Translations under genes and position numbers: made by a program
Notes under the pieces: generated by a model
The model's database searches: none
The model's input: the letters and a program-made list of their open reading frames with translations, nothing else
Told to the model about the DNA's origin: nothing
Source: a virus
Length of the DNA: 43,352 nucleotides
Virus record (IMG/VR): IMGVR_UViG_3300014839_000016
Span: 1-43,352 of that record
Direction: 5' to 3' (one strand)
Shown here: positions 1 through 43,352 of the stretch, in pieces
Layout: the number at the start of each line of letters is the position of its first letter
How positions within the stretch are numbered: position 1 is the stretch's first letter

Positions 1-116
1 AGACCGAAAGTAAACTTCAAGGTCAACTAGACAAGATGTTAGAAGACCCCGCATTGCAGGAACAAGCGATTACATTAGGCGAACAGCTTGCTAAACCCGG
101 AAATCCTACTTCGTAG
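1..116 (+). CDS. Terminase small subunit, C-terminal end (gene crosses the window ends)
   Basis: Reading frame 3 is open from the first base to a TAG at 114-116. The last base of the window plus bases 1-2 form an AAG codon that joins it in frame to the gene starting at 42755. The joined protein is about 237 residues. This part is a charged, Gln/Glu-rich helical tail that would be expected to contact the large subunit. It overlaps the TTG start of the large terminase at 88, as is common for terS-terL pairs. The assignment rests on position and on the features of the N-terminal part. Confidence 0.75.
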   Translation, partial: TESKLQGQLDKMLEDPALQEQAITLGEQLAKPGNPTS

Positions 117-1512
117 TGCGCCTCACGTTTTCGCACAGTATGCTAGTGACGGGCGATGGGTTGCATACCGTCACCTTGCGGCGATAGGCCGCGAGATAGC
201 ATTAACAATATCGCGGGGCAATGGGCGTATCATAATCAATTGCCCGCCGCGACATGGAAAAAGTGAATTAGTGTCTCATTGGTTGCCGGTGTGGTTCCTT
301 GACACTTGGCCTAGCAAGAGAATCATCCTGTCTTGTTATGGCGATGCACTAGCGCATGATTTCGGGCGCAAAGTGCGTAACGAGTTTCAGCAGAACGAAC
401 ATCTGCGAACAGAGTTATCATCCGATTCGTCCGCTGCTAACAGATGGAATACTCCGCAAGGCGGGGGAATGGTAACAGCGGGCGTCGGCGGTCCAATATC
501 AGGACGAGGCGGCGATGTAATGGTTGCCGATGACCTGATAAAGAATTGGCAAGACGCGCACAGTATGCAAGTGAAAGAAGTGCTGTGGGACTGGTGGCAT
601 AGTACATTCTTAACTCGTCTTGAGCCTGGGGGCACAGTCATAATCGCGATGACGCGATGGAGTGACGACGATATTTGCGCAAAGCTGGTTGAAGAAGACC
701 CTGGACGTTGGAGAGTTTTTCGGCTTCCTGCGCTGGCAGAGCCGGGTGATTATCTTTCGCGGTCGCCCGGTCTGCCGTTATTACCGGAGAGATATGGTTT
801 AGCAGAACTGCAACAGATTCAAAAAGAAAAAGGATCAGCGGTATGGGACGCGCTTTATCAGCAGCGCCCGCAATCCTTTAGCTCTGGCAGACTATACTCT
901 CATGCAAGCGAAAGAAACATAGACGCGACCGTGTATCATCCTGGCTGGCCGTTGCACCTTACGTTTGACTTTAACGTAAATCCGGGTATGCACGTTTTGG
1001 TTTGTCAACAGGATGAAGCGTCCGATTCTTGCTTGGTACTTCACGAAATCCATTCGCACAGATTGGTACTTGAAGGCGCATTAGTCGAGTTAGACAACTA
1101 CATTCATCGAATAGGACACGTTGGGGAAGTCCATATATTCGGTGACGCCACAGGCAGCGCGAAGTGGTCCGGAACAGGACAATCACACTACGATTTGATT
1201 AACCGTTGGTTGTCTTCGCGAGGTTACAAGTCGAGATTGCGATACCCCGCGAGTAATCCGGCTATCGTAGATCGGCTTGTCACAGTCAATGAAGCGTTGC
1301 GGGATACTGTCGATAAAGTGCATGTAATTATTCATCCGCAATGCGTCAGACTGATTGAAGACCTTAAACAGATGAAGGCCAATGAGTTTGGTCTAATAGA
1401 CAAGAACGAAGAGTTGCTTTCTCATTCTTCCGATGCGATAGGCTATTGGCTTTGTATGGTACGCCCCATGTGGCGAGAGAAAACAAAAGCAGCAGGGAGA
1501 GTTGGAGTTTGA
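88..1512 (+). CDS. terL: Terminase large subunit (packaging ATPase/nuclease)
   Basis: This 474-residue protein is the motor that packages DNA into the prohead and cuts it. The Walker A motif PPRHGKSE lies at about residue 53 and an acidic Walker B-like VMVADD at about 143-149. The sequence AMTRWSDDD follows, typical of phage terminases. The C-terminal RNase H-like nuclease shows its acidic residues in TFDFN (Asp ~294), FGDATG (Asp ~353) and SHSSDAIGYW (Asp ~449). The start is TTG at 88: a stop at 76-78 in the same frame excludes anything further upstream, and there is no nearby in-frame ATG. It overlaps the end of the small subunit and lies directly before the portal gene. Confidence 0.95.
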   Translation: MLNPEILLRSAPHVFAQYASDGRWVAYRHLAAIGREIALTISRGNGRIIINCPPRHGKSELVSHWLPVWFLDTWPSKRIILSCYGDALAHDFGRKVRNEFQQNEHLRTELSSDSSAANRWNTPQGGGMVTAGVGGPISGRGGDVMVADDLIKNWQDAHSMQVKEVLWDWWHSTFLTRLEPGGTVIIAMTRWSDDDICAKLVEEDPGRWRVFRLPALAEPGDYLSRSPGLPLLPERYGLAELQQIQKEKGSAVWDALYQQRPQSFSSGRLYSHASERNIDATVYHPGWPLHLTFDFNVNPGMHVLVCQQDEASDSCLVLHEIHSHRLVLEGALVELDNYIHRIGHVGEVHIFGDATGSAKWSGTGQSHYDLINRWLSSRGYKSRLRYPASNPAIVDRLVTVNEALRDTVDKVHVIIHPQCVRLIEDLKQMKANEFGLIDKNEELLSHSSDAIGYWLCMVRPMWREKTKAAGRVGV

Positions 1513-1527
1513 GAACGAGTTACGCGA

Positions 1528-1596
1528 GTGAAAATGCTTGGTAATAGCATGACGGTCCCTGTTATCAAATGGCTAGCGAATGGAGTTAGTGGATGA
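1528..1596 (+). CDS. Possible 22-residue leader peptide before the portal gene
   Basis: A short frame begins with GTG at 1528 (or ATG at 1534) and ends with TGA at 1594-1596, overlapping the portal ATG in an ATGA arrangement. It would encode a peptide containing MTVPVIKWLANGVSG. It may couple portal translation to terminase translation, or be meaningless. No family is recognised and the only support is its spacing. Confidence 0.2.
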   Translation: MKMLGNSMTVPVIKWLANGVSG

Positions 1597-4500
1597 AATC
1601 ACCTAAAACAGGTGAAGTAACTGCGAAGCAAGAGCGTACCGAAATGCACGGTTCCGGCTTTATGCCTTTTGAAAGCAAACCAGAGCCGGGTACGTTTGAC
1701 ACTTATCGCAAGATACGAAAGAACCCTACCGTTGCGCTGGCGCGACTGATTGCTACTTCCCCGATTCGTACCGCGAAGTGGACTCTTGCGAGTGACGACA
1801 AAAAGGCCAAGGAGTTTATCAAGGAACAACTAGATCGTCTTTGGCCTGGATTCATTAACGACGTTCTGTTTGCGTTGGATTATGGCTTTGCCTGCTTTGA
1901 AAATGTGTGGGAGAATGTTGACGGCAAGTTAGTAATCCAGCGGATGAAACCTCTGTTGCCCGACATGACAGAAATGATTGTCGGCGTGGAACACGGCGAG
2001 TTTCTAGGGGTGAAGAACAAGGATATAGAGATACGAGGGGCGAAGGTTTTTCGTTATACCTACAACGAAGAGGCGGGAAACTATTACGGGGAGTCACGCC
2101 ACGAAAACATACGCGAAACCGCGTACAAAGAATGGGTAGATTTGCAACAGCGCCGTTCTGTATACGGTAGGCGCGTTGCTGGCGCAGTACCGCAAGTAAC
2201 AGCGCCGGACGGCGACTCCATATCAGAAGCAGGCGCTACGCGACCAAACTTTGAACTCGCCCGCGAGATGGTAACGAAGTTAGAAAAAGGTCTTGGTATA
2301 TTCATGCCTGGATTATCCAAGATCGAAATGGTGGACATATTGAATCGGGGCGGTGATCCTAGCAAGGCGAACGCATGGAAGATTGATTTCCTGGAATCAG
2401 CGGGACAGCACGGCGCAGAACTCACGGAAATGATGACGCATTGTGAGACGTTGTTTATGCGTGGCTGGCTTTGCCCGGAACGCGGCGCAATCGAAGCAAG
2501 ACAACAAGGTAGTCGCGCGGATAGTGATACGGGCGCGGACCTAGCGGTTACAATCGCGGATATTGTGTATGCGGATATTATCCGCGCTGTGAATGAACAG
2601 CTTGTCGATGCACTACTATTACAGAACTTTGAGCCGGGGCTGGTGAAGATTGTGCGCGGCGGTGTCGAGCCGGAATTGCTTTCATTCTATCGCGGGATTA
2701 TGACAACCGTTCTTGGCAATCCTTCCAATGTTGAACTCTTGGAAACAAAGGTTGACTTGGAAAAGGTGATGGAAGATTGCGGACTACCAAAGAACGAACA
2801 CCCCGAAAAGGCGCAGGCGGAAATCGCCTCGAAACAGCAACAGGGCGGCGAACCGCCGTTTGGTAATCTCAAAAAGGCAATGTCACAGTTGTATCATTCC
2901 GTTAATCGCGAATATGACATTCCTTTCCTGGCGGGTACTTCAATTGACGGCGCGACTGTTTACATCGACAAAGATTTCCCGGATACTATCGAAGTCGAGG
3001 GGCAGACGTACAACCCGACAATGGCGCTGACTGCGCATGAGACGGCGGAAGATGATGGAATTCACGAAGGGTTGACATATTTTGAGGCGCACGATCAATT
3101 AGGGTTGCCAGCAGAGCGCGCAGTAGTCGAGGCGGCGGGCATTGATTTTGATTCGTATAACAAAGCCTTGCAGCCGTATATCGACAAATGCAAAGCTAAG
3201 ATCGCGCCGAACATACCCGAAGATTTGGAGTTGCAACCATATCGGGAAGAGAACTATTCGTTAGCCAACACTTATCACGATCACGTTGGCCGATTCACTT
3301 CTGGCGCAAGCAAGCATTACGAGATTCAGAAAGCGAACAATGAAAACCTTTCGCGGTCTGCGAAGGGTGTAGCAGACACTTCATCCTCAATTGACAAGCC
3401 GCCGCTTGCGTTGAACGGCAGAGACTTATCGCAGCAGGTTGATGAAAATACAAAAGAGGTTGGACGCATAATCCACGCGGCGAGAGACTTTCAACCGTTG
3501 GACGGGGAAGATGTAAAGGACAAGATTTTTGAACTAGAGGCGGCGGTCAATAAGGGTATTGCAACTGGACCTGTGCTGCGCGAATGGACCCACGATAATC
3601 TTCTCGCCGACAAAGTGCCGGAAGAGTTTGAAAAGGTCTGTGATACAATTGCGAAGCGCTGGCAAGAAGTGCATACCGATCCTGTGCCGCTTGCATCCTG
3701 GGTGGAGTGGCAATTGAACGGTTCACCACTTCATCCTTTCACAGACGGTTGCGGGCGAACGTCACGCGCAGTCGGCGCGATGATAATGAACGCGGGCGGA
3801 AAACAGTATCCTATCCATCAAAGCAAGATGGATTACTACGAAGCAGGGAACACCGGAAAACTCGCGGAGTATTACGCGAAAGGGTTATCCCTGTTTGATG
3901 AATCGAAACACCGTAGAGATAGCAGCGGGCGATGGTCAGAGTCTAGCAATAATGTTCATTGGGCGGAGGGCGCTGCAAATGCGAGTAGAGAGAAGATTGC
4001 AACCGACCCTGCGTATGGCGACACAAAGCAGGGTAAATTCTTCCCTGTGGGTTTCGATTGCAATGATGCGCATACATACGCCACAAAGCTATTCGCGGGT
4101 TTGAAAGAAGACTACGCGAAGTGGCAGAACATTCGCGGCGAGTTCCGAGACACCGTGTTGCAATTCAAAGATTTACCCTGGAATGACCCTAAAGCCGACC
4201 CGCTTGACGAAAAGATTAATAGCCTTGCAAGAAGCGGCGTTGAAATTGAAAGGGGTATTCTGGCGAAAGAATCTGCGCTGAATACTCGCTTCTTTGCTAA
4301 GCTAAAGACCGACTCCCCTTTGACCACAGAAATTCAACCAGGGCAAATCATAGCGACAGGCATAAAGCGGGGTTTGAAATTCTTTGAGTCGCATGTCAAC
4401 AGCCGTGTATGGGAAACCAAAGAGAGTGTGAAGTGCGAACAAGTGCCTGAATTTGTTGGCAGTAACTATGACCCCGACGACAGAACGGCGAGAATCTCGA

Positions 4501-5942
4501 ATTCGGGAATGATTCCCGTTGCGCAAGAGGCCACGCACGAATTAGGCCACGCGCTAGAATTCCATTCTGATTCTATACACAAGACCGTTGTTGATTTCTT
4601 CACGAAGCGCACGGCAGGACAAACGCCGGTAACGTATTACGACGCGCTGAAGGATTGGGAAGCGAAACAAGGTTGGAAACAATGGGGTATGCCGATTAAC
4701 CAGCCAGCGGAAGACGCGAAGCGTGTTATGGTAATTCCTGACAACTTCTTTGAGCCGTATGCCGGGCGGGTGTATGATTCCGCTACGCATGGTGACTTGA
4801 ACGATTACGGTGAGACATTCTCAATGGGTGTTGAAAGAATGATGGCACACCCGTTGTTCTTTGCACAAGAAGACCCGGAACACTTCAAGATGATTTACCG
4901 TTGCCTGACAGGCAACCCAAAGGCGCTAGGCTTATTCGACGAAAGTAAACATACTCGCGATGAAGCTGGGGAATTCGCGGCACAGAGATCGGATACAGCG
5001 AAAGAAGTTTCACGATCCTTGCACGTTGACCTTGACGATAGTTTCCCGGAAGGAAAAACGGAAGCAGAGAAAGCCGTAGCGAGTATATGGAAAGCGAAGA
5101 TGCACGAAGAATGGGCAAAGGCGCATCTTTACCAGCATCCCGCCGCGTATCGCATACAACACCAAGAAGCGATAGATTTGCACAATCACGCGAAGGAAGC
5201 GCACGAAGAGTTAGCCTATGACTACTGGAAGGATAAAGGCGACATAGCAGCCGAGGATACCCAAACGCGACATAGGACCGGCGAAGGGTATACACCGGAA
5301 AGAAAGTATCTGCATAATGCCTGCTTGAAGTTTTACGAGCGCAATGCGAAACCCGTGGAAACTCCTACCGTGTATATGATGGGCGGTGGAACAGCGAGTG
5401 GAAAATCCACGATCAAAGATACGCTAGGTCTGCCTAAGAACTCTGTCGGTGTTGACGCCGACGATATAAAGAGTTGGCTGCCGGAATACACAAAGGGTTT
5501 GAAGCGAAAGGAAGAAAGCGCCGCGTACTATGCGCATGAAGAATCTTCCGATGTTGCAAAGGCTTTGCTAAAGGACGCCGTGGGGAAAAAGCTGAATGTA
5601 GTGTATGACTGCACGGGAGACAGCGGACTAGAGGCGGCGAGAAAGCGGGTTGCGGACTTGCATGAAGCAGGCGCGAAAGTAGTTGCTAACTTCTGTACTT
5701 GCGATGTAGATACCGCGATTCAGCGGGCGAATAAACGGATTCGACCTGTGCATGAAGAGACGGTTCGCGCCTTGCATCGTGGCGTTTCTGAAGTGTTGCC
5801 AAAGATGTATAAGGACTTCGATGCTTGTACGCTTTGGGACACGGACGGCGAAAAAACAAAGGTAATGTCGTGGGACGGTAAGAATACCACAATCCACGAT
5901 GAAGGCAAATGGGCACGATTCAAGGACAAAGAAAATGAATAA
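1593..5942 (+). CDS. Mu-type portal protein fused to peptidase, Fic, HELGH metallopeptidase and zeta-toxin-like domains
   Basis: At 1449 residues this is about three times a normal portal. Residues 1-430 resemble the Mu gp29/DUF935 portal, the dodecameric ring through which DNA enters and leaves. Residues ~437-550 form a small domain with AHETAE (~482), a possible zinc peptidase. Residues ~590-760 carry a Fic core, HPFTDGCGRTSR at ~714; Cys replaces the usual Asn, but the catalytic His and Arg remain. Residues ~780-1110 hold HELGHALE (~981), a zinc-metallopeptidase signature. Residues ~1255-1449 are a zeta-toxin-like kinase with P-loop GGGTASGKST (~1263). Linkers at ~560, ~767 and ~1113 share a D-E-S-K-H-x-R-D-x-x-G-R-W/F motif. 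ATG follows GGAG at 7 nt. I infer virion-carried effectors; none has been shown to be active. Confidence 0.85.
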   Translation: MKSPKTGEVTAKQERTEMHGSGFMPFESKPEPGTFDTYRKIRKNPTVALARLIATSPIRTAKWTLASDDKKAKEFIKEQLDRLWPGFINDVLFALDYGFACFENVWENVDGKLVIQRMKPLLPDMTEMIVGVEHGEFLGVKNKDIEIRGAKVFRYTYNEEAGNYYGESRHENIRETAYKEWVDLQQRRSVYGRRVAGAVPQVTAPDGDSISEAGATRPNFELAREMVTKLEKGLGIFMPGLSKIEMVDILNRGGDPSKANAWKIDFLESAGQHGAELTEMMTHCETLFMRGWLCPERGAIEARQQGSRADSDTGADLAVTIADIVYADIIRAVNEQLVDALLLQNFEPGLVKIVRGGVEPELLSFYRGIMTTVLGNPSNVELLETKVDLEKVMEDCGLPKNEHPEKAQAEIASKQQQGGEPPFGNLKKAMSQLYHSVNREYDIPFLAGTSIDGATVYIDKDFPDTIEVEGQTYNPTMALTAHETAEDDGIHEGLTYFEAHDQLGLPAERAVVEAAGIDFDSYNKALQPYIDKCKAKIAPNIPEDLELQPYREENYSLANTYHDHVGRFTSGASKHYEIQKANNENLSRSAKGVADTSSSIDKPPLALNGRDLSQQVDENTKEVGRIIHAARDFQPLDGEDVKDKIFELEAAVNKGIATGPVLREWTHDNLLADKVPEEFEKVCDTIAKRWQEVHTDPVPLASWVEWQLNGSPLHPFTDGCGRTSRAVGAMIMNAGGKQYPIHQSKMDYYEAGNTGKLAEYYAKGLSLFDESKHRRDSSGRWSESSNNVHWAEGAANASREKIATDPAYGDTKQGKFFPVGFDCNDAHTYATKLFAGLKEDYAKWQNIRGEFRDTVLQFKDLPWNDPKADPLDEKINSLARSGVEIERGILAKESALNTRFFAKLKTDSPLTTEIQPGQIIATGIKRGLKFFESHVNSRVWETKESVKCEQVPEFVGSNYDPDDRTARISNSGMIPVAQEATHELGHALEFHSDSIHKTVVDFFTKRTAGQTPVTYYDALKDWEAKQGWKQWGMPINQPAEDAKRVMVIPDNFFEPYAGRVYDSATHGDLNDYGETFSMGVERMMAHPLFFAQEDPEHFKMIYRCLTGNPKALGLFDESKHTRDEAGEFAAQRSDTAKEVSRSLHVDLDDSFPEGKTEAEKAVASIWKAKMHEEWAKAHLYQHPAAYRIQHQEAIDLHNHAKEAHEELAYDYWKDKGDIAAEDTQTRHRTGEGYTPERKYLHNACLKFYERNAKPVETPTVYMMGGGTASGKSTIKDTLGLPKNSVGVDADDIKSWLPEYTKGLKRKEESAAYYAHEESSDVAKALLKDAVGKKLNVVYDCTGDSGLEAARKRVADLHEAGAKVVANFCTCDVDTAIQRANKRIRPVHEETVRALHRGVSEVLPKMYKDFDACTLWDTDGEKTKVMSWDGKNTTIHDEGKWARFKDKENE

Positions 5943-6093
5943 CGAAAGGGTGTTGGAGATTACAAAGAAAATCACTTTGGGTGTGGCTTGTCCTTTGAAG
6001 GACAAGGACGAAGTGAAATTGGCGAGACAGGTTCGCGCGGAAATCGCAGAGTACAAGAAGAAAGGTTTGGTCCCACAAGTACCAAATGAATAA
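5935..6093 (+). CDS. Small hypothetical protein, 52 aa
   Basis: A short charged helical protein rich in Lys and Glu. The start ATG at 5935 overlaps the stop of the portal fusion and follows AAGGA at good distance. Its end overlaps the start of the next gene at 6086, so three genes form a tightly coupled chain. No family is recognised and there is no membrane segment or Cys cluster. Its position between two motif-bearing cargo proteins suggests a head-associated role, which is inference only. Confidence 0.6.
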   Translation: MNNERVLEITKKITLGVACPLKDKDEVKLARQVRAEIAEYKKKGLVPQVPNE

Positions 6094-8455
6094 TGATGTA
6101 AGCAAAGAATCTCGCGGCGAGCATGGGCGATGGACAGCCGGACCCGGCGGTGAGTACAAGTTTGAAGGCTTCACACCGAAAGTGGAAACGAAGCTGGATT
6201 ACTGGTATCACCCGGACAAAGGTTTCTATGCGCTGGCCGCTTACAATCTGCACAGCGAGGTTATTGGCGACATAGCGAAAGGTGAAACTTTTAATTCTGC
6301 TTTCGACAAAGGTTGGACTCGGATAAAGCAGCACAGCGATGAAATCTTTGTTCAAACAGAAACCTTGACGGATGAACAGTTGAAGGATGTACTTTCGTAT
6401 TTTGCGCCGGTAAGAAAGTCTGCTGTTGTCACGGTTCGTCCGGCGGGCAACGACAGGATACTAGACGTTCAAGGTCTTATTCGTGAAAGAGAGTACGAAG
6501 GAGACATAGCGAACTTTGAGCATACCTCACCGGTGCGCAAAGCAGCGTCGCATGATGTATCCGGCGAACGTCGCGCAGCGCATGGCCGATGGGCGAAAGA
6601 GTTTCTACAGTTGCAAGGCAAAGGTCAATACTGGTTTCACCCCGATCACGGGTTTGAACCTGTCGAGTCTACGCACGGCGCGGAGATAAGTCGAATCAAA
6701 GAGCAATACAACCTAGACGTAGAGCCGTTTGATTTACGGTCTATGTTTGAGGCGGGCTGGATTCGTGTACAGAACTGGGACGGCGCTTATGTTGAACTCT
6801 ACAACACGCCAAACTCAAATAGCGTGTTGAAAGAAATGCTTACGCACTTCCCGCAAAACCAAGAGATAGGGATAGAAGCGTTACCTGATTTGGAGTACAC
6901 GGGCAAAGTAGAAGACTTTGAACACCTAGGCCGAATTGCGGCGTCCCATGATGTAAGCAAAGAAGCGCGCGGAGAAAAAGGCCGATGGACGAATGGTATT
7001 GAGTCGCAGGGTTTCTCGCCAAACCAAAAAGGTGAAGTGTTTTGGTATCACCCGACGAAAGGTTTCTACGAAATACCCTGGCGCATATCTCACGATGAAG
7101 CAACCCGTATGTTGCATTTCGGGACAAACAGAGAAGAGGCTTTTGATTTAGGTATGGTTCGATTGCTGAATATGTCCGTAGAGCCTGGAGCGCGCGATAG
7201 GCTTTCATTGCAAATTGGCGACGACGACAATACGGATAATCGAATCAAAGAGGTTGTATCGTACTTCCCGGCGGTCAAAACTCTGACGATTGACGTTGTA
7301 AAAGACGGGCAAATAAAGAAAAGCTATGACGGTGATGTAGCTAGTTTCGAGCATACGTCGCCCGTTAGAAAAGGTTTCGACTTCCGCGATGAATTGCGCG
7401 CCGCCGACGGTCGATGGATGATAGGCGCTGGAATTGAAAAGCGACTGGTGCAGCGGGCGCTAATGACCGGCGGGTACACCTACCAACCGGTTACTCGCGG
7501 TTCTCCGCGTCCGTACAAGGACGATTGGTATTCGGTTTCAACGCATCAGGACCGTGAACAGATTATTACCGTGAAGTCTTTGTCGCCTACAAAGATTCAT
7601 AGTTTCATAAAAAAGAACCTTGACCTGATTACAAAGGGTTCTTCTATCGGCGCGTGGGTAGATACAGAAAGTGGCAGTATGTATCTGGATGTTGTCGAGT
7701 TAGTGAAGGACAAGGAAGAAGCGAAACGATTGATGGAAGTCCATAAGCAGAAAGCGATATGGTCTTTCCTTGCAATGCAGGAGATACGAAATGAAAAAGC
7801 GCTTTCTCATATCATCGCAAGAGGCCCAAACAGAGGCGGGTATTCTTTCTCTCTTCACCGCGATTACTGGACGCCAAGCGACAGATACAGAGAAACAGGA
7901 TTTACGCTTGGAGTTGAAAAAGAAGCGAGAGCAAAGTTAGGCCCGTCGGATCAATTTGAGAGGAAAAGCAGCTTGGCGGATTTCTTGTTAGGTCACGATG
8001 TATCTGGCGAAGCGCGTGGTGAGGATGGAAGATGGACTAAGATCGGCAAAGTATTTGGCAAGACCCCGCAAGAGCGCAGCACTTTCATTGGGCCGGAACC
8101 ACATGATTTAGAGAATAGTGCGTATTGGTATCATCCGGCAAAAGGTTTCTTTGAGAATGGGCCGTATGCGCAGCATATGCTGACTATCGGACCGTTGTTA
8201 AAGGACAACTCTGCAACTATTCCTAGCGGACTCAATGCCGGATGGACGCGGATAAATGTAATAGGTGAAGACGAATTGCTTCTTGCAACCCGCGCAGAAG
8301 ATGCAGACATACAAAACATAGTCAGCAAGTTTCCTTTCATCAAGTATCTAGTAGTGGATAAGATGGACGAAAGAGGCGAGAAAATTGGCGACTACGCTGG
8401 GCTTGCAGAAAACTTTGAGCGTATACGCAAGAACACAAAGGTGTCTACATGGTAA
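6086..8455 (+). CDS. Modular repeat protein with five D-V-S-x-E-x-R-G-x-x-G-R-W linkers
   Basis: This 789-residue protein is built from five modules. Each begins with the linker motif, at residues ~2, ~155, ~287, ~430 and ~637 (for example HDVSGEARGEDGRW). Four modules contain a diverged repeat of about 120 residues starting YWYHPxKGFY, continuing to GWxRI and ending with a D/G-D-x-A-x-FEH turn. The fourth module (~430-636) has a different domain with GGYSFSLHRDYW. No enzyme motif is obvious. The same linker separates the effector domains of the portal fusion and the protease and scaffold parts of the product of 9427-10845, so this is probably a capsid-internal or virion-packaged protein made of cleavable units. 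The function of the repeated domain is unknown. Confidence 0.7.
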   Translation: MNNDVSKESRGEHGRWTAGPGGEYKFEGFTPKVETKLDYWYHPDKGFYALAAYNLHSEVIGDIAKGETFNSAFDKGWTRIKQHSDEIFVQTETLTDEQLKDVLSYFAPVRKSAVVTVRPAGNDRILDVQGLIREREYEGDIANFEHTSPVRKAASHDVSGERRAAHGRWAKEFLQLQGKGQYWFHPDHGFEPVESTHGAEISRIKEQYNLDVEPFDLRSMFEAGWIRVQNWDGAYVELYNTPNSNSVLKEMLTHFPQNQEIGIEALPDLEYTGKVEDFEHLGRIAASHDVSKEARGEKGRWTNGIESQGFSPNQKGEVFWYHPTKGFYEIPWRISHDEATRMLHFGTNREEAFDLGMVRLLNMSVEPGARDRLSLQIGDDDNTDNRIKEVVSYFPAVKTLTIDVVKDGQIKKSYDGDVASFEHTSPVRKGFDFRDELRAADGRWMIGAGIEKRLVQRALMTGGYTYQPVTRGSPRPYKDDWYSVSTHQDREQIITVKSLSPTKIHSFIKKNLDLITKGSSIGAWVDTESGSMYLDVVELVKDKEEAKRLMEVHKQKAIWSFLAMQEIRNEKALSHIIARGPNRGGYSFSLHRDYWTPSDRYRETGFTLGVEKEARAKLGPSDQFERKSSLADFLLGHDVSGEARGEDGRWTKIGKVFGKTPQERSTFIGPEPHDLENSAYWYHPAKGFFENGPYAQHMLTIGPLLKDNSATIPSGLNAGWTRINVIGEDELLLATRAEDADIQNIVSKFPFIKYLVVDKMDERGEKIGDYAGLAENFERIRKNTKVSTW

Positions 8456-8682
8456 CAATCCGTAAAGATGGCATTGACGCGAATCTAACCAAGGGCGTTT
8501 GGACTTGTGCAACGCCGTGGGCAGAGGCTTTGCTTAATGCATACACGGTCTTCGCGGCGCAGGATATGCCGCATGGCGTAGACCCTGACAATGAAATCGC
8601 GGCGAGAATCGCCGGGGAAATGGGCGCGGAAATTGTGCAGATGAACCCGGAACAGAAAGAGGAAGATGGCCCCCGATATTAG
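8449..8682 (+). CDS. Small hypothetical protein, 77 aa
   Basis: The ATG at 8449 overlaps the end of the repeat protein, and its end overlaps the start of the MuF gene at 8666. The protein is soluble and acidic toward its C terminus, with no recognised motif. It could be a head assembly accessory because it is translationally coupled to head genes on both sides, but nothing in the sequence proves this. Confidence 0.6.
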   Translation: MVTIRKDGIDANLTKGVWTCATPWAEALLNAYTVFAAQDMPHGVDPDNEIAARIAGEMGAEIVQMNPEQKEEDGPRY

Positions 8683-9430
8683 AATTTCGGTAGAGAACGC
8701 CGCAATGCAATCTCTAGCGCCGGTTATGGTGAAAGCCAACAAGGCGCAACCCCTAATCTCTGCGCTGCCGGATATTGTCACGGATGCAATGGTGCTAGGC
8801 TATCTTCGCGGACGAATTAGTTTGTCGGAACCCAAAGCAATGTCTACGTTGGGCGATGCAGTTGACTTTATGCAAAAGCGACTGCATCTAACCCCCGCGA
8901 AGCTGGCGAATATGCGAATGGTATTTGGTAGCGTTGCGTTGGAAGTCACAAAGAATCTAGGATCGTTTGTAGAAGAGAAAGCGCAGGTCGCTATTCAGCA
9001 AGCGTTAGAACAAGGCTTGCATGTTCAGGCGAGTGTGAAACTGTTGCGGGAAGCGTTTGAGGCGGCGGGCGTTATTCCTAGCAACCCTTTCACGCTAGAG
9101 GCGATTGTAAGAACACAAGTGAATATTGCATACTCCGCTGGCCGCTGGCATAATGCGCATGACGCGGATGTTGCGGATTTGATTCACGGATTCAGACTTG
9201 TAACGGTGGGCGATGATCGTGTGCGCCCGACGCATGAAGCAATGGACGGTATGCAAGCGCCGATGACTCATCCGGTGTGGGAAACACACTGGCCGCCGAA
9301 TGGTTACGCTTGCCGTTGCACTACGCTAGACTTGCTTAAACCGTTCAAGACATATATCCCGCGACGATTACCGGGCGCGGACAAAGGTTTTGGTTTCAAC
9401 CCTGGAGTGTTGTATGGAGATATGCTATGA
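8666..9430 (+). CDS. MuF/SPP1 gp7-like head morphogenesis protein
   Basis: This 254-residue protein belongs to the MuF minor head family, which sits at the portal inside the prohead and in some phages is injected with DNA. The C-terminal signature is clear: DDRVRPTHEAMDG at ~182-195 followed by HWPPNGYACRC at ~210-220, the conserved His and Cys pattern of this family. The N-terminal half is predicted to be helical. It lies between the portal/cargo genes and the protease, the standard order. It carries no GRW linker or toxin extension; in this phage the extra domains are on the portal instead. Confidence 0.9.
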   Translation: MAPDIRISVENAAMQSLAPVMVKANKAQPLISALPDIVTDAMVLGYLRGRISLSEPKAMSTLGDAVDFMQKRLHLTPAKLANMRMVFGSVALEVTKNLGSFVEEKAQVAIQQALEQGLHVQASVKLLREAFEAAGVIPSNPFTLEAIVRTQVNIAYSAGRWHNAHDADVADLIHGFRLVTVGDDRVRPTHEAMDGMQAPMTHPVWETHWPPNGYACRCTTLDLLKPFKTYIPRRLPGADKGFGFNPGVLYGDML

Positions 9431-10845
9431 GTTTTCTGTTTTCAATTCCTACCCCGCTGAAAGACCTGGGCGGCGGCTATGTTCTCAAGGATTTGATTTC
9501 TTGTGGCACTTGGAAACACCCGACGAAACATTGGACGTTGGAAGTTGACAAGGCGACAATGAAAAAGTGGGCGCTGGCGCTGGATGCAATGCGCGACGGC
9601 GGAATTGAATCGCCGGTTTACAAAGACCACAAGCCGAGCGCGGAGAATACGCTAGGGTATCTGAAAGATTGGTTCCGTGGCGGTGATGCGAAAGCATTTG
9701 AACGTCACCCTTCGATGCTGGCGCTAGCGAAAGAAGATCAACCGACCGATCCGAATATCCTTTACGGCGTTCTGCATTTCCCTGACGATGAAAGTCTTGC
9801 TACTGCGAAACGAGTTGGCAAGGTTTCTGTTTACCTTGACGACGTAATCGGCGGCGATGGAACAAAGTTTGGCGAAACCATACGGCACGTTGCCGTTACG
9901 CCGGAACCAATTGTATCGGGGCAAAAAGGTTTCATCCCTATTGCTGCGTCTATGGGCGAGGTATATGAAATGGGAAGCGATAATTCGGGGCGATGGACGG
10001 CGGCAGAGGATGCAAGCGCGAAAGCGACACAAGCGACAAATGCAGCGGAAAGAGATAAAAGCAGTAAACCGAATTTCTCACACACCCCGCATGTGTTAGA
10101 GGGGCAATTATCGCATCAACGCTTTACGGCAGCGCAGGCGCATGCAGAGGTATTATTTGCAAAAGCACACCAAGAAAAGGGGAATACCTTTGACCGGGAT
10201 AAACTGTTGGGCGCATCAATAGAACACCATGAACATGCTGTAGTAGGGCATAGGCTTTTTGATGCGCCCGGACACACAAAGGCAGCCGAATTACATCTCA
10301 AAGCTATCGACGCAATCAAAGAACTCCAGTCGAGCGTATCGACTAAATCCCTTTCTCAAGGAGAGAATGATATGGCAAAGTTTACTGACGATGAACTCAA
10401 GAAGATTCGAGAACTTCTTGGGGAAGAGAGTATTGACGAAGGTAATGCTCTCTCTGCATTGTGCATGGCAATTTCCAAAGGCCCAAAGGCCGCATCACTG
10501 GACGCCGATGTTCTGGACGGCCTTGTTGAAACGGCGGAAGCACGGATTGATACTCTTGTGACGCGTAACAAGATCAATCCCGCCGTTGCGGACGGACTCA
10601 AGAAGTTGTTTATCGGCGAAGGGAACTCGCGAAACGTGTATGCCCTTTCGCGCAATGTTTCCAACACACCGGAAAGCATGGTTAAGAGTCTGTGCAAGAT
10701 TCTCGACCAGAATGACATTGTGAAACTTGGCGAACAAACCAAAGGCCAAGCGCTTTCGCGTATCGTCCCTGGCGAAGAGGGGCAGGTGAAGGACGAGGAC
10801 CAGAAGAAAGTGACCGATGAAATGGCGGGCCTTGTTGGCCTGTAA
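9427..10845 (+). CDS. Mu I-like prohead maturation protease with C-terminal scaffold
   Basis: The N-terminal ~170 residues resemble the Mu I/phage prohead protease family: VYKDHKPS near residue 62, LYGVLHFPDDE, then RHVAVTPEPIV, with His and Ser candidates for catalysis. A linker DNSGRW at ~185, the same motif as in the portal fusion, follows. Residues ~200-310 are helical and charged. From residue 316 (MAKFTDDELKKI) to the end is a scaffold-like helical segment with its own ribosome binding site. The protein would assemble the prohead, then cut the scaffold and perhaps the portal cargo. ATG at 9427 overlaps the MuF stop. 472 residues. Confidence 0.8.
   Translation: MSFLFSIPTPLKDLGGGYVLKDLISCGTWKHPTKHWTLEVDKATMKKWALALDAMRDGGIESPVYKDHKPSAENTLGYLKDWFRGGDAKAFERHPSMLALAKEDQPTDPNILYGVLHFPDDESLATAKRVGKVSVYLDDVIGGDGTKFGETIRHVAVTPEPIVSGQKGFIPIAASMGEVYEMGSDNSGRWTAAEDASAKATQATNAAERDKSSKPNFSHTPHVLEGQLSHQRFTAAQAHAEVLFAKAHQEKGNTFDRDKLLGASIEHHEHAVVGHRLFDAPGHTKAAELHLKAIDAIKELQSSVSTKSLSQGENDMAKFTDDELKKIRELLGEESIDEGNALSALCMAISKGPKAASLDADVLDGLVETAEARIDTLVTRNKINPAVADGLKKLFIGEGNSRNVYALSRNVSNTPESMVKSLCKILDQNDIVKLGEQTKGQALSRIVPGEEGQVKDEDQKKVTDEMAGLVGL
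10372..10845 (+). CDS. Scaffold protein from an internal start, 157 aa
   Basis: Within the protease gene an AAGGAGA Shine-Dalgarno sequence lies 8 nt before an in-frame ATG at 10372. It uses the same AAGGAG as the genes at 10863 and 12228. The product would be the C-terminal scaffold part alone, as in lambda C/Nu3 and Mu I/Z nested pairs. It is helical and charged, with Gly-rich turns, and is the last reading frame before the decoration and capsid genes. The internal start is inferred; the ribosome binding site is seen directly. Confidence 0.65.
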   Translation: MAKFTDDELKKIRELLGEESIDEGNALSALCMAISKGPKAASLDADVLDGLVETAEARIDTLVTRNKINPAVADGLKKLFIGEGNSRNVYALSRNVSNTPESMVKSLCKILDQNDIVKLGEQTKGQALSRIVPGEEGQVKDEDQKKVTDEMAGLVGL

Positions 10846-10862
10846 TCTAAGGAGATCAAACA

Positions 10863-12215
10863 ATGACTTGGTTGAATGTGAATCGTGATGTGCTTCCCGG
10901 TGTGCAGCCGGAAGCGGTTGCGCCGATTCGCGAGTTGCTACTCGCTGCGCCCTTTGCACAAAGCTATTGGCCGCAAGGATTGGCGATTGATGGCACGGCC
11001 ACGCGGGATTGTGATAACCCGATCCGTGTGGATATTCTCCGCGCCGGACTTGTTATGGGCCGGATTACCGGAACCAACAAGTATGCCAATTCGATTTTTG
11101 GTTTGACTACCGCCGCATTGACCGGCGCGTCTACCAATATCGCTTTGCCCGGCCCGGTTGCGAGTGAAATCTCGCGGCGACTTGGCAGCAGTGGTACTCT
11201 GAAAATCACCGGCCCGGCTGTTGCAAGTGGCACGGTGCGAACGAAGACCGCTACTTTCTCCGCGATTGCAACAAGCGGCGGAAATGACGCGGTGCTTGTT
11301 GTTGGGAGTGGAAGTGGTACGATGTACTTGAACGTCGTGGATTATAACGGCGTGGTGCAGACTACTTCCGCGCTTGCGTACAACGATTCGGCGGCAAATG
11401 TTCTTGCGGCTTTGAACGCCGTTCTTGGCACAAATGCCGTTACCGTTACGGGCACGCTTCTTTCGTCTCCCGGTTTGACGATTGCCTGGACTGGCGTCCC
11501 GAATTACGCGGGCCGCAAGGCTCCCGCCGTTTCTGTCGGCGCAGCGCCGATTACGGCAACAACGGTGACAGGTTCCCCTGTTATCGCAGTGACGTATCCC
11601 GATGGGATTACCATTTCCGCGCTTGGCACGGCGGAAGTTGTTACCATTACCGGCGGCGCTACCCAGGCGAACGGTACCTTCCAAATCAATGTTGGCGGGC
11701 AGCGCACAACGGCGCTGACGTACAATGTTTCCGCCGCTGATATGCAAACGGCGGTGAATCTTCTCACTACCGTCGGCACGGCGGGTGTGAGTGTGTCGCT
11801 CAACGGTTACGTTTACACCCTCACTTTCGCGACTGCACTTGGCGATCAAGAAGTGAAGGTCGAATGTGATTCCTGCGCCGTCGCGAGTACCTTCCAGCCC
11901 GCGCCGATGGCCGTTGCAAAGACGGTTGTTGGGGCGGATGGGCGATTTGTTGCGGGTAGCGTTTTGCAGCCGGTTGACGGAAGCGAAACGCCGGTTACTC
12001 TGTACGTCAACAAGTATGGACAGAGCGACTTGAACGTGTTCCTGCAAGGCGTTGACATTGCGTATTCTGATTTGCTTGTTGAAGGCACAATCAGAACCGC
12101 GATGATTGTGAACTATCCCGCTGACTCTTCTCTGCGAACGTGGTTGAAGTCTGCCGTTCGCGCGAATGGCGGGCATTTCCTGTTCGATGATGACTACATT
12201 GGAACTTCCATCTAA
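10863..12215 (+). CDS. Putative head decoration/structural protein with repeated beta domains, 450 aa
   Basis: The protein lies between scaffold and major capsid genes, where decoration proteins usually lie, and has a strong AAGGAG site before ATG 10863. Residues 1-110 and the last ~90 have mixed composition. The middle has two diverged copies of a Thr/Val/Ala-rich beta module, recognisable by ALAYNDSAANVLAALN and ALTYNVSAADMQTAVN, each followed by a valine-rich strand region. Such modules are typical of Ig-like or BIg-like virion domains. It probably coats the capsid. It is unusually long for a decoration protein because of the inserted repeats. Confidence 0.65.
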   Translation: MTWLNVNRDVLPGVQPEAVAPIRELLLAAPFAQSYWPQGLAIDGTATRDCDNPIRVDILRAGLVMGRITGTNKYANSIFGLTTAALTGASTNIALPGPVASEISRRLGSSGTLKITGPAVASGTVRTKTATFSAIATSGGNDAVLVVGSGSGTMYLNVVDYNGVVQTTSALAYNDSAANVLAALNAVLGTNAVTVTGTLLSSPGLTIAWTGVPNYAGRKAPAVSVGAAPITATTVTGSPVIAVTYPDGITISALGTAEVVTITGGATQANGTFQINVGGQRTTALTYNVSAADMQTAVNLLTTVGTAGVSVSLNGYVYTLTFATALGDQEVKVECDSCAVASTFQPAPMAVAKTVVGADGRFVAGSVLQPVDGSETPVTLYVNKYGQSDLNVFLQGVDIAYSDLLVEGTIRTAMIVNYPADSSLRTWLKSAVRANGGHFLFDDDYIGTSI

Positions 12216-12227
12216 GGAGAATCAATT

Positions 12228-13382
12228 ATGGCAAGTGCTACCCTTCAAATGCTATTGGGGGCGAAGAACCTCTGTGGCATTATCACGAAAGTGAAGTCGA
12301 AGTTGCCGGACTATGTTCTGCCGGACATTTTCACCAAGCCCAATCGCACGGTGGAAGGCGCTTATGCAACCTTCCCCACGCGAAAGGGTGAACGGCGCAG
12401 CGCGCAAGAAGTCGCGTACAATGCGCCGTCAATCGCTTGGGAAGGAAAAGGTTTGGGGCAGGTTTCGGTGAAGATGATGCACAGCAAGCACAATATCTCT
12501 ATCGACCCCGGAACTCTGACCAATCTGCTTTTGCCCGACAAGGACATGAAACAGGTTATGGCGCGTGAAGAGATCGCGCGGCAAACCGCCGATTTCGGTG
12601 ATGCGTTTACGAACAAGCGCCTCGCTACCACGTTTATGACTCTCGCTAATGGGAAGATTTACATTGGCGCGAATGGGCAACTGTTGCCGACTTCCACCGG
12701 CGCGGCTTTCACGGTGGATATGAATATCCCGGCGGGGAATCGCAATCAGTTAAAGGTTGCAACGCCGGAATTCGGTCTTGCTACTTCTCCCGTGGGCATT
12801 ATCGCGGCGAGTTGGGCAACGGTGACAACGGATATTCCGACTCATATCCAATCGGTTATCCGCGCTTCTGTGCAGTTGACCGGCTACCCCGTGACTCATG
12901 CGTTTTACGGATCGAATATCCTTCAGTACATTCTGAAGAATACGATGTTGCAATCGTATATGAAATTCAATCCGGCGTTCAATGAATCGCTGCGCGTCAC
13001 CGGCCAGATTCCTGACGGTTTCCTTGGCCTTCATTGGCATCCGGCGCATTTGGCGTTCTTCTCTGGTATGCAGTACAATACCAGAACGGGTGAACAACAG
13101 GATTTGCCGTATACCGTTTGGGACGCGGACACGATCACGTTCTGCCCGGAACCGGCGAATGATTGGTACGAATTCGTGCAGGGTACTTATCCTTGCCCAA
13201 ACAAGATTCGCTTGTCGGAATCGCTGGAAGACGCGATTTCGGATATGACTTCGCAGCCTGGCATGTTCTCCTATGCGTTTGGGAAGATGGACCCTCCCGG
13301 ATTCACCCAGATTGCTGGTGACACGTTCCTGCCGTACATCAAGGTTCCCGAAGCGGTCTTCATTGCGAAGGTCGCGTTCTAG
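12228..13382 (+). CDS. Major capsid protein, 384 aa
   Basis: The size, the AAGGAG ribosome site, the position after protease, scaffold and decoration genes, and the following strong hairpin all fit the major capsid gene. The sequence has an N-terminal helical arm with LPDYVLPDIF, a central segment with NISIDPGTLTNLL, and a C-terminal beta region, broadly resembling HK97-fold capsid proteins of the lambda E/Mu T type. No delta-domain is obvious because scaffold is encoded separately. I assign it on context plus composition, not on a single diagnostic motif. Confidence 0.8.
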   Translation: MASATLQMLLGAKNLCGIITKVKSKLPDYVLPDIFTKPNRTVEGAYATFPTRKGERRSAQEVAYNAPSIAWEGKGLGQVSVKMMHSKHNISIDPGTLTNLLLPDKDMKQVMAREEIARQTADFGDAFTNKRLATTFMTLANGKIYIGANGQLLPTSTGAAFTVDMNIPAGNRNQLKVATPEFGLATSPVGIIAASWATVTTDIPTHIQSVIRASVQLTGYPVTHAFYGSNILQYILKNTMLQSYMKFNPAFNESLRVTGQIPDGFLGLHWHPAHLAFFSGMQYNTRTGEQQDLPYTVWDADTITFCPEPANDWYEFVQGTYPCPNKIRLSESLEDAISDMTSQPGMFSYAFGKMDPPGFTQIAGDTFLPYIKVPEAVFIAKVAF

Positions 13383-13391
13383 TCAACTTTA

Positions 13392-13436
13392 GCATACAGT
13401 ACGGCGCAGAAAGTAGTTCTGCGCCGTACTGTATGT
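13392..13436 (+). terminator. Strong hairpin after the major capsid gene
   Basis: A perfect 19-bp inverted repeat (13393-13411 with 13417-13435) encloses the loop AGTAG, 10 nt after the capsid stop. The right arm is followed by TAAAGG, not a T-run, so it may act as an mRNA stabiliser or attenuator as well as a terminator. The outer arm sequence ATACAGTACG recurs in the hairpin at 39436-39472. Confidence 0.7.
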
Positions 13437-13451
13437 AAAGGAAAAATAACA

Positions 13452-14159
13452 ATGCCATATACACGCGATGAAACCGCGGTTATCTATAAGCAGATTTTGT
13501 CTGCGCTGGAATACCAAAATTCAGCAATGGACGGCGCGGGGATTCCTGTTGCCGCGTCCGTTGTAATCCCCTCGTCCGCTTTTTACGGTGTTACGGGCGG
13601 CGCTGGCGGTGATCCCGGAACCGGCGGAAAAAGCCTTTCGGATGTTGTTGCGCCTTTGGGCGCAACAACGGATACACCCGTGGGCGATATGACAACGGTG
13701 GAAGGCGCAACAGCGAGAACTGAAATCTCACTGTTGAAAAGGGTAATGAATGGTTTAATCGCTTTCCTTGGCCGATTTGGTACAGCGGGGAACAGCAATG
13801 CAAATGTGCTTTCGGTGCAAGGCATTGCAAGCGGGACGGCGTTGCCAGCCACAGAAACCAATCTTACTCCCGCGACTACTGCGCGTGTTCCCGGTACATC
13901 CGTTAGCGCAACTGCTACAAGCGCTTCTGTCTTAGCGTTGAACGCTTCCCGAAAGTACATGGCGTTTATCAATATGTCCGATACGCCAATCACTTTGTCT
14001 TTGGGCGGAACCGCTGTTGTTGGCGCGGGAATTGTTCTTTCCGCGTCCGTCGGTTCCGGCTCGCCGGGCGGATCGTATGAATCGACTTTGTACACCGGGG
14101 TTGTAAACGCCATTCATGGTAGCACGGGAAACAAGGCTCTTGCCATAGTGGAGATTTAA
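13452..14159 (+). CDS. Virion structural protein, 235 aa
   Basis: The N terminus (~50 residues) is helical, followed by a Gly-rich region, a helix and a C-terminal Ala/Ser/Thr-rich beta domain containing SRKYMAFINMSDTPITLSLGG. This pattern is common in phage capsid or tail accessory proteins. It follows the capsid gene and abuts the LamG-like gene by one base. A capsid fibre or surface protein is the likeliest role; no family can be named with certainty. Confidence 0.55.
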   Translation: MPYTRDETAVIYKQILSALEYQNSAMDGAGIPVAASVVIPSSAFYGVTGGAGGDPGTGGKSLSDVVAPLGATTDTPVGDMTTVEGATARTEISLLKRVMNGLIAFLGRFGTAGNSNANVLSVQGIASGTALPATETNLTPATTARVPGTSVSATATSASVLALNASRKYMAFINMSDTPITLSLGGTAVVGAGIVLSASVGSGSPGGSYESTLYTGVVNAIHGSTGNKALAIVEI

Positions 14160-14160
14160 C

Positions 14161-15414
14161 ATGACTATCAACAACAACACTGTCGTCGCTGATTTGTCGA
14201 TTACAACGGCGAAACTCGCGGCGGGCGCTGTTACAAAAGCAAAGTTAGGCACGGACTTAACAGGCGGTCTTACTTTGCAACAACTCCCCGATGGGATGCT
14301 TTCAATGGCCGATGGGCTGTTGGATTCTCTCATTACGTTGGCGTTTCTAGGGTTGAAAGCGCTAGGATACCCTGTTACGAAATTCGATGGCGGCGTGTGC
14401 GATACGTTGTTGGATGAAAGCGGCATAGATACCGGGAATAGCACGGGGCAAAATTATGACAGTGTAGCTAAGTGTTACACAAACGGAAGCCCTGGTGGAA
14501 AAGGTATAAATTTCGATCAGGTTTCTCCTCTCGGCGGGCAAAGTCTTACTGTATCTAACTCAACATACCTGTTGGGCTTGGGTGCGACATTCACCTTGAA
14601 TGTGAAGATCATTGCATCCGCATCGGATATGGCGGCACAGACTAACCATTTCATCTTTGATTTGTTGGATAGCTACAACAACGAGCCTTTGACCGTTGGG
14701 ATATACAACGGCGCTTTGTACGCGGGAGGTATAGGTGGTTCAATAACGGCGGGTGTACCCACACTGATTACCCTTTGCTGCACGGCTGGCGCGGCGGTTT
14801 TGTATATCGACGGTGTGATAGCAGGAAACGCGGATTTGAGCGCCGTTGATTTTGAATCAACGGTTATCTGGTTTGGCAACAAGTACGATGGGACAATCCC
14901 CTTTACCGGGAGAATTTTGGATTTCCGTTTTGAATCGACAGCGCTTTACTCTGGCGCAGGGTTTTCGCCCAACGATTCGACGGATTTCGCGGTTACGGCA
15001 AATACTCTTTGTCGTCTGGCCTTTGATACAGACCCCTTTGTGGATACTGCGATTGTTTCGGGTACGGTTGTCAATACAGGCGGGGCGCTAACTATTGTTC
15101 CTAGCGCAATGTCCTTGCAAACAATTCCCTGGGTTCAACCGTCTGTACCCACGCGGGTAAGAATGGAAATTGATTGTGTTCCCGACCCTTCTCTGGTTTT
15201 GAATACGGACTTGAAAGCGTATGCGTCTACGGACGGTACAACCTGGGCAGAGGCAACCCTGTACCCGGCGATCAATATACCGCTTTCCGGGGAAGAGGTA
15301 TATCGAACAAACATAATCTCGCCGGGCGGCACTACGGCGGCGATTCTAATGAAGATCGTGACAACTGCGAAACCCCTTACCCTTTACCGTTATTCGATAA
15401 TCTCCAATGGATAA
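14161..15414 (+). CDS. LamG/concanavalin-like virion protein, 417 aa
   Basis: The N-terminal ~70 residues begin with a TAKLAAGAVTKAKL pattern seen in head or tail fibre proteins (short coiled triple-helix segments). Residues ~110-290 form a jelly-roll of LamG type, with alternating strands, LYIDGVIAG and WFGNKYDG turns, and a FTGRILDFRFE end. The C-terminal ~120 residues are beta-rich. Such domains bind carbohydrate, so the protein may decorate the capsid and help the particle stick to cell or mucus glycans. It lies just before the lysis cassette. Confidence 0.6.
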   Translation: MTINNNTVVADLSITTAKLAAGAVTKAKLGTDLTGGLTLQQLPDGMLSMADGLLDSLITLAFLGLKALGYPVTKFDGGVCDTLLDESGIDTGNSTGQNYDSVAKCYTNGSPGGKGINFDQVSPLGGQSLTVSNSTYLLGLGATFTLNVKIIASASDMAAQTNHFIFDLLDSYNNEPLTVGIYNGALYAGGIGGSITAGVPTLITLCCTAGAAVLYIDGVIAGNADLSAVDFESTVIWFGNKYDGTIPFTGRILDFRFESTALYSGAGFSPNDSTDFAVTANTLCRLAFDTDPFVDTAIVSGTVVNTGGALTIVPSAMSLQTIPWVQPSVPTRVRMEIDCVPDPSLVLNTDLKAYASTDGTTWAEATLYPAINIPLSGEEVYRTNIISPGGTTAAILMKIVTTAKPLTLYRYSIISNG

Positions 15415-15646
15415 TACATGGTTGACATGGGCGCAAGGTATCCTTTCCCTCTCTATAGCGGGCCTAGTGAAAATGTTACTAGACCTGCGCGCCCGGTTGA
15501 TTAAAGTCGAGCAGCAACTAGCGGACGCCGCAAAGGAGGTTACGAAAAACGAAGACTTGGCAAAGGTCTTGTTGCGGAAAGTAGATATAATCGAAAAGAT
15601 GTTGGCCCGGATAGCGCAGAAACTTAACATAGGAGACAAAGAATGA
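15407..15646 (+). CDS. Inner-membrane spanin-like protein, 79 aa
   Basis: The protein has one N-terminal hydrophobic segment (about residues 8-25, GILSLSIAGLVKMLL) and then a long charged heptad-like coiled coil to the C terminus. This is the topology of an i-spanin: membrane anchor, periplasmic coil. It overlaps by 4 bp the next gene, which encodes a lipoprotein, as in two-component spanins that fuse inner and outer membranes at lysis. A coiled-coil holin accessory of the XhlA kind is the alternative. It starts with ATG at 15407, overlapping the LamG-like gene. Confidence 0.5.
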   Translation: MDNTWLTWAQGILSLSIAGLVKMLLDLRARLIKVEQQLADAAKEVTKNEDLAKVLLRKVDIIEKMLARIAQKLNIGDKE

Positions 15647-16020
15647 AGTACACAATTCTGTTAGCGTTGTTCCTCGGCGGCTGCGTTGCGGAGAGTATTC
15701 CCGGCGGAACTACTTACGCGAAGTACTCTGACGGGAATGGGCGTACTCTGATTTTCAAAAGTGATACCGATGCAAGTTTGCAAGAAGCCAGTATGAATCT
15801 GGCGCAGGGCACGGTGTCCTTGAAGGGTCTTGTCAAGAATGGTTCTAATCTCGGCGGGATTCAAGGCGCGGCCTATCAGGTTATGAGCAACAACACCTTG
15901 CAGGGTTGGCTTGCGTTCTTGAACTTCGCGGCGCAGGCAATGCCCTTCATTGAAAAGGGCGGTGGTGTAATGGTTACTGACCCTCTGACGGGCGTTCCTA
16001 CTGTGAAGGCGAAACAATGA
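15643..16020 (+). CDS. Lipoprotein, outer-membrane spanin-like, 125 aa
   Basis: A short signal peptide ends in the lipobox FLGGC, with the Cys at residue 14. The mature part is Gly/Ala/Asn-rich. Lipid attachment to Cys by the host Lgt/Lsp pathway would place it in the outer membrane of a Gram-negative host. It overlaps the coiled-coil membrane gene upstream and the peptidase gene downstream. Together with its neighbour it is a candidate o-spanin, though it is longer than most. Confidence 0.55.
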   Translation: MKYTILLALFLGGCVAESIPGGTTYAKYSDGNGRTLIFKSDTDASLQEASMNLAQGTVSLKGLVKNGSNLGGIQGAAYQVMSNNTLQGWLAFLNFAAQAMPFIEKGGGVMVTDPLTGVPTVKAKQ

Positions 16021-16652
16021 TAACAGATACTCTCGATAAACTCATGCCCCAAATGCAAGTGGGCGCAATCATCACTTTCCAGGGCGTAGGAGAGATCGCG
16101 AATATCATCAACCAAGATACCGGGCAGAAAGAATCGCATATTGGCCAAGTGACGTATGTCGGTAATCAATGGTGCTTCGCGGAGTCTAGTGTCGGGGAGC
16201 CGCCGGATATTATCGACGGCAAAATCCACAAGGGAATCAGCATTACGCCGCTGCGCGAAAGGATAGGCTACGAGCAAGGAAAGGCGTGGCTGCATTTTCC
16301 GGCGTGGCCTTTGTATCAAAGCGAGATTGACAGTATCGCGGGATTCTGGCATGATAACGACGGCATAGCTTACGATTTCGGTGAGATACTTGGTTTGGGG
16401 TTATGGTATCCGCTGAACAAGTGGTTCCCTTGGTTGCATATTGCGCCGCCCGCTGACGTGTACGGTTACATTTGCTCCCTCGCGGTTATCGCGGCTTGCA
16501 AGAACACGCGATTGTTGCAAGGTTCAACCCGTTTTCAATCGCCCGGTGATGTTGCCAAGTGGCAAACGTGGCAGGAAGAGATACCTTTGATGGAGGAATG
16601 GCATGTTCAAAAGTCCTACACTTTGGGTGGCCGTGACGATAGGTGTTATTAG
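16017..16652 (+). CDS. Permuted NlpC/P60-type (YiiX-like) cysteine peptidase, candidate endolysin
   Basis: The 211-residue protein shows the His-first order of circularly permuted papain-fold enzymes: ESHIGQVTYVG (His ~41), CFAESS (Glu ~53), a GIAYDFGEILG stretch, and then GYICSLAVIAAC, where Cys ~155 is the likely nucleophile. Members hydrolyse peptide or lipid amide bonds. In a lysis cassette between a lipoprotein and a two-TM protein it could cut peptidoglycan cross-links. Another possibility is a virion-associated hydrolase. The catalytic assignments come from motif reading only. Confidence 0.6.
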   Translation: MITDTLDKLMPQMQVGAIITFQGVGEIANIINQDTGQKESHIGQVTYVGNQWCFAESSVGEPPDIIDGKIHKGISITPLRERIGYEQGKAWLHFPAWPLYQSEIDSIAGFWHDNDGIAYDFGEILGLGLWYPLNKWFPWLHIAPPADVYGYICSLAVIAACKNTRLLQGSTRFQSPGDVAKWQTWQEEIPLMEEWHVQKSYTLGGRDDRCY

Positions 16653-16932
16653 CGGATTTCTTGCGTACTACGGGCACGCTTTAGCAATTCCCGCGAGTCT
16701 TACGGCGGCGGTGCTTGTAATAGCGAGAATATCTCTGCATAACTTTGTGAAACTGTCGGAAGACATTTCCGCGTTTCTCAAAGATCAAAAGGCGGGGAAT
16801 GATACTTCGCAGGACGTAGAGGCGATTGCCGCCGATCTTGCGGACGCTATCAATGAATTGTTGAAATCGAAAGGTTCTACGGCTACTGTTTCCACAAACG
16901 ATGCAAAACGATTGCTAGGAGAAATCAAATGA
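16603..16932 (+). CDS. Holin-like membrane protein, 109 aa
   Basis: Two hydrophobic segments lie at about residues 6-24 and 28-46, followed by a soluble charged tail. It has a strong GGAGG site before ATG 16603 and overlaps the upstream peptidase by 50 bp and the next gene by 4 bp. Two transmembrane segments plus a charged C terminus next to candidate endolysins fit a class II holin, which would make the lysis pore in the inner membrane. The sequence itself shows no family signature. Confidence 0.5.
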   Translation: MFKSPTLWVAVTIGVISGFLAYYGHALAIPASLTAAVLVIARISLHNFVKLSEDISAFLKDQKAGNDTSQDVEAIAADLADAINELLKSKGSTATVSTNDAKRLLGEIK

Positions 16933-17645
16933 AACTAGGCTTGTTACCCAAACGTGAAGACCCGCGTACTTTCAAAATGTCCCGGTTCTGTGCGCAACTT
17001 CCCGATCCGCCGGATGCGGTGGATTGGAGCAGCGGGGGAACCGATTGGGGAATGATGCTGAATGATAGCCTTGGCGACTGCGCAATCGCCGGGCCGGGGC
17101 ATTTGATTATGGCGCGGACACTGGCGGCGGGCAAACTTTTTATTCCGCCGGATGATGCAATTCTGCAAGCATACTCCGATGTTAGTGGCTACGATCCCGC
17201 AACAGGTGCGAATGACAATGGGTGTTGTCTGCTTGACGTTATGAATTACTGGCGCAAGACTGGCATTGCTGGCGACAAGATCGGCGCTTTTGTCGAGGCG
17301 GATACTCTTCGTGAGATCAAGCAGACGGTACAGATTTTCGAGGGTAGCGTACTCGGTTTGACGTTACCTGTTTCTGCACAAGGCCAAAGTGTTTGGGAAG
17401 ACGTTGGCGACAATGACGGCGGCGTTTGGGGCGGGCATTGTGTTTTGGGTTTGGTCTATGACCCCGAATACTTGACGGTTGTAACATGGGGCGGTTTGAT
17501 GAAAGCATCTTGGCCTTTCATAGCAAAGTACTTGATGGAATCCCGCGCTACAATCGACCAAGATATGCTATCGGGTGATACTTCTCCGTCCGGTTTTGAT
17601 TCGAGGGGGTTACAGGAGGCGCTGAATGAGTTATGCAATTCGTAG
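16929..17645 (+). CDS. Papain-like peptidase, 238 aa
   Basis: The sequence has the papain-fold order of catalytic residues: NDSLGDCAIAG (Cys ~46) then WGGHCVLGLVYD (His ~169), followed by VVTWGG where an Asn would be expected in classic papains. This fits a family often found in phages with the pattern DC...GGHxV...TWG. It could be a second lysis enzyme or a virion peptidase. It follows the holin-like gene with a 4-bp overlap and precedes the DUF1320 connector gene, so it stands at the border of lysis and head-tail modules. Confidence 0.6.
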   Translation: MKLGLLPKREDPRTFKMSRFCAQLPDPPDAVDWSSGGTDWGMMLNDSLGDCAIAGPGHLIMARTLAAGKLFIPPDDAILQAYSDVSGYDPATGANDNGCCLLDVMNYWRKTGIAGDKIGAFVEADTLREIKQTVQIFEGSVLGLTLPVSAQGQSVWEDVGDNDGGVWGGHCVLGLVYDPEYLTVVTWGGLMKASWPFIAKYLMESRATIDQDMLSGDTSPSGFDSRGLQEALNELCNS

Positions 17646-18027
17646 CGATATGGCGCTCCGATTTGGCGAGCAGAACTTAGTCAAATGGAGCGACTTGGAT
17701 AGCACAGGATCATCTGACGAAGGCCGTATTTCCGCCGCGTTGGATTATGCCAACAATCAGATTGACTTTTATCTAAACGCGGGCGGGTACTATCTTCCCC
17801 TTGTGCCTATGGGGCCGATTACTATGGTGAAGGAGTGGGCGGTTGTTATGGCCGCTTGCCACCTGTATTTCGCGCGTGGTTTGCTGGATTCCGACGCGAC
17901 GAAAAACAAAATGGAAGAGTTGCAAAAGAGAGTGGACAGTGAGATTTCGCAAGTACGCGACGGTACTTTACGGTTGAACGCCAAGCGCCGATGGAGTCCT
18001 AATCCGACATGCCCGACGTCGTTTTGA
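17626..18027 (+). CDS. Head-tail connector, Mu gp36/DUF1320-like, 133 aa
   Basis: The protein starts MSYAIRSDMALRFGEQNL and has a helical core DRISAALDYANNQID-like segment, LxxxxxVKEWAVVMAACHLY, and ends in a polar tail, which is the pattern of DUF1320 proteins. Members form part of the neck, connecting portal and tail. It has a good AGGAGG site before ATG 17626 and overlaps the previous gene. Its neighbours are tail completion and terminator-like genes, which supports the role. Confidence 0.8.
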   Translation: MSYAIRSDMALRFGEQNLVKWSDLDSTGSSDEGRISAALDYANNQIDFYLNAGGYYLPLVPMGPITMVKEWAVVMAACHLYFARGLLDSDATKNKMEELQKRVDSEISQVRDGTLRLNAKRRWSPNPTCPTSF

Positions 18028-18701
18028 AAACGCCTTCGCTGACTAAGCTAAAGTCTTTCTCGCCGCGAATGTTCAAGCGTTGGGCAGAGATATATTCGGC
18101 GTTCATTCAGGCGAGATTCGACTCGGCTTCTAGGGGCGATGGTACTTGGAAACCGCTAGCCCTAAGTACCATAATGGCGCGGCGTAGAGGGTACAAAGCG
18201 AAGCAGGCTTTGAAGCAGCGAACGATTAACCTTTCACCAGCGCATCAAAGATTGCAGCGAAGCGTTTACAGAAAGGCGCTGAAGGTTCTACGGGCGAAAG
18301 GCGTGGAAGATAAGAAAGCAAAGCAGTTGGCGTACAACCATTCTCTTGCAACACTTCGCGCCGCTGGCGGTCGCGTTGCAACAGTGAAAGAGGTAATGAA
18401 AGGTTTGGCCGCTGTGCCGGGAATGTACGCCATTCTCAAAGACACAGGGCTGTTGCGCAACTGCCTAGTGATCGGTGAGGCGGGTAACATAGACGAAGTG
18501 CATGGCAACACTTTGACTTTCGGAATCGGCGGCGGATTAACGCACCCGGAAGGCGGGCCGACAATCGGCGCGATTGCAAGGTATCATCAGGACGGTGGCG
18601 CAATCCCAGGTAGACCGCCACAGAGAAAGATTTTGGTTATTCCGCCGACAGAAATCATAAAGGATATGGTAGATGCCTCACACACCCTTTTACGAGACTA
18701 A
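18009..18701 (+). CDS. Virion morphogenesis/tail completion protein, Mu gpG-like, 230 aa
   Basis: Residues near the N terminus carry a helical FSPRMFKRWAEIYSAFIQARF pattern, and the C-terminal part has ILKDTGLLRNCLVIG, AIARYHQDGG, IPGRPPQRKILVIPP, the last being the diagnostic PxRxFL-like end of this family. A long basic insertion (residues ~45-130) makes it larger than the usual 150-180. It probably completes the tail at the neck. It overlaps its neighbours on both sides. Confidence 0.8.
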   Translation: MPDVVLKTPSLTKLKSFSPRMFKRWAEIYSAFIQARFDSASRGDGTWKPLALSTIMARRRGYKAKQALKQRTINLSPAHQRLQRSVYRKALKVLRAKGVEDKKAKQLAYNHSLATLRAAGGRVATVKEVMKGLAAVPGMYAILKDTGLLRNCLVIGEAGNIDEVHGNTLTFGIGGGLTHPEGGPTIGAIARYHQDGGAIPGRPPQRKILVIPPTEIIKDMVDASHTLLRD

Positions 18702-19170
18702 TCCTTTTCTCCAGGTATACAACCAGCTTTGGAGTATTTTGGAGAATGATTCCGAAATCTCCGCGATGGTGAAGCCAGGGAATAGGATAAAGTTCAATAA
18801 GTTGAATCCGATCAAGGAGGAATTGCAAGCGGGTGATGTGCCGGAAGTAGTGATAGAGCCTAGCAATTCTATGACTACGCTTGCTTTCTCTTCGCAGTCA
18901 ACAACGGTAAAAGACACTTGGGTTATCAAAGTGTCAACCAACGTCTTGACCCTGGAAGTTGAAACTACTTTGCGATGGTTGCTGATAAAAGCAATCAGCG
19001 CTGCGAAAGACAATCTCGATCTGGATTTTGTTGTGCGAGTACAAGTGTTGCAAGGCGTGGAAACGAAGTATGACCCGGAAGAAAACCGTGGAACCGTAGG
19101 TTGGCATGGGTTGCTAACCTTGAATATACAATACGAGTTCCTCAAGGACAAAAACGTATTAGGAGATTAA
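18673..19170 (+). CDS. Tail terminator-like protein, 165 aa
   Basis: Located between the tail completion and tube-like genes, the usual site for the terminator ring protein. It has an N-terminal helix (QLWSILENDSEISAMV), alternating strands, then VETTLRWLLIKAIS and a final WHGLLTLNIQYEF strand region, as in phage tail terminators of similar length. No single diagnostic motif is seen, so the call depends on order and fold pattern. Confidence 0.55.
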   Translation: MPHTPFYETNPFLQVYNQLWSILENDSEISAMVKPGNRIKFNKLNPIKEELQAGDVPEVVIEPSNSMTTLAFSSQSTTVKDTWVIKVSTNVLTLEVETTLRWLLIKAISAAKDNLDLDFVVRVQVLQGVETKYDPEENRGTVGWHGLLTLNIQYEFLKDKNVLGD

Positions 19171-19173
19171 CAA

Positions 19174-19683
19174 ATGGCTGTGATCCGATCAACCAGGGCA
19201 ACGGTAGCTTGCGGAATTACGCCGACAATGGCCGTGAATAACGGTATTTTCTCCCTGTCGGCGGGCGGTGTGATTGTCGGCGCGTCTACCCGGCTTTTTC
19301 CAAATGGCTCGGGCGCGGGGCAAGTGAATAAGATGTGGATTGCGGAAGGCTCGATGGCAAACGGCGCAACCGCGTCTATCAATCTGAAAAGCCTTACCTA
19401 CCCTGATGGGCCGTCTATGGCGTTTACAACGGTCCTCGGCCTTGTCATTGTGAACAACGCTTCCGAGGGGCCGTTATCTCTGACAATCGGCGGCGGTTCA
19501 ACCCCGTTTATCACAAACGCCATTCTCCCGCCGTTGCAGCAGGGTAGCGTTTTCCAGATGGTAGCGGGACTTGTGGACACTGTGGGTTTCCCCGTTACCA
19601 GTATCACGAATCTGATTCAATTGGTCTGTGGGACCGAATCAGCGGGCATGATGGATTATCAAATTGCCGTTATCGGCCAGTAA
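19174..19683 (+). CDS. Beta-rich virion protein, possible tail tube or decoration, 169 aa
   Basis: The protein is small and rich in Ala, Gly, Ser and Val, with alternating hydrophobic residues and almost no charge, typical of a beta-sandwich structural protein. It lies between terminator-like and tube-like genes with an RBS (GGAG) before ATG. It might be the tail tube protein, with the following gene as a second tube or a decoration component. No family is recognised. Confidence 0.45.
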   Translation: MAVIRSTRATVACGITPTMAVNNGIFSLSAGGVIVGASTRLFPNGSGAGQVNKMWIAEGSMANGATASINLKSLTYPDGPSMAFTTVLGLVIVNNASEGPLSLTIGGGSTPFITNAILPPLQQGSVFQMVAGLVDTVGFPVTSITNLIQLVCGTESAGMMDYQIAVIGQ

Positions 19684-19695
19684 GGAGACATAATC

Positions 19696-20067
19696 ATGGC
19701 GGTATATTCGGGAAGAGATGGAAGTATTTCTTTCGACGGCCGGGCTTTGAAGATTCGCGATTGGGAGGTTCATGTTGAAAACAAAGTAAAGGCGGAACCT
19801 AACTCCGCTTCCGGGGGTTGGGATGAGACGGCGAAAGGTTGTGATTCTTGGACCGCCGGGTTTACCGTTTTGTTGGATTCGACGGTTGGAGTGATAAACT
19901 TCGACCAAGGTGACTTACTCCAATTCTACGGTTCTACGGACGGCACGGATGCAAACGGCGGCTTGATTCGCGTCCGCACTATCGGCGGCGCTTTCCCAAT
20001 TAACGGCGAACAGGTCGCCGTTAAGGTCGAAGGCATTGGACATGGACCCTTCCAAAATGAGTTCTAA
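19696..20067 (+). CDS. Tail tube-like protein, 123 aa
   Basis: Starts MAVYSGRDGSISFDGRALKIRDWEV and has the alternating pattern WTAGFTVLLDSTVGVINFDQGDL and GEQVAVKVEGIG, typical of phage tube proteins and related small tail proteins. It is immediately before the candidate tail chaperone pair and tape measure, the standard tube position. RBS AAGGAG precedes ATG 19696. Confidence 0.6.
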   Translation: MAVYSGRDGSISFDGRALKIRDWEVHVENKVKAEPNSASGGWDETAKGCDSWTAGFTVLLDSTVGVINFDQGDLLQFYGSTDGTDANGGLIRVRTIGGAFPINGEQVAVKVEGIGHGPFQNEF

Positions 20068-20515
20068 CCCACAAATCAAATCCCGCAAATACAAAGATAT
20101 TGAGTTTTACCCTTTGCTGATTTCGGATTTCGCGGAATGGGATAAATGGGCGCGCGAGGATTTTCTCGATGGTTGCAATACCAAAGAGGATGACCCGGAA
20201 CAGCGCCACGCTTTCTATCTCGCCGCCGTAGAAGCGGCAGGGCGGATAAGTTTCGGTTCCCCGAAATCTTGGTCTGCAATGACTTCTGTAACTGGCAAGA
20301 TTCAAACTTGCTACTTGTCGATGCGCCGTGGTGATACACGATTGACAAGGAACAAGGTTTGGAGTGCTATTGTAGGCGATCCTGCTACGCCGGAAGGGTA
20401 TCAAAACCTAACAGCTTGCTTTGTGGAAGTATTGAAAGTAAGCGGGATTATTCCGGAGGTAGATGATCCAAACCCTACAAACCCCGTTCTACTCGCGATG
20501 AAAGTTCTTACCTAG
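20042..20515 (+). CDS. Tail assembly chaperone, short form (G-like), 157 aa
   Basis: The protein is helical and contains SDFAEWDKWAREDF and a central LYFAxxEAAGR-like helix, and lies exactly between tube and tape measure genes. Start ATG 20042 is chosen over a TTG at 20036 and ATG 20057 because of GAAGG upstream. In siphophages this gene makes two products by ribosomal frameshift; a candidate slippery site lies near its 3' end, and the -1 frame stays open to 20691 with no start codon and RBS of its own at the right place. Confidence 0.65.
   Translation: MDPSKMSSNPQIKSRKYKDIEFYPLLISDFAEWDKWAREDFLDGCNTKEDDPEQRHAFYLAAVEAAGRISFGSPKSWSAMTSVTGKIQTCYLSMRRGDTRLTRNKVWSAIVGDPATPEGYQNLTACFVEVLKVSGIIPEVDDPNPTNPVLLAMKVLT
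20479..20485 (+). promoter_or_regulatory. Candidate -1 ribosomal frameshift site A-AAC-CCC
   Basis: In the chaperone frame the codons are ACA AAC CCC GTT, so the heptamer A AAC CCC matches X-XXY-YYZ. A -1 slip lets the CCC tRNA re-pair perfectly with CCC and enters a frame open to 20691. Position within the chaperone gene and before the tape measure is the expected one. Confidence 0.55.
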
Positions 20516-20691
20516 ACGATGCGTTTTGGGAAAAGATGCACACGCACTTTTTCCAAGAATACGGTAAGGATGCGGAATGGGTAGGACGGCAGACGTTAAA
20601 GCAGTTGCTAGTTTACCTGACACGGGAAGACACACAAAGCTACGGTAGCCTGAAAGCGTCTATGGACGCATATCGGAGAAAACATGGATGA
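20482..20691 (+). CDS. Tail assembly chaperone frameshift extension (GT-like), about 68 aa
   Basis: The -1 frame encodes a soluble helical segment with SSYLDDAFWEKMHTHFF and later WVGRQTLKQLLVYL, ending at TGA 20689-20691, 7 bp past the start of the tape measure gene. There is no upstream start with ribosome site, which suggests production as a fusion of about 216 residues through the slippery site at 20479. Such long forms bring the tape measure and tube together during tail assembly. Confidence 0.6.
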   Translation, partial: PRSTRDESSYLDDAFWEKMHTHFFQEYGKDAEWVGRQTLKQLLVYLTREDTQSYGSLKASMDAYRRKHG

Positions 20692-22231
20692 TTCCGTAGT
20701 CATAGACTTTGAGGCTAGAGATAAGGGACTCTCTGCGCAGATTGTAGCGCTAGAGACGAAGTTAAAGACCCTGGAAAATCAAAGCCACAGCACGGAACAT
20801 GCCACTACAGGGTTATCCCACGCGCATGTTGAAATGCGCCACGTTATGGGTATGCTCGCGACGGTGACAGGCGAGCATACCCACGGCCTAATGGAAATGT
20901 ACTTTGCAATGCGGATGATGCCCGGCGCAATGGGTATGATTGCAGGAGCCTATTTGCTGGTAGCATCCTCGCAGAAAGAGATGATAGAACAAAGGAAGAA
21001 AGACAGAGATAGCTTAATTGAATACACGGATATGGTAGAGAAGTTTGAGCAGGCTTACGGTCAAGCAACACCATACACTTCTTTTGGTTCGCAGATGCAC
21101 GGAGAGATGATCCGGTTGCGGGATGAGATTATCCGCGCGAAAGATGCTTTCGAGGAGTTTGAGAAAACAACTCATTCTTTCGGTTCATCTGTTGTCGGTT
21201 TGCTTGAAGCCCCTGGTGATGCGCTCTTGGCCTTAGTAGGAGAAGAGACGGAAGAAGAGAAAGAGATAAAGCGGCGGGAACTCCGAAAGAAGACGATAAA
21301 GGAGTTGGCAAGACAACGGCGGAAACTGGAACCGCTAGAGCGCAATGATAGCAAGGAGCAGCAAGCTATCGTAGCGTCCGAGGTTGCTATCTACGATATA
21401 ACCTATCGTCTAGGCGAAAGAAACAACACAAAGGACTTGGACTTTTTGCGGAAGAAAAGGGACTTGCTAAAAGAGCCTATGCTCGTTGCACAAAAGACAA
21501 CGGACATGGATAGACTTAGCTTAGAGGCGACTAAAACCAGGGAGATTACGGAAGCGCGTGCAAAGCTAACCCTAGCTCTTTCTCTTTACCATGAACTAGA
21601 AGCGAAATCCGGGGGAACCCTGGCGTTGGATGAAGGCAAAAAGCAGCGGGATAGGGTTGAGGCCGCGACAAAAGCGCTCGCCGCCGCAAAGGATATTGAC
21701 GTAGAAAAAGACAAGTCTTTGCTGAATCAGATTTCTGTGCAGCAAGCGGCGGAAGATAGGGCGAAAGCGGCGGCGCAAGAAGTCATAGATATGGAGATCG
21801 AACAGGACAATCAGCACGCCCGTATGCGCATTGAAATAGCGACCGCCGACAAGCCGGGCCTTGCACAGTTTGAAAATTTGAAGCAGGGCGCGAAAGAAGA
21901 AATCGCCGCGAGGTTGAAAGTAGGAGACATTGAGGGCGCGAATCTCGCAAGAGCAAAAGAGATTGCCAAAGAACAGCGGTTACTGAAAACAACTGAATGG
22001 GCTTTGGAAAAGAAGCAGGTTAGCTTTGTAGGTTTTTCACAATTCTACGATCAATTCGCGTCGGCTATTAACGCCGTGACCCCGCAAGAGAAAGAGCAGC
22101 TTGACGTATTGCGGGAAATGCTAAAGGCGCTAAAGGCGTATCTGGATATTGCCGCGAACCCTTTGAAATCTCTTCCCCAACAAATGACGGGTGATGCGTA
22201 CTCGCCTGGGAAAGAAGGATTGGACGGATAA
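20684..22231 (+). CDS. Tape measure protein, 515 aa
   Basis: Long, almost entirely helical, rich in Ala, Glu and Lys, with a hydrophobic stretch at ~residues 65-90 (MYFAMRMMPGAMGMIAGAYLLV) that could cross the host membrane. The length would correspond to a tail of roughly 75 nm if 0.15 nm per residue holds. It follows the chaperone pair, the universal order. It is at the short end for siphophages. Confidence 0.75.
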   Translation: MDDSVVIDFEARDKGLSAQIVALETKLKTLENQSHSTEHATTGLSHAHVEMRHVMGMLATVTGEHTHGLMEMYFAMRMMPGAMGMIAGAYLLVASSQKEMIEQRKKDRDSLIEYTDMVEKFEQAYGQATPYTSFGSQMHGEMIRLRDEIIRAKDAFEEFEKTTHSFGSSVVGLLEAPGDALLALVGEETEEEKEIKRRELRKKTIKELARQRRKLEPLERNDSKEQQAIVASEVAIYDITYRLGERNNTKDLDFLRKKRDLLKEPMLVAQKTTDMDRLSLEATKTREITEARAKLTLALSLYHELEAKSGGTLALDEGKKQRDRVEAATKALAAAKDIDVEKDKSLLNQISVQQAAEDRAKAAAQEVIDMEIEQDNQHARMRIEIATADKPGLAQFENLKQGAKEEIAARLKVGDIEGANLARAKEIAKEQRLLKTTEWALEKKQVSFVGFSQFYDQFASAINAVTPQEKEQLDVLREMLKALKAYLDIAANPLKSLPQQMTGDAYSPGKEGLDG

Positions 22232-23128
22232 ATGGGTATATCAATAACAACCTACGCCAGCGATGCGGGCGCATGGGACGCGACGGTATTAAAGGAAGAG
22301 GGGCACCCTACCGAACAATACGGAGGAAATGCTTCTACCGATATTATTTACAGAGTGCATTGGGACGAAAGAATAGGGTTTCGGGATGCGCTACTTGGTT
22401 CTGTAATTTGGACAGGCGCAGGTACAATCGAACTTCATGCGGCACATTTCCGCCCGGAAGCGCCTACTTTGTTTTGCCAACATGTTAGCATTTCTCCCTA
22501 CCTGCACAGCAAAGCCGACTCGGACAACCTGCAATTAAACGCGGAGTGGGCGAGAGTGGTAGCGCGCTACGCACCCTATCTAGGCAACCAGGGCGCGGAG
22601 GGTATGATCGTTCAAGAAAATCTGCGCCCGACAGCAGAGTTTTGTACAGCGAACGCGAACGGGTTGTACTGGACGCAAGGCGATGATTTTGCAGACAATC
22701 CTAACGCACAAGACCCTATTGGGCAAGTCAACGCCCCCGCGTATGTCCGTAGGCGGATGGAGTGGACTTTCACCATCTGCAAATACCCCTACGGGGCAAT
22801 TAGCCCACAGTATTACGATTACATGGGTTGTATCAATGCGGAAGCTATGCGATCTCGGACGTATGGTTTGAATTTCCCCGAGAAAACTGTTCTCTACCAT
22901 GCGCCTACCTTTCTCCCCGATCAACTCCCCGACGGCACACCTTGTATTAAGTTACAGTGTGCTTTTACGGTGCAAGATGCAGATTGGAATTTGTTCCCCC
23001 GGTCTAACCGGGTGAAAAGCGATAATGGCGGGGTGGCTTTGGTTCCGATTTACCTGAATGACGCGGACAATAGCCAATTCAAACCCTACGTTGACCGCTA
23101 CGATCTAAACCTACTGATTGTGGATTAA
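22232..23128 (+). CDS. Distal tail/tail tip protein, 298 aa
   Basis: First gene after the tape measure, where distal tail proteins lie. It has many aromatics and Pro, beta-rich patches, and several Cys residues (FTICKYPYG, IKLQCAFTV). No named family is recognised. ATG 22232 comes one base after the tape measure stop, so it is translationally coupled. Confidence 0.5.
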   Translation: MGISITTYASDAGAWDATVLKEEGHPTEQYGGNASTDIIYRVHWDERIGFRDALLGSVIWTGAGTIELHAAHFRPEAPTLFCQHVSISPYLHSKADSDNLQLNAEWARVVARYAPYLGNQGAEGMIVQENLRPTAEFCTANANGLYWTQGDDFADNPNAQDPIGQVNAPAYVRRRMEWTFTICKYPYGAISPQYYDYMGCINAEAMRSRTYGLNFPEKTVLYHAPTFLPDQLPDGTPCIKLQCAFTVQDADWNLFPRSNRVKSDNGGVALVPIYLNDADNSQFKPYVDRYDLNLLIVD

Positions 23129-23130
23129 CT

Positions 23131-24594
23131 ATGCCAACACACGACCCCAATCGCGCAATTGCCCGATCTCTGCTACCAAATTCGACAGCAGGGTTTCAAG
23201 GTATTATGCAGCGCCCATCGTTCACGGATCAAGGATTTTGGGCGATGATTACGCCCTACGGTCCCGGCGAAACAGAAGAAGATCATGTTACGCTGGATTA
23301 TCACCAAGTTTGGGTGAAATCTCAAGATGTTGTTTATAATTCAGGTGAAGGGGACGGTGACAGGCTACCTTATGCTTGGCTTGAGGACGCGGATACTGGC
23401 GCGGATAACTACCTTTGGGTAATTGCTTCAAATCTAGCATACACTAATTTAGAAAAACTTAACAATGACCCAACACCATTCCCCGGTGCTTGGGATAGCT
23501 GGTATCAAAATTTTCTCATAAACGTGGACTTCCCCGTTTGGGTAAGCGTCTCTTACGAATATGGCACAAACAAACTTGTCTACGTTATAAATGAGTTGCC
23601 GCTTTGGTCTATATTCCAGGGAGACGCCTTTTGGATCGGTGGCTTTCACTCTTCGTGGAGTATCTACGATGCTTACGGGGGAGACGACCAAGACCAAAAC
23701 ATGCCGGAGACTTTTTTCTGGGACCCCCATCCCGCGCTTAGGTCTGATACTTCTCTTGTCAACCCAAAACCCGGCGCACAGTTTGGTTGGGATCACGGTG
23801 TAATAGACGACGGGAACATCCTTAATCTACCGTACGACAATGTGGTTTGGGACATTACAGATGATGGCAATACTATCACTATTACCTACCTTGACTTATA
23901 TCGTGACCCCAAAAATCATGTTGTTCCGGGTACTTTGAGTAAAGGTACTTTGACGATTGATAAACAACCCAAAGACTCTGGTGGGGGTGTTTCAATTGCG
24001 GTAGACGACAGCGATCCTTGGATTTCCATACACGCCGCAACCGTTGGGAATATAACGACAATCACTGTCGATGATAAAGGGGCGAATGGAACACCTGGCG
24101 GAGCCTTCCATAACACAGTAACAACTATCGCGCCTCTTGTTTTTGGTACAACGGGGGCCGATGGGCTTACCTCGACAACCATTAACAGTCTGAAGTATGA
24201 CAGCAAGGGCCGCGTAATAGGCATAAATGGTGCAGCAGGGGATTCTGTTTTAGAGAATTTGAACGGGTTGCAGGCGGGAGGCGGTCTTACAATCGGCGCA
24301 GGAGACGCGGGTGGAATCACAAAGAAGATTTCCATACCCCCAACAGGCTCGCCAGCTACAACCGCAATCTTCTATGATTTATCGGATAGCGACCCGGACG
24401 GGACAATCCGGGCAAAGGGTTACGAGATTGGTACAGACATACGGGGGATCACTACGCTAACTCGCGTAGAAGAAGACGACGTTGTTATTCATACTCTGCC
24501 CCCCTGCACATCGGCGGATAAGAACAAAGTCTTGACCGTGAGTGATTCCGGCACAGTGATTTGGGGGCCGGTCAAAACAATGGCGACGAGTTAA
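23131..24594 (+). CDS. Tail fibre/receptor-binding type protein, 487 aa
   Basis: The N-terminal ~260 residues are rich in Trp, Tyr, Asp and Asn. The C-terminal ~220 have beta-helical repeats with Gly/Asp/Thr (for example GVSIAVDDSDPWISI, TITVDDKGANGTPGG) like phage fibre or tip proteins. It follows the tip gene in a late tail position and is probably exposed to the host. Its binding target cannot be told. Confidence 0.55.
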   Translation: MPTHDPNRAIARSLLPNSTAGFQGIMQRPSFTDQGFWAMITPYGPGETEEDHVTLDYHQVWVKSQDVVYNSGEGDGDRLPYAWLEDADTGADNYLWVIASNLAYTNLEKLNNDPTPFPGAWDSWYQNFLINVDFPVWVSVSYEYGTNKLVYVINELPLWSIFQGDAFWIGGFHSSWSIYDAYGGDDQDQNMPETFFWDPHPALRSDTSLVNPKPGAQFGWDHGVIDDGNILNLPYDNVVWDITDDGNTITITYLDLYRDPKNHVVPGTLSKGTLTIDKQPKDSGGGVSIAVDDSDPWISIHAATVGNITTITVDDKGANGTPGGAFHNTVTTIAPLVFGTTGADGLTSTTINSLKYDSKGRVIGINGAAGDSVLENLNGLQAGGGLTIGAGDAGGITKKISIPPTGSPATTAIFYDLSDSDPDGTIRAKGYEIGTDIRGITTLTRVEEDDVVIHTLPPCTSADKNKVLTVSDSGTVIWGPVKTMATS

Positions 24595-24596
24595 TC

Positions 24597-25544
24597 ATGG
24601 CAGATTGGCTATCACGAACAGATACCTGGATGCAGAACCGCGCTATGTGGCAACAGGTGCAGGACGCTTATGGCCAGCGTGGGGGAGGAACTCTGCTTGA
24701 CCCTGTTACCTTTCTACCGCAAGCCTTGCGCTACGGTATACAAACATCACTTGTGGCCCTAAAGAATAATTTCTTGCAGACGGACGCAGACGGAACCCCA
24801 AAAGACTATACTACCATGGACCCCGCTGATTGGCATTGGACAGAGGCAACGTGGAATCTCGCGATGGGAAATGGTGCAAGCGCAGAACCAGGCGCTTGTT
24901 TCCGTAGGCAGCCTAGCGGCGGATATGGTTACACAGACTCGGATACCCTCGATTGGTACATGATGGAGGATATTCGCAAAGCGTTTAAGCTGATGCGAGT
25001 GCAATTAGCAACATGGGTGATTAGTCCGCTTGACCCGGCGATTTCAACAGGACATTACGCGGGTGGTACTTCACCGATACAAACTACCAGGGCGGCCGCG
25101 ATAGCAATGGCACACGCGGCGTACACTGGTTCTGGCTCGGCGGTGTATGGCAATTACTTTTGTACTTCAATCGTACAGCCATCTTGGACAGCCCTCTTTG
25201 AGCGTGTAGGCGGGGTTAAGCCGCAAGCATCCGGCGATATTTATGCGCATGTTTCAGCTACAATAGATTGGCTTTGCAAAGGGCGAGCGCCGCTAGTCGA
25301 TTCACCCATGACAAATGCGTTTGACGCTGGTGGGGTTACAATTGCCAACGGTACTTGGAAGAAATGGGCAACACAAAGCGTAGCGAATCTTTATGACTCG
25401 CTAGTGTCCGGCTATTTGCTTTGCGATACTCCGTTTGGGGGAACAGCAATTCCGAATGATCCTTCCGGTGACAATGTAAAAACGGGTTGGGAGTTGGACG
25501 GAGTACAGTACGCAATAATCAAACCGGATTTTGACTTAAAATAG
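24597..25544 (+). CDS. Tail-associated protein at the end of the structural block, 315 aa
   Basis: Start ATG 24597 is preferred to an upstream TTG at 24561 that would overlap the previous gene. The protein has many Trp and Ala residues, with a helical YGIQTSLVALKNNFLQ segment and WTEATWNLAMGNG. No enzyme motif was seen. It is the last gene before the promoter region at 25545-25622, so it ends the late block. A tail tip or fibre accessory role is inferred from position. Confidence 0.5.
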   Translation: MADWLSRTDTWMQNRAMWQQVQDAYGQRGGGTLLDPVTFLPQALRYGIQTSLVALKNNFLQTDADGTPKDYTTMDPADWHWTEATWNLAMGNGASAEPGACFRRQPSGGYGYTDSDTLDWYMMEDIRKAFKLMRVQLATWVISPLDPAISTGHYAGGTSPIQTTRAAAIAMAHAAYTGSGSAVYGNYFCTSIVQPSWTALFERVGGVKPQASGDIYAHVSATIDWLCKGRAPLVDSPMTNAFDAGGVTIANGTWKKWATQSVANLYDSLVSGYLLCDTPFGGTAIPNDPSGDNVKTGWELDGVQYAIIKPDFDLK

Positions 25545-25548
25545 TTGG

Positions 25549-25565
25549 CAAAATTCACAATTTTG
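25549..25565. repeat. AT-rich inverted repeat between late and early blocks
   Basis: CAAAATT and AATTTTG form 7-bp perfect arms around CAC, 4 nt after the late block stop. It may be a weak terminator, as TTCT follows, or an operator for the promoter at 25589. Confidence 0.5.
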
Positions 25566-25568
25566 TTC

Positions 25569-25597
25569 TGTACTTAGTACGGTAATTGTGGTATAAT
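25569..25597 (+). promoter_or_regulatory. Extended -10 promoter driving the replication block
   Basis: TGGTATAAT at 25589-25597 is an extended -10 element (TGn TATAAT). A weak -35-like TGTACT lies 17 bp upstream. GTACTTAGTAC (25570-25580) is a 5-bp inverted repeat overlapping the -35 region and could bind a regulator. The first gene starts 26 bp downstream, so it is placed well for the early operon. Confidence 0.65.
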
Positions 25598-25622
25598 ACA
25601 GGCACAGTAGAGGAAACACAGT

Positions 25623-27365
25623 ATGCGAAATGAAATAATCAAAGTACGAGTCTTTGACGACAAGAGACTCGCAATCGACATTCTATCCGGCCCGCGATAC
25701 GCGGAGGCATATAATCGTATTCGCCAATTGCCAGAAAGCAAATGGCAATACGGTACATGGCTTGCGCCGTACACCGAATTAAATGTCGAGAAACTCACTT
25801 CTCTCTTCACCCCCGCTGAAATGGATTTGGATGAAGATGCGCGCGCAACTCTTCGCTACTTTGAGTTGACGTTACGGCAAGCGCGCAAAAAAGCCAAACA
25901 CCGTTGGGAATACATTTTCGACGACGCCGTTCCCGCCGTCCCTTTCGCTTTTACTACCACGCCCTACAAACATCAAATCGTCGGACTGGACGCGGTGCAT
26001 GAGTCAGAATTCTTTGGTCTGCTAATGGAAATGGGGACTGGCAAAACCAAAGTGATGATTGATGAATTGGTCTGGCAAACGCAAATGACGGATAAATCTG
26101 TCCGCGTCTTGGTTGTCTGCCCGAAAACCATCATCAATACCTGGAAAAAGGAAATCGCGAAACACGCGCCGCCGACTATGCCTGTCTTTGTTGAACGGGT
26201 TGTCAGTGAGGTTAAGGGGATTGAAACTCTGATTGCGGGAGTACGCGACCCGGCGAGATTGAAAATCTGGGTTATCAATTACGAAATCGTCGGCACAATG
26301 CTTGAAGCGTTGCAAAAGATGAATTTCGATGACGTAATCCTGGATGAATCTACGCGAATCAAAACGGGCAGCGCGAAGCGGACGAAAGCGGTTATCGCTT
26401 TGCGAGACTCTTGCCGCCGACGATTCATTCTTTCCGGCAACCCTGTTGTAAATACAATTCGTGATTTGTACTGGCAGTTTGAATTTTTAGCGCCCGGTCT
26501 GCTAGGGTTCTCTACGGAAGACGCTTTCACGGCGGCGACGGATAACATCATTGACGTTAAGGGCCGGGACTGGACTACGATTAGCGGTTATACAATGGAC
26601 CGCTTGAAAGCGTCTATTGCAAATCATAGTTTCATTGTCAAGAAGAAACAGTGTCTCGATTTGCCGGATAAAGTCTTTGAGACAATCGAAGTCGAAATGT
26701 CGAGTGAGCAAAACGAATTGTATGAGCAAATGCTTAATTGGTTCCTGGCGAGTTTGGAAGATACGAAAACTACCGCGACCTGCGCCATTGTGCAGATGTT
26801 GCGGCTGCATCAAATCTGTTGCGGTTTCCTGCGCAACACTTCCGGGGAAGAAATCGACATACCAAACGCGACGACGAAGACCGACGCGCTGCGCGAATTG
26901 ATGGATGATTTAGACGGCCACAAGGCTATCATCTGGTGTAGGTTCCGGCACGATATTAGCACGGTCTGCAAACTGTTAGATCAAATGCGAATTAAGTACG
27001 CCGTGATGAATGGCGATACGAAGCAAGCGGATCGTGACACTATCGAAGATCGTTTCAATCACGACGATACCCTTTCCGTGATTGTGGGTGAACCCGGTAC
27101 TGGCGGATTAGGTTTGACACTTGTTGGCAATGAAGAACACCCGTGTACGCAAGTGGTGTACTTCTCCAACGATTTTTCCCTGGAAAAGCGGGTACAATCG
27201 GAAGACCGTTGCCACAGAATCGGTATGCACGATAAAGTAACGTATACGGATATTGTGGTGGGGAATTCGATTGAGGAAAAGATCGTAGAGAGATTGCAGA
27301 GTAAAAGGTCTTTGAGTGAAGACCTGCGAGACATGGAAAGCATAAAGAGGTTTCTGCTAAGATGA
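25623..27365 (+). CDS. SNF2-family DNA helicase/ATPase, 580 aa
   Basis: A superfamily 2 helicase with Walker A MEMGTGKTK at ~139, then VVCPKTIINTWKKEI, a DEST box (LDESTRIKTG, ~240), LSGNPVVN, and the C-terminal SNF2 motifs NGDTKQADRD, EPGTGGLGLTL and EDRCHRIGMHDKV with a downstream YTDIVV. The protein moves on double-stranded DNA using ATP and probably helps phage replication or recombination. An N-terminal ~110 residues include a HARP-like YNRIRQLPESKW segment, as in phage SNF2 helicases. It has ATG 25623 with AGGAAACACAGT upstream and leads the replication operon. Confidence 0.9.
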   Translation: MRNEIIKVRVFDDKRLAIDILSGPRYAEAYNRIRQLPESKWQYGTWLAPYTELNVEKLTSLFTPAEMDLDEDARATLRYFELTLRQARKKAKHRWEYIFDDAVPAVPFAFTTTPYKHQIVGLDAVHESEFFGLLMEMGTGKTKVMIDELVWQTQMTDKSVRVLVVCPKTIINTWKKEIAKHAPPTMPVFVERVVSEVKGIETLIAGVRDPARLKIWVINYEIVGTMLEALQKMNFDDVILDESTRIKTGSAKRTKAVIALRDSCRRRFILSGNPVVNTIRDLYWQFEFLAPGLLGFSTEDAFTAATDNIIDVKGRDWTTISGYTMDRLKASIANHSFIVKKKQCLDLPDKVFETIEVEMSSEQNELYEQMLNWFLASLEDTKTTATCAIVQMLRLHQICCGFLRNTSGEEIDIPNATTKTDALRELMDDLDGHKAIIWCRFRHDISTVCKLLDQMRIKYAVMNGDTKQADRDTIEDRFNHDDTLSVIVGEPGTGGLGLTLVGNEEHPCTQVVYFSNDFSLEKRVQSEDRCHRIGMHDKVTYTDIVVGNSIEEKIVERLQSKRSLSEDLRDMESIKRFLLR

Positions 27366-27532
27366 AAATATTTATCGAAGGCCACAGCCTGAAAATCGTG
27401 GCCGAAACAACAGAAGATCAAACCGTGCTTATTCGCTTGAAAGAAGATATGGCAGATAAGCAACTAGCTTATGCCCATATCACAACAGAAAAGGCTTCCT
27501 GTATTCGTATTCCTTTGGAGGATGCAGAATGA
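27362..27532 (+). CDS. Small hypothetical protein, 56 aa
   Basis: Overlaps the helicase stop as ATGA and the next start as ATGA. A soluble mixed alpha/beta protein, MKIFIEGHSLKIVAE onward, with no recognised motif. Tight coupling and a full-length frame support that it is real. Confidence 0.6.
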   Translation: MKIFIEGHSLKIVAETTEDQTVLIRLKEDMADKQLAYAHITTEKASCIRIPLEDAE

Positions 27533-27819
27533 AAGTCTGGATTCCGAAATCTGCCGGGCATAGCCTGGAACCCGCCAAACTCTTTGGCGACCTGGTTGTT
27601 ATGTTCAACGAGTGGACCACGCCGTTCAACCCGGCGCTGTTGAAAGAAGAAGTACAGAAGAAACTCGCGACGTTTGAAGACGGCGACTTTCTTCTTCTCT
27701 CCGGGCCGGTGCTGTTGAACGTGATTGTAGTGCATGAGATACTAATGCGTTACGGGCGGGTGAGTGCGTTACTCTACCACTCCCGTGACGGTGTGTATTT
27801 GAAACGGGAGATTAAGTAA
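27529..27819 (+). CDS. Small hypothetical protein, 96 aa
   Basis: Starts at ATG 27529 with GGAGG upstream and ends in the ATG of the next gene. It contains FLLLSGPVLLNVIVVHEILMRYGRVSAL, a hydrophobic alpha/beta pattern. No family is recognised. It sits in the early operon after the helicase. Confidence 0.6.
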   Translation: MKVWIPKSAGHSLEPAKLFGDLVVMFNEWTTPFNPALLKEEVQKKLATFEDGDFLLLSGPVLLNVIVVHEILMRYGRVSALLYHSRDGVYLKREIK

Positions 27820-27986
27820 TGGAAACACAGGTTTATACCCCGCCGTTCCCTGTCGTGACTCAAAAGTGCTATGACGAGAATTGCAAGTATTGCAACTTCT
27901 CCACGCGCAGCGGCGCTTGCTACGGGTGCAAGGGCGACTATATGCAGCGAAGGGCGCAACCCTGCAAGAACCAAGGTTTGCTATGA
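27819..27986 (+). CDS. Zinc-ribbon/Cys-rich micro-protein, 55 aa
   Basis: Eight Cys residues include CYDENCKYCNF and CYGCKGDY, which pair as probable zinc-binding CxxC clusters. Starts ATG 27819, overlapping the previous stop, and ends in the ATGA at 27983. Its function is unknown; small zinc ribbons in phages often bind nucleic acid or host proteins. Confidence 0.6.
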   Translation: METQVYTPPFPVVTQKCYDENCKYCNFSTRSGACYGCKGDYMQRRAQPCKNQGLL

Positions 27987-28501
27987 TTGATTACTCATCT
28001 CTCGATTCTCTCATACCACAGTTGCAACAGCGCATGTCTTTGATGGATGCGATGATTGCTACTCAACAGGGTTTGAGCCTGGGCGATCAATGCTACGCCC
28101 TGTTGCATCTTTCCAGTCTCAAAGACGAAGTGGACAAACTCAAAACTGAATTGAACAAGACGATTGACAAATACGAAGAGCGACTTGCAATTCAGATCGG
28201 CCAAGAAACAGACGAAAATCAGGTGCGATTACCGGAAGCGGTTTTCACCGCGACCGCGAAAAGTTTTCCTGGGTTCTCTCCTACGGTGGAAACAACCCGG
28301 CTGGTGTGCACTTATCTCCGAAAACACGGATATGAAAGTGAGGTGTCAATAAAGAAAGCAATCAAATCTCTCACAGAAGACCTTTTGGCGGAAGGGAAGA
28401 CACTTCCCCCGTTTATAAAGGTACATACGAAAGCGAGTATAAGGATAACGAGAAATGGCAAAGAAAGAAACGAGTCTAGCGAAGAAAGCAACCCCTTCTA
28501 G
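27983..28501 (+). CDS. Coiled-coil protein of unknown function, 172 aa
   Basis: Start ATG 27983 (ATGA overlap) is preferred to a TTG at 27881. The N-terminal half is a long helical coil (SSLKDEVDKLKTELNK and more), and the C-terminal half has TFPxxVETTRLV-like and a basic end (ASIRITRNGKER). It lies between the helicase operon and a candidate ssDNA-binding protein, so it may assist recombination, but no family could be named. It overlaps the next gene by 47 bp. Confidence 0.6.
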   Translation: MIDYSSLDSLIPQLQQRMSLMDAMIATQQGLSLGDQCYALLHLSSLKDEVDKLKTELNKTIDKYEERLAIQIGQETDENQVRLPEAVFTATAKSFPGFSPTVETTRLVCTYLRKHGYESEVSIKKAIKSLTEDLLAEGKTLPPFIKVHTKASIRITRNGKERNESSEESNPF

Positions 28502-29192
28502 CATCGAAGCTGCGCCCGATTACCTTGACAAAGGCAATCAGGGCATGGAGGATGTTCGCCCGCAAGATATATGGTTGCCACGATTGGCACTGATGCAATC
28601 GCTTTCTCCTACGGTGCAGAGTAGCGAGAATGACGCCGGGCAACTGGTAAACAATCTCACGGGAGAAGTATGGTTGAACGCAGGAGAAGAGCTCTCATTC
28701 ATCCCTATCAAACATTATCTGCAATGGATTCGTTGGGGTGTGCGAGAAAAGAACGAAGGGTTGTTAGAACAATCTCTTGACCCAAAGGGCGAATTGGCGA
28801 TGGAGGCCGCGCGCCAAGTCCCGCAAGAGATTAACGGGAAGATGGTATACCCTGTTACGGAATACCATAACTTCATCATCATGTGCCCGGAAATCCACGC
28901 GGAACAACTTGCGGTGTTGTCATTCTCCAAAGCGTGTCACAAGCGCGGCCGTCAATTGATTGGTTTGATTCGTACTCGCGGAAACTTCCCCTGTTTCGCG
29001 GGGCGGTACACGTTGCAGACGATCATTGAAACCGCCGGCGTGAACAAGTTTTGGTCTTACAAGATCACGAACAACGGTTGGACACCCAAAGCAATCTATG
29101 ACGACGTGAAAACTCGTTACGAGGCGCTGAAGGGTGTCAAGACGCAAGTGGACTTGGAAGAGGCGGGCTCCCCGCCGGAAACTGAAATGTAG
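28455..29192 (+). CDS. Possible ssDNA-binding/recombination protein, 245 aa
   Basis: The sequence opens with a Lys-rich tail, then GMEDVRPQDIWLPRLALMQSLSP, a pattern frequent in a phage family placed beside helicase and nuclease genes, and has beta-rich, aromatic IKHYLQWIRWG and CPEIHAEQLAVLSF segments and an acidic tail (EEAGSPPETEM), as in ssDNA-binding proteins. The acidic tail and neighbourhood support an ssDNA-binding role, but it could be a different replication accessory. Confidence 0.4.
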   Translation: MAKKETSLAKKATPSSIEAAPDYLDKGNQGMEDVRPQDIWLPRLALMQSLSPTVQSSENDAGQLVNNLTGEVWLNAGEELSFIPIKHYLQWIRWGVREKNEGLLEQSLDPKGELAMEAARQVPQEINGKMVYPVTEYHNFIIMCPEIHAEQLAVLSFSKACHKRGRQLIGLIRTRGNFPCFAGRYTLQTIIETAGVNKFWSYKITNNGWTPKAIYDDVKTRYEALKGVKTQVDLEEAGSPPETEM

Positions 29193-29200
29193 TAAACGGA

Positions 29201-29302
29201 TCGGCGGCAGTTGCAGCATCGGTTAATGCAACTTGTTAGATAGGATAATTGCCCGCCTATCTTCAAATAGCCATAATTGCGGTTCGACTCCGCAACGCCG
29301 AA
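29201..29302 (+). tRNA. tRNA-like gene, unusually long, anticodon uncertain
   Basis: The acceptor arm pairs TCGGCG (29201-29206) with CGCCGA (29296-29301). A D-arm-like stem GTTGCA/TGCAAC encloses a loop containing CGGTTAA. The T arm is exact: TGCGG-TTCGACT-CCGCA (29278-29294). No CCA is encoded; discriminator A is at 29302. Between D and T arms lie 45 nt instead of about 23. One fold, with TGTTA and TAGCC as a flawed anticodon stem around CTTCAAA, would read anticodon TCA but needs 22 extra nt. Other folds are class II with a long variable arm and anticodon TAG but lacking T33. An inactive or odd tRNA is possible. Confidence 0.45.
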
Positions 29303-29304
29303 TT

Positions 29305-29479
29305 ATGTACGTCTGGAAAGAATATCGTATGTTCTATCGGCTACTGGATGATTTGAGCATACAAAGGCCGGTGGATTACTATTCGCCGGATAAGTCAAGT
29401 AGAATTCGACTTACTTTACAAAGAGCGTGTCGAGTTCTATAAAGCCGGTAAACTACCTTTGGAGGATGCGCCACAATGA
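29305..29479 (+). pseudogene. Small gene probably split by a frameshift, about 58 aa
   Basis: Frame 0 from ATG 29305 gives MYVWKEYRMFYRLLDD and SPDKSS, then stops at 29440-29442. The +1 frame continues naturally as SQVEFDLLYKERVEFYKAGKL and stops with an ATGA overlap at 29479, as genes do in this operon. A single base change in length near 29394-29400 would join them. The product might be broken, recoded, or an artefact of a sequencing error. Confidence 0.45.
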
Positions 29480-29631
29480 AACTCTTCTGTTACATCTTTG
29501 GTTTTGCAATCATAATTGCAACCGCGTGTCGAATGTCATGCGTTCTACACACCCTGGAGGGTATCCTTTGGGTTATAGCTATCATCGCGGGTAGCTGGTT
29601 AATGATAGGAGCGTTATGCAAACAACCCTAA
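29476..29631 (+). CDS. Small membrane protein, 51 aa
   Basis: Two hydrophobic segments, at about residues 3-17 and 29-46, cover nearly the whole protein. Start ATG 29476 overlaps the previous stop, and its end overlaps the next start at 29616. Its role is unknown: superinfection exclusion and small membrane toxins are typical for such genes. Confidence 0.55.
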   Translation: MKLFCYIFGFAIIIATACRMSCVLHTLEGILWVIAIIAGSWLMIGALCKQP

Positions 29632-29792
29632 TCGGCGGGCCTTTCAACGGTAGAGTAATAGAAACATCCGAGTGGCCGAGAGAGTTTGTACTCACGGAAC
29701 GCAAAGGGCAACTAATTCCTGTCTACTACTACCGCCACGTAATCGCTTGCCGTTGCGGCGCGGAGATTAACATTTATGTTCATAAGGGGTGA
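29616..29792 (+). CDS. GGPFNG-type micro-protein, 58 aa
   Basis: Begins MQTTLIGGPFNGRVIE and has RHVIACRCGAE near the end. The same opening and the overall pattern GGPFDG ... CxCG are found in the product of 35315-35554, so the two are paralogues. Proteins with the GGPFDG motif are common in phages with unknown function. It overlaps the methyltransferase start. Confidence 0.6.
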   Translation: MQTTLIGGPFNGRVIETSEWPREFVLTERKGQLIPVYYYRHVIACRCGAEINIYVHKG

Positions 29793-30603
29793 TTGCTTAG
29801 ACGTAATGCGCGGAATGAAAGAAGACTCCGTAGACCTGGTGTTCTGTTCCCCGCCATACGAAGCGGCGCGAACCTACGGGATTGGTTTCAACCTATCCGG
29901 GCAAGAATGGGTTGATTGGGCAAAGGAGCGATTTCTTGAGTGCATTAGAGTCTGTCGAGGTTTGGTCGCGTGGGTTGTCGCCGGGAGAACTAGAAAGTTT
30001 GCTTGGAGCGCTACTCCCGCGTTACTTCAAGCCGACCTATTCCGGTCTGGCGTACAACTGCGCAACCCGCCAATCTACCATAGGAGCGGAATTCCCGGAA
30101 GTGGTGGCCCCGATTGGTTTCGTAATTGTTACGAAACGATTATCTGCGCGGCTGGAATATTGCCCTGGAGTGATAACCTCGCTTGTGGGAAACCGCCTAA
30201 ATACAGAAAAGGCAGCAACACCACCGCCCGAAAACCAAACGGCGAGAGAAATGAAGGAATGTTTGAATACGATCCGCCAGCGGTAGCAAATCCGGGAAAC
30301 GTGTTTTACTTCCCATCTGGCGGCGGACATGGTTACTGCGGAGAGAATGAAGCGCCGTTTCCTGAAGGTCTTGCGGAGATATTTATACGATCCTTTGCTG
30401 CGCCCCGCGCGATTGTGCTTGACCCGTTTTGCGGAAGCGGAACAACGTGTTTAGTAGCGAAACGGTTTGGAAGAGAATCCATCGGGATTGATATTCGAGA
30501 ATCACAGATTGAATTATCGCAAAGAAGGTGGAACGCAGAAACAGTTTTTGCAGCCCCTAGACCGGTAGACAGCCTGGGTGGCGCGGAGACAAGCGATAGC
30601 TGA
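29776..30603 (+). CDS. DNA methyltransferase (amino-methylating, beta class), 275 aa
   Basis: The catalytic motif SPPYEAARTYG is at ~27-31, and the S-adenosylmethionine-binding motif DPFCGSGTT is near the C terminus (~217), the order of N4-cytosine/N6-adenine enzymes of the beta type. Intervening GIPGSGGPDWFRNCYE and PWSDN are shared by a family frequent in phages. It would modify phage DNA, perhaps to evade restriction. No restriction endonuclease partner is seen nearby. ATG 29776 follows in overlap with the micro-gene upstream. Confidence 0.9.
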   Translation: MFIRGDCLDVMRGMKEDSVDLVFCSPPYEAARTYGIGFNLSGQEWVDWAKERFLECIRVCRGLVAWVVAGRTRKFAWSATPALLQADLFRSGVQLRNPPIYHRSGIPGSGGPDWFRNCYETIICAAGILPWSDNLACGKPPKYRKGSNTTARKPNGERNEGMFEYDPPAVANPGNVFYFPSGGGHGYCGENEAPFPEGLAEIFIRSFAAPRAIVLDPFCGSGTTCLVAKRFGRESIGIDIRESQIELSQRRWNAETVFAAPRPVDSLGGAETSDS

Positions 30604-30665
30604 AAAGCCGACCTTTGAGCCTACCCTGGCGAGATCGTGTCTCCTGGGGCAACCTGACGATGAAA

Positions 30666-30688
30666 CATATACGGAGTCCTCGTATATG
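30666..30688. repeat. 8-bp inverted repeat between methyltransferase and zinc-ribbon genes
   Basis: CATATACG (30666-30673) and CGTATATG (30681-30688) are perfect arms around GAGTCCT. It lies in the 95-bp gap before the zinc-ribbon gene and could be an operator or an RNA hairpin; no T-run follows. Confidence 0.55.
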
Positions 30689-30698
30689 ATCGCCATTG

Positions 30699-30905
30699 AT
30701 GAAATCCGCTACGGAAAAGAAATCGAAAATGATTACTTGCGCTAATTGTCAGCGGGAATTTGACGCGGCGCACGGCGTCGGCGGGAAAAAATGCCCCTAT
30801 TGCGGCGAAACGGTTTTCACCGGGAGATTCGTCAGTTATTTGGCGGGAAAAGAAAAACGGCGCAAACCGAAGTCTGCGCCGTCATCCCGCGATAGCGAGG
30901 ATTAA
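30699..30905 (+). CDS. Zinc-ribbon micro-protein, 68 aa
   Basis: The motif CANCQREF and CPYCGET form a CxxC-x14-CxxC zinc ribbon. The C-terminal tail is basic (AGKEKRRKPK). An alternative start is ATG 30729. It ends TAA 30903-30905, overlapping the tail-to-tail stop of the leftward gene at 30902. It may bind DNA or RNA polymerase; this is not shown. Confidence 0.6.
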   Translation: MKSATEKKSKMITCANCQREFDAAHGVGGKKCPYCGETVFTGRFVSYLAGKEKRRKPKSAPSSRDSED

Positions 30906-31021
30906 CCGTTGCAAGCGGTATAAAATCGGCCGTTCTGACTCGCACAGTAGTTTTCGATTTCGAGTCTTGCGTCACTTTTCGGTTTGCAGTTGCGGAGGGC
31001 CTTGAAGTGTTTCTTGGTCAT
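30902..31021 (-). CDS. Leftward micro-protein, 39 aa
   Basis: Start ATG (complement of 31019-31021) overlaps the stop of the upstream leftward gene as ATGA. The peptide begins MTKKHFKALR and ends with NGRFYTACNG, a pattern of tiny phage proteins ending in FxxAC. No function is known. Coupled expression from the promoter at 31268-31296. Confidence 0.6.
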   Translation of the reverse strand: MTKKHFKALRNCKPKSDARLEIENYCASQNGRFYTACNG

Positions 31022-31221
31022 TTCACCTTGACGACGTAGCCGTTTTCGACCTGGACTTCCGCATACCAGCGATGCGGCGCGGGATAATGCGGTCCTTCGA
31101 TGAACTCCCGACCGTCGGTTTTCGCGGGGAACGGACCCGGCGAAAAGACGTAAACCTTCCGACCGGCGGCAACCGCTTCTTTGAACGCTTTCTTCGTCTT
31201 AAAATTCGGATCAACGTACAT
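31018..31221 (-). CDS. Leftward conserved micro-protein, 67 aa
   Basis: The start at 31221 has an excellent AGGAG ribosome site (complement of 31228-31234). It contains KKAFKEAVAAGRKVYVFSPG and GPHYPAPHRWYAEV. The pattern K-A-x-K-E-A-V-A-A-G ... E-G-P-H-Y-P-x-P-H-x-W-Y-A is conserved in short phage and bacterial proteins of unknown function. It is first in a two-gene leftward operon. Confidence 0.75.
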   Translation of the reverse strand: MYVDPNFKTKKAFKEAVAAGRKVYVFSPGPFPAKTDGREFIEGPHYPAPHRWYAEVQVENGYVVKVK

Positions 31222-31267
31222 TCTGTGTCTCCTTGAGGTTTCGGGCGCGCCTTGCGCCACTAATTAC

Positions 31268-31296
31268 ATTATACACGGCGGCTTGGCGAAAGTCAA
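31268..31296 (-). promoter_or_regulatory. Near-consensus sigma70 promoter, leftward
   Basis: On the minus strand TTGACT (31291-31296) and TATAAT (31268-31273) are separated by 17 bp. It drives the two-gene leftward operon starting at 31221. It starts right after the stop of the next leftward gene at 31299. Confidence 0.85.
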
Positions 31297-31298
31297 CA

Positions 31299-31466
31299 TC
31301 ATTTGTGACAATCGCCGCTTTGAATCAGCGCCGCCGCCATGCGGCCATAGCAACCCTGGAGTTGCCAAACGATACCGGAGTCAATCAGCGCCTGGAAGCC
31401 CTCGATGATCTCTTCCTGCGTGCATTCGCCGCCTTCGTACCGCATGATGAAATCGAGTGTCGTCAT
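31299..31466 (-). CDS. Leftward conserved micro-protein (DUF7417-like), 55 aa
   Basis: Starts MTTLDFIMRYEGGECTQEE and continues with IEGFQALIDSGIVWQLQG and YGRMAAALI, the pattern of a widely distributed phage micro-protein. ATG at 31466 follows GGAAGGA on the minus strand. Function is unknown. It has its own promoter at 31507-31535. Confidence 0.75.
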   Translation of the reverse strand: MTTLDFIMRYEGGECTQEEIIEGFQALIDSGIVWQLQGCYGRMAAALIQSGDCHK

Positions 31467-31506
31467 TTTTGAATCCTTCCGCGTTAGAGTTTCTTCACTA
31501 CCTAAT

Positions 31507-31535
31507 AGTATACGCTTGGCCTGTGCGAAAATCAA
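31507..31535 (-). promoter_or_regulatory. Sigma70-type promoter, leftward
   Basis: On the minus strand TTGATT (31530-31535) and TATACT (31507-31512) are separated by 17 bp. The spacer starts TTCGC, as does that of the promoter at 31268-31296. It drives the gene starting at 31466. Confidence 0.8.
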
Positions 31536-31553
31536 CCAAATTCGGAGAAAATA

Positions 31554-31733
31554 ATGAGTTGCTGGCGGTGTTACAGTGACGACGTTTACGAGGATTTTGA
31601 CGGCGTTTTTTGGTGCAACGATTGTTGCGCACGACAAAAGAAAGCGAGAGGATTACCCGATGTTCCAAAATCAGGAATTGCTGGAAAGACTAACGAGGAA
31701 AAACGCGACGATTCTTGGATACACAAAGAATGA
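31554..31733 (+). CDS. Zinc-ribbon micro-protein, 59 aa
   Basis: CWRCYSDD and CNDCCAR form a CxxC-x17-CxxC ribbon, and ATG 31554 has GGAGAAA upstream. The frame overlaps the next gene by 74 bp in another frame, more than usual here, so the gene is less certain than its neighbours. Confidence 0.5.
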   Translation: MSCWRCYSDDVYEDFDGVFWCNDCCARQKKARGLPDVPKSGIAGKTNEEKRDDSWIHKE

Positions 31734-32007
31734 AGGATGCGCGGCGAGGTTCTCGTCTCGCGCCGCGTATTTTCAAATCATCGCGTCCTGGGGCGGCGGT
31801 TGGGATCACGTTTCGATTTCCCTGCTGTTGGAAAAGCGTTGCCCGACATGGGCGGAAATGTGCATGATTAAGGAGTTGTTCTTCAAAGATGAAGAGTGCG
31901 TAATTCAGTATCACCCGGCGAAAGCGAATTACGTCAACGAATTCGTTTTGCATCTGTGGCGTCCGCAAAACGTGGAAATCCCGATGCCGCCGAAAGATTA
32001 TGTATGA
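31660..32007 (+). CDS. DUF7694-like phage protein, 115 aa
   Basis: Contains GGGWDHVSISLL, CPTWAEMCMIKELFF, QYHP, and LHLWRPQNVEIPMPP, a pattern conserved in phage proteins of unknown function. Start ATG 31660 has GAGAGG upstream and is preferred to any TTG further upstream. Ends in an ATGA overlap with the next gene. Confidence 0.8.
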   Translation: MFQNQELLERLTRKNATILGYTKNEGCAARFSSRAAYFQIIASWGGGWDHVSISLLLEKRCPTWAEMCMIKELFFKDEECVIQYHPAKANYVNEFVLHLWRPQNVEIPMPPKDYV

Positions 32008-32336
32008 ACACCTGCGCAATTGACGGGTGCAAATGTCGCGGACCAAACAACTGCCCTATCTGCGAACACTGGCAACCTAGCCGGGGAAGTAGATACAATC
32101 GTTGCGCCGCTTGGCACGAAGAGAGATTCGTTTGCGAACTCTTATCTTGCGAAGGGTGCGATAGATTATTGCCCAAAGGCGAGTCCGGCAATTCTCCTAC
32201 CGTGACGTTAAACCTAGACCCGCGAGATATTGAAGGCTGGCGCATGTACGAGAGAGATAGAAAAAGGCGATGGAGGGCGAATCAAAAACGCAAACACCTG
32301 TTCGATGGTAATGACGATTTCGATTTGGGTACTTAG
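32004..32336 (+). CDS. Cys-rich zinc-binding protein, 110 aa
   Basis: ATG 32004 overlaps the previous stop (ATGA). The N-terminal half carries 10 Cys residues (CAIDGCKCRG, CPICEH, CELLSCEGCDR), likely to bind two or three zinc ions; the C-terminal third is a basic helix (RDRKRRWRANQKRKH). Function is unknown; a nucleic-acid-binding regulator would fit. The large inverted repeat begins 30 bp after its stop. Confidence 0.6.
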   Translation: MNTCAIDGCKCRGPNNCPICEHWQPSRGSRYNRCAAWHEERFVCELLSCEGCDRLLPKGESGNSPTVTLNLDPRDIEGWRMYERDRKRRWRANQKRKHLFDGNDDFDLGT

Positions 32337-32365
32337 CGCGGGAGAATAATTTTCCGAAACATGAA

Positions 32366-32479
32366 ATCTATGTCCCGAGACCCGTTTTTCGACTTTCACC
32401 CCCATCAGATTTCAGACAAAATAATTTCGCCAGAATCCTAGAGGGGTGAAAGTCGAAAAACGGGTCTCGGGACATAGAT
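32366..32479. repeat. Large perfect inverted repeat (37-bp arms), candidate origin or mobile remnant
   Basis: Positions 32366-32402 are the exact reverse complement of 32443-32479; the 40-nt loop (32403-32442) is AT-rich. Imperfect pairing continues outward (TTTCCGAAACAT at 32351-32362 with ATGTTTCTCGGAAA at 32481-32494). The whole 192-bp gap between the Cys-rich gene and the primase-helicase gene is occupied by it. Arms contain the same short ORF start, MSRDPFFDFHP, on both strands. Confidence 0.9.
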
Positions 32480-32528
32480 AATGTTTCTCGGAAAGTTAGC
32501 GTAGTAGAATACTTTACAGGAGCGCAGA

Positions 32529-35318
32529 ATGAAATTGACCGATCCGGCAGCATGGCTTTCGGAGTATGGTATTGAAGTGAGTGACGGCATGACTCTATGC
32601 CCCTTTCACGACGATCACAACCCATCTTGCAATGTTTCTATCGAGAAACAGTGTTTCATTTGCAAGGCTTGCGGTGCGCATGGCGATTTAACCTATCTCA
32701 TGGCGCAGAAACATGGTGTAAGTAAGCTGGCGGTAGAACACCATGTAAAAGGCGTAGAAAGTTCTACAACCATTAGTCAATCGAGCGTGGAAGCGTGGCA
32801 TAAGTTGCTGGTGGTGAACAAAGCGAAACTAGCTATCTTGCGGGAGAGAAAAGGTATCACACTAGACACGATCCGCAAGCATAAGTTGGGCCTGGACGGC
32901 GACAGGATCACCATTCCGATCTACAATGAAAACCGTGATGTTATCAATGTAAGGAAATGGAGTCCGACAGACAAGAAACAGAAAGTCCTCAACTACAAAG
33001 GCGGGGTTTCAAAAGCGCTTTATCCTATCGAGGCGTTTGAAGAGAAGATAGTCTACCTTACGGAAGGGGAGTTGAAAGCCTTGTGCCTTCGCGAACGTGG
33101 TTTGAATGGTGTATCGGGAACCGGCGGCGCGGGGACATGGAGCAGCGATTGGAAATCCTATTTCGTAGATAAGACCGTGTATATTGTTTACGACATAGAC
33201 TCGCCGGGAAGTACCGGCGCAATCCGGGCCGCGAGAGACTTACACGCGGTTGCCGAGTCTGTGCATATTGTGAAGCTACCGATAGACCCCAAAGAAATAC
33301 CCACAGGAGGGATAGACGATTTTCTTACAAAACTTAACCACGATGCGAAGGATTTTCTTCGTATCTGTGAACAGACGGCGAAATATGTTCCGGTGTCTTT
33401 GTTGCAAAGGGAACCTGACGATCCGGAAATATACCCTGTACACCTATCCCGCGCAAGTCTGGCGCAATACTCCGAAAAGTTTGTCAGAGTCGAGGCGGTA
33501 GTTTGCGCCAAGGATACTACCCCGTATGAAGTGCCAAAAGAGTTTCTAGTTGCGTGTTCTCGCGGCAAGGATGAATGTGCCGTGTGCCCCTTGCAAACGC
33601 TTAATAATGACTTCATCCATGCTATTGATAATCGGAATCCGATTCTCTTATCTTTCATCAAAACGCCAGACTACAAACTTGTAGCGGCGATGAAAAGGTC
33701 CGTGGGTATTCCTTACTCTTGCAAAGACTCTTCTGTGAGTATCAAATCGAAATGGAACATCGAAGATGTACACCTAATGCCACAGTTGAAAACCGCGAAT
33801 AGCAATGAAGACCACGTTACCCGCCGGGCCTTGTTTGTTGGCCTGGGGATCGAGTCTAATTCCAGCTACACGGTGGAAGCGCGGGCGACGGTTGACCCTA
33901 ATACACAATACGCGGCGTTGCTGATGTATGAAGCGAAACAGACGGTAGACTCTCTAGGCTCTTTCGCTTTGACGGACGGAATGAAGAAGCAGTTGAAAGC
34001 CTTTCAACCGAAAGCCTGGACGGTAGAGGCGATGCAAAAGAAACTCGACTCCATTTATGAAGACCTGGAAAACAATGTCACGCGGATATACAAGCGCCGA
34101 GAATTGCACTTGGCCTACGATTTGATTTATCATAGCGTTTTGCTGATACCCTTTCAAGGAAAGGTTATCAAAGGCTGGGTGGAGGGTTTGGTCATTGGTG
34201 ATTCCGGCACGGGGAAATCAGAGACTTTCAATTGCTTGTTGGCGCATTACAATCTAGGCGAAAAGATCGACGGGAAAGGGTGTTCTATCGCGGGATTGAA
34301 GGGCGGTTGTCAACAGTTAGAGAAAGGCTGGTATATTACCTGGGGTAAAATTCCTTTGAGTGACCGTAGACTTCTGGCGATTGATGAAGCGAAAGGTATG
34401 CCGTTGGATGTTATCGCGAGTCTAACAGAAATGAGAAGCAGCGGCAAGGCGCAGCTAAGCAAGATTGAAAAGCTGGAGACTAACGCACGAACGAGATTGG
34501 TTATGATTACCAACCCGCGAAGTGATAGACAACTGATTAGTTACTCGCATGGCGTCAAAGCAGTAAAGGAGTTTGTAGGCGCGTTGGAAGATGTAAGGCG
34601 ATATGACTTGGCTATCCTTACGGCGTCCGGTGACGTACCCCGCGATATGCTGAATATCCGGGATGAAGATAGGCCAAAAGTTAAGCACGAATTTACTAGC
34701 GACCTATGCCGCAATCTGATACTATGGGCATGGAGCCGAGTAGAGACACAGGTGCAGATTTTGCCAGATGCAGTAAACGCCATACTTGAGGGCGCGAAAG
34801 CAATGGGACAGGCGTTTTCTTCCGCGATACCCCTGGTAGAAGAGTCCGATCAAAGATTGAAACTGGCGCGGCTGGCTACATCGCTAGCGGCGCGAACATA
34901 CTCTACTGACGACGGTGAAACAGTGGTGGTACGAAAGTGCCACGCGGAGTATGTTGTAAAGTTTCTCACGGATGTTTACTCTTCCAAAGTCTTTGGGTAT
35001 CTGGATTTCTCCAAAGCGAAGAAAGCGGAGCAAGAAATCATAGACCCTGTGTATGTATCAAAGGTATTGCGGGAGTTGCCGTATGCAAAGACCGCTTGCG
35101 AAAAGTTCTTGAACGCGGAAACGTTTACACTGTGGGATTTCATGGATTGGACGGAACTAGACAGAGAAACAGCGAATAGGTTTTGGTCTGTGTTTGTCCG
35201 GCACAATGCGATTACCCACAACAAAACTAAGTTCTACAAATCACCCGCGTTCATCGGGTTGTTAAAGGGTTTGGGTAAGTTGACCAATGTTGGGTTAGCA
35301 GAGGAGACGGAGTTATGA
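32529..35318 (+). CDS. Primase fused to AAA+ (MCM-like) helicase, 929 aa
   Basis: The N-terminal CHC2 zinc finger uses C24-x2-H27 and C45-x2-C48. A TOPRIM domain follows, with YLTEGELKAL at ~178 and VYDIDSPG at ~219. The middle ~280 residues have Cys clusters (CSRGKDECAVC at ~343). The C-terminal AAA+ motor shows Walker A GDSGTGKSE at ~557, Walker B LLAIDEA at ~615 and a SSGKAQLSKIEKLETNARTR segment that resembles the MCM pre-sensor region, rather than DnaB. It would prime and unwind DNA for replication. RBS AGGAGCG precedes ATG 32529. The giant inverted repeat lies upstream. Confidence 0.8.
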   Translation: MKLTDPAAWLSEYGIEVSDGMTLCPFHDDHNPSCNVSIEKQCFICKACGAHGDLTYLMAQKHGVSKLAVEHHVKGVESSTTISQSSVEAWHKLLVVNKAKLAILRERKGITLDTIRKHKLGLDGDRITIPIYNENRDVINVRKWSPTDKKQKVLNYKGGVSKALYPIEAFEEKIVYLTEGELKALCLRERGLNGVSGTGGAGTWSSDWKSYFVDKTVYIVYDIDSPGSTGAIRAARDLHAVAESVHIVKLPIDPKEIPTGGIDDFLTKLNHDAKDFLRICEQTAKYVPVSLLQREPDDPEIYPVHLSRASLAQYSEKFVRVEAVVCAKDTTPYEVPKEFLVACSRGKDECAVCPLQTLNNDFIHAIDNRNPILLSFIKTPDYKLVAAMKRSVGIPYSCKDSSVSIKSKWNIEDVHLMPQLKTANSNEDHVTRRALFVGLGIESNSSYTVEARATVDPNTQYAALLMYEAKQTVDSLGSFALTDGMKKQLKAFQPKAWTVEAMQKKLDSIYEDLENNVTRIYKRRELHLAYDLIYHSVLLIPFQGKVIKGWVEGLVIGDSGTGKSETFNCLLAHYNLGEKIDGKGCSIAGLKGGCQQLEKGWYITWGKIPLSDRRLLAIDEAKGMPLDVIASLTEMRSSGKAQLSKIEKLETNARTRLVMITNPRSDRQLISYSHGVKAVKEFVGALEDVRRYDLAILTASGDVPRDMLNIRDEDRPKVKHEFTSDLCRNLILWAWSRVETQVQILPDAVNAILEGAKAMGQAFSSAIPLVEESDQRLKLARLATSLAARTYSTDDGETVVVRKCHAEYVVKFLTDVYSSKVFGYLDFSKAKKAEQEIIDPVYVSKVLRELPYAKTACEKFLNAETFTLWDFMDWTELDRETANRFWSVFVRHNAITHNKTKFYKSPAFIGLLKGLGKLTNVGLAEETEL

Positions 35319-35554
35319 ACATCCACCTATACGGCGGTCCTTTCGACGGCGAGTGGCGAGAGATTGATAATCCGCCGAAAGAGATTATGGTAGAGAAACA
35401 GGAAATGCCTGTCGAGAGGTTGACTCTAGGCGTTACTTGCGGAGTGACAACAACGGCGTTCTATGAGTTGAAAGAGGTTCCTTGCCAATGTGGCAAGAAC
35501 AAACTGATATATGTCTTCTGCGCAGGAAAGGTGGTAGACCCGTGGCGAAAATAA
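35315..35554 (+). CDS. GGPFDG-type micro-protein, 79 aa
   Basis: Begins MNIHLYGGPFDGEW and contains EVPCQCGKNKLIYVF near the end. It is a paralogue of the protein from 29616-29792, which shares the GGPF(D/N)G opening and CxCG. Overlaps the primase stop (ATGA). Function is unknown. Confidence 0.6.
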   Translation: MNIHLYGGPFDGEWREIDNPPKEIMVEKQEMPVERLTLGVTCGVTTTAFYELKEVPCQCGKNKLIYVFCAGKVVDPWRK

Positions 35555-35664
35555 TTTGGAAAAGCATTCTGTGCGATAGGGAAACCGTGTTGGAGTTGCC
35601 TGGATCGTATATTGCAACGGTGCAGACCGGCGCTTTCGTTTGGCATATATTCGAGGTAAAATGA
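35542..35664 (+). CDS. Micro-protein, 40 aa
   Basis: GTG 35542 start overlaps the previous gene, and its stop overlaps the polymerase start as ATGA. It contains WKSILCDRETVLELPG and FVWHIFEV. No recognised motif; the tight coupling supports it. Confidence 0.5.
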   Translation: MAKIIWKSILCDRETVLELPGSYIATVQTGAFVWHIFEVK

Positions 35665-37454
35665 ATCTACCTAATCTCCCACAGACAATTCTAGTGGACG
35701 TTGAAACTACTTCCTTTGACGACAAAGTGAAAGCGTTTCACCCTTTCAACGGACACAGAATCGTAGGCGTTGCAATCGGCACTCCCGATAAGCAATGGTA
35801 TCTTCCTTTGCGACACAGGGAAGGCGGAAATCTCCCGCTGGAACCTACGCTGAAATGGTTACGAGAAACTCTTGCAACGCGCAACATCATCAATCACAAT
35901 GTCAAATTCGACGGGCGGTTCCTGGCAGTCGATGGAATAAAGACCGGGCCGCTTGCCGATACTATGGTGCTGGCGAGATTAGTGGACAATACGCGATGGA
36001 GTTACTCGCTAGACTCTCTATCGCGGGATATGTTGAATGAAACCGGCAAAGACAAGGCGGTAAAAGCGTATCTGAAAAGTATAAAGTCCGTTGACTATGG
36101 CCGCGTCCCGGCGGATATTATGGGGCCGTATGCAATGCGGGATATAGAGTTGACCGCGAAACTCTACAAGCATCTGTTGCATCGACTGCCACCGGAAAGC
36201 GCCGAGGTTTGGGAAACCGAAAAGAATCTCACACCGATTCTGCTAGAGAGTGAAATCGCGGGTGTCAAGATCAATGTCCGCCGGTTGAAAGAGTACAGCA
36301 AGATATGCTGTGAGAAACTTCTGGCGCTAGGTGAGCAAATTCCTTGTGACCCTAGCAGCGAAGAAAGTCTGACGGCGTATATCGTAGGAGAGTTGGGTTT
36401 GACGCCGACCGCGTTCACACCGAAAACCGGACGGCCTTCATGGACGCAAGATAGTTTCATGGCGATGAAGCATCCGATAGGAAAGGTGCTGGCGGAGTAT
36501 AGTCGGTACTCTTACTTCCTGGGTAGCGTGACTGGTTGGGCGGAACGGTTGGACGAGAATGGTTTTCTCCATCCTGATTTTCGACAATCGGGAACAGACA
36601 CGGGGCGCATGAGCGTGGCCGACCCGAATACGCAAGGTGCGATGGAAGAGGCGCTACAACTGATAGAATCCGGCGAGTCGATAGTAGGGTGGGATTACTC
36701 TCAAGAAGAGTGGCGTATCTTCGCGCACTATAGCAATGACGCGAAGATTATGAATATGTTCAAAGCGTCACGCGACGTTGACTTCCACCAGAACCTAGCG
36801 ACCGATTTGGGTATCGAACGAGACTGGGGCAAGACTCTGAATTTCGCTTTCTTGTTTGGGATGGGCAAAAAGAAACTTCTGGCGAATCTTGTAGCGTTGC
36901 TTGTGGCGAACTCTGGCTTGCTAGTGTTCCTGCAAAACAAGAGCGGCAAGAAAGAGTTGCCGGATATAGCCGAGTGGATATACGCACAATACCACGCAAA
37001 GTACCCTAGCATCCGGCAATTCTCCTACCGCGTGATGAACCTTGTAAAGTCTCGCGGGTTTATCAAAAACTTCTTTGGCCGGGTTTACAATTTCCAAGAC
37101 CGGGGCGGGTACATGGCTGTGAACTACGTCATTCAGGGCAGCGCCGCCGACCTGCTTAAACATAAGCTAGTCGAGATGTACCCCGCGATGAAAAAGCTAG
37201 GCGGGCAACTACTCATAACCCGACATGATGATATGTATTACCGCGTCCCGGCGGGCGCTGAAGTCGAGGCGCTGAAGATCGGAACGGCGATTCTGGAAGA
37301 CACGCATTTTCGCGTCCCGATTATCGCGGTAGCGAAAGTGAGCGCGGGGGCGCTTGGGCGCAGCGAAAAAGTTGGAGAGATAAACAACAAAAACGTGAAA
37401 GCGGCGATGAAGAAATCTTTGATTTTCGAGCAGTTTTCCTTTGACTCTAAGTGA
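35661..37454 (+). CDS. Family A DNA polymerase with 3'-5' exonuclease, 597 aa
   Basis: The exonuclease domain has LVDVETTSFD (~8) with its Asp/Glu pair and NHNVKFDGRF (~78). The polymerase domain shows motif A DYSQEEWRIF (~345), motif B KTLNFAFLFGMGKKK (~391) and motif C RHDDMYYRV (~520), where Asp replaces the usual Glu of HDE. It replicates the phage genome with the primase-helicase. ATG 35661 overlaps the micro-protein upstream (ATGA). A promoter lies across its stop codon. Confidence 0.95.
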   Translation: MNLPNLPQTILVDVETTSFDDKVKAFHPFNGHRIVGVAIGTPDKQWYLPLRHREGGNLPLEPTLKWLRETLATRNIINHNVKFDGRFLAVDGIKTGPLADTMVLARLVDNTRWSYSLDSLSRDMLNETGKDKAVKAYLKSIKSVDYGRVPADIMGPYAMRDIELTAKLYKHLLHRLPPESAEVWETEKNLTPILLESEIAGVKINVRRLKEYSKICCEKLLALGEQIPCDPSSEESLTAYIVGELGLTPTAFTPKTGRPSWTQDSFMAMKHPIGKVLAEYSRYSYFLGSVTGWAERLDENGFLHPDFRQSGTDTGRMSVADPNTQGAMEEALQLIESGESIVGWDYSQEEWRIFAHYSNDAKIMNMFKASRDVDFHQNLATDLGIERDWGKTLNFAFLFGMGKKKLLANLVALLVANSGLLVFLQNKSGKKELPDIAEWIYAQYHAKYPSIRQFSYRVMNLVKSRGFIKNFFGRVYNFQDRGGYMAVNYVIQGSAADLLKHKLVEMYPAMKKLGGQLLITRHDDMYYRVPAGAEVEALKIGTAILEDTHFRVPIIAVAKVSAGALGRSEKVGEINNKNVKAAMKKSLIFEQFSFDSK

Positions 37455-37468
37455 GAGGTTGCTATACT
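37441..37468 (+). promoter_or_regulatory. Sigma70-type promoter at the end of the polymerase gene
   Basis: TTGACT (37441-37446) and TATACT (37463-37468) with a 16-bp spacer overlap the polymerase stop and precede the gene at 37524. The transcript would have a leader of about 50 nt. Composition resembles the two leftward promoters. Confidence 0.75.
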
Positions 37469-37523
37469 TACTGTAGTGGCGGGAGTGTATCCCTCCGAGA
37501 ACCTCACAAAAGGACATTGAATC

Positions 37524-37838
37524 ATGGTACAGAAGCAAGCGCAGCAGACGAGTAGCAAGCGTGGCGGTCCCCGTGGTCCCCGTACTCCGAAGGCTCCCGA
37601 CACGCGACCTGTCCCGATGTTTGTGGACCAGAACGGAAAGCTGTTGAAGGTCAAGGGCGCGGCTTTCCCGCGCACGAAGGACGGCAGGCTGGCGTACTGC
37701 GATTACAATATCGCACGTTGGGAAGCGCGCAAGGTGAACGTCCTCAAGGCGTCCGATCCGCTGGCGAAAAAGCGCGCGAAGGTCGAAAAGATCAAGGCAA
37801 CGCTCTTGGTGCTGGAAGCGGAACTGGCTGCGAAGTAA
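37524..37838 (+). CDS. Small basic hypothetical protein, 104 aa
   Basis: N-terminal ~30 residues are Gly/Pro/Arg/Lys-rich and probably disordered (SSKRGGPRGPRTPKAPD), with a central fold and a helical basic C-terminal tail. Probably binds nucleic acid, but no motif is recognised. It is the first gene after the promoter at 37441 and is followed by a large hairpin. Confidence 0.6.
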   Translation: MVQKQAQQTSSKRGGPRGPRTPKAPDTRPVPMFVDQNGKLLKVKGAAFPRTKDGRLAYCDYNIARWEARKVNVLKASDPLAKKRAKVEKIKATLLVLEAELAAK

Positions 37839-37851
37839 CTCCGCGATTAAC

Positions 37852-37913
37852 CCTCCGCGCCGCGCCTACAAGACTCGAAAGAAACCTTTTGGGTTTTGTA
37901 GGCGGCGCGGGGA
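37852..37913 (+). terminator. GC-rich multi-stem hairpin
   Basis: CCGCGCCG and CCTACAA (37855-37862 and 37865-37871, split by a 2-nt bulge at 37863-37864) pair with TTGTAGGCGGCGCGG (37896-37910). An inner stem AAACC-TTTT-GGGTTT is present. No T-run follows. It could reduce read-through or stabilise the upstream mRNA. Confidence 0.6.
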
Positions 37914-37936
37914 TGTTAATCGAAAGGAAACACAGT

Positions 37937-38257
37937 ATGCCGAGTAAATACGAAAAAGACCGCAAGGCGATGTACGAACAATGCCGCGTTGCCCGCATGA
38001 ACGTGGAGTTGTGCGAACACTCCCTGCGAAACATGAAGTCCGATTTCATGCGCCTTGCCGATGCAATCCCCCGTAGTGAAAATGAATTGGTCGCGTTGCG
38101 CGCTATTCATTTCGCGAAGACCAAAGCGTTTGGCACGGTGTATGGCCGGACGCCGGGAGAGGTTAAAATCAAAGACCGAATGATCGTACTCAAAGAACGA
38201 GTGAAGCAGTTGGAAAATCAAATTACACGGGAAGCGAGAAAACATGGCACAGATTGA
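37937..38257 (+). CDS. Helical hypothetical protein, 106 aa
   Basis: ATG 37937 follows AAAGGAAACACAGT. The same AGGAAACACAGTATGC leader stands before the helicase at 25623. The protein is helical with a C-terminal basic coiled coil (KERVKQLENQITREA). No family is recognised. Confidence 0.6.
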   Translation: MPSKYEKDRKAMYEQCRVARMNVELCEHSLRNMKSDFMRLADAIPRSENELVALRAIHFAKTKAFGTVYGRTPGEVKIKDRMIVLKERVKQLENQITREARKHGTD

Positions 38258-38405
38258 ATTCCGATGCAAAATATGCAACGCGCCCGTTGTACCGGAGACT
38301 AAGAATCTGGCGGGCCTTTGCGCAAAATGTACGGTGCTGATTCATACACAGAACGCGGCGGTCATAATGCAAATGCAGAAAGCGAGAGTGATTTATGCCA
38401 ATTGA
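38244..38405 (+). CDS. Zinc-ribbon micro-protein, 53 aa
   Basis: CKICNAPVV and CAKCTV form a CxxC-x17-CxxC ribbon, followed by a helix with QMQKARV. It overlaps the previous gene. Function is unknown. Confidence 0.6.
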   Translation: MAQIEFRCKICNAPVVPETKNLAGLCAKCTVLIHTQNAAVIMQMQKARVIYAN

Positions 38406-38497
38406 AACCTACGCAGGGGCCGGAACGAATTTACCTAGAACCCGAAGTCATACAAGCGCTGAATATGTTTTATGCAAGGTGCATCGAACAACAGTGA
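38402..38497 (+). CDS. Possible micro-protein, 31 aa
   Basis: In the frame left open across 38327-38497 a TTG at 38402 overlaps the upstream stop. The peptide GPERIYLEPEVIQALNMFYA is helical and plausible. An earlier ATG at 38327 lies inside the zinc-ribbon gene. Start and reality are uncertain. Confidence 0.3.
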   Translation: MKPTQGPERIYLEPEVIQALNMFYARCIEQQ

Positions 38498-38511
38498 CAA
38501 GGAGAAAGCAA

Positions 38512-38763
38512 ATGCGAAAGATCACAGTAGCGGCGACAGTGGAAGAAGAAGTTGCGATGTTGAAGGAGGCGTTGCCCGCTTTCAACAAACCGTCGGAACG
38601 GTGCAACAAGATCAAAGATCGGATTTCACGGACAATTGACAAGTGCGAGAAAGAAATCTCGCGGGCGCAGTTGTCGAATGAGCGCGCGGAAAAGAAAGCC
38701 GAAAAGCGCGCGGCGCGTCGTGAGCGTCTTCTGGCGGCGCTGAAGGAGTTGGAGAATGATTGA
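38512..38763 (+). CDS. Helical basic protein, 83 aa
   Basis: ATG 38512 with AAGGAGAA upstream is preferred to an ATG at 38395. The protein is Lys/Arg/Glu-rich and helical (SRTIDKCEKEISRAQ, KKAEKRAARRERLL). It overlaps the next gene. Function is unknown. Confidence 0.55.
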   Translation: MRKITVAATVEEEVAMLKEALPAFNKPSERCNKIKDRISRTIDKCEKEISRAQLSNERAEKKAEKRAARRERLLAALKELEND

Positions 38764-39175
38764 TTGGGAGAAGTCAACTAGCCCCCTGGCGATGTTAGAA
38801 TGTTTGTCGGTAAAGCCGGTAACATACTCCGGTTTCATGGCGTTATCCGTGAAAATGGCGCAGGCTATCAAACCAATTGAGACGGACGCGGAAAAGGCCG
38901 CGCTGGGTTGGGCCGAGCGGTGGATAAAGGAAGGAGAAAAAGGCGCGACAATCACGGAAGGCATGCGCCTTTGGTCGGAGGTAAAGACTAGACCGATAGG
39001 TTTCGCAATGTCTATTGCCGCGGTAGACGACGCCAGAGATCTTGCAAGGATTCTCGACAGGCTGTGCAATTTCCCCTGTGAAAACCCTTTCGAGAAAATC
39101 GCGCAGGCGAAGCGGGTCTGTGACGCCGTACGGGAGTTGTATCCGAGTTTGGAGGCGTACCTTGAGAATAAGTGA
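38756..39175 (+). CDS. Hypothetical protein, 139 aa
   Basis: Soluble, mostly helical protein with AALGWAERWIKEGEKG and DDARDLARILDRL. No recognised motif. Overlaps both neighbours and has GGAG upstream of ATG 38756. Confidence 0.6.
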   Translation: MIDWEKSTSPLAMLECLSVKPVTYSGFMALSVKMAQAIKPIETDAEKAALGWAERWIKEGEKGATITEGMRLWSEVKTRPIGFAMSIAAVDDARDLARILDRLCNFPCENPFEKIAQAKRVCDAVRELYPSLEAYLENK

Positions 39176-39434
39176 AATCCTGGAACAACTGGATGCGATT
39201 CCCGACGGCGAAAGGCGGGGGAGACTTGAGCCGCTGCTAAAGGTTTTCTCGCCCGTGTCTCTTACTCTGCTAGCCATTTTTCAAGATACGCAGGAAAACT
39301 TAGTGAAAACCTACCAGGAATTCGTTGTTGATCAGAACAAGGTAATCCGAGTGTGTGTATCGCAGGAAATCGAGCGCACGGACGTGAGAGCGAGATACGG
39401 GTTGCCCGTGTTGACGTTGGAAACGGAAATCTAA
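39162..39434 (+). CDS. Hypothetical protein, 90 aa
   Basis: TTG 39162 with a strong GGAGG six bases upstream is the best start; an earlier TTG at 39042 would place it deep inside the previous gene. Helical, starts (M)RISEILEQLDAIPDGER. No family recognised. Confidence 0.5.
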   Translation: MRISEILEQLDAIPDGERRGRLEPLLKVFSPVSLTLLAIFQDTQENLVKTYQEFVVDQNKVIRVCVSQEIERTDVRARYGLPVLTLETEI

Positions 39435-39435
39435 C

Positions 39436-39472
39436 AATACAGTACGCGGAGGAGTTGTCTTCCTACTGTATT
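39436..39472 (+). terminator. Hairpin sharing arms with that after the capsid gene
   Basis: AATACAGTA (39436-39444) and TACTGTATT (39464-39472) are perfect 9-bp arms; inner GGAGGA pairs with TCTTCC. The 5' arm ATACAGTACG is identical to that of 13394-13403. It lies in the 52-bp gap before the ligase gene and is followed by TTATAGGGAG, so it could be a terminator or a regulatory element near the ligase RBS. Confidence 0.6.
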
Positions 39473-39486
39473 TATAGGGAGTCACA

Positions 39487-40263
39487 GTGTTCATCAAAGC
39501 GAAAGAGTATCCCGGTACGCCGGAAATATATTGGGTTGAACAGAAACTAGACGGCCACAGGCGTCTAGCGTTGCCCGGCAAAACAATCACGCACAGCATA
39601 GGCAAATACTCGTTGGACTACGGCGAGAAACCTTCGCTACACGAAGAAGGTATTGGGCCGAAAGTCCCTGACGGTTGGGAAGTGGACGGCGAGATCGTTA
39701 CACTCGCTGCGCCGATAATACCCGGTGAATATATTCAATGTGCGCCGCGTGGTTCGCCCGGTAAAAAGGTATTCGTGGCCTGGGTGATTACGAATCGTGA
39801 TTTGACATTCATCGGGCATAAACGCGCGTTAGAAAGCGCTGGGTTTCTTACTGCGCCCGCAATTGGCACAATGACGATTGTGGATGAAGGCGCGGCGCTA
39901 CTTGCCCTGGCGGCAGATCGTAAACTAGAGGGGTGGATTCTCAAAGAAACCCCGCTAGCCGGGTGGTGGAAACTGAAAATCGAACATACAATCGAGCTGC
40001 GGATCGGCGGGTGTGTGAGAGGGAAAGGGAAGTATCACAATACTCTAGGGGCGATTGTCTGCTATGACGGGCGAAATGAAGAGGTTGCAACATGCGGCGG
40101 TATGACAGATGAAATGCGGCATGATATATGGGAGAATTGGGAAGAGTACAAAGATCAAATCTGTGAGGTCAAGTATCAAATGGTTGGGAGTCGAGGCCGA
40201 CTAATTCATCCCCGGTTCGTTTGTATGCGACCGGATAGAAAGGATGCGCAAAATGTTAGCTGA
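39487..40263 (+). CDS. ATP-dependent DNA ligase, 258 aa
   Basis: Motif I is QKLDGHRR at residues 19-26, with Lys ~20 as the adenylation site; VDGEIV at ~66 matches motif III, EGWILKE at ~155 motif IV, and WKLKIEHTIEL motif V. The C-terminal third is an OB-fold-like segment with GAIVCYDG and VGSRGR. It is small, like ligases of some phages. GTG 39487 with GGGAG upstream is the start. It would seal nicks during replication. Confidence 0.85.
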   Translation: MFIKAKEYPGTPEIYWVEQKLDGHRRLALPGKTITHSIGKYSLDYGEKPSLHEEGIGPKVPDGWEVDGEIVTLAAPIIPGEYIQCAPRGSPGKKVFVAWVITNRDLTFIGHKRALESAGFLTAPAIGTMTIVDEGAALLALAADRKLEGWILKETPLAGWWKLKIEHTIELRIGGCVRGKGKYHNTLGAIVCYDGRNEEVATCGGMTDEMRHDIWENWEEYKDQICEVKYQMVGSRGRLIHPRFVCMRPDRKDAQNVS

Positions 40264-40552
40264 TATTTTAGCGAAACACAAAGAGTGGCTGGCGGATAAC
40301 ACGAAAGGCGAGCGCGCGGACTTGCAAAACGCGAGCTTGCAATACGCGAACTTGCACGGCGCGAACTTAGATTTCTCTTGTTGGCCTTTGCATTGTGGCT
40401 CTTTAGATGCGAAAGTAGACAAGAGAATCGCGGCGCAATTAGCTTATCATTTCTGCCGCCTGGATTGCCCGGAAATCAAAAAGCAACAGGCGGCGTTGAA
40501 GGATTTGGCAAATACCTTTCATCGGGTAGAGGAGTGTGGCCGTGTTAAATGA
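40244..40552 (+). CDS. Pentapeptide-containing micro-protein, 102 aa
   Basis: The central part has short A(D/N)LxxA pentapeptide-like repeats (RADLQNASLQYANLHGANL). The C-terminal half carries CWPLHCGSLDAKVDKRIAAQ and a helix with AYHFCRLDCPE, a family often seen in phages. Overlaps the ligase end. Function is unknown. Confidence 0.65.
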   Translation: MRKMLADILAKHKEWLADNTKGERADLQNASLQYANLHGANLDFSCWPLHCGSLDAKVDKRIAAQLAYHFCRLDCPEIKKQQAALKDLANTFHRVEECGRVK

Positions 40553-40778
40553 ATCGTCTTCGCGAGGTAGTTCTTTCTGTACTTGGCGACAGGTGATTGA
40601 TTCCGCTGCGCATCGGCATTTTGTAGTGCAGACGGGCGGCGGTGTACTGAAAACGCTAGCGGGTGAAGTCTGCAAACCAGGGCGGGATATGCTGGTGTGG
40701 AATGACCACGAGCCGGCGGAAATTGTTGCAAAACGAGTTGGGGGAGAAGTGAGGAGAGTTGATGAACTCTCAGCTTAA
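40542..40778 (+). CDS. Hypothetical protein, 78 aa
   Basis: GTG 40542 has GAGGAG 8 nt upstream and is preferred to the GTG at 40536. Soluble, with WRQVIDSAAHRHFVVQ. No family recognised. Overlaps both neighbours. Confidence 0.5.
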   Translation: MLNESSSRGSSFCTWRQVIDSAAHRHFVVQTGGGVLKTLAGEVCKPGRDMLVWNDHEPAEIVAKRVGGEVRRVDELSA

Positions 40779-40944
40779 ACAATTCGGAGACGCATACTAT
40801 CGCGGCGTTCTGATATGGGCGGGCAATGTGCTAGACGTAGAAGCGGTGCGCAAACTCCGCGAAAAGGGTTTAGTGCGCGAGGCGGCGGGTGGGTATCTGG
40901 CGCTAACAGACAAGGGATTGGAGGCGTATAATGCCATTCGGTGA
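40762..40944 (+). CDS. Small winged-helix-like protein, 60 aa
   Basis: ATG 40762 has GAGGAG upstream. The sequence DVEAVRKLREKGLVREAAGGYLALTDKGLEAY has the helix-turn-helix plus wing pattern of small wHTH proteins. It ends YNAIR at the 17-bp direct repeat. Possibly a DNA-binding regulator. Confidence 0.5.
   Translation: MNSQLKQFGDAYYRGVLIWAGNVLDVEAVRKLREKGLVREAAGGYLALTDKGLEAYNAIR
40926..40942 (+). repeat. 17-bp direct repeat, left copy (flanks Dam-like gene)
   Basis: GTATAATGCCATTCGGT occurs here and at 41370-41386. The left copy holds the end of the preceding gene (YNAIR) and the ATG of the Dam-like gene. Confidence 0.85.
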
Positions 40945-41388
40945 AATACCTTCGCAAACGGTCGAATGGTATACACCGAAATACATTTTCGATGACCTGA
41001 AATTGGAATTTGATATGTTTGTTCACCGGGCGCAAAGGTAGTTCCCTGGGTACCCGCGAAACGCCATATTGTTTTACCAGAAGACGGTTTATCTGTTGCG
41101 TGGTTAGGCCGAGTTTGGATGAACCCGCCGTATGGCAAGGGGTTACTTCAGTGGACAGAAAGATTCTGCAAACATAACAACGGTGTTGCTTTGCTGCCTG
41201 CAAGAACGGATACCGAATGGTTTGACCGGTTACGATGTACTCAAATCTGCTTTCTTCGTTATCGAGTCCCGCATGTGGATATTACTTTGTCTTGCAGAGG
41301 TCAACCTTGTTGGGGCAGTATGCTTGTGTCTTGTGGATACGATCTACGGCCCTGTAACCTAGGGAGTGTGTATAATGCCATTCGGTAA
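40931..41388 (+). pseudogene. Dam-type DNA adenine methyltransferase, reading frame broken
   Basis: From ATG 40931 the first frame reads MPFGEIPSQTVEWYTP and stops at 41039-41041. The -1 frame then reads CSPGAKVVPW, then WMNPPYGKG (the NPPY catalytic motif), then VALLPARTDTEW, ending TAA at 41386-41388. Joined, the two parts look like a complete phage DNA N6-adenine methyltransferase; about two residues of the FDxDxxSP stretch are missing at the junction (41015-41022). It may be a broken gene, a recoded gene, or an assembly error. A 17-bp direct repeat flanks the whole unit. Confidence 0.7.
41370..41386 (+). repeat. 17-bp direct repeat, right copy
   Basis: Same GTATAATGCCATTCGGT as at 40926-40942, now containing the end of the Dam-like frame (YNAIR) and the ATG of the nuclease gene. 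Both genes therefore start MPFG. Confidence 0.85.
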
Positions 41389-41800
41389 ACACGGGTTCTA
41401 CCACAAGAAAGACGGCAGTGAAACTCTGGAAAAGGAATTCACGAAACCGCTGCGCGATTTGCTAACGCACTACCAAATTGAAACCGAAAAGATCAACGGC
41501 AATAGGTATCAATGCGGTCTGCCCGATCTGCTTTGCACGCGGCCCGACGGTAAGCAGATTTGGATTGAAATGAAGCGCGGGAGGTCAATGAAGTGGCATT
41601 ATCAGGCTCTAGCGGCGCTTGACGGGCGACAGAAGTATATCTGTGTGAGTTGGGCGAAGAAAGGGGTGACGGTGTGGGTTGTGTTGGGTTATGAAGACGG
41701 GACGTATGCGATTGTGAACCCCAGATTTGATAATCTGGAAGCGAAGATCGAACATATAACACTACTTAATGTAGCGGAGAGAATTATTCATGTGGATTGA
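41375..41800 (+). CDS. VRR-NUC/PD-(D/E)xK nuclease-like protein, 141 aa
   Basis: GLPDLLCTRPDG then IWIEMKRG carry the PD...(D/E)xK catalytic triad, Asp ~53, Glu ~67 and Lys ~69, as in VRR-NUC nucleases, which process branched or damaged DNA. Start ATG 41375 follows AGGGAG. ATG lies in the right direct repeat. It overlaps the HD gene by 11 bp. Confidence 0.8.
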   Translation: MPFGKHGFYHKKDGSETLEKEFTKPLRDLLTHYQIETEKINGNRYQCGLPDLLCTRPDGKQIWIEMKRGRSMKWHYQALAALDGRQKYICVSWAKKGVTVWVVLGYEDGTYAIVNPRFDNLEAKIEHITLLNVAERIIHVD

Positions 41801-42311
41801 ATTGAGTGACGGAAATCATCTGGATTATGAAGACCCTATTATTCGGCCCGAAAGTCTGCATAGTATCGCGACAGCCCTGGGGAATATATGTCGATTCACA
41901 GGGCATTGCAGTAAGTATTACTCTGTGGCGGAACATAGTGTGCATTGTGCACGACTGGCAAAGGGCGTTGGGCGAATGGGATTACTGATGCTGGTGCATG
42001 ATGCACATGAAGCATTTGTAGGCGACGTAAATACGCCGTTGAAAATGCTGATACCGCAATACATTGATATTGAGCGGAACGTGCAAAAGGCGTTGTTCGA
42101 TGCGCTGGAGATTGAATGGCCGACAAGAGAAGAATGGGAATTGATTAAGCTGGCGGACCGTACCATGCTGGCAACAGAAGCGAAATGGCTTATGCCGAGC
42201 GGCGGAGAAGGTTGGCAACTTCCAAGTCCGGCGGAAGTTATACTAGAGTGTTGGAGTCCGAAACGCGCTACTCGCGAGTGGGCGAGAGAGTATGCAAGTC
42301 TATGTAAATAA
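41790..42311 (+). CDS. HD-domain phosphohydrolase (YfbR-like), 173 aa
   Basis: YSVAEHSVHCARLA gives the first His, LVHDAHEAFVGDV gives the His-Asp pair and second metal ligands, and KLADRTMLATEAKW the distal Asp. This pattern is that of nucleotide-cleaving HD enzymes of the YfbR/5'-nucleotidase type. It might shift the host nucleotide pool for phage replication. ATG 41790 overlaps the nuclease end. Confidence 0.8.
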   Translation: MWIELSDGNHLDYEDPIIRPESLHSIATALGNICRFTGHCSKYYSVAEHSVHCARLAKGVGRMGLLMLVHDAHEAFVGDVNTPLKMLIPQYIDIERNVQKALFDALEIEWPTREEWELIKLADRTMLATEAKWLMPSGGEGWQLPSPAEVILECWSPKRATREWAREYASLCK

Positions 42312-42497
42312 ACCGATTGGCTGGGGTATTCTACGCCAGAATACGAAAAGAGATTCTGCCGAACCTTTTGCTGGCGACGGGAAAACGAGATTCATACCCC
42401 GCTGATTGAAATGTGGAGGGGTTTGTTTAGCGCAGTTTGGCTCACGGGGGTAGTGAGGGACTATCAAGCCGAGCGATTGTTTAGGCTGAAAAGATGA
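42312..42497 (+). other. Open frame in phase with the HD gene, no clear start
   Basis: The frame of the HD gene continues after its TAA for 62 codons to a TGA at 42495-42497 and reads like protein (STPEYEKRFCRTFCWRREN, VVRDYQAERLFRLKR). The only ATG is late, at 42411. Another small frame from ATG 42292 (37 residues) overlaps it. Possible decayed gene, stop readthrough, or start with a rare codon. Confidence 0.25.
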
Positions 42498-42517
42498 CGG
42501 CGCACAATGGCCGTCAT
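42494..42517 (+). terminator. Hairpin between early and late blocks
   Basis: ATGACGGC and GCCGTCAT are 8-bp perfect arms around an 8-nt loop. A second palindrome CAAGAAA-A-TTTCTTG follows at 42528-42542, with T-rich sequence after it. It probably ends the early transcript, or binds a regulator at the late promoter. Confidence 0.55.
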
Positions 42518-42582
42518 GCGCAGAACTCAAGAAAATTTCTTGTAATATTCTCTTTTATTTCCTAGTATTGATCATATATTTA

Positions 42583-42591
42583 TGTTATAAT
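42583..42591 (+). promoter_or_regulatory. Extended -10 promoter for the terminase/late block
   Basis: TGTTATAAT is an extended -10 (TGn TATAAT) in an AT-rich region (42543-42600), 15 nt before the lipoprotein gene. No good -35 is seen. It is similar to the extended -10 at 25589. The palindrome at 42528-42542 stands some 40 bp upstream and may be an operator. Confidence 0.6.
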
Positions 42592-42605
42592 ATAGAGGGA
42601 GTAGT

Positions 42606-42728
42606 ATGCGCAGATGGAAAATAATTTTATTGCTGTGTGCGTTGGCCGTGTTAATAGACGGATGTATTTCGCTTAACACTGTAAACGTATATGCAATGAG
42701 TATGCCGGAAGCGTTATTCTCGAAATGA
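42606..42728 (+). CDS. Small lipoprotein, 40 aa
   Basis: A signal peptide of basic start (RRWK), hydrophobic core ILLLCALAVLI and lipobox LIDGC with Cys at residue 20. The mature peptide is about 21 residues. RBS GAGGGAG. It is transcribed just before terminase and could act at the envelope, for example in superinfection exclusion. No family recognised. Confidence 0.6.
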   Translation: MRRWKIILLLCALAVLIDGCISLNTVNVYAMSMPEALFSK

Positions 42729-42754
42729 TAACGCATTATCATTAAGAGAACCTC

Positions 42755-43352
42755 ATGGGTAGATCAAATAAAGGAACAGAACGACCTAATAACGGGAAGA
42801 ATTTGACGTTTGAAGCGAGACTGCACGCGCAGCGGCGTTGTACCGCAATGTCAAAACAGACCGGCGAAAGGTGTATGCAATTCGCGCTTCCGGGCTTTTC
42901 TGTGTGCAAGAATCACGGCGCGAATTGGCCTAGTGTAAAGGAAGGGAGATATTCGGGCAGCATAAAGTCGAAAGAACTCAAAGAGTCATATCTCAAGTTT
43001 CTCAATGACCCGAATATCTGTGATTTTGGGGATGAACTCTCTTTGATGCGATGTTGCTTGCAGGCGGTTGTTCAAAAGTGCAAAGGTAGCTTTGAAAAAG
43101 CAAGTGGCGAAACACTTGGTCTTGTAATGCAACTCACAGACCAAGTTGCAAGAGCAACAGCGCAGCTAAACGCGATGGAAAAGCGTATGCGGGATTACGT
43201 TCATATCTCGCGGTTACGCGCGTTCCTGGCGATGGTGCTTGACGAATTAGCAAAGCACACAGATCAAGAGACGTTGGATAAAGTAGCGGCAGGATTCGAC
43301 GGGATACGTTTACCTATCACGGAGCAAGAACAGATTACCGTGGTGTTGCAGA
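42755..43352 (+). CDS. terS: Terminase small subunit, N-terminal part (continues at position 1)
   Basis: ATG 42755 opens a frame that runs to the window's last base and continues in phase at position 1 to the stop at 116. The N-terminal region has the Cys/His pattern RRCTAMSKQTGERCMQ and CKNHGA, seen in phage small terminases with an HGG-type zinc site. A helical middle follows, expected for the oligomerising core. It lies directly before the large subunit, the usual order. It recognises phage DNA for packaging. Confidence 0.75.
   Translation, partial: MGRSNKGTERPNNGKNLTFEARLHAQRRCTAMSKQTGERCMQFALPGFSVCKNHGANWPSVKEGRYSGSIKSKELKESYLKFLNDPNICDFGDELSLMRCCLQAVVQKCKGSFEKASGETLGLVMQLTDQVARATAQLNAMEKRMRDYVHISRLRAFLAMVLDELAKHTDQETLDKVAAGFDGIRLPITEQEQITVVLQ

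Follow-up and report, generated by a model that had tools for sequence, protein, structure and literature searches.

The window, by which we mean the whole stretch of 43,352 nucleotides analysed here, contains a genuine, unusually long and near-perfect hairpin in front of its primase-helicase gene. We propose that this hairpin may be a DNA-level dyad-symmetric replication site, i.e., an origin or an initiator/helicase-loading element, for the adjacent DnaG-MCM protein, a reading to which we give slightly less than even confidence. The hairpin lies in a gap of 192 nt (32337-32528) that reaches from the TAG of gene 32004-32336 to the ATG of gene 32529-35318. Both genes have the same orientation, and the hairpin begins 10 nt after the stop codon and is followed by an intact AGGAG ribosome site. 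The features of this junction are as follows:

32004-32336, + strand: upstream gene, encoding a 110-aa Cys-rich protein with homologues before the primase in the three closest relatives
32333-32348, + strand: left copy of the flanking direct repeat, TTAGCGcgGgAGAATA, overlapping the upstream gene's TAG stop and the hairpin foot
32347-32365, + strand: left outer arm, an imperfect stem extension
32361-32441, + strand: 26-codon ORF spanning left arm and loop, with GGGAG 16 nt before its ATG
32366-32402, + strand: left arm of the perfect 37-bp stem (ATCTATGTCCCGAGACCCGTTTTTCGACTTTCACCCC), from base-by-base pairing
32403-32442, + strand: loop of 40 nt, 35% GC (14 G/C)
32443-32479, + strand: right arm of the perfect 37-bp stem, the reverse complement of the left arm
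32480-32498, + strand: right outer arm, an imperfect stem extension
32496-32511, + strand: right copy of the flanking direct repeat, TTAGCGtaGtAGAATA
32529-35318, + strand: primase-helicase gene (929 aa), from profile matches and an AlphaFold model

Base by base, the inner arms show Watson-Crick pairing at 37/37 positions, with no G-U pair among them, and the ungapped extension (32347-32411 against 32434-32498) is 83% complementary. The initial annotation had described exactly such an architecture, namely perfect 37-bp arms, an AT-rich centre of 40 nt and imperfect outer extensions. Perfect stem and loop together comprise 114 bp, and the start codon of the primase-helicase follows 50 bp on. 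Folded as RNA, the hairpin has a minimum free energy of -95.4 kcal/mol against -42.8 +/- 4.4 for shuffled sequences (z -12.0), while folding as DNA gave -55 against -14.8 +/- 3.0 (z -13.3). It is the top inverted repeat of the window and 899 kb of its relatives' loci, with a score of 41.5, the next one reaching 26. The mismatches are unevenly distributed, with 0/37 in the inner arms and about 8/20 in the outer arms (Fisher p 8e-5), the latter showing both substitutions and indels. Given this difference, it was fair to conclude from the perfect arms that they imply a recent origin or strong selection, and template switching that homogenises the arms would have an equal effect. A clear AT-rich unwinding element was not seen in the hairpin, no 7-mer occurs three or more times between 32300 and 32530, and an inverted-iteron cluster was not found in the window.

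The gap itself agrees with the 190 bp stated earlier, while calling it the only one of the replication block was too strong, as 30604-31575 is ORF-poor as well. This region of nearly 1 kb carries no convincing long ORF on the + strand; ORFs of 80 aa and 112 aa are present on the - strand. Two further hairpins of the window were recorded. The second strongest (13387-13441) has a 19-bp perfect stem within 25-nt arms and a 5-nt loop, and is found in a short gap between two genes of the structural region, with no T-tract after it on the + strand. The other (37854-37913) is GC-rich, with 28-nt arms that are 79% complementary and a 4-nt loop, and lies slightly downstream of the DNA polymerase gene.

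Based on profile matches and structure prediction, the gene at 32529-35318 is predicted to encode a fusion of a DnaG-type primase with an MCM-type helicase. The domain order is a DnaG zinc ribbon and Toprim primase, an MCM N-domain-like part, an AAA+ helicase and a winged-helix-like C-terminus. The best PDB profile match of the primase part is 2au3, a DNA primase (E 6e-25), and the helicase part matches archaeal MCM (E ~3e-10). The AlphaFold model has a pLDDT of 85.6, and its residues 300-826 compare to archaeal MCM with a Z of 28.8 and an rmsd of 5.3 over 457 residues. In residues 840-917, three helices are joined to a two-strand wing; this succession is that of a winged helix, as judged from secondary structure only. 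Phages with MCM helicases, as well as MCM fused to archaeo-eukaryotic primases, have been described before (PMC5862659), whereas the family of the window's primase-helicase shows MCM fused to a DnaG-type primase instead. This combination of a DnaG-type primase, a complete MCM-type helicase and a winged-helix-like C-terminus was found to be spread over a broad phage group.

Among the three closest relatives (L007, L210, and L212), whose primases are 43-47% identical to that of the window, the gene order from the helicase to the Cys-rich gene and the primase is shared, and the hairpin is absent at the junction of the latter two. In L007 (47% identity) the Cys-rich gene and the primase overlap by ATGA, while in L210 and L212 small genes take up the junction before the primase. 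Searching for the arms in other phages, as suggested with the initial annotation, found nothing: exact and similarity searches gave zero matches in collections of phages, plasmids and viral contigs, and within the phage genome the arms are single-copy. A close homologue of the element, in which covariation of the arms could be followed, was absent from the collections searched. The hairpin is bracketed by a 16-bp imperfect direct repeat (TTAGCGNNGNAGAATA), the copies of which are 13/16 identical (p 0.0025 against shuffles and 0.0065 against random genome pairs) and the exact 13-base match of which occurs at this site only. If one repeat unit were removed, a normal junction of stop, AGGAG and ATG would remain. 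The missing hairpin in the relatives, together with this repeat, makes it most likely that the element was acquired by, or assembled in, the lineage of the window.

How do these observations fit other explanations? An RNA element is a possible, yet rather unlikely alternative: the rightward transcript of the replication operon would fold after the stop codon and be cut by an RNase III-type host RNase, so that the upstream and the primase messages are separated and differentially stabilised. The position between co-oriented genes, 10 nt past a stop and before an intact AGGAG, as well as the RNA fold of -95 kcal/mol, fit this scenario, and any transcript of such a duplex would make a good RNase III substrate. 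However, the 37 inner pairs are free of G-U, Rfam gave no match and thus no conserved RNA family, and a comparison of the stems of two relatives (L014 and L086) shows three pairs with compensatory Watson-Crick double changes and three that are broken, none of them via G-U, although these numbers are small. We consider it unlikely as well that the hairpin is a fold-back (MITE-like) or recombination-made insertion, possibly functionless, at this junction, with the ~16-bp repeat as target duplication or recombination repeat. The hairpin-free homologous junctions of the three relatives, the flanking repeat and the normal junction that one repeat unit fewer would leave behind favour such an origin, and in L007 an unrelated 122-bp hairpin occurs twice, at junctions other than this one. 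In contrast, the window hairpin is single-copy and without similar DNA in phage, plasmid and viral collections, its flanking repeats differ at 3/16 positions while the inner arms are perfect, and the L007 copies lack a target duplication. The non-autonomous mobile element of the initial annotation agrees with the lineage specificity, the flanking repeat and the two-copy family of L007, but not with a single copy that has no kin in the collections. RNA processing and insertion also describe the fate of a transcript and the origin of an element, respectively; thus these two and the replication-site reading are not strictly exclusive. Even if the hairpin were a mere RNA hairpin or insertion, the content of this junction differs in each close relative.

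That the hairpin terminates or attenuates transcription of the primase gene is very improbable. It does lie between genes of one orientation, but a T-tract is absent on both sides, the region contains 0 terminator-like sites where 1.6 are expected by chance, and the loop of 40 nt is long. The 26-codon ORF is probably due to chance; it is badly spaced from its ribosome site, and leader-peptide attenuation was rejected. The transcription attenuator considered before is not supported. Hardly credible is an artefact of assembly or amplification, i.e., a chimeric inverted duplication. Long inverted repeats are a recognised product of whole-genome amplification chimeras; here, however, the flanks are not mirrored, different intact genes in the order of the relatives lie on each side, and substitutions and indels are present in the outer arms.

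The replication-site reading, the best supported of the three ideas put forward initially, draws on comparative and compositional evidence and on the precedent of pRN1 and BIP-1. The detrended cumulative GC skew of the window has its minimum at 34157 (33869 for third codon positions), 1.7 kb to the right of the hairpin. A two-level step fit placed the switch at 34.0 kb, and 75% of the bootstraps fell within 3 kb of the hairpin. With a wide 5-95% bootstrap interval of 23.2-37.3 kb, the skew check proposed earlier fixes the position of this switch only loosely. Across genomes, there is moderate evidence that long hairpins sit near skew minima more often than expected. The top hairpin of a genome was located within 8% of a half-genome of the skew minimum in 7/18 exploratory genomes (expected 1.4) and in 3/12 genomes of a check set (expected 1.0; KS p 0.03); this association is partly exploratory, given that the check set alone had been fixed in advance, and it yielded a modest result. 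Weak hairpins are found near the minimum in 8-10%, and noncoding top hairpins in 8/18 cases versus 14/99 for long noncoding gaps. Most relatives have their skew minimum elsewhere than at the primase, and the skew minima of about 30 relatives rule out that the origin is always directly before the primase. Speaking against the replication-site reading are this placement of the minima, the wide interval of the window's skew step, the hairpin-free junctions of L007, L210, and L212, the lack of iterons and of a clear AT-rich unwinding element in the hairpin, and arms that differ from the iterons of G032/G033 and L007.

Dyad-symmetric elements were also detected in related phages. In the more distantly related L014/L015, L006 (Krampusvirus) and L086, the top inverted repeats lie 147-192 nt before the primase-helicase gene and differ in sequence. 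In L014/L015 the repeat comprises 26 bp with a 43-nt loop, the loops of L006 and L086 measure 46 and 65 nt, and L044, likewise more distant, has a 14-bp repeat with a 39-nt loop before its primase. The stem changes between L014 and L086 that avoid G-U hint at DNA-level symmetry in that lineage, albeit with small numbers. The 900-nt pre-primase gap of both (~3026-3926) has no convincing ORFs and contains several hairpins and AT-rich stretches. A pattern search for further hairpins of this type yielded, apart from the contigs already known, nothing but coding look-alikes, while the hairpins of L018/L019 were dismissed as analogues, since their T-tracts make them probable terminators. Within the 486-bp pre-primase gap of Krampusvirus, which is at least 93.6% identical across 32 records, an inverted array of CCACAAT/ATTGTGG is present. 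The same motifs occur in L104/L105 (Krampus NC_047986) at 32268-32370 before the primase and at 56226-56460 in the noncoding right end.

In the close relatives, a strong repeat precedes the first replication gene and not the primase. In G032 and G033 it consists of four iterons of ~22 bp (TGTTAAAATAAGTG...) in the order ++--, while L007 has its 122-bp hairpin at this place and a second copy 19 kb off with an inverted centre:

L213 (G032), 11728-11979: four inverted iterons TGTTAAAATAAGTG(T)ACATTT, ++--, skew minimum close
G033, 12621-12872 (rotated orientation): four inverted iterons TGTTAAAATAAGTG(T)ACATTT, ++--, skew minimum inside
G001 (record of L007), 5001-5122 and 24156-24277 (primase-forward orientation): two copies of the 122-bp hairpin

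The iteron arrays of G032 and G033 are strong origin candidates. The array of G033 encloses the skew minimum, that of G032 is 0.5-0.8 kb away from it, and in both genomes the minimum coincides with a switch of the coding strand, so that strand-switch effects remain a confounder of skew in such genomes. The two L007 copies share identical 24-bp arm ends, and their GC-rich centres are mutually inverted; neither a match in any other viral contig nor a target duplication was found. The window hairpin shows no homology above shuffles or background to the hairpins and iterons of L007, L014, L086, L006, L005, L044, L019, G032, and G033, and among the iterons of G032/G033 and L007 its arms have no match.

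If the window hairpin is indeed a replication site, protein binding, extrusion and initiation could be envisioned as follows, all of which we infer. The phage primase-helicase would bind both arms via its winged-helix-like C-terminus and its MCM domain, and the symmetry of the arms might allow two MCM-type rings to assemble head to head. Arms and AT-rich loop would then extrude or melt into a single-stranded template, and the fused primase could start primers on the exposed single strand. One might further speculate that in tailed phages with DnaG-MCM fusions, rapidly evolving dyads, either giant hairpins or inverted iterons and often ~100-120 bp in size, start replication by loading an MCM-type double ring, a one-protein analogue of archaeal and eukaryal origin licensing fused to a bacterial-type primase; the site would move from one junction of the replication module to another, and its dyad architecture would persist. 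In this generality we regard the idea as decidedly unlikely. Should the hairpin prove to be an origin, a system of one element and one protein could show minimal MCM loading without ORC/Cdc6-like loaders, and could show why phage origins keep shape and not sequence. A simple rule for uncultivated phages would follow as well: origins could be spotted where the replication genes begin, as long inverted repeats in noncoding DNA close to the skew minimum.

Compared to known systems, the element has several partial counterparts. With the inverted iterons of G032, G033, and Krampusvirus it shares dyad symmetry at the head of replication genes, and the distance between the outer TGT...ACA motifs amounts to 101 bp in G032, 106 bp in G033, 106 bp in L007, and 104 bp in the window, a post hoc comparison with a chance of about 1 in 20. 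However, those iterons are several short repeated sites, whereas the window has a single continuous stem without a matching motif. In phage P4, the helicase of the alpha protein is not known to be an MCM, and a second site, crr, is present; the two 122-bp copies of L007 recall this two-site arrangement. The P4 ori consists of short iterons, which the window hairpin lacks, while a Toprim-type primase fused to a helicase and a winged helix, together with a cis-acting site, which for the window is a putative one, are common to both (PMC4234260). The ESAS of Cluster K mycobacteriophages (PMC3203893) and the dyad repeats of Cluster O (PMC4351075) are likewise intergenic inverted repeats just upstream of genes. 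They measure 17 bp, occur in many copies per genome and have spacers of 4-13 bp or 3 bp (PMC3203893, PMC4351075), in contrast to the single copy and 37-bp arms of the window hairpin. The mobile elements of mycobacteriophages (MPMEs, PMC4351075) and bacterial MITEs resemble it as inverted-repeat elements at gene junctions that are missing from relatives. MPMEs are nevertheless ~440 bp long and contain an ORF (PMC4351075), while the window element has neither a transposase nor a second copy, and only an imperfect flanking repeat.

In the Sulfolobus plasmid pRN1, replication requires a 100-bp stem-loop that neighbours the primase-helicase gene; its structure is conserved in the pRN1 family while its sequence is not, and phage BIP-1 has a similar stem-loop by its replication gene (PMC4234260). 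The window's stem-loop precedes the gene and has a 37-bp stem and a 40-nt loop, whereas that of pRN1 is found downstream, with a 21-nt stem and a 58-nt loop. In addition, the window protein combines a DnaG/Toprim primase with MCM, the pRN1 protein an archaeo-eukaryotic prim-pol with an SF3 helicase. Because gene side, primase class and helicase class differ, we say that the window element works like the pRN1 system, not that it is one. In both, a stem-loop of ~100-114 bp adjoins the primase-helicase gene. The different long inverted repeats before the primase of L014/L086, Krampusvirus, and L044 would resemble a structure kept across lineages without its sequence, but the three closest relatives of the window are hairpin-less at this junction. 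Both proteins unite a primase, a hexameric helicase and a C-terminal winged helix, which in the window is winged-helix-like. Taken together, size, place and type of partner suggest that the window element would be functionally similar to the stem-loop origins of pRN1 and BIP-1.
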